From Lentisphaeria bacterium (GTDB taxonomy: Bacteria > Verrucomicrobiota > Lentisphaeria > Victivallales > UBA1829), in assembly GCA_017455665.1 (NCBI GenBank), contig JAFSZN010000044.1, positions 1 through 40,892 on the forward strand: 40,892 nt of DNA, read 5' to 3'. Positions 1 through 40,892 of the stretch are shown here, one piece after another. The notes under the pieces are model-generated. The model did no database searches. It saw only the letters and a list, made by a program, of their open reading frames with translations, and was not told the origin of the DNA. Position numbers and translations under genes: made by a program. The number at the start of each line of letters is the position of its first letter. Position 1 is the stretch's first letter.

Positions 1-1
1 C

Positions 2-784
2 AAGGTCAAGGCCGTCGCCTACGAGACGCTGCAGGAGACCGACCGATCCCTGCCGCTCTTGGCGCCGATGAGCCAGATCGCCGGCCGCCTCTCCATCCAG
101 GAGGGCGCGAAATATCTGGAGTAGCGCTTCGGCGGCGAAGGCATCCTGCTGGCGGGCGTCCCCGGCACCCCGAAGGCGAACGTGGTCATCCTCGGCGGCG
201 GCACGGTCGGCATGAACGCCTGCAAGATCGCCGTCGGCATGGGCGCGAACGTGACGATACTGGACGTGAACCTCAAGCGCCTGGAGGAGATGGACAACAT
301 GTTCGGCGCGCACATCCAGACGCTGGTGAGCTCCGACAGCAACATCGAGCGCGTGCTGAAGGACGCCGACCTGGTGATCGGCTCCGTGCTGATCCCCGGC
401 GGCTCCACGCCCAAACTCTTCAAGAAGCGCTACCTGCCCGAAATGAAGGACGGCGCGGTGTTCGTGGACGTGGCGATCGACCAGGGCGGCTGCGGCGAAT
501 CCTCGCACGTGACCACGCACGACGATCCGGTGTTCATCGAGGATGGCGTGGTGCATTACTGCGTGGGCAACATGCCCGGCGCGGTGCCGCGCACCAGCAC
601 GATCGCCCTCACGAACGCCACGCTGCGCTACGGGCTTCAGATCGCGAAGGGCGGCCTGGAGGAAGCCTGCAAGGCGAGCAAGGTCATCTCGTCCGGCGTG
701 AACTGCTACCTCGGCAAGCTCACGAACAAGAACGTCGCCGCCGCGCACGGCTACGAGTTCACGGACCTCGCCTCCCTGATCTGA
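2..784 (+). pseudogene. ald: Alanine dehydrogenase, 3' part, interrupted by in-frame TAG
   Basis: NAD-dependent L-alanine dehydrogenase (alanine to pyruvate and ammonia); the 5' end lies outside the window. Reading from base 2, the protein runs through the family segment [18 protein letters not shown], meets TAG at 122-124, and continues in the same frame with RFGGEGILLAGVPG and the Rossmann nucleotide-binding motif VVILGGGTVGMNACK. It ends with TGA at 782-784. Both sides match Ald without a gap, so a single base change (for example AAG, CAG or GAG to TAG) would explain the break. In Bacillus Ald this position is a lysine, from memory. Translation restarting downstream could give at most a Rossmann-domain fragment. 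Alternatives are an assembly error, a true nonsense mutation, or recoding. Family identity is secure; whether it is functional is unknown. Confidence 0.85.
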
Positions 785-806
785 GGAATCCGCAACATAT
801 CGGACA

Positions 807-1415
807 ATGCTGATCCTGCGCCAGGGCACCCGCGCCGAGCTGATCGTGCGGAGATCGCGTTTTCTCGGCGAAGCAACCCCGGTCCCCTCGGCGGAGGCGG
901 CACGGGCGCTTCAGCGCGAACGCAAGCGACTCTACGCCGACGCAAACCATGTCGTGTTCGCGTTCGTCTGCGGGCCGCAGGGCGGCGTCATGGGGTGTTC
1001 CGACGACGGAGAGCCGTCCGGGACGGCAGGACGCCCCGTGCTTGAAGTATTGAAGGGAAGCGGGATCACGAATGTTCTGCTCACGGTGACCCGGTGGTTC
1101 GGGGGGATCCTGCTCGGCACGGGCGGTCTGGTCCGCGCCTACACCGAAAGCGCGCAGCTCGTGCTCGCCGACGCGACGGTCGCCGAACTTGTCCCGCTCA
1201 CCCGGTTCACGCTCGCGCTGTCGTACATCCACTACGAGGCGGTGCGCCGGCGTTTCCCGGAATTCGCGGCGGAGATCACCGGCGAGGAATTCAGCGCGGA
1301 GGTGGCGCTTTCCGGCGTGCTCCCGAGCGCGAACTATGCGGCATTTTCCGCGGCGGTCCGCGACCTCACCAACGGCGCGGCCGTGCCCGTCCCTCTGCCG
1401 GAAACCGCCGGTTGA
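807..1415 (+). CDS. yigZ: YigZ/IMPACT family protein
   Basis: A 202-residue protein of the YigZ/IMPACT family, which in other organisms is linked to translation and stress responses; the biochemical role in bacteria is not settled. The family hallmarks DDGEPSGTAGRPVLEVL (about residues 68-84) and VTRWFGGILLGTGGLVRAY (about 94-112) are intact, and the C-terminal ferredoxin-like half follows. Its length fits the family. It starts 22 bases after the alanine dehydrogenase stop and has no obvious promoter of its own, so it may be cotranscribed with ald. It is followed by an intergenic region with a good promoter for the next gene. Confidence 0.9.
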   Translation: MLILRQGTRAELIVRRSRFLGEATPVPSAEAARALQRERKRLYADANHVVFAFVCGPQGGVMGCSDDGEPSGTAGRPVLEVLKGSGITNVLLTVTRWFGGILLGTGGLVRAYTESAQLVLADATVAELVPLTRFTLALSYIHYEAVRRRFPEFAAEITGEEFSAEVALSGVLPSANYAAFSAAVRDLTNGAAVPVPLPETAG

Positions 1416-1502
1416 GCTTCCGGCGCCTACCGGCAAGATCAGCAAAGATGCCTTTTTCCGGCGCCTTTGCCTGAAAACACCCGTCTTTTTTCGCGTTTTC
1501 CC

Positions 1503-1531
1503 TTGCGGAATCCGTCGCGGGCGTGTATATT
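1503..1531 (+). promoter_or_regulatory. Sigma-70-like promoter for the DUF1015 gene
   Basis: TTGCGG at 1503-1508, a 17-base spacer and TATATT at 1526-1531, about 70 bases before the DUF1015 start. Its layout matches several other promoter candidates in the window. Confidence 0.55.
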
Positions 1532-1599
1532 ATAAGATACCGATTTTCGACAAGTCGACCCGACTGCAATTCCGAACTCAACCCCGGAGTACGTTTCCC

Positions 1600-2829
1600 A
1601 TGGCTGTTTTCAGACCCTTCCACGCCCTCATGCCCCGTCCCGCCGAAGCCGCGCAGGTCGCCGCCGTCCCCTACGACGTCGTGAACACCGCCGAAGCGGC
1701 GAAGCTCGCCGAAGGCAATCCCCTGACTTTCCTCCGCGTCTCCCGCCCCGAGATCGAGCTCCCCGCGGGCACGGACATTCATTCCGACGCCGTGTACGAC
1801 AAGGCGCTCGCGAACTTCAAGCGCCTCTGCGCGGCGGCCCCCCTCGCCCATGATCCCGAGGCGAACCTCTACGTCTACGCGCTCACCATGGACGGCCGCA
1901 CGCAGATCGGCATCGCGGGCACCGCTTCCGCCGCCGAATACGATTCCGGCGTCATCAAGAAGCACGAAACGACCCGCCGCGACAAGGAGGACGACCGCGC
2001 CCGCCACGTCATGACGCTCCGTTCGCAGACCGGCCCAGTCTTCCTGACCTACCGCGACGTCCCGGCGATCGACGAGCTCGTCGCCGACATCATCAAGGAA
2101 GCGCCGTTCTTCTCGTTCACCGCGGCGGACGGCATCAAGCACGAACTCTGGAAGGCCGGAGACAAGAGCGTCGCGCTCGCCCGGCTTTTCGCCGACGCCG
2201 TGCCGTGCTTCTACATCGCCGACGGACACCACCGCGCCGCGAGTGCCGCCCGCGCCGCCAGGACCTGCCGCGCCGCGAATCCGGACCACACCGGCAACGA
2301 GGAGTACAACTACTTCCTCGCCGTGGCGTTCCCGTCCAACCAGCTCCGCATCCTGCCGTACAACCGCGCGGTGAAGGACCTGAACGGGCTCAGCGAGGCG
2401 GAATTCCTCGCGAGGATCTCGAACGATTTCGAGGTGGCGGAAACCTCCACGAAGTCGCCCGACCGCTCCGGTACGTACCGCATGTATCTCGGCGGCAAAT
2501 GGTACGCGCTCACGCCGAAGTTCTCCTTCGACGGACTCTCCGTGACCGCCTGCCTCGACGTCAGCATCCTGCAGGACCGCGTGCTCGGCCCCATTCTCGG
2601 CATCGACGACCCGCGCACGAACGCCCGCATCGACTTCATCGGCGGCATCCGCGGCACGGGCGAACTCGAACGCCTCTGCGCCGAAGGGCTCGCCGCCGTC
2701 TGCTTCTCCATGTACCCGACCACGCTGGACCAGCTGATGGCGATCGCCGACGCCGGCTCCATCATGCCCCCGAAATCCACCTGGTTCGAGCCGAAGCTCC
2801 GCGACGGCCTCGTGTCCCACGATTTCTGA
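1600..2829 (+). CDS. DUF1015 family protein
   Basis: A 409-residue protein of the DUF1015 (SpoII-associated-like) family, whose function is not established. Recognisable segments are the N-terminal FRPFHALMPRP and VPYDVVNTAEAA, the central DGHHRAASAARAAR (about residues 207-220), and a C-terminal FIGGIRGTGELERL. The ATG at 1600 is preceded by CGGAG at 1585-1589 and fits the usual family start. A promoter candidate lies upstream, and kdsB follows after 16 bases, so the two are probably cotranscribed. In some genomes DUF1015 genes lie near serine biosynthesis genes; none is present here. Cytoplasmic, with no signal peptide or membrane segment. Confidence 0.85.
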   Translation: MAVFRPFHALMPRPAEAAQVAAVPYDVVNTAEAAKLAEGNPLTFLRVSRPEIELPAGTDIHSDAVYDKALANFKRLCAAAPLAHDPEANLYVYALTMDGRTQIGIAGTASAAEYDSGVIKKHETTRRDKEDDRARHVMTLRSQTGPVFLTYRDVPAIDELVADIIKEAPFFSFTAADGIKHELWKAGDKSVALARLFADAVPCFYIADGHHRAASAARAARTCRAANPDHTGNEEYNYFLAVAFPSNQLRILPYNRAVKDLNGLSEAEFLARISNDFEVAETSTKSPDRSGTYRMYLGGKWYALTPKFSFDGLSVTACLDVSILQDRVLGPILGIDDPRTNARIDFIGGIRGTGELERLCAEGLAAVCFSMYPTTLDQLMAIADAGSIMPPKSTWFEPKLRDGLVSHDF

Positions 2830-2845
2830 TCCCGGAGCGCGCGCC

Positions 2846-3583
2846 ATGAAGACAGCCGTCATCATTCCCGCCCGCATGGGCTCCATGCGGTTCCCCGGCA
2901 AAGTCCTCGCCGACCTCGGCGGCAAGCCCGTCATTCAGCACGTCTGGGAGAACGCCATGCGCTCGAAAGCGGACTCCGTGACCGTCGCCGCCGACGATTC
3001 CCGCGTGGAAAATGCCGTGAAGGCGTTCGGCGGACACGTCGTCATGACGAAGCCGTCGCATCCCTCCGGGTCCGACCGCGTGTGGGAAGCCGCCCAGTCG
3101 ACCGACGCCGAGCTGATCGTGAACGTCCAGGGCGACGAGCCGTTCCTGCCGCACGAGGTCATCGACGACCTGATCGACGCCATGCACGGCCCCGACGCGC
3201 CCGCGATGGGCACCGTGGTCCTGCCGTGCTCCCGCGCCGACATCGCCGCGAACCCGAACCTCCCGAAAGTCGTCCTCACGGCCGACGACTACGCGCTGTA
3301 CTTCAGCCGTTCCATGATCCCCTACCTGCGCGAAGGCGGCGAGGAGACCGAGGTCTACCGGCACTGGGGCATCTACGCCTACCGCCGCGAGACGCTCGCG
3401 AAGTTCGTCTCGCTGCCGGAAGGCCGCCTCGAACGCTGCGAGAAGCTCGAACAGCTCCGCGCGCTGGAGAACGGCATCCGCATCAAGGTCATCAAAACGT
3501 CGTTCGACTCCATCGGGATCGACACGCCGGACGACCTGGTGCGCGCGCAGGAATTTCTCGCCCGAAAGGCAAAAAACATTTGA
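2846..3583 (+). CDS. kdsB: 3-deoxy-manno-octulosonate cytidylyltransferase (CMP-Kdo synthetase)
   Basis: Activates Kdo with CTP to CMP-Kdo, the donor for the first inner-core sugars of LPS, in the cytoplasm. The 245-residue length is normal. The N-terminus has the nucleotidyltransferase motif IIPARMGSMRFPGKVL (about residues 6-21), then KPSHPSGSDRVWEA, the metal-binding loop VNVQGDEPF (about 92-100) and, near the end, SIGIDTPDDL. The start has GGAG at 2834-2837, eight bases before ATG. It is the first of the envelope genes: kdsA and kdsC follow, so two further Kdo steps are adjacent. kdsD is not in the window. Confidence 0.95.
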   Translation: MKTAVIIPARMGSMRFPGKVLADLGGKPVIQHVWENAMRSKADSVTVAADDSRVENAVKAFGGHVVMTKPSHPSGSDRVWEAAQSTDAELIVNVQGDEPFLPHEVIDDLIDAMHGPDAPAMGTVVLPCSRADIAANPNLPKVVLTADDYALYFSRSMIPYLREGGEETEVYRHWGIYAYRRETLAKFVSLPEGRLERCEKLEQLRALENGIRIKVIKTSFDSIGIDTPDDLVRAQEFLARKAKNI

Positions 3584-3607
3584 TTTTTCCCGCTTTTGTA
3601 GTATTGT
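3580..3607 (+). promoter_or_regulatory. Sigma-70-like promoter before kdsA
   Basis: TTGATT at 3580-3585, overlapping the kdsB stop, a 16-base spacer, and TATTGT at 3602-3607. It would give the kdsA-to-lptB genes an internal promoter in addition to any read-through from kdsB. Confidence 0.45.
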
Positions 3608-3652
3608 ATTGAAAACCGAAACATTTTTTAAGCATTCAGGACGCACGACGCC

Positions 3653-4480
3653 ATGACATTTTCTCCCGTGAAAACCTCGAACCGGACCATCGGATGCGGC
3701 AAGCTCGCCGTGTTCGCCGGCCCCTGCGTCGCGGAATCCCGCGACCTGTGCCTCCGCGTGGCGGAATACCTGCTGAATGTCTGCGACAAACTCGGCGTCC
3801 AGTACATCTTCAAGGCGTCGTTCGACAAGGCGAACCGGAGTTCCGGCGAATCGTTCCGCGGCCCCGGCATCGACGCCGGGCTCGCCATGCTTTCCGCCGT
3901 GAAGGACGAGTTCGGGCTCCCGGTCGTCACCGACGTCCACGAATCCGCGCAGGCCGCGCAGGTCGCCGCCGTGGCGGATTTCCTCCAGATCCCGGCGTTT
4001 CTCTGCCGCCAGACCGACCTCCTCGCGGCATGCGCCGCGACGGACCGCCCGGTCAACGTCAAGAAGGGGCAGTTCCTCGCCCCCGAGGACATGGCGGGCG
4101 TGATCGGCAAACTCCGCGCCGCGGGCTGCAAAGACATTCTCCTGACCGAACGCGGCACCACGTTCGGCTATCACAACCTCGTGGTCGACATGCGGTCGCT
4201 GGCGGCGATGCGCGCGCTCGGCGTGCCGGTCGTCTTCGACGCCACGCATTCGGTGCAGCTCCCCGGCGGGCTCGGCAAGGCGTCCGGCGGCCAGCGCCAG
4301 TACGTGCCGTATCTGGCGCGCGCGGCCGCGGCTGTCGGCATCGACGCGCTGTTCCTGGAGGTCCACCCGGACCCCGACCACGCGCTTTCCGACGGCCCGA
4401 ACTCGCTGGATTTCGAGGCCGCGGCAAAAACCATCGAACAAGTCAAGGCGATCTATGAGCTTACCGGACAATATCTCTGA
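3653..4480 (+). CDS. kdsA: 3-deoxy-8-phosphooctulonate synthase (Kdo-8-P synthase)
   Basis: Condenses arabinose 5-phosphate with phosphoenolpyruvate to make Kdo-8-phosphate in the cytoplasm. The 275-residue protein has the family segments [12 protein letters not shown] (about residues 22-33), [11 protein letters not shown] (about 54-64), [32 protein letters not shown] (given in part), [19 protein letters not shown] and [18 protein letters not shown]. All are consistent with a working TIM-barrel enzyme. The last 26 bases overlap the start of kdsC, so the enzymes for consecutive steps are translationally coupled. Confidence 0.96.
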
Positions 4481-4979
4481 AATCAAAGCCATCGTGCTCG
4501 ACGTCGACGGCGTCCTCACGGACGGCCGAATCGGCTACGGATGCGGCAGCCCCCGCGAGATCAAGTTCTTCGACGTCCGGGACGGCCAGGGCATCCGCCT
4601 CGCCATGCGCGCCGGGCTGCGCGTCGGCATCCTCTCCGGCAGGAAAAGCCAGGCAAACAGGACCCGCGCGAAAGAGCTCGGGCTCTCGTTCCTCTACGAG
4701 GGCTGCCTCGACAAGCTCTCCGGCTGGGAGACGCTTCTCGCCGAACAGGGCCTGAAGGCGTCCGAGTGCATGTACATCGGCGACGACGTCGTGGACATGC
4801 CGCCCATGCGCCGCGCGGGATTCCCCGTGGCGGTCGCCGACGCCGTCCCGGAGCTCGACTCCGTGGCGGTCCTCCGCACAAAACACCCCGGCGGACGCGG
4901 CGCGGTCCGCGAAGCCGTCGAAATACTTCTGAAAGGACAGGGCAAATGGGACTCCGTGCTCGAAAAATACATGCTTTGA
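4455..4979 (+). CDS. kdsC: Kdo-8-phosphate phosphatase, HAD family
   Basis: Removes phosphate from Kdo-8-P, giving free Kdo for KdsB. The 174-residue length matches stand-alone KdsC. The catalytic HAD motif I is [10 protein letters not shown] (residues 15-24, nucleophile Asp16 and acid/base Asp18), motif II appears in GILSGRKS, and the Mg-binding motif IV is [10 protein letters not shown] (about 107-116). The start lies inside kdsA and the end overlaps the LptC-like start by 34 bases, so this gene links the Kdo and Lpt parts of the cluster. Confidence 0.94.
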
Positions 4980-5563
4980 GCCTGCTGTTCATCCTGGCGG
5001 CGGTGTTCGGATCCGGGGCTTTCCTGCTCGCGCAGGATCTATCCTCCGGCTCCTACACCATCCTCAAACGCTACCTCTATCCGCGCTACAACGGAAACAA
5101 CGAGATCGAATACCTCGTCTACGGCATGACCGCCGTCAACAAAGGCTCCCTGATCAACCTGACGAGGCCGATGATCGACCTCGTGGACGGTTCGTACACC
5201 TCCATCCGCCAGATCGACACCATCAACCCGAACGACCTCTATCCCGAGCCGTACCCGCTCGGCTCCAAGGACAAAACCATCCAGCGCTTCTGGAACGACT
5301 CCCACCACAGGCACTCCCAGGCGTGGATCTTCGCCGAAGAGGCTGTGTTCGACAAATCGACAAACATCCTGACCAGCGACAACGCCGCGCACTTCCGTTC
5401 CCGCCAGCTTGACGCCGACGGAGTCGGATTCGACGCGGACAACGACCGCAAGTTCATCCATATCAGGTCCGGCGTCCGCGTGGTGCTCCGCCTGAAGGAG
5501 AAGAAGGCTCCCGCCGAAGGGCAAACCGATCCGCAGCCGCAGAAGGAAGAAACGAAGCCATGA
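4946..5563 (+). CDS. LptC-like LPS export protein (inferred)
   Basis: A 205-residue protein with a short basic N-terminus followed by a hydrophobic segment (about residues 9-29, [20 protein letters not shown]), then a soluble, beta-rich region and a charged Lys/Glu/Pro tail. The start at 4946 is chosen because AAGGA lies upstream with normal spacing and because it gives a complete signal anchor. Position between kdsC and two lptA-like genes followed by lptB is the classic LptC position, and a single anchor plus periplasmic beta domain is the LptC architecture. Sequence similarity to known LptC is too weak for me to see by eye, so function is inferred from order and topology. The stop overlaps the next ATG (ATGA). 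Confidence 0.6.
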   Translation: MGLRARKIHALSLLFILAAVFGSGAFLLAQDLSSGSYTILKRYLYPRYNGNNEIEYLVYGMTAVNKGSLINLTRPMIDLVDGSYTSIRQIDTINPNDLYPEPYPLGSKDKTIQRFWNDSHHRHSQAWIFAEEAVFDKSTNILTSDNAAHFRSRQLDADGVGFDADNDRKFIHIRSGVRVVLRLKEKKAPAEGQTDPQPQKEETKP

Positions 5564-7452
5564 CCAGCGCCTTCCGTTCATTTTTGATCGCGGCAGTGTT
5601 CCTCGCCGCCGCAGCCGTGTTCCCGCCGCAGCTTCGCGCGCAGGGGTTCGGCGCTTTTTCCGGCTTCAGCATGGGCGGCATTTCGGACGACGACGATTCG
5701 GATACGCCGACCGAGATCACCGCGAACTCCGCGGACATCGACCTGGAACATAAGGTCATCACGCTCATCGGCGGCGTCGTCGTCGACGACACGAGTACGC
5801 AGATCACATGCGACAGGATGGAGATCTACCTGGAGGAAGACGCCGCGGACACGCTCGTCGGAAAGGCCGACCGCCCGGAGGACTCATCCGGGGAAAAGGC
5901 GGGCGAGCCGGACAAAGAAGACGCCGCGGACGGAAAGGACGGCCCGGAGAACGCAGACGCCGAAGAGGACGAGGAGAACAAAAAGAACATCAAGACCATC
6001 ATCTGCCTCGGCAACGTGGTCTGCACGAAACGCGCCGACAAAAGCAAGCCGGACGAAAAGGACCAGGTCGCCCTGGCGGAGAAAGCGGAGTACGACGTCA
6101 ACAAGGAGATCATCGTCCTGACCGGAGCGCATTCCAGTCCGGAAAGCGTCGTCCCGGAAGACGTTTATGCCGCCATGCTCAAACAGGTCCGGGCGAACAC
6201 CGTCGCGAAAAACCCGCTGATGATGCAGGGGGACACCTGGATGACGGGGGAACAGTTCACCGTCCTGCTCAAGGAAAACAACCGCCTGAAAGTCCGCAAC
6301 ATGAAGTTCAGCTACACTGGGGATTCCCTCTTTGACGTGGGCTCCGGGGAGAAGGACGGGGAAACGGAAAAGAAAACCGCCGCCACCCTGGTCTCGTCCG
6401 ACGACGCGGACATCGACCTGGAGCGCAACCTCATCACGCTCGCCGGCAACGTGGACGTGGAGGAGGAGGCAAGCAGGATCTCATGCAAAAAGATGGCAAT
6501 CACCCTGAAAGAGAAGGCGGGCAAAGCCGCGGAACAGGCACCCGGAGACCGGAAGGACATCCCGGACGGCGACAAGGACGTCTCCGAAGTCGTCTGCACC
6601 GGGGAAGTGGTGTTCCGGAAGCACGCAGCCCCGGACGATCCCGACGGCGACGACCAGATCGCCATGTCGGAACGCGCCGTTTACGATGCCGCCAGGGAAA
6701 CCATCCTCATGACGGGCGACCCCGTCCTGCTGCAGGGATCGAACAGGCTGTACGGAAAAAGCATCGAGATCTTCTCCAAAGAGGACAACCGCATGAAGGT
6801 CAACACGGTGAAAGCCCAGCTCGCCGGCAGGCTGCTTTCCTCCGACGAGGAAGACATCCCGGGCATCCCCTCGACCACGATCACCGCCGCCACCGCCGAC
6901 ATCCGCCCGAACGAAAAGATCACGCTCTCCAAAAATGTCCTCGTCGACGACGGGTCCGGCAGCATCTCCTGCAACGAAATGGAAGTCTTCCTTCGGAAAG
7001 ACGCGTCGAATCCGCTCTTCTCCGCCGGGAAACAGCCACAGGCGGACAGTGCCGGCGCAGCCGGCGGCGACGAGGCGAAAAACAATGTCTCGAAAATCGT
7101 CTGCCTGGGAGACGTCGTATACCGGAAACTCGCCGACGGACAGGAACAGACCGTCCTTTCCCAGAAGGCGGATTACGACGCCGTCAATGAGGTCGTCGTC
7201 ATGTCCGGCGCCCACTCCGATCCGAAGTCGGTTGTTTCCCATGACACGTTCAACGAGCTCATCCGCGCGTTCGGAACGGCGTCCGGCGGCAAAAGCGGGA
7301 TCGACCCGTATACGATCCTGATGCAGGGGGAGAACTGGATCGGCGGCGAAAAAGTCTCGATCTATCCGAAGGAGGGAAACCATATCGTCGTCACCGACAG
7401 CATGAGAGCCAGCCTGAGACGGATCTCCCGCCAGAAAAACGAGGAGAAATGA
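5560..7452 (+). CDS. LptA/OstA-like periplasmic LPS transport protein with three tandem modules
   Basis: A 630-residue secreted protein, over three times the usual LptA length. A signal peptide (about residues 1-28, ending LRAQ) precedes three OstA-type modules starting near residues 53, 275 and 440. Each has a first half of the form ADIDL..ITL.G.V.VDD....I.C..MEI.L and, after a charged or low-complexity insertion, a second half of the form V.CLG.VV..K....D....KA.YD....EVV.MSG. Modules 1 and 3 also carry a helical insertion and an LMQG..W..GE motif that module 2 lacks. LptA normally forms head-to-tail filaments bridging LPS across the periplasm, so this looks like a covalently joined trimer (inference). 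It is ATGA-coupled to the LptC-like gene. Confidence 0.8.
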   Translation: MTSAFRSFLIAAVFLAAAAVFPPQLRAQGFGAFSGFSMGGISDDDDSDTPTEITANSADIDLEHKVITLIGGVVVDDTSTQITCDRMEIYLEEDAADTLVGKADRPEDSSGEKAGEPDKEDAADGKDGPENADAEEDEENKKNIKTIICLGNVVCTKRADKSKPDEKDQVALAEKAEYDVNKEIIVLTGAHSSPESVVPEDVYAAMLKQVRANTVAKNPLMMQGDTWMTGEQFTVLLKENNRLKVRNMKFSYTGDSLFDVGSGEKDGETEKKTAATLVSSDDADIDLERNLITLAGNVDVEEEASRISCKKMAITLKEKAGKAAEQAPGDRKDIPDGDKDVSEVVCTGEVVFRKHAAPDDPDGDDQIAMSERAVYDAARETILMTGDPVLLQGSNRLYGKSIEIFSKEDNRMKVNTVKAQLAGRLLSSDEEDIPGIPSTTITAATADIRPNEKITLSKNVLVDDGSGSISCNEMEVFLRKDASNPLFSAGKQPQADSAGAAGGDEAKNNVSKIVCLGDVVYRKLADGQEQTVLSQKADYDAVNEVVVMSGAHSDPKSVVSHDTFNELIRAFGTASGGKSGIDPYTILMQGENWIGGEKVSIYPKEGNHIVVTDSMRASLRRISRQKNEEK

Positions 7453-7454
7453 CG

Positions 7455-7583
7455 ATGAACCGCAATTCCGCAACCGCTCACATCCCGGATCCCGGCGCCC
7501 GCACGGCGCGTCTCCGCGGAAACACCATACCGGCGCTTGAAACATTCACGACTTCCATTCGCAACAAAGGAGCCAAACCATGA
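7455..7583 (+). CDS. Small ORF (42 aa) coupled to the second lptA-like gene
   Basis: ATG at 7455, three bases after the preceding stop, with GAGGAG at 7441-7446 as a well-spaced ribosome site. It runs through the whole intergenic gap and ends in a TGA (7581-7583) that overlaps the next ATG as ATGA. The product is polar, without signal peptide, membrane segment or recognised domain. It could be a translational relay carrying ribosomes to the next gene, a remnant of a duplicated module, or chance. There is no protein-level evidence for it. Confidence 0.35.
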   Translation: MNRNSATAHIPDPGARTARLRGNTIPALETFTTSIRNKGAKP

Positions 7584-8392
7584 CGACATTCTTCCGCTCA
7601 TTTCTGGTCGCGTCCGCCGTCTTCGCAGCATTCGCCGCTGTCCGGCCATCTCTCCATGCACAGGGGTTCGGCGGCGCTTTCTCCTCTTTCTTCTCGGATG
7701 ACGAGGAGGACAACGCTCCGGTCGATGTCTCGGCAAACGTCGCCGACATCTACCTTGAAAAAAACATCATCACCCTGCTGGGCAATGTCGTGGTGGACAA
7801 GAAGGACACCAAGATCACCTGCGACAAGATGGAGATCTTCCTGAGGGATAAAACGGAAAAGGAAGACGAGGGGGAAAAGGAAAAAAAGGCTGAAAAGCCT
7901 GAGGAAAAGCCCGCCCCGAAACCCGCGGCGGTGTCCGCCGTGAAAACGGATGGAAAAGAGCCGGAAAAAGACGACAAGGAGAAAGCCGACGGGATGAACC
8001 AGAACATCTCCAAGCTCATCTGCACGGGCGACGTCGTATACCGGCAGCAGAAGCCGGACAAGCCGGGAGACGATTCCCTGGCGCTTGCGAACAAAGGCGA
8101 TTACGACGAAAAGACCGGCGTCATCGTCATGACCGGCGGCCACATCAATCCGCAGGGAGAACTCCCCAAGGCGATGTACGACGACATCGTGCGCGTGGTC
8201 GGCAAGGACATGGTCAAAGAATACCCCATCATGAAACAAGGAACGAACTGGATCCTCGGCGACAAGATCGAGATCTTCGTCAAGGACCGCAACCACATGC
8301 GCGTCATCAATCCCAGGGTCAGCTCGAACAGATCCCTCTCAAACAACTCTACCACCACTACCACTACGAATCCCGGGAGCACCCGCCGATGA
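7580..8392 (+). CDS. lptA: LptA/OstA-like periplasmic LPS transport protein, single module
   Basis: A 270-residue secreted protein with a signal peptide (about residues 1-30, ending LHAQ) nearly identical in style to that of the preceding three-module paralogue (FRSFL near the start, QGFG after cleavage). One OstA module follows: VSANVADIYLEKNIITLLG, VVDKKDTKITCDKMEIFLRD, a Lys/Glu/Pro-rich insertion of roughly 50 residues, then ISKLICTGDVVYR and GDYDEKTGVIVMTGGH. A Ser/Asn/Thr-rich tail ends the protein. It has AAAGGAG upstream and is ATGA-coupled to lptB. This is the most LptA-like of the two genes in size and position; the two are clearly paralogues. Confidence 0.82.
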   Translation: MTTFFRSFLVASAVFAAFAAVRPSLHAQGFGGAFSSFFSDDEEDNAPVDVSANVADIYLEKNIITLLGNVVVDKKDTKITCDKMEIFLRDKTEKEDEGEKEKKAEKPEEKPAPKPAAVSAVKTDGKEPEKDDKEKADGMNQNISKLICTGDVVYRQQKPDKPGDDSLALANKGDYDEKTGVIVMTGGHINPQGELPKAMYDDIVRVVGKDMVKEYPIMKQGTNWILGDKIEIFVKDRNHMRVINPRVSSNRSLSNNSTTTTTTNPGSTRR

Positions 8393-9270
8393 CCGAAACA
8401 ACTGAAAACTTCCCCGAAGCAGAGAATTTCCCTGCCGAAGACAATAACGAAACTGCGGCGCAGCAGGCCGCAGCAGAGGAAACGGACAATCCCTCCGGCG
8501 GATCGAAGTTCGAATCCCTCGTGAACCCCGCGAAAATCCCCGCCGGACAGGTCCTCCTCGAGACGAAAGGGCTCGTCAAGGCATACCACGGACGCAAGGT
8601 CGTGAACGACGTCAACCTCACGGTCAAGAGCGGCGAGATCGTCGGCCTGCTCGGGCCGAACGGCGCGGGCAAGACCACAAGCTTCTACATGGTCACCGGC
8701 CTCATCAAGCCGAACGAGGGCGAAGTCTACTTCAAGGGCGTGGACGTCTCGCATTTTCCGATGTACGTCCGGGCGCGCATGGGCATGGGCTACCTCGCGC
8801 AGGAACCCTCGATCTTCCGCAAGCTCTCCGTCGAGGACAACATCCTCGCCATCCTGCAGACGCTCGACATCTCCGCGAAGGAGCGTAAGGAGCGCCTGGA
8901 GGACTTCCTCGCGAAACTCGAACTCACGCACCTCCGCAAGCAGAAGGCGATGACGCTCTCCGGCGGCGAACGCCGCCGCCTTGAGATCACACGCGCGCTC
9001 GTCACGAACCCGTCGTTCATCATGCTCGACGAACCCTTCAGCGGCGTCGACCCGCTCGTCGTGTACGAGATCCAGCAGAATATCAAGCAGCTCCGCGACA
9101 TGGGGCTGGGCATCCTCATCACCGACCACAACGTCCGCGAGACGCTCTCCTGCGTGGACCGCGCATACCTCATGGCGGACGGCAAGGTCTGCCTCGAAGG
9201 CACGTCCGAATTCCTCACGAACAGCGAGGAAGCCCGCAAGATATACCTCGGTCCGGCATTCGTGCTCTGA
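8389..9270 (+). CDS. lptB: LPS export ABC transporter ATP-binding protein
   Basis: Cytoplasmic ATPase that powers LPS extraction with LptF/LptG (not in this window). Walker A is GPNGAGKTT (about residues 90-98), then the LptB-typical GYLAQEPSIFRKLSVEDNI, signature LSGGERRRLEI (about 191-201), Walker B FIMLDEPFSGVDP (about 210-222) and switch His in LITDHNVRETL. The 293-residue protein has about 55 extra N-terminal residues, acidic and low-complexity (rich in Glu, Ala, Asn), before the first ABC strand. The ATG overlaps the lptA stop, so the extension is the natural reading, although no better start is visible before VLLETKGLVK. Confidence 0.94.
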   Translation: MTETTENFPEAENFPAEDNNETAAQQAAAEETDNPSGGSKFESLVNPAKIPAGQVLLETKGLVKAYHGRKVVNDVNLTVKSGEIVGLLGPNGAGKTTSFYMVTGLIKPNEGEVYFKGVDVSHFPMYVRARMGMGYLAQEPSIFRKLSVEDNILAILQTLDISAKERKERLEDFLAKLELTHLRKQKAMTLSGGERRRLEITRALVTNPSFIMLDEPFSGVDPLVVYEIQQNIKQLRDMGLGILITDHNVRETLSCVDRAYLMADGKVCLEGTSEFLTNSEEARKIYLGPAFVL

Positions 9271-9297
9271 CCGCCCACCACCATCGGAGGCACGCAC

Positions 9298-9663
9298 ATG
9301 AAAGCCCGTATCAGTCTCGTTCTCCAGGTCGCCGACATCGCGGTGGAACGTGCGTTCTACCGGGACATCGTCGGGCTCGGCGAACCTGTCATGAACAGCA
9401 ATGTCTGGGTCGAATTCAAGCTCGACGGAGGCACGTCGTTCTGCCTGGAGCAGGCCGCGCCGAACAAGCCGCCCCTGCCCCCGCACGGCCGCACGGAATT
9501 CCTCTTCTTCGTCGATTCGCTTGGCGAGTTCGAGAAACGCTACCGTGCGCAGAACGCGGATGCTCCCGAGGGCATCCCCTGCGGACAGCTGGGGATTCAC
9601 GCCATGCAGTACCCGGATCCCGAAGGCAATCTCTTCCGCGTCACGGACAAACAGCACTGCTGA
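9298..9663 (+). CDS. VOC (glyoxalase/bleomycin-resistance fold) family protein
   Basis: A 121-residue protein of the vicinal-oxygen-chelate superfamily: betaalphabetabetabeta pattern with ISLVLQVADIAVERAFYRDI at the start and the family-typical end MQYPDPEGNLFRVTD. It is the size of single-domain glyoxalase or antibiotic-resistance-like proteins, but the substrate cannot be told. GGAGG precedes the ATG. It lies 27 bases after lptB and 13 bases before a secreted-protein gene, so it may be read from the Lpt transcript. Confidence 0.8.
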   Translation: MKARISLVLQVADIAVERAFYRDIVGLGEPVMNSNVWVEFKLDGGTSFCLEQAAPNKPPLPPHGRTEFLFFVDSLGEFEKRYRAQNADAPEGIPCGQLGIHAMQYPDPEGNLFRVTDKQHC

Positions 9664-9676
9664 AGGGGGGCGCCCC

Positions 9677-10648
9677 ATGAAAAACACGGATTTTTCCTTC
9701 GCTCGCCATTTGAGATCCGGCGTGTGCGCGTTTCTGCTCGGGCTCGCCCTTCCGCTTGCCGCGCATCCCGCCGGAGACTATCTGCCAGAGGTCGAGGGCG
9801 CCGTCACTCTCCTGACCCCGGACCAGGTCAAAGGCGCGCCGTTCCTGCCGGACGCGAAGAACAATCCGTTGTTCCTCAAGTACGAGGACACGCTCGCCAA
9901 GCTAGAGGCGAAGCACATCAAGCTGAACGTGCATTCGCTGGCGGTCTTCGGCGAAGGCTTCCTGATGAACTCGTCCGCCACGCCCGCGACCATGCGCTAC
10001 ATCCTGAAATACAAGCTCCTCGGCGAGCAGATCGCCTGGACCGAGACCGGAGACACGGACCGTCCGGCGTTCAATCTGACCGTCCCCGACGGCGGCTCCT
10101 TCCGCATCACGTTCCCCGCGAAGGACTGGCTGCTGTGCGCGGCGAACAGGCCGCCCGAGCCCGCCGACGATCCGTCCGAAACGAAGCAGCCGGAAAGCAA
10201 AGGGAAAACGTCCGCCGTCTCCGCCGCGACCCTGCTCAAAGCCCTGCCGGACGACGTCGCGATGGCGTATGTCTGGCCGGAGCCCGGCGCCACGCCGGAA
10301 TACCCCCTGATGGGCGAACTCGAAAGCATCTCGTTCCACGTCGTCCGCGACGCGAAGGACAAGCGCCCGGTCCACGCGGAACTCGCCATGCCCGCGAAGA
10401 CCGTCGACGCCGCGCTGAAAATACAGAGAGCCTGCCAGGAAACGATCGACCAGGTCTACGGCGAGGCGGCAAAACTCGGCAAAATCCCGCCCGAACTCGT
10501 CAACGCATTTACGGCCGCGCGGAAAGACGCCGAGGTCACGATCCGCATCGCCCTCCCCGACGACATGGCGAAATATTTCTTCACGACATTCGCCGCCTCG
10601 CTCCAGGAGGAGGTCAAGCCGTTCGCCGTCCCGGACAAGCTCAAATAA
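9677..10648 (+). CDS. Secreted protein of unknown function
   Basis: A 323-residue protein not recognised as any family. The start at 9677 is preceded by a GA-rich purine run and gives a signal peptide (basic start, hydrophobic core GVCAFLLGLALPLAAH, cleavage near residue 32). The mature part has a repeated mixed alpha/beta character with a proline/lysine-rich linker near residues 160-180, and no cysteine pair or lipobox. It may be periplasmic. It is downstream of the VOC gene on the same strand and is followed by a promoter for the next gene, so it likely ends the Lpt transcription unit. No terminator hairpin was seen directly after it. Confidence 0.7.
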   Translation: MKNTDFSFARHLRSGVCAFLLGLALPLAAHPAGDYLPEVEGAVTLLTPDQVKGAPFLPDAKNNPLFLKYEDTLAKLEAKHIKLNVHSLAVFGEGFLMNSSATPATMRYILKYKLLGEQIAWTETGDTDRPAFNLTVPDGGSFRITFPAKDWLLCAANRPPEPADDPSETKQPESKGKTSAVSAATLLKALPDDVAMAYVWPEPGATPEYPLMGELESISFHVVRDAKDKRPVHAELAMPAKTVDAALKIQRACQETIDQVYGEAAKLGKIPPELVNAFTAARKDAEVTIRIALPDDMAKYFFTTFAASLQEEVKPFAVPDKLK

Positions 10649-10755
10649 GCCGCGCAACCCGGCTGTCTGAGGCTTCGCCCGATCCCGGACGCAGGAAACG
10701 GCTTGCCGCACCGGACTTTTTCGTGTCCCGGCACGCGTTTTTTCCGGTTCCCGAT

Positions 10756-10783
10756 TTGAAAATCGTCCGCGGCGTGCTATTGT
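10756..10783 (+). promoter_or_regulatory. Sigma-70-like promoter for the DUF362 gene
   Basis: TTGAAA at 10756-10761, a 16-base spacer and TATTGT at 10778-10783, about 75 bases before the gene. It has the same -35 and -10 forms as the kdsA promoter candidate. Confidence 0.5.
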
Positions 10784-10858
10784 AATCAAACAGGACAGCA
10801 ATGCTTCCTGCGCCTCACACACCCCTCTTCACTCCCAGCAACCCCCATGGAGTCCAGC

Positions 10859-11974
10859 ATGCCCGCAAAGATCTATTTCTGCAACTTCCGCACAAAGATG
10901 TACGGAATGCCCGTCCCCGGAAAACTCCACAACCTGATGGCGAAAGCCGGATTCGAGACGCCCGACCTCCGCGACAAGTTCGTCGCGATCAAAATGCACT
11001 TCGGCGAACTCGGAAACCTGGCGTTCCTGCGCCCGAACTACGCGAAGGTCGTGGTCGATTTCGTGCGGCAGCGCGGCGGAAAGCCGTTCCTGACCGACTG
11101 CAACACGCTCTATCCGGGCTACCGCAAGAATGCGCTGGAACACCTCGAGACCGCCGATCTCAACGGATTCACGCCGCTCACCACGGGCTGCCATGTGATC
11201 ATCGCCGACGGGCTGAAGGGCAACGACGAGGTCGAGCTCCCCGTCCCGAACGGCATCCACTTCAAGACCGCGAAGATCGGCAGAGCCATCTCCGACGCGG
11301 ACGTGATCATCACGCTGAACCATTTCAAGGGACACGAACTGACCGGCATGGGCGGCGCGATCAAGAACCTCGCCATGGGCTGCGCCTCGCGCGCGGGAAA
11401 GATGGCGATGCACAGCGACGGCAAGGCGGAGCTCGACCGCGACCTCTGCATCGGCTGCAAGATGTGTTTCAGGCAGTGCGCGAACAACGCCCTGCATTTC
11501 GACGCCGCCGCGAAAAAGATGTCACTCGACCGCGAGGCATGCGCCGGATGCGGACGCTGTCTGAGCGTGTGCCCGGTCGACGCCATCCACGCGTCCATGG
11601 CGAAGTCCACCGAGCCCCTCGACGAGAAGATGGCGGAATACGCCGCCGCCGTCGTGAACGGCAAGCCGAATTTCCACATCAGCCTCATCTGCGACGTCTC
11701 GCCGAACTGCGACTGCCATTCGGAGAACGACGCCCCGATCATCCCCGACATCGGCATGCTCGCCGGATTCGACCCCGTCGCGCTCGACGTCGCCTGCTGC
11801 GACCTCTGCAACAGGATGCCGCGCCTCGACGGCTCCTGGATGGACGATTGCAAACATGGCGGCGACGTCTTCGACGACGCGCACGACAACACCCGCTGGC
11901 GCGTCACTGTGGACCACGCGCTGAAGATCGGATTCGGCACCGACCGGTACGAACTGATCGACCTCGACAAATAA
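10859..11974 (+). CDS. DUF362 domain protein with two [4Fe-4S] clusters
   Basis: A 371-residue iron-sulfur protein. The N-terminal two thirds match DUF362 (KIYFCNFRTK, KMHFGELGN, LNHFKGHELTGMGGAIKNL). A bacterial ferredoxin module follows with CIGCKMCFRQC (about residue 197 on) and CAGCGRCLSVCP (about 228 on), each supplying four Cys in the CxxCxxCxxxC pattern. A further Cys-rich segment (CDVSPNCDCH, CCDLCNRM) near the C-terminus completes the DUF362 domain. The redox partner is unknown. ATG 10859 is preferred over 10847 because GGAG at 10849-10852 is spaced for it. Monocistronic, between a promoter and a terminator. Confidence 0.87.
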   Translation: MPAKIYFCNFRTKMYGMPVPGKLHNLMAKAGFETPDLRDKFVAIKMHFGELGNLAFLRPNYAKVVVDFVRQRGGKPFLTDCNTLYPGYRKNALEHLETADLNGFTPLTTGCHVIIADGLKGNDEVELPVPNGIHFKTAKIGRAISDADVIITLNHFKGHELTGMGGAIKNLAMGCASRAGKMAMHSDGKAELDRDLCIGCKMCFRQCANNALHFDAAAKKMSLDREACAGCGRCLSVCPVDAIHASMAKSTEPLDEKMAEYAAAVVNGKPNFHISLICDVSPNCDCHSENDAPIIPDIGMLAGFDPVALDVACCDLCNRMPRLDGSWMDDCKHGGDVFDDAHDNTRWRVTVDHALKIGFGTDRYELIDLDK

Positions 11975-11998
11975 CCGGCGCCCCGCCAGCACAATTAC

Positions 11999-12034
11999 GC
12001 CCCGCACGGTTTCCAATGCTGTGCGGGGCTTTTT
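11999..12034 (+). terminator. Rho-independent terminator after the DUF362 gene
   Basis: A 9-bp perfect stem GCCCCGCAC (11999-12007) and GTGCGGGGC (12021-12029), followed by five T. It lies between convergent genes and is oriented for the plus strand. Confidence 0.9.
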
Positions 12035-12068
12035 ATGCGCCGGCCGCGGCCGGCTCCGGCTCTTCCGT

Positions 12069-13007
12069 TCAGTTGCTGCCGCAGTCGCCGACGCAGCCGA
12101 ACGGGATATGCACGGACGGCGTGTATTCCTTTGCGGCCTCAAGATGCGGCGACCACTGGTCGTCGAAGTAGATGTGGGGGCGGAGCTGCTTCAGGATGCG
12201 GCTTTTGTTCATGCCGCCGAGCGTGAAGGTCTGGTCGACGGTGATGTTCCAGTTGCGCAGCGTGGTGGCGAGGCGCCATTGCGCCGGGCCGTTGCGCGCC
12301 GTGACGATGGCGGTGCGGAGGAACCTGTGGTATTTCGGGTCGGCGCTCCGGCGGTCCTCCTCCATGTTGTGCAGGCGGCCGAGCTTGGCGAAGAGGTCTG
12401 CGAGAGGGCCCGGCCCAAGCGGGACGCGCGCCTGGTTGGACTCGGATTTCCAGAACTTGTCGATGCCGCCGTCCTGAAAGACCTGTTCCGCGCTGTCGTC
12501 GGCAAGCACGCCGTCGAAGTCGAACGCCACGCGGAGCTCGGCGTCGTTCTCGTCGTCGTTGAGCTTGCTGTCCAGCACGTAGCCCGCGGCGAACCCGCGG
12601 CGGATCGCCTCGCGCACGTCGGATTCGTTGCCTGAGAGGAAGAGCGAGACGTTGTAGGCGTCGATGTAGTCCACGGGGTGTCCGTCGGTGAGGAACGCCG
12701 ACCGCGTGATGTCGAGTCCGTAATGGTCGATGCAGCGGAGCACGCGGTTTCCGGTGTCCGGGTCGTTGTGGCTGAGGAGGACGACCTCGACGGGCTTGGT
12801 CTCGGGGAAGAGGTCGTTGAACTTGAGGAAGCGCCGGATGAACGGGAACGCGATGCCGGGCTCGAGGATGGTGTCCTCATGGTCGCGCTGGTACTGGCGG
12901 TAGGCGGAAAGCCCCTTGCTGCGGTAGATCTCGTCGGCGACGTCCAGGCGGAACAGCGCGCTAGAAGCGACCGCGATCACGAGCTTGTCTTCGATCGGGA
13001 ACGCCAT
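12069..13007 (-). CDS. 5'-nucleotidase, cytosolic cN-I (NT5C1) type
   Basis: A 312-residue protein of the family related to vertebrate cytosolic 5'-nucleotidase I, which dephosphorylates nucleoside monophosphates such as AMP. Visible family segments are KLVIAVASSALFRLDVADEI at the start, VVLLSHNDPDTGNRVL, ITRSAFLTDG, a HAD-like catalytic motif VAFDFDGVLADDSAE (about residue 160 on), TAIVTARNGPAQWR and the C-terminal IYFDDQWSPHLEAA. The ATG lies three bases after the stop of the NAD(P)HX repair gene, so the two form an operon, both acting on nucleotide pools. Function is inferred from family likeness. Confidence 0.82.
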   Translation of the reverse strand: MAFPIEDKLVIAVASSALFRLDVADEIYRSKGLSAYRQYQRDHEDTILEPGIAFPFIRRFLKFNDLFPETKPVEVVLLSHNDPDTGNRVLRCIDHYGLDITRSAFLTDGHPVDYIDAYNVSLFLSGNESDVREAIRRGFAAGYVLDSKLNDDENDAELRVAFDFDGVLADDSAEQVFQDGGIDKFWKSESNQARVPLGPGPLADLFAKLGRLHNMEEDRRSADPKYHRFLRTAIVTARNGPAQWRLATTLRNWNITVDQTFTLGGMNKSRILKQLRPHIYFDDQWSPHLEAAKEYTPSVHIPFGCVGDCGSN

Positions 13008-13010
13008 GTG

Positions 13011-14540
13011 TCAGACGCCTCCTTTGCGGATACGGTCGAACGCGCCCGGGATGCGCGTCAGCAGGTCGTCCGCGATGACGCCGCGTCCGGCGAACGGCGC
13101 GTCCAGCTCGCCGAGCAGGCCGTGCACGAAGACGCCGTTTTTCGCCGCCGTGAAGAGGGAATTCGAGGCGGGCGCGAGCGCGGCAATGATGCCGGAAAGG
13201 ATGTCGCCGCTTCCGGCGGTCGCGAGCACGGGCGATCCGCTCAGGTTGAGCGCATAGAGGCCGTTCGGGGACATCACGACGGTGCGGACGCCCTTCAGGA
13301 CCACATGGAGCGCGGTGAACTTCGCGAGCGCCTCGGCGCGTTCGACGCGTCCGCGGCCGGAGTTCAGCCCGAGCGCCGCTTCAAGCCGTTTCATCTCGCC
13401 CTCGTGAGGCGTAATGACCGTGGCGGTGCCGAGTTCGTGCAGCAGGCCGGGATGCTTCGCGATCAGGTTCAGCGCGTCGGCGTCCAGGACGAGCGGGCAC
13501 TGCGCGGATGACATCAGCTTCCGCAGGAACGGCACGGTCTCTTCGGCGGTGTTCATGCCCATGCCCGCGGCGACCGCGGAGACGTTCGGCGGCAGTTCCA
13601 GCGCCTCGGCGGACTTCGCCGAAAACACGCCGTTGCCGTCGTCGGGGAGACGTTTCACGATGAGCGCCTTCGGCGGGGCGCATACGATCTCCATGGAGGC
13701 GGGGACGTAGACGGTCACAAGCCCGGCGCCAGCCCGGAGCGCGGCCTCGGCTGCCAGGAACGGCGCGGACGGGTAGTCGCGGCTGCCGCCGATCACGACC
13801 ACATGGCCGCGTTTCTGCTTGTAGGTGTCGAACTCGACCGGATGCAGGCCCAGGCTGCAACGGACGTCCGGCAGCCCGGTGCACGGCACGATCCGCATGA
13901 CCGAGGCATCCGGCAGGTCGTCCGGCAGCCCGATGTCCACGACGCGGACGCGTCCGCAGAGCTCGGGTCCGCGTCCGGTCAGCATCCCGGTCTTCGGGAA
14001 ACCGAACGTGACGGTGACGTCCGCGCGCACGGCCGCGCCGCCCGGCACTCCGCCGTCGTCTGCGTCGAGCCCGGACGGCAGATCGGCGGCGATGACCGGG
14101 AGGTTCAGGTAGTTCACGAGGTTGATCCAGTGGAGCCAGGGTTCCTTCAGCGTGCCGCTGAACCCGGTGCCGAGGAGCGCGTCGATCACGATGGACCCGC
14201 GAAGGTCCGCCGCATGAAGCTCCGTGGCGCGTTCGATGCCGTCCGGGAGCTGAGACCAGGCGCGGAGGGCGTCGCCTTTGAACTCGGACGCCGGGCAGGT
14301 GTGGAAGATCTTCACGCGGCATCCTCGTTCGAAAAGGGCTTTCGCTGCGACGAATCCGTCGCCGGCGTTGTTGCCTTTGCCCGCGAGGACCGCATAGAAC
14401 GCGCCGCAATCGCGGAACGACTCGGCTTCCCGGGCGAGTGCTTCGCCCGCGATGGTCATCATGCCCCACGAATCGACCAGCCCCTGCTGGATCGCCGCGG
14501 CTTCGACGGAACGCATGTGTGTGCCGGAAATGGCTTTCAT
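13011..14540 (-). CDS. nnr: Bifunctional NAD(P)H-hydrate epimerase / ADP-dependent NAD(P)H-hydrate dehydratase
   Basis: Repairs hydrated NAD(P)H: the N-terminal YjeF domain (about 1-215) epimerises R-NAD(P)HX and the C-terminal carbohydrate-kinase-like domain (about 225-509) dehydrates the S form using ADP. Evidence includes VLAGKGNNAGDGFVAAKALF and VIDALLGTGFSG in the first half, and HVVVIGGSRDYPSAPFLAAE, LVLDADALNLIA, VITPHEGEMKRL and TAGSGDILSGIIAAL in the second. The start at 14540 is set by AGGAGG six bases upstream. Length 509 residues fits bifunctional Nnr. It heads an operon with the 5'-nucleotidase and is divergent from the glycosyltransferase. Confidence 0.93.
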   Translation of the reverse strand: MKAISGTHMRSVEAAAIQQGLVDSWGMMTIAGEALAREAESFRDCGAFYAVLAGKGNNAGDGFVAAKALFERGCRVKIFHTCPASEFKGDALRAWSQLPDGIERATELHAADLRGSIVIDALLGTGFSGTLKEPWLHWINLVNYLNLPVIAADLPSGLDADDGGVPGGAAVRADVTVTFGFPKTGMLTGRGPELCGRVRVVDIGLPDDLPDASVMRIVPCTGLPDVRCSLGLHPVEFDTYKQKRGHVVVIGGSRDYPSAPFLAAEAALRAGAGLVTVYVPASMEIVCAPPKALIVKRLPDDGNGVFSAKSAEALELPPNVSAVAAGMGMNTAEETVPFLRKLMSSAQCPLVLDADALNLIAKHPGLLHELGTATVITPHEGEMKRLEAALGLNSGRGRVERAEALAKFTALHVVLKGVRTVVMSPNGLYALNLSGSPVLATAGSGDILSGIIAALAPASNSLFTAAKNGVFVHGLLGELDAPFAGRGVIADDLLTRIPGAFDRIRKGGV

Positions 14541-14701
14541 GGCGCGACCTCCTGTATGGCACCCGGGCATGGAAGGCCGGGATACCCGTATGTTTTTGCG
14601 GAAATAATCCGTTTTTGATTTGTCTTAATTGGGTTTACGGTGTAAATTTACTACATCTTTTTTCTTTTTCAACATCTATAAACAGGTTTTATCCCTTTTT
14701 T
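14541..14701. promoter_or_regulatory. Divergent intergenic region with palindrome
   Basis: An AT-rich 161-base stretch between divergent genes must hold promoters for both. It contains a perfect 10-base palindrome GTAAATTTAC at 14642-14651 close to the likely plus-strand promoter (TTGATT at 14615-14620), a possible operator. No clear -10 pair could be fixed. Confidence 0.35.
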
Positions 14702-15745
14702 ATGGCCATTTTCGAAGAAAAACAGCCCTCGGTCCGCTGGATCGTGCTGCTGATCGCCGCGGTGTTCCTCGTTTCCTTCCCGCTCGTCCAGATCGGGATG
14801 AACGAGCTGTACTCCACGGAAGGCGAGTACGCGGCGGCAGCGCTCGAGTTCAGCGGGGCGAACACGCTGGTGACCGTGCACGGCACGCTGCCGGATTCGG
14901 TGTTCCCGCTGTATCCCGCGTTGGTGCGCCTGCTGCTGAACTGCGGCCTGCCGCTCGAGTTCTCCCTGCGGTTCATGTCGCTGCTGCCGCTGGCGCTGCT
15001 GGCGCTGTTGACCGGGCTGATCTGCGGACGCTCCACGGACCGGCAGGCGGGCGCGGCGGCGGCGACCGTGGTGCTGACCACGATCCTGTCCGGCTCGAAA
15101 GCGCCGGAGGGGTATCCGCAGCTGCTGTCCGTGCTGATCGTGTACGGCGGATGGATGCTGTGGTTTTACCTGGGGTTCATCCGGTCGAACTGGAATGCCG
15201 CATGGCTGTCCGTCGGCGTGTTCGGCGGGCTGGCGTTCTACTCCAACGGCCTCACGGCGGTGGTCTATTTCCTCGTGCCGCTGGCGTTCCAGCAGAGGCC
15301 GTTCCGGGTTTGGTCGAAGCTCAACAAGCCGGGCCTTCTGGCGGCGTTCCTGCTGGGCACGGTCTTTTTCTTCGCATGGCTGACGCCGATCCAGAATTTT
15401 CTGGCGGCGAACCCCGAAGCTCCGCACGAGGCGGCGGCATTCCGCATCCTGACGTATTTCAAGGACATCGCGGTCCGCCCGTTCGACGCGTTCTTCCGGT
15501 TTTTCCCGTGGTCGCTTATGATGTGGGCGCCGTTCTGCCCCGCCCTGATCGCCATCGAACGCAATCCGCTTCTCATCAAGTACCACCGGATCCTGTTCGT
15601 GGTCCTCGGGCTTATGATCTGGTTCAATCCGCAGACCAAGTCGCGCGACTTCTTCTATCTTCTGCCGCTCGTGTCCGTGCTGGTGCATGCAATTACTGGA
15701 TCCGGGTGCGGCGCTACGCCGGAAAGTTCTTCGGCATCTTCCTGA
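14702..15745 (+). CDS. ArnT/GT39-like membrane glycosyltransferase, N-terminal part (frameshifted gene)
   Basis: Multi-pass membrane protein resembling the ArnT/dolichyl-phosphate-mannose mannosyltransferase superfamily, which moves sugars from a polyprenyl-phosphate donor on the periplasmic side. The first segment has NELYSTEGEYAAAALEFS where family members have an acidic catalytic loop after the first membrane helix, then about eight hydrophobic helices (for example LLPLALLALLTGLICG, GLLAAFLLGTVFFFAWLTPI). The coherent sequence ends near VSVLVHA at about 15690; the remaining residues to TGA 15743-15745 are out-of-frame. The natural continuation is in the next frame (see the following entry). 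Likely one gene, 14702-16392, missing one base near 15690. Substrate unknown, perhaps lipid A or another envelope glycan. Confidence 0.75.
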   Translation: MAIFEEKQPSVRWIVLLIAAVFLVSFPLVQIGMNELYSTEGEYAAAALEFSGANTLVTVHGTLPDSVFPLYPALVRLLLNCGLPLEFSLRFMSLLPLALLALLTGLICGRSTDRQAGAAAATVVLTTILSGSKAPEGYPQLLSVLIVYGGWMLWFYLGFIRSNWNAAWLSVGVFGGLAFYSNGLTAVVYFLVPLAFQQRPFRVWSKLNKPGLLAAFLLGTVFFFAWLTPIQNFLAANPEAPHEAAAFRILTYFKDIAVRPFDAFFRFFPWSLMMWAPFCPALIAIERNPLLIKYHRILFVVLGLMIWFNPQTKSRDFFYLLPLVSVLVHAITGSGCGATPESSSASS

Positions 15746-16392
15746 TCCTGGCGTTTTTCGCGCTCGCGGCGGGCGCGGCGGCCGCCGCTTACCTGGTCCT
15801 GCCGCAGGAGGTCTTTGCAAAGTTCGCCATAGGGATCAGGCTCCCGGAGGCGAAACCCGCCGTCACGCTGCTGATGGCCGCCGAGGTCGTGCTGTCGTTC
15901 GCCGCATCGGCAGCGGTCCTGCTTCTGATCCGGGGACGGCGGCCCGTTTGGCTGACGTATCTTTTCGTGTTCGCGTCGTTCATGCTGCTCTTCTGGGCGG
16001 TAGTGAATCCGGTCCGGAGCATGAACCGCGGCAAAACAGAGCTTGCGGACGGCATCCTGAAAAAACTGAGGGAAGACGCCGTGCCGGCAGGAACGGAACC
16101 GGAAACCGTTCCCGCGACGGCGCAGCTGCCCGCGACGCTCTACAAAGACCCGGCGATCATGGGGCTGTATTCCGAGGGATGCTATATCGGGATCCCGATC
16201 CGCACGCTCGCCCACGACAAGATCCCCGCGGGCGTCGATCCCGCATACGTCCTGACTGCGGACGTCCCTTCGCACCATGCGCGCACCTGGACCCGCCTGT
16301 ACGACCGGGAATACCGGGGCAAGCATCTGTATATCTACAAAGGCGTTCTTAAAAAGGAGCTTTCCGATGACGACGACTACGACTATGAATGA
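15691..16392 (+). pseudogene. C-terminal part of the same glycosyltransferase, in shifted frame
   Basis: Continues the previous entry in the other forward frame: NYWIRVRRYAGKFFGIFLIL gives the next membrane helices (FFALAAGAAAAAYLVL, LTYLFVFASFMLLFWAVV), then a periplasmic tail with KTELADGILKKLRED, ending in an acidic run before TGA. It has no start codon with a ribosome site of its own, and the open frame only makes sense as a continuation. No slippery run or pseudoknot is seen at the junction (bases CATGCAATTAC), so a one-base deletion or assembly error is likelier than programmed frameshifting. The last 26 bases overlap the rlmN start. Confidence 0.65.
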
Positions 16393-18532
16393 ATCGAAAC
16401 CCTTTCTGGCGTCCGCCTCGAAACAGGACATCGCCGCGGCGCTGAAAGCCGCCGGGCAGCCCGGATACCGCGCCGACCAGGCATATGACTGGATCGTGAA
16501 GAAATGGGTCGTCGATCCGGCGCTCATGACCAATCTTTCCGCCGCCGCGAAGGAAGCTCTTTCCGAGGCGTTCCTTTGCCCGTCCGTCGCGATCGAGGCG
16601 GAGTATCCCGCCGACGACGGTTCCGCGAAATACCTGCTCCGCCTTCACGACGGCGAGACTGTGGAGTGCGCCCGCATCCCCGCCGAGGACGGACGCATGA
16701 CGTTCTGCCTGAGCTCGCAGGTCGGCTGCCCCGTCTCCTGCGTGTTCTGCTCCAGCGGCGAATCCGGCCTCACGCGCAACCTCGCCGCGGGCGAGATCAT
16801 CGAACAGTATTTCCTGCTCTGCCGCAAGCTCGGACAGGCGCCGGACAACGTGGTCATGATGGGCATCGGCGAACCGCTCCTGAACTTCGACAACCTCGTC
16901 GCCGCGCTGAACGTGATCACGAACCCGGACGGCGTCGCGCTCGCACAGCGCCGCGTCACCATCTCCACCAGCGGCTGGACGCCCGGCATCCGGGCGCTGA
17001 CCGAGCTGCACAAGCAGTGGAATCTGGCGCTTTCGCTCCACGCACCGGACGACAAGACGCGCGCGCTGCTCATCCCCACGAAATTCCGCCGCGACATCCG
17101 CGAGATCCTCGCCGCCTGCCAGGAACACCGCGAGGCAACGGGCCGTCTGCTCACCATCGAGTACGTCCTACTCGCCGGCATCAACGACTCGCCGGAAATG
17201 GCGCGCAAATTCGCACGCCTCGCCGCCGACGCCGGCGCGAAGGTCAACCTCATCCCCTACAACAAGGCGCGCGGCGCCTTCGAGCGTCCCTCCCGCGAAA
17301 CGGTCAAGCGTTTCGAAAACGCCCTGAAGACCCTGCACGTCCCGGTGACCGTCCGCGTCGAAAAAGGCGCTTCCGCCACGGCCGCGTGCGGACAGCTCCG
17401 CGCAAACTCGAAAATGTCCGCCGCGGGCAAGTTCGCCACGGTCTTTGCCGCCGTCCTGACGCTCCTCGCCGCGACATCCTGCGCATGGTTCTCCTCGAAG
17501 CCGAAGGAGCTCAACGAACACCAGCGCGAACTCATGGCGCAGATCTGCAGCCCGGAAGAGGACCTCGCTCCGCTTTACGACGCGCTTTCCTACACCGATC
17601 CGAATTTCATCGACCCGGAGACCGGACGCACTCCGCTCATGACCGCCGTCGCCCTCTCCGATGCGCCGCGTGTCTCCGCGCTTCTGGCGTCCAAGGCGGC
17701 CCCGGACGCGAAGGACGCAAACGGCGTCCGCGCGATCCACTACGCCGCGGGCGAACCCGACCCGTCGATCCTGCGCACGCTCATCGTCGCCGGCGCGGAC
17801 ATCAACGCGAAGGGCCGCACCGGCAAGACGCCGCTCATGGAGGCCGCCCGGCTCGGAATGCTCCAGAACGTGAAGATCCTCGTCGACGCGGGCGCGGACC
17901 TGAACGCGCACGACGACCAGAACCGCAACACCCTGATGTTCGCCGCGATGGCAAAACAGTCCTCGCTCGACATCGTGAAGTTCCTGCACGCGCACAGCGC
18001 GCCGGACCTCTCGTTCAGCGACAAGGGCGAGACCCCGCTCTTCCTCGCCATCGACCACGGCAACACCGACACCGCGCTGTATCTGATCGAGGGCATCGAG
18101 AAATTCGCCGGGAACCAGACGCTCAATGCCGGGGTGGTCGAGATCGAATACACTGTCTTCAACCGCTACAACGAGGCAACCGCCATCGGACTCGCCGCCA
18201 TGCGGCACGCGATCTACGCCAACGACATGAAGGTCGTGCAGGCGCTCGTCGAACGCGACCTGCCGCTGAATTCGAGCGTCAACCGCGTCTACAGAGTCCT
18301 GAAACGCGCCAACATCGAAGGGTTCCACGACCTCCTTGCGCGCAACGGCGTCATCGAGGACGGCAAAAAGCCGCTTTTCTGGGCCGCCGAGACGGACAAC
18401 GTGCCGATCATGGAGTATTTGATTGCGCACGGTGCCGATCCGTACGAGATCGACCACGCCGGAAAACGCCCCATCGCCTACGCGCACAGGCAGGAAGCCG
18501 TCAGCTTCCTCGAAAAAGCCATGAAAGAATGA
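16367..18532 (+). CDS. rlmN: RlmN 23S rRNA (adenine-2503-C2)-methyltransferase fused in frame to an ankyrin lipoprotein
   Basis: Radical SAM enzyme that methylates A2503 of 23S rRNA (and A37 of some tRNAs), cytoplasmic. AGGAG at 16355-16359 is seven bases before ATG 16367. Residues 1-349 are a full RlmN: TFCLSSQVGCPVSCVFCSS holds the CxxxCxxC iron-sulfur motif and the preceding catalytic-loop Cys, MGIGEPLLNFDNL and STSGWTPGI follow, and GASATAACGQLR at about residue 334-345 contains the second catalytic Cys, where RlmN normally ends. Instead of a stop, the frame runs on through ATG 17414 into a signal peptide and ankyrin repeats (see next entry). The upstream gene overlaps by 26 bases; the stop overlaps recO as ATGA. 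Confidence 0.9.
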   Translation: MTTTTTMNESKPFLASASKQDIAAALKAAGQPGYRADQAYDWIVKKWVVDPALMTNLSAAAKEALSEAFLCPSVAIEAEYPADDGSAKYLLRLHDGETVECARIPAEDGRMTFCLSSQVGCPVSCVFCSSGESGLTRNLAAGEIIEQYFLLCRKLGQAPDNVVMMGIGEPLLNFDNLVAALNVITNPDGVALAQRRVTISTSGWTPGIRALTELHKQWNLALSLHAPDDKTRALLIPTKFRRDIREILAACQEHREATGRLLTIEYVLLAGINDSPEMARKFARLAADAGAKVNLIPYNKARGAFERPSRETVKRFENALKTLHVPVTVRVEKGASATAACGQLRANSKMSAAGKFATVFAAVLTLLAATSCAWFSSKPKELNEHQRELMAQICSPEEDLAPLYDALSYTDPNFIDPETGRTPLMTAVALSDAPRVSALLASKAAPDAKDANGVRAIHYAAGEPDPSILRTLIVAGADINAKGRTGKTPLMEAARLGMLQNVKILVDAGADLNAHDDQNRNTLMFAAMAKQSSLDIVKFLHAHSAPDLSFSDKGETPLFLAIDHGNTDTALYLIEGIEKFAGNQTLNAGVVEIEYTVFNRYNEATAIGLAAMRHAIYANDMKVVQALVERDLPLNSSVNRVYRVLKRANIEGFHDLLARNGVIEDGKKPLFWAAETDNVPIMEYLIAHGADPYEIDHAGKRPIAYAHRQEAVSFLEKAMKE
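17414..18532 (+). other. Ankyrin-repeat lipoprotein segment inside the rlmN reading frame
   Basis: From ATG 17414 the frame encodes a textbook lipoprotein start: MSAAGKFATVFAAVLTLL, then AATSC as lipobox, and about 350 further residues. Ankyrin-like repeats include GRTPLMTAVALSDAPRVSAL, GVRAIHYAAG, GKTPLMEAARLGMLQNVKIL, GETPLFLAIDHGNTDTALYL and KKPLFWAAETDNVPIMEYLI. Such proteins are usually envelope-anchored protein-binding surfaces. An Ala/Thr/Ser/Cys lipobox in the middle of a cytoplasmic enzyme makes no topological sense, so I infer two genes whose intervening stop was lost, or initiation at 17414 as a separate protein. No ribosome site is seen just upstream of 17414. TCG at 17408-17410 is one base from TAG, and AAA at 17411-17413 one base from TAA. 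Confidence 0.75.
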
Positions 18533-19131
18533 GCACGGGCAGCTTCAAAACCCGGTACATGATCCTCCGCAAAACGCCGTTCCGCGACACCAGCCTCGTG
18601 GTCGCCGGGATCAGCGCTGACCATGGACGGCTTGATTTCGTGCTGAAAGGCGCGCGCGCCATCGGAAAAAAACAGTTCCCGACCGCCGACGTCTTCCGCG
18701 AATTCCAGCTCGAGTTCCGGCCCGCGCGCCGGGCGGAATCCATGCCGACGCTCGTTTCCATGGACCTCGCCACCTCGCACGACGGCATCGCGCAATCCAT
18801 GGACTGCTACCTCGCCGCGTGTTCGTTCGCCGCCGAAACGCTCCGCCGCGCGCAGCCCATGCTCGAAATGCCGCTGGCATGGCAGGCTTTTTCCGTGATG
18901 CTGACCCGCATGGAGCGCACCCTCTCGCCCAAAATCCCGCTCATGCTCGCGCGCCTCGCCGTCCTGCGCGAACACGGCATGCTTTCCGACGTCGTGCCGT
19001 ATCCGGATCTGGTCGCGCCCCTCTTTCATTGCGCTGTCGACGCCGGCGTGCCATTGCCGGAGATCGACGAGACCGCGCTGAACCGGATTGACAGCTGGGT
19101 GGAAACACGCTGCCGCATGCTTGCGGTATAA
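18529..19131 (+). CDS. recO: DNA repair protein RecO
   Basis: Recombination mediator that, with RecR, loads RecA on SSB-coated single strands. The N-terminal OB fold is recognisable: TRYMILRKTPFRDTSLVVAG, then DHGRLDFVLKGAR and a second strand region ending about residue 80; the helical C-terminal half follows (LMLARLAVLREHGML). The 200 residues are shorter than the roughly 240 usual for RecO, and no CxxC zinc motif of the type seen in some RecO is present. The start overlaps the previous stop (ATGA), so it depends on rlmN-ankyrin translation. Ends with TAA, and no strong terminator follows. Confidence 0.82.
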   Translation: MSTGSFKTRYMILRKTPFRDTSLVVAGISADHGRLDFVLKGARAIGKKQFPTADVFREFQLEFRPARRAESMPTLVSMDLATSHDGIAQSMDCYLAACSFAAETLRRAQPMLEMPLAWQAFSVMLTRMERTLSPKIPLMLARLAVLREHGMLSDVVPYPDLVAPLFHCAVDAGVPLPEIDETALNRIDSWVETRCRMLAV

Positions 19132-19200
19132 GATTTCAAAGACAATCGGATGGATGCCCGATTTGTCGCCTCAAAACAAAAAAAACGGGAAGCCGTGTAG

Positions 19201-19307
19201 ATTCGGCGGAAAAAATGCGTTCTTATGATCGTGTCTTTCCTGCCGGTACATCAAAAACTGAAAAATTTTGATGCGGGGCGTTGAATCGGCGGGAAAGACG
19301 CGTTCTT
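19201..19307 (+). promoter_or_regulatory. Structured leader with alternative hairpins before the repeat protein
   Basis: Three related 16-24 base segments: R1 (19201-19224), an inverted copy R2 (19230-19245, CGTGTCTTTCCTGCCG) and R3 (19284-19307). R1 and R3 match at 20 of 24 bases. R2 can pair over 16 bases with R3 at 19287-19302 (14 Watson-Crick plus two G-U pairs in RNA), with an 8-bp inner stem CATCAAAA (19249-19256) to TTTTGATG (19266-19273). R2 can instead pair less perfectly with R1. This makes mutually exclusive folds, 70 to 180 bases before the ATG at 19378. Whether it is transcribed with the gene is inferred. Confidence 0.5.
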
Positions 19308-19377
19308 GAAAATGCGGGACAAAGGCCCGATGAAATAGGAACAAAAACCGCAAACGACATAATGCAAGGAGGCTACT

Positions 19378-20412
19378 ATGAACAAGATTCTCACACTCGC
19401 AGTCGCCGGGATCCTTTTCGCCGGAATCGGAACAACCGGAATCGTGAACGCACAGGCACCCCTCGGCAGACAGCAGACCGGGGCTTTCCAGCCCGGACAG
19501 ATGGGCGGATTCGGATTCGGCAGAGGCGCACAGCAGCGCGGCGGATTCGGCTTCGGCGCGGTTCCTCAGGCGGGACGCCAGCAGGCAGGACGCGGCGCAC
19601 AGCAGCGCGGCGGATTCGGTTTCGGCGCGGCTCCTCAGGCGGGACGCCAGCAGGCGGGACGCGGCGCACAGCAGCGCGGCGGATTCGGTTTCGGCGCGGC
19701 TCCTCAGTCGGGACGCCAGCAGGCAGGACGCGGCGCACAGCAGCGCGGCGGATTCGGTTTCGGCGCGGCTCCTCAGGCGGGACGCCAGCAGGCAGGACGC
19801 GGCGCACAGCAGCGCGGCGGATTCGGCTTCGGCGCGGCTCCTCAGGCGGGACGCCAGCAGGCGGGACGCGGCACACAGCAGCGCGGCGGATTCGGTTTCG
19901 GCGCGGCTCCTCAGGCGGGACGCCAACAGAGAGCCGGAAGAGGTGCACAGGGCGGCCGTCAGCAGAGAGCCGGAAGAGGTGCACAGGGCGGCCGTCAGGG
20001 CGGCTTTGGTTTCGGATTCGGCGCGATGCCGCAGAGAGGATTCGGATTCGCTCCTCAGACCGGTCCTCAAGCAGTTCAGCCCCGTGGTCTGCAGGCTGGT
20101 CCGCAGGCGCGCGGCCCCCAGGCTGGTCCGCAGGCGCGTGGTCCGTTAGCTGGTCCGCAGGCGCGTGGTCCCCAGGCTGGTCCGCAGGCAGGTCCGCAGC
20201 CCCGCGGTCCGCAGGCTGGTCCCGCGGCAGGTCCGCAGGCGCGCGGTCCTCAGGCGGCACAGCCCCGTGGTCCACAGGCGCGCGGCCCCCAGGCTGGTCC
20301 GCAGGCACAGGCGCGCGGTCCCCAGGCTGGTCCCGCGGCAGGTCCTCAGGCACAGGCACGCGGCCCGTTGGCAGGTCCGCAGCCCCGTGGTCCGCAGGCC
20401 AACAGAAGGTAA
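19378..20412 (+). CDS. Secreted GFGFG/Arg/Gln repeat protein without acidic residues
   Basis: A 344-residue protein of unknown function. A signal peptide (about residues 1-25, ending VNAQA) follows a strong ribosome site AAGGAGG at 19366-19372. The mature part holds six 23-residue tandem repeats of the form RGAQQRGGFGFGAAPQAGRQ plus QAG (from 19522, 69 bases each), two RAGRGAQGGRQQ units, then a Pro/Gln/Ala/Arg region of GPQARGPQA-type motifs. I find no Asp or Glu in the mature chain and only a handful of residue types, so it is intrinsically disordered and strongly basic. It may bind LPS, nucleic acid or another polyanion in the envelope; this is inference. The other reading frames through the repeat are open only because of its composition. 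Confidence 0.75.
   Translation: MNKILTLAVAGILFAGIGTTGIVNAQAPLGRQQTGAFQPGQMGGFGFGRGAQQRGGFGFGAVPQAGRQQAGRGAQQRGGFGFGAAPQAGRQQAGRGAQQRGGFGFGAAPQSGRQQAGRGAQQRGGFGFGAAPQAGRQQAGRGAQQRGGFGFGAAPQAGRQQAGRGTQQRGGFGFGAAPQAGRQQRAGRGAQGGRQQRAGRGAQGGRQGGFGFGFGAMPQRGFGFAPQTGPQAVQPRGLQAGPQARGPQAGPQARGPLAGPQARGPQAGPQAGPQPRGPQAGPAAGPQARGPQAAQPRGPQARGPQAGPQAQARGPQAGPAAGPQAQARGPLAGPQPRGPQANRR
19522..19935. repeat. Six 69-bp tandem repeats inside the secreted protein gene
   Basis: Six near-identical in-frame 69-bp units, each starting with the codons for RGAQQRGG. The second to fifth copies differ at only a few bases, which suggests recent expansion or homogenisation; the sixth has GT for GA and an added Arg. 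Copy number could vary between strains and is vulnerable to assembly collapse. Confidence 0.9.
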
Positions 20413-20444
20413 AAGCAGAAGGGTTGTTTCGGGCCCTGAATCTG

Positions 20445-20487
20445 AAAAAACTCCCGGTTCCCGCAACGGTCCGGGAGTTTTTTGTTT
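20445..20487 (+). terminator. Rho-independent terminator after the repeat protein
   Basis: A 13-bp stem AAAAAACTCCCGG (20445-20457) and CCGGGAGTTTTTT (20471-20483) with a 13-base loop, ending in a run of T. It separates the repeat protein from the sigma factor operon. Confidence 0.93.
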
Positions 20488-20513
20488 GACTTTCCCGCAA
20501 ACGGAGTTATAGT
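20486..20513 (+). promoter_or_regulatory. Sigma-70-like promoter for the sigma factor/kinase operon
   Basis: TTGACT at 20486-20491, immediately after the terminator, a 16-base spacer and TATAGT at 20508-20513, about 50 bases before the sigma factor ATG at 20562. Confidence 0.6.
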
Positions 20514-20561
20514 AACACGAAAGACCTTGCAACACCTTCCCCGAACATAGGAAATCCCGTT

Positions 20562-21158
20562 ATGACTCCGCAGGATGCAGAAGAAATGAATCCCCTCGAT
20601 CCGGTTCTCGCGGAACACCGCGACCGTCTGCTGGCGCTCGCCCGCCGCAACCTGAATCCCGTGCTGCTGCGGCGGATCTCGCCGGAGGACGTGGTGCAGG
20701 AGACCTTGTCGGCGGCGTGCCGCAGGCTTGACTTCCTCCGGAACTGCCCGGAGATCCCGGTGTACTGCAAGCTGAGGCGGATCCTGTTCCAGACCATCAC
20801 GGACCTGGAACGGAAGCATCTGCAGAGTTCGAAACGCGACGCCTACCGCGAATGCGAAGTGGCGGAAGGGGAAGACGTCTCCTCCCCGAAGATGGACTGG
20901 AACCTGTTCGCCGACACCGTGACCGGGCCGCTCACGCAGCTCGCCCGCCAGGACCGCTACGAGCTTCTGCGGAAAACGATGGAGTCCCTGCCGGAACACG
21001 ACCGCGAGATCCTGGAACTGCGGCATTTCGACGGGATGAGCAATACGGAGTGCGCGGAGGCGCTGCACCTGACGCAGAAGGCGGCGAGCATCCGCTACGT
21101 CCGCGCGCTGGAGCACCTGAAGAAACAGCTGATCGAATTTACCGAGTTCCGGCCGTGA
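20562..21158 (+). CDS. ECF-type RNA polymerase sigma factor (PVC kinase-linked type)
   Basis: A 198-residue sigma-70 family protein. Region 2 is seen at about residues 15-90, with RISPEDVVQETLSAACRRL holding the core-binding helix, and region 4 at about 143-198 with LPEHDREILELRHFDGMSNT as the -35-binding helix-turn-helix. No sigma 3 domain is present, as in ECF factors. Planctomycete-type ECF proteins paired with Ser/Thr kinases have this layout, and here the TGA overlaps the GTG of the kinase (GTGA), so the two are produced together. No anti-sigma gene is seen. The kinase may act as the partner or regulator (inference). Confidence 0.88.
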   Translation: MTPQDAEEMNPLDPVLAEHRDRLLALARRNLNPVLLRRISPEDVVQETLSAACRRLDFLRNCPEIPVYCKLRRILFQTITDLERKHLQSSKRDAYRECEVAEGEDVSSPKMDWNLFADTVTGPLTQLARQDRYELLRKTMESLPEHDREILELRHFDGMSNTECAEALHLTQKAASIRYVRALEHLKKQLIEFTEFRP

Positions 21159-23809
21159 ACGACGACACGACATTTGAAGACCTGATCGAATCGTATCTGG
21201 AGATGTTCCGGGAAGGAACGGCTCCGGAGATCGGCGATTTCACGCACCTCCATCCCGAATACGCCGACCGTCTCGCGGAGCTTCTGCCGCTGATGGTGAA
21301 GATGGAGAACTGCGCCGCCGACACGCGACGGGACCATGCACACGCCGTTTCGGGCGGGGAATTCCCGGACCTGAGCGGATCGGACTACCGTCTGATCCGG
21401 AAGATCGGCGCGGGCGGCATGGGCGAAGTCTTCGAGGCCACGCAGATTTCGCTGGACCGGAAAGTCGCGGTGAAGGTGCTTTCGCCGTCGCTGACATCCG
21501 ATCCGGCACAGCGGGACCAGTTCGAAAATGAGGCGCGCGTGATCGCAATGCTCCACCATCCGAACATCGTGAAGATCTACAACGCGGGCGTCAGCGCCGA
21601 CCGGTGCTACTACGCCATGGAGCTGATCGACGGCACAGGACTGAACCGATGCGAAGCATGCCCCCCGCGCGAGATCGCGCGCCTGGGGCTTCAGGCCGCC
21701 CGTGCGCTCGCCTACGCCCACAGATGCGGCGTCCTGCACTGCGACGTGAAGCCCGCGAACCTGCTGCTGGACAGGCAGGGCGAGATCCATATCGGCGACT
21801 TCGGGCTGGCGTTCGTGCAGAAGGACGAGATCGGAAAACCGGGCAGGTCCGGGATGCGGAGCGGGACGCTGCGCTACATGGCGCCGGAACGCCTCAAACA
21901 CGGCATCAGGGCGTTTGCAGGAGACCAGTATTCATTCGGGATTACGCTGTATGAACTCATCACGCATGCCCCGGTCCTGCCGGAACAGAACCCGCAGAAA
22001 CTGATCGACCGCATCTGCGCCGGCCAGCTTCCGCCGCTGCAATGCTCCGAACCCGACCTGGCGGCGATCGTCAACCGCTGCGTCAGCTTCGATCCTGCGG
22101 CACGTTATCCGGGCATGGCGGAAGTCGCCGCCGACCTGGACCATTTCCTCCGCCACGAACCCGTTTCGGCGGCGAACACGTCGGCGTTCCGGCGGTTCCG
22201 GCTCTGGGCGAAACGCAAGCCCGCGGTGGCGGCGCTGAGCCTGCTGGCATTGACCGCGATCGCGGCGTTCGCCGTCTCCGTGACGGTCGGCTATGTCCGC
22301 ACCAATTCCGCCCTGAAACTTGCCGAGAAGAACGCCGCCGCGGCAAACGCCGCGCTGTCCGACATCTTCGCCCACATCGAACACCGCACGCCGACTTCGA
22401 GCGGAAGCGAACTGCTTTCCCGCCTGATGCCGTATTACCAGGACATCGCCGAACAGCGCAACCTGCCGCAGTCGGAGATCGCGGACATGAACCTGCTGAT
22501 CGGGACCGCCGCCATGCGGTCCGGCAACTATCCGCTCGCCGAAAACGCGTTCCGGCGCGCCGCCGATCTCCGGACCGACGCCGCCACGCTGAACCTGCTT
22601 GCCGTCGTGCTCCGGCAGCAGGGAAAGACGGCTCAGGCGGAAGAACTGTCGCACCGGGTCATCGAGGAATATCCGCAGACCTGCGAAGCGGTCCGCGCCT
22701 ACCAGTCCCTGGGCGAATACGACGCGGCGTTCGCCCTGCTCCGTTCGCTCCTCCTTGCCGACCCGGAGAATCCCGACTACCTTTACCAGTATGTCCTGCT
22801 GCTGGAAACGCAGCCCGGACTTGCCTCGTCCGACCCGATCCCCGGCGTCGATCCGAACCCGCCGGAGATCCTCGGCAAGCTGGCGAAACAATACCCCGAC
22901 CGCATGGAATTCTCCCTGGCGCTCGTCGACCTGATGAGCCGGAGGCTGAACGCGCAGACGCGGTTCAGCACGCAGAACAGGCAGTCGCTCGAACAGGCGC
23001 TCGCCCTGGCGGACCATCTGCTGGCGTGGTACCCGAACACGCCCGAAGTCGCCTCGGCCGCCGTGGAGCTTTACACCGCCTATATCGCCCTTCTGCGGCG
23101 GAGCGGCGACCAGGCCGCCGTGCGCAGCGAAACGGCGCGCCTGCAGGGAATGCTGGAGATCCTGTACCGCAGTCCGGACGCCCCGGACGAGGTGAAGGAG
23201 ACCCTGCTCGAGATGCAGATGGAACAGCTGGAACAGATGAGCGCGCCCGCGCGGATCCAGCCGGGTAACATTCAGGAACTCGCCTCGAAGATACGGGACG
23301 AACTGGACGACTACCACGGGGACAGACTCACGGAGTTTCAGATGGAACTGGCGCGGCTGGAGTCAAATCTTCCGGCGGCGGTCCGTCCGGGCGCGGCCGG
23401 ACGCCAGCCCATGCCGGGCGGACGCCAGCCTGTTCAGCCGGGCAGACAGCCGGGCAGACAGAATCCGAATCCGGCTTTGCAGCCAAGGGCATGGACGCGT
23501 ACTCCGGCGACCTCGCAGAACGGGACCAGACAGGGCCGAACCGGAAACATCTTCATGCCTCCCGCCGGAGGCGTGATGAGACCGTTTGCGCCGAACAGCA
23601 ACCGTCCGGCGTTCAACCGTGACCGGACCGCGGGCGGCTCCGGACGCGGCGGACGGAATGAGAACGCCGCCGGACGCGGCGGCGCGGAAGCAGGACAGAA
23701 CGATAATCCCGCCGGACGCAATAACGGCGCGGAAGCGGGACAGAACGATAATCCCGCCGGACGCGAGAAAACGGACGACGGACAGGATCGACCGGCTTCC
23801 GATGCGTGA
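21155..23809 (+). CDS. Membrane Ser/Thr protein kinase with TPR-like region and low-complexity tail
   Basis: An 884-residue kinase started by GTG 21155. Residues 1-77 carry the kinase-associated N-terminal region common in planctomycete kinases (FTHLHPEYADRLAELLPL). The kinase domain follows: P-loop GAGGMGEV (about 85-92), Lys107 in VAVKVL, catalytic Asp197 in HCDVKPANLLLD, DFG at about 215, then an APE motif. All key residues are present, so it should be active. A membrane helix (about 357-381, LSLLALTAIAAFAV inside) places the rest in the periplasm: alpha-helical TPR-like repeats (YPLAENAFRRAADLRTDAAT), then a Pro/Gly/Arg/Asn-rich tail with GAEAGQNDNPAGR twice. The tail resembles the composition of the secreted repeat protein just upstream. 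Confidence 0.92.
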   Translation: MNDDTTFEDLIESYLEMFREGTAPEIGDFTHLHPEYADRLAELLPLMVKMENCAADTRRDHAHAVSGGEFPDLSGSDYRLIRKIGAGGMGEVFEATQISLDRKVAVKVLSPSLTSDPAQRDQFENEARVIAMLHHPNIVKIYNAGVSADRCYYAMELIDGTGLNRCEACPPREIARLGLQAARALAYAHRCGVLHCDVKPANLLLDRQGEIHIGDFGLAFVQKDEIGKPGRSGMRSGTLRYMAPERLKHGIRAFAGDQYSFGITLYELITHAPVLPEQNPQKLIDRICAGQLPPLQCSEPDLAAIVNRCVSFDPAARYPGMAEVAADLDHFLRHEPVSAANTSAFRRFRLWAKRKPAVAALSLLALTAIAAFAVSVTVGYVRTNSALKLAEKNAAAANAALSDIFAHIEHRTPTSSGSELLSRLMPYYQDIAEQRNLPQSEIADMNLLIGTAAMRSGNYPLAENAFRRAADLRTDAATLNLLAVVLRQQGKTAQAEELSHRVIEEYPQTCEAVRAYQSLGEYDAAFALLRSLLLADPENPDYLYQYVLLLETQPGLASSDPIPGVDPNPPEILGKLAKQYPDRMEFSLALVDLMSRRLNAQTRFSTQNRQSLEQALALADHLLAWYPNTPEVASAAVELYTAYIALLRRSGDQAAVRSETARLQGMLEILYRSPDAPDEVKETLLEMQMEQLEQMSAPARIQPGNIQELASKIRDELDDYHGDRLTEFQMELARLESNLPAAVRPGAAGRQPMPGGRQPVQPGRQPGRQNPNPALQPRAWTRTPATSQNGTRQGRTGNIFMPPAGGVMRPFAPNSNRPAFNRDRTAGGSGRGGRNENAAGRGGAEAGQNDNPAGRNNGAEAGQNDNPAGREKTDDGQDRPASDA

Positions 23810-23827
23810 AAGCCGGAGACGTCTTTT

Positions 23828-23864
23828 GACCGGCGTTCCAAAAGGGAAATGAACGCCCGAGGTC
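23828..23864. terminator. Hairpin between convergent kinase and lpxB genes
   Basis: GGCGTTC (23832-23838) pairs with GAACGCC (23851-23857), extended by GACC (23828-23831) and GGTC (23861-23864). No T-run follows on either strand, so it is a weak or Rho-assisted terminator candidate. Confidence 0.35.
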
Positions 23865-25026
23865 AGAATCCCGCTGTGGAAAGCAGATGGCGCGCGGCCT
23901 TTGCCGTGGCGTTCGTCGCTTCCGGTGCGAGCATCTGGCGGAGTTCCTCCATGTCGTGTTCCACCTCGGCCCTGCGGGATCCTCCCGGCAGGATGCGTTC
24001 CATCGCATCTGCCATGTCGGAAGGTCGGACCTGATACTGGAGAAATTCCTCGAAGGATTTCCGGTTCAGGATGATGTTCACCATCGTGAAGGCGTTGCGG
24101 AAAAGTTTTCGCACGATGAGGAGCGCAAAAAGGAAGGTGATGTAGTTAAGCTTGTAGGCGACCACGAGAGGCAGTCCGGCGATGGCGCATTCGACCGTGA
24201 CCGTGCCGGATGCGGCGAGCCCGGCGGTGCATTCCTGAATGGCGCGCGGAGTGACGCCCGTCTTGACGTCGATGCGGACGTCCTGCATTTCGGGGTGATG
24301 CCTTGTGAACTGGTCGAGTCCTCTGAGGACGTCCTGATACGTCTGTTTGCGCGGGACCGAGATCGTGAAATACAGTTCCGGGCGGCGTTCGTGAAGGATC
24401 AGCACGGTCTTCAGGAACGGCTCCAGCAGCTCCGACGTCTCGTGTCCGCGGCTGCCGGGCAGGATCAGCACGTGGTTCGGGTCGCGTTTCAGCGACGGAT
24501 CGGTACGCTCGCGGACGATCTCGATCAGCGGATGCCCGTCGAAATGCGTTTCGAGGCCGGAGCCCGCCCAGACTTCCGTTTCGAACGGGAAGATCACGAT
24601 GAGCTTGCGGCAGTATCTGGCAATGCGCGGGATGTTGGACTTGCGCCACGCCCACACCTGGGGGCTGACGAACCAGACGACCGGGATGCCGAGCTTCCAG
24701 AGGCGTTTCGCGAGGCGGATGTTGAATCCGGGATTGTCGATGACCATCACGGCGTCGGGGCGTTCCTTCTTCGCGAGCGCGATGCACTGGAAGAAGATGC
24801 GGATGAACGTGCCGATGTGCGCGAAGACCTCGATGAAGCCGACCACGCCGAGCTCGGAGGAGTCGATGAAAAGGTCCACGCCCGCCTCGCGCATGCGCTG
24901 CCCGCCCATGCCGCGGACAGTCGCGGCGGGGCATTGTTTCATCACTTCCTGCGCGATGCGCGCGCCATAGAGGTCGCCGGACGATTCCCCGGCCATGATC
25001 CAGATCAGCGGTTTTTCCTGACTCAT
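23863..25026 (-). CDS. lpxB: Lipid-A-disaccharide synthase
   Basis: Glycosyltransferase of the lipid A pathway: joins UDP-2,3-diacylglucosamine and lipid X at the inner membrane. A 387-residue protein of normal length. Visible segments are WIMAGESSGDLYGARIAQEV (residues 9-28), VRGMGGQRMREAGVDLFID, VIDNPGFNIRLAKRLW, WFVSPQVWAWRKSNIPRIAR, FDGHPLIE, ILPGSRGHETSELLEPFLK, and GTVTVECAIAGLPLVVAYKL. It follows ffh on the minus strand after 24 bases, with GGGAG upstream of its ATG, so it is probably the second gene of that transcript. It is not next to the other lpx genes. Confidence 0.95.
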   Translation of the reverse strand: MSQEKPLIWIMAGESSGDLYGARIAQEVMKQCPAATVRGMGGQRMREAGVDLFIDSSELGVVGFIEVFAHIGTFIRIFFQCIALAKKERPDAVMVIDNPGFNIRLAKRLWKLGIPVVWFVSPQVWAWRKSNIPRIARYCRKLIVIFPFETEVWAGSGLETHFDGHPLIEIVRERTDPSLKRDPNHVLILPGSRGHETSELLEPFLKTVLILHERRPELYFTISVPRKQTYQDVLRGLDQFTRHHPEMQDVRIDVKTGVTPRAIQECTAGLAASGTVTVECAIAGLPLVVAYKLNYITFLFALLIVRKLFRNAFTMVNIILNRKSFEEFLQYQVRPSDMADAMERILPGGSRRAEVEHDMEELRQMLAPEATNATAKAARHLLSTAGF

Positions 25027-25050
25027 AATCGTTTGCTCCCGTGATTCGGG

Positions 25051-26496
25051 TTATTTTTTGCGGCGTTTCTTTTTCGGCGGGGTGTAGTTGCTGCCGCGCA
25101 TGCGGAAGCCGCCCATTCCACCCATGCCTCCGAAGCCGCCCATGCCGCCCATGCTGCCGAAACCGCCCATGCCGCCGCCGAAGCCGCCGCGCATGCCGCC
25201 CGCCATCCGGTCGAGCAGACTGTTGTTCTTCATGACTTTCTTCATGAGGAGGAACTGCTTGATGAGCTGGGAGACTTCCTCGACGGAGCGTCCGGAGCCC
25301 TTCGCGATACGTCTGCGCCGGGGCATGTCGATCTGTTCGGCGTTGGCGCGTTCGTATTTGGTCATGGAGAGGATGATCGCCTCCATGCCGGCGAATTTCG
25401 ATGGCGCGAGCTCGGCGATGCCGGAGAGCTTGTCGCCGCCGGGCAGGAATTTCAGGATGGCTTCGAGGCCGCCGAGGCGCGTCATCTGGCGCAGCTGGCC
25501 CAGGAAGTCGTCGAAATCGAACGTATTCTTGCGGATCTTCTCCTCGAACTTCGCCGCTTCCTCCTGGTCGATCTTTTCCACGGCGCGTTCGACCAGCGAG
25601 ACCACGTCGCCCATGCCGAGGATGCGGGACGCCATGCGGTCCGGGTGGAAGACGTCGAGGTCCTCCAGCTTTTCGCCGGAACCCGTGAACTTGACGGGGC
25701 AGCCTGTGACCTTGCGGATGGAGAGCGCCGCGCCGCCGCGCGCATCGCCGTCGAGCTTGGTGAGCACGATGCCGGTGATATGGAGCGCGTCGTTGAAATG
25801 GCGCGCCACGGAGACGGCCTGCTGGCCGAGGGCGGCATCCGCGACGAGCAGGATCTCGCCCGCCTGCGTGACGCTGGAGACCATCACCAGCTCCTGCACC
25901 ATCGCGGTGTCGATCTGGAGACGGCCCGCGGTGTCGATGATCAGGAAGTCGGCGTTGTCGGAACGCGCATTTTCCAGCGCGCGGAGCGCAATGCCGGGGA
26001 CGTCCCCGACGCCTTCTTCCGCGTAGACCGGGACGCCGATCTCGCCGCCGAGCACCTTCAGCTGGTCGATGGCGGCGGGACGGTACACGTCGCATGCCGC
26101 GAGCAGGACCTTCTTGCCCTTGTTCTTCAGATGCAGCGCGAGCTTGGCGCTGGTCGTCGTCTTGCCGGAGCCGTGCAGGCCGACCATGAGGATGATGTTC
26201 GGATGCGCTCCCGTGTTGAGTTCCGCCTCGGCGGAGCCCATGAGCTCGACGAGCTTGTCGTGGACGATCTTGACCGCCTGCTGGCCGGGGGTGACGCTCT
26301 TCACGACGGCCTCGCCGAGGCACGCCTGCCGGACTTCGGAAACAAACTCGTCGGCGATCTCGATGTTGACGTCGGCGTCGATCAGGGCGTCGCGGACATC
26401 CTGCATGGATTCTGCGATATTGGATTCGGAAATGGTCGTCTGGCCGCGGAGCTTGCGGAAGACTTCCTGGAATTTGTCGGAAAGATTTTCAAACAT
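25051..26496 (-). CDS. ffh: Signal recognition particle protein
   Basis: SRP54 GTPase that delivers nascent membrane proteins to FtsY and SecYEG with 4.5S RNA. The N domain begins MFENLSDKFQEVFRKLRGQ; the G domain has GLHGSGKTTTSAKLA (about residue 105 on), DVYRPAAIDQLKVL, DTAGRLQ and TKLDGDARGGAAL; the M domain contains the GSGRSVEEVSQLIKQF segment with the signal and RNA-binding helix. After it comes a tail of about 30 residues rich in Gly and Met (GGFGGGMGGFGSMGG) ending in a basic KKKRRKK. The start at 26496 is the family start; longer readings upstream are not supported. 481 residues. lpxB is downstream in the same transcript. Confidence 0.96.
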   Translation of the reverse strand: MFENLSDKFQEVFRKLRGQTTISESNIAESMQDVRDALIDADVNIEIADEFVSEVRQACLGEAVVKSVTPGQQAVKIVHDKLVELMGSAEAELNTGAHPNIILMVGLHGSGKTTTSAKLALHLKNKGKKVLLAACDVYRPAAIDQLKVLGGEIGVPVYAEEGVGDVPGIALRALENARSDNADFLIIDTAGRLQIDTAMVQELVMVSSVTQAGEILLVADAALGQQAVSVARHFNDALHITGIVLTKLDGDARGGAALSIRKVTGCPVKFTGSGEKLEDLDVFHPDRMASRILGMGDVVSLVERAVEKIDQEEAAKFEEKIRKNTFDFDDFLGQLRQMTRLGGLEAILKFLPGGDKLSGIAELAPSKFAGMEAIILSMTKYERANAEQIDMPRRRRIAKGSGRSVEEVSQLIKQFLLMKKVMKNNSLLDRMAGGMRGGFGGGMGGFGSMGGMGGFGGMGGMGGFRMRGSNYTPPKKKRRKK

Positions 26497-26514
26497 TTTA
26501 CGGTCTCTTGCGCT

Positions 26515-26567
26515 TTGAAAAAATACATGCGGTGCTATATTATAGCATAAGAATGAAAAAAATCTAA
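26515..26567. promoter_or_regulatory. Back-to-back promoters of ffh and the RluA-family gene
   Basis: A near-palindrome TGCTATATTATAGCA (26533-26547) serves both strands. On the plus strand TTGAAA (26515-26520) is 17 bases before TATTAT (26538-26543). On the minus strand TATAAT is read at 26544-26539, with a weaker TTAGAT at 26567-26562 17 bases upstream. The two core promoters overlap, so the genes may compete for polymerase. Confidence 0.5.
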
Positions 26568-26604
26568 TCCGAACCCGAAAAAACACCTCTTTTTTATCGA
26601 AATC

Positions 26605-27576
26605 ATGCAGGAACGCACCATCAGCACGACCGCCGGACCGGAACTCGAAGGCGTCCGCCTGGACCATTTCCTCACGGGGCGTTTCACCTACCAGTCCCGG
26701 ACCGGATGGCAGTCGATCATCCGCGAGGGGCGGATCGCGGTCAACGGCATCCGGGTGCGCGCCTCGCGGCGGCTCCATGCCGGCGACGTGATCACGTTCG
26801 ACGTGCAGGGGATCGCGGAACCCGAGGTCGACCCGGCATACTCGGTCGTGCTGGACCGCCCCCGGTTCCTGGTCGTGTCGAAATCGGGCTGCCTGCCGGT
26901 CCATCCGTCGGGCTGCTATTTTCAAAACACTCTGCTGATGCTGATGAAGGAACGGTACGGCGAGCTGTTCGTCGTGAACCGTCTGGACCGGGAGACGTCC
27001 GGACTGGTCGTGCTCGCGAAAGACGCGGAGACGGCGGGCGTTCTGAGCGGGCTTTTCGCCTCGCGGCAGGTGGAGAAGACGTACCTCGCCGCCGTGTTCG
27101 GCGCGTTCCCCGCCGGCACGGTCCTGAAAAACGGCTGGCTGTCGTCCGATCCCGCGTCCCCGGTGCGGAAGAAACGGCGGTTCACGGAGACCGATCCGGG
27201 CACGGAGGACGCCGAACCGTGCGCCACGGAGTTTACCTGTCTGAAAACCTGCGGCGGATTCAGCCTCGTCGAATGCCGTCCGCACACGGGGCGTCTGCAC
27301 CAGATACGCGCCACGCTGTATTCCTGCGGATTCCCGCTCCTCGGCGACAAGCTCTACGGCCCGGACGACACCATTTTCCTGCGGTTCACGGAGGACGCCA
27401 TGACGGACGCCGACCGCGCGACGCTGGTCCTGCCGACGCAGGCGCTCCACGCGTGGCGGCTGTCCTTCACGATGCCCGGCACGGACGAGGCGGTCCGGTG
27501 CGAAAGCGCGCCGCCCGGCGCGATGCTGGATCTTTTCGGGGCGGATACCGCCGGGTTTTTGGCGGAACGCGCTTGA
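26605..27576 (+). CDS. RluA-family pseudouridine synthase
   Basis: Isomerises uridine to pseudouridine in rRNA or tRNA. A 323-residue protein with an N-terminal S4 RNA-binding region (GVRLDHFLTGRFTYQSRTGW, then IREGRIAVNGIRVRASRRLH) and a synthase domain. The catalytic motif is VNRLDRETSGLVVLAKDAET (about residues 124-143), with the essential Asp in LDRETSG, followed by KTYLAAVFG and CRPHTGRLHQIRATLYSCGF. These place it in the RluA/RluD branch. Whether the target is RluC-, RluD- or TruC-like cannot be told. It has no GGAG-type ribosome site. Monocistronic: the next gene has its own promoter. Confidence 0.9.
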   Translation: MQERTISTTAGPELEGVRLDHFLTGRFTYQSRTGWQSIIREGRIAVNGIRVRASRRLHAGDVITFDVQGIAEPEVDPAYSVVLDRPRFLVVSKSGCLPVHPSGCYFQNTLLMLMKERYGELFVVNRLDRETSGLVVLAKDAETAGVLSGLFASRQVEKTYLAAVFGAFPAGTVLKNGWLSSDPASPVRKKRRFTETDPGTEDAEPCATEFTCLKTCGGFSLVECRPHTGRLHQIRATLYSCGFPLLGDKLYGPDDTIFLRFTEDAMTDADRATLVLPTQALHAWRLSFTMPGTDEAVRCESAPPGAMLDLFGADTAGFLAERA

Positions 27577-27600
27577 CAAAACGTATTTTTGCAGTATATT
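27573..27600 (+). promoter_or_regulatory. Consensus sigma-70-like promoter for the BamE-like gene
   Basis: A perfect TTGACA at 27573-27578, starting inside the previous stop codon region, a 16-base spacer and TATATT at 27595-27600. It is the best -35 match in the window and drives the BamE-like/HPr-like genes. Confidence 0.65.
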
Positions 27601-27664
27601 GTATAGAAACACCTTTTTGCTTCAGAACGCACTGTTTTATCACCGCCCCCGAAAGGAACCGGAA

Positions 27665-28030
27665 ATGATCCGACACATGATCCTGACCACTGCCTGCGCC
27701 GCATTGGCTGCGCTGTGCGCGTCCTGCGGGTATTTTCAGGCGAAGGAACAGCGCGCGAAGCTGGCGGACATCCGCGTCGGGATGACGCGGGAACAGGTCG
27801 CCGAGATCGCCGGCGAGCCGCTCAGCAAGGAGCTTTACAGCACGGACAACCTCTGGTTTTACTACACCAGCCCCAAGTGGTACGACGGCCTGGTCACGCA
27901 GGACGAGTGCACCCCGTTCCTTTTCGACGACGAGGGCGTGCTGCAGGGCTGGGGCCATGATTATTTCCACGAACAAGGCATCCTGTCCGTCTGGACGCAG
28001 AAGGCGATCAACAGCGCCGTGTGGTTCTAA
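27665..28030 (+). CDS. BamE/SmpA-like outer-membrane lipoprotein
   Basis: A 121-residue small lipoprotein. A signal peptide of about 20 residues ends at CASCGYF, a slightly non-canonical lipobox with Cys at -3. The mature protein has LADIRVGMTREQVAEIAGEP, the motif of the SmpA/OmlA (BamE) fold, then WFYYTSP and FLFDDEGVLQGWG, as in the strand region of BamE. BamE normally helps the BAM complex insert outer-membrane proteins; here only the fold is visible, and some related lipoproteins do other jobs. It has its own promoter and lies 21 bases before the HPr-like gene. Confidence 0.72.
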   Translation: MIRHMILTTACAALAALCASCGYFQAKEQRAKLADIRVGMTREQVAEIAGEPLSKELYSTDNLWFYYTSPKWYDGLVTQDECTPFLFDDEGVLQGWGHDYFHEQGILSVWTQKAINSAVWF

Positions 28031-28051
28031 CCCCCCTCCGAAAGCATACGC

Positions 28052-28324
28052 ATGTACCAGTTAACCGTTGAAATCCGCAACAAGGCCGGCATCCACTGCC
28101 GTCCGTCCAGCGTCATCATGTTCACCGCCGAGCCGTACGCTCCCACGCACGAGATCCTGATCACCGGCCCCCGCGGCGCGTCCAAGCTCACCAGCATCCT
28201 CGATTTGCTCACCATGGGGCTGCAGAAGGGCGAGATGGTCACGATCTCCGTGACGGGGGAAAAAGAGGAAGAGCTGTGCAAAAAGCTTGCGGAACTCTTC
28301 GAAACCGAATTCGACTTCACCTGA
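28052..28324 (+). CDS. HPr-family phosphocarrier protein
   Basis: A 90-residue HPr-like protein, normal for the family. AGIHCRPSSVIM holds the phosphorylatable active-site His15 equivalent, and TSILDLLTMGLQKGEMVTI matches the region around the regulatory Ser46, which is also present. HPr passes phosphate from enzyme I to sugar PTS enzymes, or acts as a signalling carrier. No PTS enzyme or HPr kinase is in the window, so its partners cannot be named. It lies between the BamE-like gene and trkA, without a visible promoter of its own, and 90 bases before trkA. Confidence 0.85.
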   Translation: MYQLTVEIRNKAGIHCRPSSVIMFTAEPYAPTHEILITGPRGASKLTSILDLLTMGLQKGEMVTISVTGEKEEELCKKLAELFETEFDFT

Positions 28325-28414
28325 AAAACGTTTGTCCGGCAGGACGGAAAGAAAGATTCGCCGCGGAGCGCCATTGAAAACCGCCACAGGGTCCGTAGCC
28401 GGAGGAGAGCATTT

Positions 28415-29773
28415 ATGAACATCATCGTGATCGGAGCGGGCGAACTGGGACGGCTTCTGGCGTCCGCGCTCAGCGAAGAGGACCATAACGTCGTGGTCGT
28501 GGACAGCGACGCAGATGAACTCGCCCGGATCGCCGACAAGTTCGACGCCATGACCATCGCCGGAAGCTGCTCCAATGTCAACACGCTGAAACAGGCAGGG
28601 GCGGAAACGGCGGACGCCGTGCTGGCGGTGAGCGGCGACGAAGCCGCGAACATCCTTGCATGCCAGATCGCGAACAAGCTCGGCGTGAAGCATACCGTCT
28701 GCCGGTTGTACAGCAACGACTGTTTCTCCGAGGAGGACGGCATCACCCCGGCGACCTACGGCCTCTGGCGCACCTTCTCCTCGCCCGAGGAATCCGCCCA
28801 GAAGATACTGGCGGTCCTCGCAAACCCGATCACGCTCGAATCCATCAATTTCACCCGCCATGACGCCGCCATGCTCGTGCTCGAGATCACGCGGTCAAGC
28901 ATCCTGCAGGGCGTCCGCATCCGCGACATCCCCGGGCCGGAGCTTCTCCGGAAAATACGGTTCGCCGCGCTCGTCCGCGACCGCCAGCTCCTGATCCCGC
29001 ACGGCGACACCCTGCTGATCCCCGGCGACCGCGTGTACGTGGCGGGCCGCAAGGAGGACATCGACGCGTTCGTGGACTGGGCGACGCCGGAGAACGCCGG
29101 GAAGCCGTCGCGCATCATCGTGTCCGGCGACGACGACGCCAGCGTCATTGTGGCGCGCAAGGCGCATGAACTCGGATTCGGCGTCCGCATGATCGTGCGC
29201 GACGAAAAGACAGGCGAGCGCATCCAGGACGAGATCCCGCCGGGGATCATGGTGCTTCACGGCGACCCGACCGACGAATCCCTGCTGGATGACGCGGGGA
29301 TCGCGGCGTCCGACGTGTTCGTCAGCGTCCCCCAGGACGACGAGGAAAACATCCTCTCGTGCATCATCGCAAAACGTCTCGGCGCGAAAAAGGTCATCAG
29401 CCTGACGCACCGCCCCGAATACATCCGCATCGCCCGCGAACTCGGCCCCATCGACTGCGCGTTCAGCGCCACGCTGGTCGCCGCGAACTCCGTGCTGCGC
29501 CTCCTGGAGGGCGGCAACAAGCGCGTCGACGTCCAGCTGCAGAGCCTCAGGGCTGCCATCTCCGAATTCCGCATCGCCGCCGGATCCCCGCTGTGCGGCA
29601 AATCCCTCTCCGCCGCAAAGCTCCCCGCCAGCCTCGTTCTCGCGCTCGTCTTCCGCGGCAGCGAGATCTTCGCGCCCGCCGGAGACACCGTGCTGCTGGA
29701 AGGCGACACCGTGGTCGCGGTCGTCACGCGGGACACCATGCGCATGATCGACAAGATCTTCCCCGCGAAATAA
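28415..29773 (+). CDS. trkA: Trk system potassium uptake regulator
   Basis: Cytoplasmic NAD(H)-binding gating ring of the Trk potassium channel. The 452-residue protein is a tandem of two RCK units, as in full-length TrkA. The first Rossmann unit is MNIIVIGAGELGRLLA (residues 1-16) with acidic VVDSDADELARI; the second starts near residue 230 (SRIIVSGDDDASVIVARKA) and has a degenerate glycine motif. The RCK-C domains follow each (about 140-215 and 370-450). GGAGGAG precedes the ATG. trkH follows 12 bases downstream, so the two subunits are cotranscribed. An interesting difference is that the second nucleotide site uses GDDDAS instead of GxGxxG. Confidence 0.95.
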   Translation: MNIIVIGAGELGRLLASALSEEDHNVVVVDSDADELARIADKFDAMTIAGSCSNVNTLKQAGAETADAVLAVSGDEAANILACQIANKLGVKHTVCRLYSNDCFSEEDGITPATYGLWRTFSSPEESAQKILAVLANPITLESINFTRHDAAMLVLEITRSSILQGVRIRDIPGPELLRKIRFAALVRDRQLLIPHGDTLLIPGDRVYVAGRKEDIDAFVDWATPENAGKPSRIIVSGDDDASVIVARKAHELGFGVRMIVRDEKTGERIQDEIPPGIMVLHGDPTDESLLDDAGIAASDVFVSVPQDDEENILSCIIAKRLGAKKVISLTHRPEYIRIARELGPIDCAFSATLVAANSVLRLLEGGNKRVDVQLQSLRAAISEFRIAAGSPLCGKSLSAAKLPASLVLALVFRGSEIFAPAGDTVLLEGDTVVAVVTRDTMRMIDKIFPAK

Positions 29774-29785
29774 CGCGTTCTGCTT

Positions 29786-31336
29786 ATGAACCACAGGCTC
29801 ATCCTTTTCTTCATCTGTGTAATCTCCGCCGCGGTCGGGTTCACGGAAACCCTGTCCGGCATCGTCGGGTTCTTCTGCCACGATTCGACGGGCGACGTCC
29901 GCGCGCTCCTCATATGCGCCGCAGCCACGCTCGTCGCCGGAGCCGCCGGATGCGCCGTATTCCGTCCCCGCACGGAACAGCACTGCAAAGCCGGACTGCG
30001 CGAAGGATACGCGGTCGCGGCGTTCGGGTGGCTCGCCGCCTCGATCCTCGGCGCCCTGCCGTTCCTTTTCGTGGCGGGGATGCCTTGGCACGACGCCTTT
30101 TTCGAGTCCGTTTCCGGGTTCACGACGACCGGCGCGGCGCTGATCCACCGCGGATACCGCCTGGCGAACGGCGCCGTGCTGGCGGACGGCGTGGAGAGCC
30201 TGCCGCGCGGCGTGGTTTTCTGGCGCGCGCTGGAATCGTGGCTGGGCGGCATGGGGATCGTGGTGCTCGCGCTGGCGGTCCTGCCGATGTTCAACCGCGG
30301 CGGACAGATGCTGTACAACGCGGAGACGCCCGGTCTGAAGTCCTCCGACACGCAGATCGCGCCGCGCATCACGTCCTCCGCGAAGATCCTGTGGATGATC
30401 TACGTCGGGCTCACAGCCTGCGAGGTCGTGCTTCTGCGCTTCGCCGGGATGGACCTGTACGAGGCGGTCTGCAATTCCTTCACGACGATCTCGACCGGCG
30501 GATTCTGCACGCGCCAGGACAGCATCGCGGCGTTTCACAGCACGCCGGTCACGCTGATCGTCATGTTCTTCATGTTCATCTCCGGCGTCAATTTCTATCT
30601 GCACGTGCGGCTCCTCTCCGGCAAGACGCTGTCGTATTTCCGCGACGAGGAATTCCGCGTGTACGCGTCGATCCTGGCGGGCGTCAGCTGCATCATCGCG
30701 GTCGCGCTGCTGCTCCAGGGACAGGCGTACCATGTCGAACCGGGACGGGGCTTCGTCGAATCCATGTCCGTCGTCGGACGGGCGTTCCGCGACGCGTCGT
30801 TCCAGTCCGTCTCCATCATGACGTCCACCGGGTTCGCGATCGGGGACTACTGCGCCTGGCCGCATATCGCGGTCGCGCTGCTCCTCGGGATCTCCGTGAT
30901 CGGCGGCTGCGGCGGTTCGACCTCCGGCGGCCTCAAATGCGTCCGCGCGCTGCTGGTGTGGCGGCAGAGCCTGACCGAGGTCAAACACAACATCTTTCCG
31001 CAGCTCGTCACTGGCGTGTACCTGAACAACGTCCGCATGAAAGCGCCCGCCATCCAGAAGACCATCGCGTTCTTCACCGCCTACATCGGCGTCATTTCGC
31101 TTTTCGCGCTGCTGATCCCCGCCGTCTGCCCGGAATGCACCTGGGAATCCGCGCTGTCGATCTCCATCGCCAGCCTGAGCAACGTCGGACCCGGCGCGGC
31201 GCAGGTCGGGCCCGCGTGCGATTTCGACTGGCTCAATCCGGCGGCGAAACTCCTGTCCGCGTTCGAAATGCTCATCGGACGCCTCGAGCTCTTCACGATC
31301 CTCGTGCTCTTCCTGCCGTCCTTCTGGCGCAAGTAA
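29786..31336 (+). CDS. trkH: Trk system potassium channel subunit
   Basis: Membrane potassium-translocating subunit, partner of TrkA just upstream. A 516-residue protein with about ten hydrophobic helices and the four pore loops. Clear selectivity or pore segments include ESVSGFTTTGAALI, NSFTTISTGGFCTRQDS, VSIMTSTGFAIGDY and SIASLSNVGPGAAQVGP, and GGCGGSTSGGLKC near the middle of the third repeat. All four filter regions have the expected Gly, so the channel should work. The gene ends at a converging region with nested inverted repeats that probably terminate it. Confidence 0.95.
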   Translation: MNHRLILFFICVISAAVGFTETLSGIVGFFCHDSTGDVRALLICAAATLVAGAAGCAVFRPRTEQHCKAGLREGYAVAAFGWLAASILGALPFLFVAGMPWHDAFFESVSGFTTTGAALIHRGYRLANGAVLADGVESLPRGVVFWRALESWLGGMGIVVLALAVLPMFNRGGQMLYNAETPGLKSSDTQIAPRITSSAKILWMIYVGLTACEVVLLRFAGMDLYEAVCNSFTTISTGGFCTRQDSIAAFHSTPVTLIVMFFMFISGVNFYLHVRLLSGKTLSYFRDEEFRVYASILAGVSCIIAVALLLQGQAYHVEPGRGFVESMSVVGRAFRDASFQSVSIMTSTGFAIGDYCAWPHIAVALLLGISVIGGCGGSTSGGLKCVRALLVWRQSLTEVKHNIFPQLVTGVYLNNVRMKAPAIQKTIAFFTAYIGVISLFALLIPAVCPECTWESALSISIASLSNVGPGAAQVGPACDFDWLNPAAKLLSAFEMLIGRLELFTILVLFLPSFWRK

Positions 31337-31368
31337 GAGCGATTGCGCCCCCTCCCCGTTTCCAGTTT

Positions 31369-31437
31369 AAAACAGAACTGCCGGGACCATTCGGATTGCG
31401 GTCCCGGCGATATCTTTATGAAGCGGTCTTCTGTTTT
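31369..31437. terminator. Nested inverted repeats between trkH and a convergent lipoprotein gene
   Basis: An inner 9-bp stem GCCGGGACC (31380-31388) with GGTCCCGGC (31400-31408) lies within an outer pair AAAACAGAA (31369-31377) and TTCTGTTTT (31429-31437). The T and A runs on the two flanks suit a two-way terminator for convergent genes. Confidence 0.65.
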
Positions 31438-31450
31438 GCGACCGTGCGGA

Positions 31451-32320
31451 TTATTCCTGTTTCTTCCTGCCGATCTTGATCTTGTCTTCCGGCACCTGGA
31501 AAACGTCGTCGCTGAACGTGACGTTCAGTTCGAACTCGCGCAGGAGGATGACCTCGTGGCGGTCCTCACCGATCGTTGTCTTCGTGATGGTCGGCATCAC
31601 GACGCCGCTGCGTTTTTCGAAGCGGTCGGGCAGAGCGACGTAAAGGAATTCCTCGCCGCCGTCGGTGTAAAGGATCGTCTCCATCCGTGTGGTGATGAAC
31701 GTATTGGCGTTGACGTACATTACATACGGCGCGATCTCGACGTCGTCGGCGCGGCAGACGACGCGGTAATGGCGCGCGCCGTTGATGTAGACGGTGGAGA
31801 TCTCGATGGTGCCGAAGACGTCCTCAAGATTGTTGTTCGGGTGGGAGAACGAGTTGAAGACGTGGAACAGGCGGAGCTGGTGGCCGGTGATCTCGGTCGC
31901 CTTGCTCTTCTTCGGGTCGATGGTCCACGCGCGGCCGCCCTTGTACAGCAGCGAGGCGAACGGCTCGCCGTTGCGGTAGGAGATCTGGCGCTGGAAATCG
32001 GGCTTGCGGAACTTGATCTCGGTCTCGTACTGGTCGACGGAGGTGCGCGTGCGCTGCGTGAACGGATTGTCGTCGACGTCCTTCTGCGATTCCTCCACGA
32101 TGACCTGGCGGAGGATATAGGACTTGGCGTTCTTGAAGTTGCCCTCGGGGTCGGTCGCAGCCTCCATGTGCTTGATGAGCTGTTCCACCGTGAGGTCGGC
32201 GGGTTCGCCGGGGTCGTTCAGCCCGAGCATCACTTCGATCTCGGCGTCGGAGAGCTTGCACGAGGGGAGCATGGCGCAGCAAACGAAAAGAAGAAGAACG
32301 GAAGCGAGGAATCTGGTCAT
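31451..32320 (-). CDS. LolA-like lipoprotein
   Basis: A 289-residue lipoprotein: after a signal of about 20 residues, LPSCKLSDAE is the lipobox and lipid-bearing Cys. Residues about 40-280 form an antiparallel beta pattern (LLYKGGRAWTIDPKKSKAT, YRVVCRADDVEIAPYVMYVN, TRMETILYTDGGEEFLYV) that resembles the LolA/LolB fold of lipoprotein carriers, but I see no diagnostic motif, so the match is one of architecture only. The start at 32320 is set by the signal peptide and AAGG upstream. It is followed by a two-way terminator and lies after the U32 gene with a small gap; an AT-rich 125-base stretch separates them. It could be a periplasmic lipid or lipoprotein carrier. Confidence 0.6.
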   Translation of the reverse strand: MTRFLASVLLLFVCCAMLPSCKLSDAEIEVMLGLNDPGEPADLTVEQLIKHMEAATDPEGNFKNAKSYILRQVIVEESQKDVDDNPFTQRTRTSVDQYETEIKFRKPDFQRQISYRNGEPFASLLYKGGRAWTIDPKKSKATEITGHQLRLFHVFNSFSHPNNNLEDVFGTIEISTVYINGARHYRVVCRADDVEIAPYVMYVNANTFITTRMETILYTDGGEEFLYVALPDRFEKRSGVVMPTITKTTIGEDRHEVILLREFELNVTFSDDVFQVPEDKIKIGRKKQE

Positions 32321-32445
32321 GTGAGAAAGCCTTTCCGGAAGGTTGCAAAAAAAGAAGTCAAACAGCAATATATCACAAACTCGCGGCAAATCAATAGCGG
32401 ACCGGCATTTTTTTTCGAAATAATGTCGCGCGGGAGATAAAAGCG

Positions 32446-34680
32446 TCACTTCAATTCGTAGCCGAAATTGAAGAGTGCTTCACCCGGTTCGTCGGCGCGG
32501 GCGTCCCGGAGGTCGGTCAGATACGCGGCGAAACCGCGGACGCGCGGCAGCCCCATGACCTTGTCCGCCGTGATCTGCGTGAGCACGCCGTGATGCGAGA
32601 CGCGGAAGACGTTGCCGCGGGCGTCCTGCATGTCGCCGTTGACCTGGATCGCCGCGCGCGTGGAGAGCAGGACCGGACGCCCGAAGATGAACTGTTCGGC
32701 GGGGACGGGCGACTTTCGCGCGAACGCCTCAAGCTCGGCGCGTTCGAGTTCGACCCATGCCTGCACCAAGGACGCGCCGAGGCGGCCGAGCTCGCGCGCC
32801 GCGAAGGAATTGCAGCAGGGCAGAGGGAATCCGGTGCGGACCGTGAGGCCGGGATGCTTTTTCAGGAGCGTGAAATGCTGGAGCGCGGTCACGCGGACGG
32901 TCCTTCCGCCTTTTTTGACGAAACGTTCGAGCGCGGCGGCGATCTCCGGCAGGGATTTCTGCGGGATGTAGAACGGCAGAAGGAGTTCCTCGTGCGGCGA
33001 GGGATCGTCGGCGAGCTCGCGGATGACGGTCATGCCGGGCGACGGCGGACGGACGCCGCGCGGAAGGATCACGCATTCCCGGACAGATTCGAGTTCGGCG
33101 GGATGGCGGATTTGTTCGTAATCGGCAAGAAGTTTTTTCAAAGAGTCTGCGGCGGGATCGGGGCGATCCTGCGCCGGGATTTCTTCGGCGAACGCTGTGA
33201 GCTCGCGCCGGACGGATTTCAGCACGCTTGCAGGCAGGAAGAACCCACCGTCGACCTCCGCCTGAACAGGCGAGAAGACGAAATCCGGGGAGCCTTCGCC
33301 CTCGAACGCCGCCGCGAGGGAGTCCGGCGTGACGGGGTGCGCCGTGGCGGGCGCGAGTTCGAGCGCTTTTTTGAATGTGCGTCCGCAGAGTTCGGCTGCC
33401 AGGCCGGAGGCGTCGAGGCGCAGTCTGAGCGGGATCTCCGGACGCGGCGCGGGGAGCGACGCCACGCGGCGCGAGTAGTCCGAGGTGGATTCGCCGGTCT
33501 TGTAGACGATCGAGCCGGGCGCGGCCGTCATGTCCGCCGCCATGCGGACCGTGCAGCGTTCGCCCTGGAGCGCGCGGTTCACGCGGACGCCGTTGACCAT
33601 GAGCGAGGTCACGGAGACGGCGGGGCCTTCGTCGCCGGAACGCGGCTGGATGCGGAGGACGTCGCCGAGGTGGATGCGCCTGGTCACGTCGATGACGGCG
33701 AGCCCGTCCTTCGCGGAGACGACCGTGCCGCAGAGCTGTCCGGACGCGCCGAGCGAATCGTGCTTGACGAGCGTCTTCGCCGACGCTGCCGTGTAGAAGC
33801 CCTCCGACCATTTGCGCCCGAACGTGTGCGCCATGCGATCGCGCGCGGCGGGCAGCAGGGATTTGAACTCCTCCTCGCTCGTCGCGTCGAGCAGCATCCG
33901 GTAGGCGGACACGGCGTGTTCCACGTAGTCGGACCGGCGCAGGCGTCCCTCGATTTTGACGGACGCGACTCCGGTCGCGGCGATGCGCGGCAGGAGCTCC
34001 ATCGTGCAGAGGTCCTGCACGGAGAGGTAGAAGCCGTTTCCGGCGGACGTGTGGTAGCGGCGGCGGCAGGGCTGCTTGCACTTGCCGCGGTTGCCGCTCC
34101 AGCCGCCGAGCCAGCTGGAGAGCAGGCAGGAGCCGGAGATGCAGCAGCAGAGCGCGCCGTGGATGAAGACTTCGAGCTCGACGGGCGGTTTCGAGGCGGC
34201 GATCGCTTCGAGTTCGGCGAGCGATGTCTGGCGTTCCAGGATCACGCGCTTCACGCCGAGTTCGTGCGCGAGCTCCAGCCCGGCGGTGTTGTGGATGCCG
34301 GTCTGCGTGGAGGCGTGGATGGTCAGGCGCGGGAAATAGTCGCGGAGCATGGCGACGATGCCGAGGTCCTGCACGATGACGGCGTCCGGGTGCATGCGGT
34401 CGAGCTCGGCGAGCATTTCCGCCGCTTCCGGGATCTCGCTCTCCTTGATGAGCGTGTTCAGCGTCACGTAGAACTTCCGCCCGTTTTTGTGCGCGTAGCG
34501 GATCACCCGGCTCATCTCGTCCGGCGTGAAGTTGCCGGTGCGTTCGCGGGCGTTGAAGCGCTTGAGCCCAGCGTACACGGCGTCCGCCCCCGCGTCGTAG
34601 GCGGCGAGGGCGCAGGCGGCGTTTCCGGCTGGCGCGAGGAGTTCGGGTTTGTGCGGCATGAAGTTCGGCATCGTAGTCAT
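32446..34680 (-). CDS. U32 family peptidase-like protein (RlhA/YhbU type)
   Basis: A 744-residue U32 protein. The N-terminal TIM-barrel region is typical: KPELLAPAGNAACALAAYDA (residues 10-29), GADAVYAGLKRFNARERTG, YVTLNTLIKESEIPE, DAVIVQDLGIVAML, IHASTQTGIHNTAG, VKRVILERQTSL and the Cys-rich segment FIHGALCCCISGSCLLSSW with KCKQPCRRRY, which holds the four iron-sulfur-linked cysteines of the family. A long C-terminal extension follows, as in the large RlhA group that hydroxylates 23S rRNA C2501, with a final region VRGFAAYLTDLRD. U32 genes act in rRNA or tRNA hydroxylation, ubiquinone synthesis or proteolysis, so the exact substrate is uncertain. Confidence 0.85.
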   Translation of the reverse strand: MTTMPNFMPHKPELLAPAGNAACALAAYDAGADAVYAGLKRFNARERTGNFTPDEMSRVIRYAHKNGRKFYVTLNTLIKESEIPEAAEMLAELDRMHPDAVIVQDLGIVAMLRDYFPRLTIHASTQTGIHNTAGLELAHELGVKRVILERQTSLAELEAIAASKPPVELEVFIHGALCCCISGSCLLSSWLGGWSGNRGKCKQPCRRRYHTSAGNGFYLSVQDLCTMELLPRIAATGVASVKIEGRLRRSDYVEHAVSAYRMLLDATSEEEFKSLLPAARDRMAHTFGRKWSEGFYTAASAKTLVKHDSLGASGQLCGTVVSAKDGLAVIDVTRRIHLGDVLRIQPRSGDEGPAVSVTSLMVNGVRVNRALQGERCTVRMAADMTAAPGSIVYKTGESTSDYSRRVASLPAPRPEIPLRLRLDASGLAAELCGRTFKKALELAPATAHPVTPDSLAAAFEGEGSPDFVFSPVQAEVDGGFFLPASVLKSVRRELTAFAEEIPAQDRPDPAADSLKKLLADYEQIRHPAELESVRECVILPRGVRPPSPGMTVIRELADDPSPHEELLLPFYIPQKSLPEIAAALERFVKKGGRTVRVTALQHFTLLKKHPGLTVRTGFPLPCCNSFAARELGRLGASLVQAWVELERAELEAFARKSPVPAEQFIFGRPVLLSTRAAIQVNGDMQDARGNVFRVSHHGVLTQITADKVMGLPRVRGFAAYLTDLRDARADEPGEALFNFGYELK

Positions 34681-34727
34681 AATGGAGATAATATAACGCC
34701 GGAAGGTGAAAAAGGCAACAACACGGC

Positions 34728-34756
34728 TTGAAAAAAGCGCAAAAACGAGGTATATT
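34728..34756 (+). promoter_or_regulatory. Sigma-70-like promoter for the LolC/D-like operon
   Basis: TTGAAA at 34728-34733, exactly 17 bases before TATATT at 34751-34756, about 80 bases before the permease start. It is divergent from the U32 gene, whose own -10 (TATATT on the minus strand near 34690) is close by. Confidence 0.6.
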
Positions 34757-34838
34757 TATCTGTTTTAAAGCTGATTGAGAGGACGGCTTTTCCGGATCCT
34801 CGCTTTTTTTATAACCTAACGAATTGGAATTCACACGG

Positions 34839-36158
34839 ATGAGTGTTCGGACGGAATGTTTTCTGGCGTGGCGGTACTTCAAGCCGAAACGCAGTGCGGT
34901 CAGCGTGATCACGCTGATCTCCGTGATCGGGGTGATCCTGGGCGTGGCGGTGCTGATCGTGGTGCTCGCCGTCATGACCGGATTCACCGACCAGACGAAG
35001 ATCAAACTGCTGGAGACCGGGTCGCACGCCCAGATCCGCAAGCCCACGCGGCATTACTCCACCAACCCGCGCGGCAACGCCGGGGTGTTCTTCTCCGAGG
35101 AGGCGGAGGACGTGGTGAACATCGTGAAACAGAACGGCGGCCGCGCGCTCCCCGTGCTCGTCTCGCCCGTGCTGCTCCAGGTGAAGGAGGCGTTCAATCC
35201 GAAGGTGCTCGCTGCGTTCGACCCCGACATGGACACCGCCGGGCTCGACCTGAAGAGCGTCGTGAAGCAGGGCGAATACTCGCTCGGACGCGGCGAGATC
35301 GCGGTCAGCCAGGTCATCGCGAACGAGTTCGGGCTTACGGTCGGCAGCAAGGTGCTCCTGCACTCGCCGTCGCGCCTCGCCAAGCTCATCGAACGCAATC
35401 CGGAGACCGGGCGCTACCAGATCTCCGACAAATCCGAATACTACCTGCCGGGCGAGTACACCGTGTCGTTCATTTTCAGCTTCGACAAGTACGACTACGA
35501 CCGCGACATCATGTTTCTCTCGCTCGACGACGCCGACCAGCTGTTCGGGCTGGACTGGGGCTGCGCCACGCACGTTTACGTGTGGGTGGACGATCCGTTC
35601 CACATCGACAGCTTCCTGACGCCGCTGCGCGACCGGCTGTCGAAGAGCCACCCGGACGTGATGGTGTATTCCTGGAAACAGCTGAACGGCCAGCTGCTGA
35701 GCGTGCTGGCGGTGGAGAAGAACATGATGTTCTTCCTGCTGGTCTTCATCGTGCTCGTGGCGGCGTTCAGCATCGCGAACACGCTCATCACGACCGTGAT
35801 CCAGAAGACGAAGGAGGTCGGCCTGCTGAAAAGCATGGGCGCGGGGTCGTTTTCGATCATGCGCGTCTTCATCATGCAGGGGTTCTTCGTGGGGATCATC
35901 GGGACCGCCGGCGGGGTGTTCCTCGGCTGGCTGGTCGTGGTGTTCCGCATGAACATCCTGTACGCGATGCGGACGATCACGGGCCAGGAGATCTTCCCGA
36001 AGGAGCTGTACCTCTTCAGCGAACTGCCCGCGCACATCGTGTGGGGCGACGTGGCGCTGATCTCCGTGATCTCGATCCTGCTCTGCACCTGCGGCGCACT
36101 GGTCCCCGCGATCCGCGCCGCCAACCTCGATCCCGCAAAGGCGCTGCGCTATGAGTGA
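34839..36158 (+). CDS. LolC/LolE-like lipoprotein-releasing ABC transporter permease
   Basis: A 439-residue FtsX-family permease with the LolC/E layout: an N-terminal membrane helix in VITLISVIGVILGVAVLIVV, a long periplasmic MacB-PCD-like domain (about residues 50-290, including GQ-type strand SPVLLQVKEAF), then three helices near the C-terminus (MFFLLVFIVLVAAFSIANTL, GIIGTAGGVFLGWLVVVF, ALISVISILLCTCGALVPA). The short charged N-terminus LAWRYFKPKR is also LolC/E-like. With the LolD-like ATPase immediately downstream, it should extract lipoproteins for LolA in the outer-membrane sorting pathway; only one permease gene is present, so it may form a homodimer. ATG 34839 is used; a TTG at 34824 is possible. 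The stop overlaps the ATPase start. Confidence 0.85.
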   Translation: MSVRTECFLAWRYFKPKRSAVSVITLISVIGVILGVAVLIVVLAVMTGFTDQTKIKLLETGSHAQIRKPTRHYSTNPRGNAGVFFSEEAEDVVNIVKQNGGRALPVLVSPVLLQVKEAFNPKVLAAFDPDMDTAGLDLKSVVKQGEYSLGRGEIAVSQVIANEFGLTVGSKVLLHSPSRLAKLIERNPETGRYQISDKSEYYLPGEYTVSFIFSFDKYDYDRDIMFLSLDDADQLFGLDWGCATHVYVWVDDPFHIDSFLTPLRDRLSKSHPDVMVYSWKQLNGQLLSVLAVEKNMMFFLLVFIVLVAAFSIANTLITTVIQKTKEVGLLKSMGAGSFSIMRVFIMQGFFVGIIGTAGGVFLGWLVVVFRMNILYAMRTITGQEIFPKELYLFSELPAHIVWGDVALISVISILLCTCGALVPAIRAANLDPAKALRYE

Positions 36159-36834
36159 CACCAAAGATTTCCTGTCCATACAGTCCGTTTCCAAGAGTTT
36201 CAGGATCGGTTCCTCCGTGATCAAGGTCCTGCGCGGCGTGTCGTTCAACGCGGGCCGCGGCGAATGGACCGTGCTTCTCGGCGCGTCCGGGAGCGGCAAG
36301 ACGACGCTACTCGACATCATCGGCACGATCTCGCGCCCGGACGAAGGCTCCGTCGTGATCGACGGCGTGAACCCGGCGGAGCTGTCCGCCTCGAAACTCG
36401 TCGCGTTCCGCCGCAAGAACATCGGATTCGTGTTCCAGTCCTACCATATCCTGCCCGAGCTGAACATCCTCGAAAACGTGATGCTGCCCTCGCTGCTCGA
36501 CGGCAAGCCGCCGCGCGAGTGCAAAGCGCGCGCCCTCGACCTGCTGGAACGCGTCGGCCTGAAGGACCGCATCGGGCACCGCGCCAACGAGATGTCCGGC
36601 GGCGAACAGCAGCGCGCCGCCATCGCGCGCGCCATGATGAACGAGCCGCGCCTCCTGCTGGCGGACGAGCCGACCGGCAACCTCGACTCCAAGACGGGGA
36701 AAGGCATCCTCAACCTCTTCCGCAAGCTCGTGGAAGGACACGGCACGACCATCGTAATGGTCACGCACGACCGGGGCGTGGCGGACATCGCCGACCGCGC
36801 GATCGTGCTGAAAGACGGTGTGATCGCCAGGTGA
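36151..36834 (+). CDS. lolD: LolD-like ABC transporter ATP-binding protein
   Basis: A 227-residue ATPase of the MacB/LolD/FtsE group. Walker A is GASGSGKTT (about residues 44-52), the Q-loop FVFQSYHILPELNILENVML (about 91-110), signature MSGGEQQRAAIARAMM (about 148-163), Walker B LLLADEPTGNLDSKTG (about 168-183) and the switch His in VMVTHDRGVAD. It starts inside the permease gene (8-base overlap) and its stop overlaps the GTG of the following deacylase gene (GTGA). The pairing with a LolC/E-type permease supports lipoprotein release at the inner membrane. Confidence 0.9.
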   Translation: MSDTKDFLSIQSVSKSFRIGSSVIKVLRGVSFNAGRGEWTVLLGASGSGKTTLLDIIGTISRPDEGSVVIDGVNPAELSASKLVAFRRKNIGFVFQSYHILPELNILENVMLPSLLDGKPPRECKARALDLLERVGLKDRIGHRANEMSGGEQQRAAIARAMMNEPRLLLADEPTGNLDSKTGKGILNLFRKLVEGHGTTIVMVTHDRGVADIADRAIVLKDGVIAR

Positions 36835-38351
36835 ACGCCGTGCGGATCATCCGGAATGCGCTGGTCTGCGACGGGACCGGGGGCGACGTTTACCCCGGCT
36901 CCATCCGCATTGACGGCGACCGGATCGCCGAGGTCGCTTCGGGCGGGGAGATATCCGGCGCGAAGGACGCCGAGGTCTTCGACGCGCAGGGATGCGTGGT
37001 CTCGCCCGGATTCATCGACGCGCATTCGCACTCCGACGCCACGCTGCTCGCCGCACCCGACGCCTTCAGCAAGCGCACGCAGGGGATCACCACCGAAATA
37101 CTCGGCAACTGCGGACATTCGCTGTTTCCCGTTACGCCTCGCAACGCCGAACAGATCGCCTCGGACTGCGCCGCCGTCGGCATGAAGCCGTCGTGGACCG
37201 ACTGGCGGGATTACTGCGCGGCGGTTGAGAACGTGCGCCCGGCGGTCAATTTCGCCGTGCTCTGCGGACACAACGCCCTGTGCGCGGCGTATCCGAAGGT
37301 CGAGGACCAGTGCGCCGCGCTCGACAAAATGCTTTCCGAAGGCTGCCCCGGGCTTTCCAGCGGGCTCCTGTACGCACCCGGCCGCACCGTGCCGCCGTCC
37401 GACCTGCTGCGCCTGGCGGCGGTCCTGAAGCCAACGGACGCGATCTACACGACGCACCTCAGAAGCGAGGGCGCGCGCCTGATCGAATCGCTGGAGGAGG
37501 CGGTCGCGTTCGCCTCGGCGGGCAGCGGACGGCTCCACGTGAGCCATTTCAAGACGGCTGGCGAGGCGAACTGGGGCAAGCTGGACGCCGCGCTGGCGCT
37601 GCTGGCGAAAGCCCGCGAGCGCGGACTGCGCGTCACTGCCGACCGTTATCCGTACACTTATTCCCAGACGAGCCTGAGCGTGATCCTGCCGCCGCGCTAC
37701 GATTCCATGCGCGACCGCGAGATTCAGGAGAAACTGAGCGGCGATCCCGCCGAATGCGAACGTCTGATCGCCGAACTGGCGGATTCCCGCCGCGTGAAGC
37801 GCGCGATTTTAACGGCGGTTTCCAAACCCGAATTCCTGCCGTACTGCGGCATGACGCTCGAGGATTGCGCCGTCCGAGCCGGAATGCCCTCCGCCGCGGC
37901 GTTCGCGGTCGCGGTCCTGCGCGACGACGGCGCGCGGGCGATGGCGGCGTTCGGGGGGATGTCGCCGGACAATCTGCGGCGGATTCTGGCGGAACCGTGG
38001 GTGTGCTGCGGCACGGACGAGAATGCGCGTCCGCAGGACGAATCGCTCGGGCGCGGCCATCCGCGTTCGTTCGGGTCGTTCCCGCTCTTTCTGAAGCTGA
38101 CGGCGGAGCTCGCCGGCCTGCCGGAAGCCGTCCGCCGCGTGACCTCGTTCCCCGCCTCGCTGTTCCGCCTGAAGGACCGCGGCTTGATCAAGCCCGGTTA
38201 CTTCGCCGACCTGACCGTGTTCGATCCGGCGAAACTCGACTGCAAGGCGGATTTCGCGCATCCGCACACCCCCGCCGAGGGCATCGTCCGCGTGTACGTG
38301 AACGGCGAACCGGGCGACGGCGGCAAACGCGCCGGCCGCGCCCTGGTTTGA
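36831..38351 (+). CDS. N-acyl-D-amino-acid deacylase family amidohydrolase
   Basis: A 506-residue metal-dependent amidohydrolase of the D-aminoacylase/dihydroorotase group. The metal-binding motif is GFIDAHSHSDATLL (about residues 58-71), then QGITTEILGNCGHSLFPV with the bridging Cys-region typical of D-aminoacylases, YTTHLRSEGARLIESLEEAV, LHVSHFKTAGEANWGKL, VTADRYPYTYSQTSLSVILP and CGTDENARPQDESL with the metal-ligand Asp. The substrate is probably an N-acyl D-amino acid or a peptidoglycan-derived dipeptide. GTG 36831 is the inferred start, since it overlaps the LolD-like stop. Coupling to a lipoprotein-release pair is unusual, and its purpose is unknown. Confidence 0.85.
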   Translation: MNAVRIIRNALVCDGTGGDVYPGSIRIDGDRIAEVASGGEISGAKDAEVFDAQGCVVSPGFIDAHSHSDATLLAAPDAFSKRTQGITTEILGNCGHSLFPVTPRNAEQIASDCAAVGMKPSWTDWRDYCAAVENVRPAVNFAVLCGHNALCAAYPKVEDQCAALDKMLSEGCPGLSSGLLYAPGRTVPPSDLLRLAAVLKPTDAIYTTHLRSEGARLIESLEEAVAFASAGSGRLHVSHFKTAGEANWGKLDAALALLAKARERGLRVTADRYPYTYSQTSLSVILPPRYDSMRDREIQEKLSGDPAECERLIAELADSRRVKRAILTAVSKPEFLPYCGMTLEDCAVRAGMPSAAAFAVAVLRDDGARAMAAFGGMSPDNLRRILAEPWVCCGTDENARPQDESLGRGHPRSFGSFPLFLKLTAELAGLPEAVRRVTSFPASLFRLKDRGLIKPGYFADLTVFDPAKLDCKADFAHPHTPAEGIVRVYVNGEPGDGGKRAGRALV

Positions 38352-38367
38352 TTCTTATTTCCTCCCC

Positions 38368-38403
38368 AAAAAAAGCCCGTTCAAGTCCGAAGAATTGAAC
38401 GGG
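38368..38403 (-). terminator. Rho-independent terminator of the Lrp/aminotransferase operon
   Basis: CCCGTTCAA (38376-38384) and TTGAACGGG (38395-38403) form a 9-bp stem with a 10-base loop. On the minus strand it is followed by seven T (38374-38368). It also ends just after the convergent deacylase gene. Confidence 0.9.
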
Positions 38404-38428
38404 AAAGAATACTGTTTGTTCGAACGGC

Positions 38429-39622
38429 TCAGTCTTTTCCGGCTTTGAGCTCGTCGAGGAATTCGCCGATGCGGTCCATGGCGGTGCGGATCTCCTCCAG
38501 CGAGGTCGCGTAGGAACAGCGCACATAGCCGTCGCCGCATTCGCCGAAGGCGTTTCCGGGCACGACCGCGACGCGTTTCGACTGGAGCAGTTTGACGGCG
38601 AAGTCCTGCGAATTGAGGCCGGACGAGGTGATGTTCGGGAAGACGTAGAACGCGCCGTGCGGATTGAAGCAGGTGAGTCCCATCTCGTTGAGGCGGGAGA
38701 CGATCACATTGCGGCGACCCTTGTACTCGGCGACCATGCGGAGCATGTCGGGGCGTGCGCTCTTCAGCGCCTCCTCGGCGGCGTACTGCGCGGTGATGGG
38801 AGCGCAGAGCATGGTGTACTGGTGGATCTTCATCATGGCGTCGACGATGCTGTTCGGGCCGCAGGCGTAGCCGATGCGGAATCCCGTCATGGCGAACGCC
38901 TTGGAGAATCCGTGCAGGAAGACGGTGCGTTCGCGCATGCCGGGGAGCGCGGCGATCGTGCGCATGGGCTCGTCGTCGTAGTGCAGCTCGGAATAGATGT
39001 GGTCGGCGATCACTGCGAGGTCGTGCTTCACGGCGATCTTGGCGATGTCGCGCATCTGTTCGGGCGTGAGGACCGCGCCGGTCGGGTTGCACGGGAAGTT
39101 CAGGATGATGGCGCGCGTGCGCGGCGTGACGGCCTTTTCGAGGTCGGCGGGGTCGAGCGCGAAGAGGTTTTTCTCGAGCGTGCTGACGGGGACGGGCACG
39201 CCGTGCGACATGCGGATCTCGGGGCCGTAGGAGACGTAGCACGGTTCGTGGTAGATGATCTCGTCGCCGGGGGAGGTGATGGCGCGGATCGCGAGGTCGA
39301 AGGCTTCGCTGACGCCGACGGTCACGAGGCATTCCTTCTCCGGGCTGTAGCGCACGCCGAACGCGTCGTCGAGGTAGTCGCAGATCGCCCTGCGGAGGGA
39401 GAGGAGCCCGAGGTTGGACGTGTAGCTGGTGCGGCCGCGTTCGAGCGAATACATGGCGCCCTCGCAGACCGACCACGGGGACACGAAATCCGGCTCGCCG
39501 ATACCCAGCGAGATCACGTCGGACATGGTGTTGACGAGGTCGAAGAAGTAGCGGATCCCGCTCTTCGGCAGGACGGAGATGTGCGGCGCTACAAAATCAC
39601 GGCACGATCTTGAGTCGCTCAT
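38429..39622 (-). CDS. Pyridoxal-phosphate aminotransferase, class I/II
   Basis: A 397-residue fold-type I aminotransferase, cytoplasmic. Visible segments are ISLGIGEPDFVSPW (residues about 36-49), TSYTSNLGLLSLRRAICDYL, SEAFDLAIRAITSPGDEIIY, ILNFPCNPTGAVLTPEQM, AVIADHIYSELHYDDE and the PLP lysine in HGFSKAFAMTGFRIGYACGP (Lys about 237), with the substrate-carboxylate Arg near YVRCSYATS at the C-terminus. Its closest recognisable group is the aspartate/aromatic aminotransferases of archaea and bacteria; the amino acid substrate is uncertain. GGAGGA six bases upstream fixes the start. It overlaps the Lrp-family gene by 26 bases, so the regulator probably controls it or senses its product. Confidence 0.9.
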   Translation of the reverse strand: MSDSRSCRDFVAPHISVLPKSGIRYFFDLVNTMSDVISLGIGEPDFVSPWSVCEGAMYSLERGRTSYTSNLGLLSLRRAICDYLDDAFGVRYSPEKECLVTVGVSEAFDLAIRAITSPGDEIIYHEPCYVSYGPEIRMSHGVPVPVSTLEKNLFALDPADLEKAVTPRTRAIILNFPCNPTGAVLTPEQMRDIAKIAVKHDLAVIADHIYSELHYDDEPMRTIAALPGMRERTVFLHGFSKAFAMTGFRIGYACGPNSIVDAMMKIHQYTMLCAPITAQYAAEEALKSARPDMLRMVAEYKGRRNVIVSRLNEMGLTCFNPHGAFYVFPNITSSGLNSQDFAVKLLQSKRVAVVPGNAFGECGDGYVRCSYATSLEEIRTAMDRIGEFLDELKAGKD

Positions 39623-40091
39623 CGCGTTCCTCCTCCAGGAGCATGATCCCGGATTCTTTGTATTTCTTCAGCAGGAAATGGGTCCCGGTGGAAAGCACGC
39701 CGTCGATGGTGGCGAGCTTGCTGGAGACGAACGACGCGACTTCGTTGAGGTCCGCGCCGCGCACCTCAAGCATGAGGTCGTAGCCGCCGGACATCAGGTA
39801 CAGGGCGGTGACCTGCGGGAAATTGCTCAGGCGGCGTGCGATGCGGTCGAATCCGCCCTCGCGTTCGGGGCGCACGCGCACCTCGATGATCGCCTTGACG
39901 GGCTTTTCGTGGAGGTTGTCCTCGTTGACGAGCGCATGGTAGCCGCGGATGATGTTCTGCTTTTCGAGGTCGGCGATCTCGGCGGCGACTTCCTGTTCGG
40001 AGACGCCGAGCTGTTCGGCGAGGTCCGCGGCGGTCGTTTTCGCGTTCTTGACGAGTGCGTTCAGGATGTATTTGCGGTCTTCAAGTTTCAT
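39597..40091 (-). CDS. Lrp/AsnC family transcriptional regulator
   Basis: A 164-residue regulator. The N-terminal winged helix-turn-helix is KLEDRKYILNALVKNAKTTA (residues 2-21) followed by DLAEQLGVSEQEVAAEIADL as recognition region, and the C-terminal RAM effector domain (about 70-145) includes KPVKAIIEVRVRPEREGGFD, VTALYLMSGGYDLMLEVRG and DGVLSTGTHFLLKKY. Such proteins bind amino acids and form octamers. Start 40091 is chosen because GGAGG lies eight bases upstream; an ATG at 40118 lacks a ribosome site. It is the first gene of a two-gene minus operon with the aminotransferase, suggesting local control of amino acid metabolism. Confidence 0.92.
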   Translation of the reverse strand: MKLEDRKYILNALVKNAKTTAADLAEQLGVSEQEVAAEIADLEKQNIIRGYHALVNEDNLHEKPVKAIIEVRVRPEREGGFDRIARRLSNFPQVTALYLMSGGYDLMLEVRGADLNEVASFVSSKLATIDGVLSTGTHFLLKKYKESGIMLLEEERDERLKIVP

Positions 40092-40123
40092 GAGGGGTTC
40101 CTCCGGATTATAATTCAATCTAT

Positions 40124-40152
40124 ACTATACATCTCTGACCTGAAAAATACAA
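40124..40152 (-). promoter_or_regulatory. Sigma-70-like promoter for the Lrp/aminotransferase operon
   Basis: On the minus strand TTGTAT (40152-40147), a 17-base spacer and TATAGT (40129-40124), about 33 bases before the Lrp ATG at 40091. A second TATAAT-like run lies closer to the gene but has no -35. Confidence 0.6.
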
Positions 40153-40401
40153 GCCGTTCCGGAAAAAACTCTACCGGAAAATGGTCGTATCCGCCGCCGG
40201 GATCCGATATGGGCATGGCATCCGCGGAGCCGATGTCCGATGCCCTGCCTGCCCGGACGGTCCGCCTCCCCTGCCCCGGGATCATCCGGCATCCTCTCAC
40301 GGGAACGGGGCTTGCGGCCGCGATCTCCGGGCGTCCGGCGCACCCTTTCCCGTTTTTTCATTTTTTGCGATGTTTTTTTGCGTAAAAACCTGAAATAAGG
40401 T
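40153..40401. other. Non-coding stretch between the Lrp and SPFH genes
   Basis: About 250 bases within a 440-base intergenic gap. No gene with signal, domain or ribosome site is seen; short open frames such as 40181-40393 look like chance. The middle is GC-rich with small inverted repeats (GGCATC near 40215 and GATGCC near 40237) and the right end is T-rich. It could hold operator sites for Lrp or a small RNA, but nothing specific is recognised. Confidence 0.4.
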
Positions 40402-40429
40402 TTGCATTTCCCCGATGGGGCGTTATATT
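40402..40429 (+). promoter_or_regulatory. Sigma-70-like promoter for the SPFH-like gene
   Basis: TTGCAT at 40402-40407, a 16-base spacer and TATATT at 40424-40429, about 100 bases before the ATG. The leader contains CAACCATAT twice in tandem (around 40493-40510), a possible binding-site repeat. Confidence 0.5.
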
Positions 40430-40532
40430 TACTCCGAATGACGATTCGCGCCGCCTCAAGCGCGCGTAATCTTTCTCCTGCGGGACAGATCCAACCATAT
40501 CAACCATATCAACACAGAAAGGGTTTCCTCAG

Positions 40533-40892
40533 ATGATCAATCCCATTTTCGCTGCCGCCGGCGTCGGAAACGTCGCCCTGCTGATCGCGGTCCTGCTCGT
40601 GATCCTGTTCATCCTGGTCATCACGTTCATCTCCCGCTACAAGAAATGCCCGCCGGACCAGATCATGGTGGTCTACGGTAAGACCGGCAAACAGCGCGCC
40701 AGCCGGTGCATCCACGGCGGCGCCGCGTTTATCTGGCCGGTGATCCAGGAATACGGGTTCGTCTCCCTGCGCCCGATGCAGCTGGACGTGAACCTGCAGA
40801 ACGCCCTGTGCCGCCAGAACATCCGCATCAACGTGCCGAGCGTGTTCACGGTCGGCATCAGCACGGACGAGGCTCTGATGGGCAACGCGGCG
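40533..40892 (+). CDS. SPFH/flotillin-like membrane protein, N-terminal part
   Basis: The first 120 codons of a gene running off the window end. A membrane helix at about residues 15-36 (VALLIAVLLVILFILVIT) is followed by SRYKKCPPDQIMVVYGKTGK and HGGAAFIWPVIQEYGFVSLR, the start of an SPFH domain as in flotillin/YqiK. Such proteins scaffold membrane microdomains and are anchored to the inner membrane by the N-terminus. AAAGG precedes the ATG at 40533, with a promoter upstream. The C-terminal coiled coil that would confirm flotillin lies outside the window. Confidence 0.85.
   Translation, partial: MINPIFAAAGVGNVALLIAVLLVILFILVITFISRYKKCPPDQIMVVYGKTGKQRASRCIHGGAAFIWPVIQEYGFVSLRPMQLDVNLQNALCRQNIRINVPSVFTVGISTDEALMGNAA

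Follow-up and report, generated by a model that had tools for sequence, protein, structure and literature searches.

The window, the whole 40,892-nucleotide stretch of DNA analyzed here, belongs to a 2.58-Mb genome that is 70% complete. It contains an open reading frame (ORF) for a repetitive, Arg-rich chain that begins with a putative signal peptide. The locus raises the question of whether this chain is a true protein or a chance repeat, which of its properties are kept by selection, and what role such a protein might have in the cell.

Layout and composition of the repeat protein

The acid-free ORF covers exactly positions 19378-20412, with the ATG at 19378 and the stop codon at 20410-20412. 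The features of the locus are listed in Table 1. The Shine-Dalgarno sequence is separated from the ATG by 5 bases.

Table 1. Positions of the repeat gene, its leader and the neighboring features in the window.
Feature	Position	Strand	Evidence or location
Conserved leader in the recO-ORF interval; matched by RNA model R1 at 19198-19324	19195-19377	+	Alignment of 11 relatives
Direct repeat 1 (GATTCGGCGGAAAAAATGCGTTCTT)	19200-19224	+	Near copy of 19283-19307; kept in relatives
Long RNA hairpin with arms at 19231-19247 / 19285-19301 and an apical stem at 19249-19256 / 19266-19273	19231-19301	+	Fold z, pairing
Direct repeat 2 (GAATCGGCGGGAAAGACGCGTTCTT), overlaps the 3' arm of the hairpin	19283-19307	+	Nearly invariant in 11 species
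Shine-Dalgarno sequence AAGGAGG	19366-19372	+	Unchanged in 11/11 aligned leaders
Acid-free repeat protein ORF, 344 aa	19378-20412	+	Translation and relatives
Signal peptide, likely cleavage between VNA and QA	19378-19452	+	Kept across 12 species
69-bp / 23-aa tandem repeats (GAQQRGGFGFGAAPQAGRQQAGR), GFGFG units	19525-19929	+	Tandem Repeats Finder
Two identical 36-bp units (QRAGRGAQGGRQ)	19927-19998	+	Tandem Repeats Finder
C-terminal PQA/RGP repeats, basic NRR at the end	20053-20409	+	Tandem Repeats Finder, translation, alignment
Likely intrinsic terminator (ACTCCCGG...CCGGGAGT and T run)	20450-20483	+	Stem-loop 3' of the stop
Sigma-70-like promoter site	20486-20513		Between the ORF and the sigma gene; pattern only
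ECF sigma factor	20562-21158		3' of the ORF
Ser/Thr kinase with TPRs, transmembrane	21152-23809		3' of the ORF

The N-terminal segment, MNKILTLAVAGILFAGIGTTGIVNA followed by QA, has the properties of a Sec signal peptide: a basic residue at the N-terminus, a hydrophobic core, an A-x-A / V-x-A cut (VNA precedes the likely cleavage site) and conservation in 12 genomes. There is no Cys lipobox. The assignment was made by eye with the -3/-1 rule. The preliminary description had regarded loss of the signal peptide in relatives as evidence against its reading; the segment is present in 12 of 12 relatives.

The mature chain of 319 residues contains 39 Arg and no Asp, Glu, Lys, His or Cys, giving a net charge of +39, and Tyr and Trp are likewise absent. 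The window protein is dominated by Gly (27%), Gln (20%), Ala (19%), Pro (11%) and Phe (6%), and besides Arg there are few other residues. The order described earlier, 23-residue GFGFG repeats followed by Pro/Gln/Ala/Arg repeats, is confirmed both by Tandem Repeats Finder and by translation. The first array has a period of 69 with 5.9 copies and a 96% match, and looser arrays of 27, 39 and 45 bp span positions 20092-20378. As 4 of the 12 assemblies break within the repeat gene, the copy number of the 69-bp unit in assemblies is uncertain. Continuous collagen-like Gly-X-Y triplets are not found, as the Gly residues in the C-terminal part of the chain (GPQARGPQAGPQARGPLAG...) are spaced 4-5 residues apart and not 3. 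The likely terminator comes from a scan where the number of sites is no higher than in its shuffles; a structure resembling it is also located 3' of the repeat gene in two other species (G011 and G008).

Searches of the curated families in Pfam and NCBIfam, of PHROGs and of PDB sequences gave no match to the repeat protein, in agreement with the earlier remark that no family could be recognized. A search of plasmid DNA likewise gave no match, and in the papers searched neither a like protein nor any similar polycation exported by bacteria is described. The chain is predicted to be without a fold, in line with the disorder suggested before. With AlphaFold2, the mean pLDDT is 51 (pTM 0.33) for the single sequence and 47 (pTM 0.14) with an alignment of 8 sequences, and the short strands of the single-sequence model are gone once the alignment is used. 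These low-confidence, non-globular models are consistent with disorder, with low confidence on repeats being no proof of it.

Conservation and selection within one genus

With both plain and profile searches, the repeat protein is found in 12 of the 13 genomes of one rumen Victivallales genus. The profile search proposed in the preliminary description covered 198 genomes of the class and gave no repeat protein outside this genus (12/198 genomes, 1/86 genera). The repeat gene is located directly after recO in all 12 carriers. The genus member that lacks the protein (G006) has a RecO only 57% identical. When a segment of the leader was used for an exact-match scan, ten named records were found, from rumen Lentisphaeria/Victivallales MAGs or uncultured bacteria with rumen (RUG) isolate names, which supports the PVC origin suggested earlier. 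Candidate homologues in other genera were rejected, as the matches are weak (E 0.003-0.5), lie mostly in or across unrelated frames and include no comparable exported protein. Among the loci retrieved, neither the recO regions of other genera nor the surroundings of homologues of the neighboring sigma factor contain a comparable gene. Overall, the searches and alignments indicate that the repeat protein is a true, conserved, genus-restricted orphan family, and not a set of chance repeats.

Eight of the copies are complete, and the other four are split at contig ends inside the repeats. In the alignment of the eight complete proteins, the signal peptide is followed by GFG/RGG repeats and, after a GFGF junction, by PQA/RGP repeats; the chains close with a short basic end. 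Over the 12 genomes the signal peptide, this layout and the basic end are retained, and the repeat units and their lengths turn over, varying by species in length (about 23-25 aa) and in wording. For the longer chains and pieces, the average residue carries a moderate net charge of +0.10 to +0.19.

Asp and Glu are absent from the repeats in 12 of 12 carriers. In comparison, they make up 11.2% of the nine neighboring reading frames, and the rough probability of finding none among the 114 distinct 4-mers of the chain is 1e-6. In frame, GAN codons are found at 1 of 2181 positions in the 12 species (12 chains, N-terminal or complete). The other two frames, with 2169 positions each, have 237 (frame +1) and 42. 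The avoidance therefore acts at the amino-acid level, and selection maintains the lack of acidic residues. The earlier statement that the mature chain has no Asp or Glu holds over the 319 residues of the window protein but not for the entire genus, as the protein of G011 ends in AEKK and a few acidic residues occur in the short, Lys-rich tails at the C-terminus of the G005 and G010 proteins.

The most diverged species (G008) uses the units GPKNGLQK and QRGPQQGF, with Lys and Asn, and the pieces of its mature chain that were recovered contain no Asp or Glu. Because the units are exchanged in this species and the recovered pieces stay acid-free, and because the in-frame GAN count is so low, it is the composition that is kept and not the sequence. 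The alignments indicate that selection keeps the chemistry, namely positive charge, acid-free repeats, Gly/Pro/Gln and spaced Phe residues, and not the sequence or the copy number.

The leader RNA

The region of about 180 bases 5' of the ORF is better conserved than the protein repeats and stands out most among the conserved features of the locus. Its identity is 0.87 over nine species, compared to 0.72 at the fourfold sites of recO. The segment TGATGCGGGGCGTTGAATCGGCGGGAAAGAC is identical in 11 of 11 aligned species; G008, which was added later, departs from it at several bases. The two direct repeats are 25 bases in length. The hairpin consists of a 17-bp helix, followed by an AT-rich apical stem and a variable loop, and the conserved segment CGGGGCGTTGA (19274-19284) sits on one side of it. 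In the alignment of 12, 96% of the hairpin pair cells are standard pairs, versus at most 50% when the pairing is slid. The fold z for the window is -6.0; G008 has -4.0 and G012 -1.2. Four hairpin pairs are altered on both sides. Most of these changes trace to one lineage, G008, and the covariation therefore amounts to only a few events. The covariance model (R1) has matches in the same 12 of 198 genomes as the repeat protein and in no others, and the element is single-copy in the genome of the window. In Rfam, no family reaches its gathering score, and the only matches are far below threshold. A conserved leader RNA tied to the repeat gene and absent from Rfam is thus added to the preliminary description. 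The mRNA of the repeat protein probably begins with this strongly conserved hairpin.

Several other assignments for the leader were considered. A general promoter or regulon motif was rejected for the direct repeats, as no other copy of direct repeat 2 is present genome-wide with up to 3 mismatches and TGTAGAATCGGC is absent. A possible role of direct repeat 1 as an alternative pairing arm, as in a switch, is not supported, with partial pairing by eye and species-specific mismatches. A small upstream ORF (ATGCGGGGCGTTGAA...) within the hairpin is not supported either, having no Shine-Dalgarno sequence and a variable stop position.

In G008 (L035, minus strand, about 210-480), the leader hairpin with the T8 after it resembles a terminator. 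Between this hairpin and the ORF stands another copy of the TGTAGAATCGGC..GCGTTCTT element.

The ompA 5' leader stabilizes the mRNA of an abundant envelope protein (works cited in PMC7509114). Leaders of this type resemble the one described here in having a structured RNA and a strong Shine-Dalgarno sequence in front of a gene for an exported protein. Unlike them, the present leader belongs to no Rfam family. It may act as an mRNA stabilizer, as for ompA, or as an attenuator.

Possible roles and the neighboring genes

The reading that we tentatively place foremost, with confidence somewhat short of even, is a disordered polycation that is exported and then binds and condenses anionic polymers of the envelope or matrix. 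The chain would be exported by Sec, as the conserved signal peptide suggests; both export and disorder have good support. Outside the cytoplasm, the predicted disordered polycation would bind and bridge anionic polymers (LPS, acidic exopolysaccharide or extracellular DNA) in a multivalent manner, as its composition suggests. A condensed coat or matrix could then be formed through Arg-phosphate/carboxylate and Arg-Phe contacts. The protein would probably be abundant, being expressed strongly under control of the leader from its own transcription unit and a strong ribosome site, and the hairpin would probably set the lifetime of the mRNA or a regulated read-through. The preliminary description had proposed condensate formation and binding to LPS or nucleic acids from the composition, and this biophysical picture is reasonable as a hypothesis.

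A precedent for a secreted, charged disordered domain that phase-separates with the opposite charge is the anionic domain of LbpB from Moraxella bovis, whose partners are cationic peptides (PMC11022072). Like the repeat protein, it is exported, bacterial, of low complexity and strongly charge-biased. It differs in having the opposite charge and in being part of a surface lipoprotein that also binds lactoferrin, and no sequence relation is claimed. The eukaryotic nucleolar GAR/RGG domains (fibrillarin, nucleolin, GAR1) are similar in their spaced Arg-Gly and Phe-Gly in a low-complexity chain. With the pattern of PMC9957100, there are seven GAR motif matches in the window protein, at a low coverage of 65 of 344 residues, and short matches in 10 of 12 orthologues, with none in the partial chains of G005 and G010. 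Unlike the GAR/RGG proteins, the repeat protein has no attached enzyme or RNA-binding domain, carries a signal peptide and is rich in Gln, Ala and Pro.

The moderate net charge per residue means that a Gly/Pro/Gln-rich elastomer fits the data almost as well. Elastomeric proteins such as abductin, resilin and elastin-like polypeptides consist of unfolded units in tandem that are rich in Gly/Phe or Pro/Gly, as the repeat protein appears to do. The repeats might then form an extensible, self-coacervating structural layer or envelope filler, with Arg mainly for solubility and cation-pi contacts and not for the binding of polyanions. The dominance of Gly, Gln, Ala, Pro and Phe and the homogenized tandem units are in favor of such a role. 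The family differs from these proteins in that Arg takes the place of the cross-linking Tyr/Lys and in being bacterial and confined to one genus. Against an elastomer, the window protein has no Tyr, Lys or Cys for cross-links, and strict exclusion of Asp and Glu would presumably not be needed. We regard an elastomer as rather unlikely. A secreted cationic factor aimed at competitors, an antimicrobial or surface-active polycation that acts on them and not on the producer's own envelope, would account for the positive charge, the apparent export and the fast change of the repeats in a rumen habitat with dense competition. Against this, a lone gene is found after recO, with no immunity, processing or transporter gene accompanying it and a different next gene in G011, and the chain lacks amphipathic character and far exceeds known Pro/Arg-rich peptides in length, which makes such a factor improbable. 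The transcript itself could be the main product, with the hairpin leader a regulatory RNA and the repeat ORF a weakly constrained passenger. The hairpin is indeed more conserved than the repeats, and in G008 the T8 after it, as in a terminated small RNA, and the repeated element that occurs for a third time ahead of the ORF would suit this explanation. The ORF, however, is intact in 8 of 8 full-length copies and keeps both its signal peptide and the codon-phase avoidance of Asp and Glu, and therefore the protein is also selected; a passenger ORF is the least probable of the explanations considered here.

The two genes 3' of the ORF offer another possibility, in which the repeat protein forms a signaling unit with the ECF sigma factor and the transmembrane Ser/Thr kinase, for example as the extracytoplasmic ligand of the kinase. 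The genes are adjacent in most species. Moreover, the C-terminal tail of the kinase is of low complexity and likewise rich in Arg, Gly, Gln and Pro in 9 of 9 orthologues examined and, located after a hydrophobic stretch, may face outward. The repeat gene is nevertheless separated from these genes by terminator-like and promoter-like sites, known from their patterns, and G011 has the sigma gene on a different contig, with a cysK-like gene in its place after the repeat gene. An operon with the sigma factor and kinase was rejected on these grounds. Homologues of the sigma factor are scattered in other genera, including four genomes where the repeat protein is not found, and the repeats are nearly free of Ser, Thr and Tyr for phosphorylation. 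Because of the intervening sites, the split in G011 and the occurrence of the sigma factor on its own, the linkage is positional as far as the data show, and a joint signaling role is as improbable as the competitor factor. By family, the sigma factor is nearest to the Planctomycetaceae-specific TIGR02984, under the cut-off (138 vs 184 bits).

Returning to the exported polycation, a more ambitious version holds that an Arg/Phe-Gly repeat protein, exported and under selection for its chemistry alone, arose in this genus of rumen Lentisphaerota, where it condenses anionic polymers at the surface and is controlled by a new, signal-responsive leader RNA switch. We consider this version unlikely. 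The family is a clean natural case in which a low-complexity composition is conserved and the sequence is not, in 12 related species and at a fixed locus, and the selection rules for charge and stickers can therefore be read from evolution.

Elsewhere in the window, the frame for Ffh (SRP54), at 25051-26500 on the minus strand, closes with a low-complexity tail rich in Gly, Met and Phe (GGFGSMGGMGGFGGMGGMGGF) and then a Lys/Arg end.
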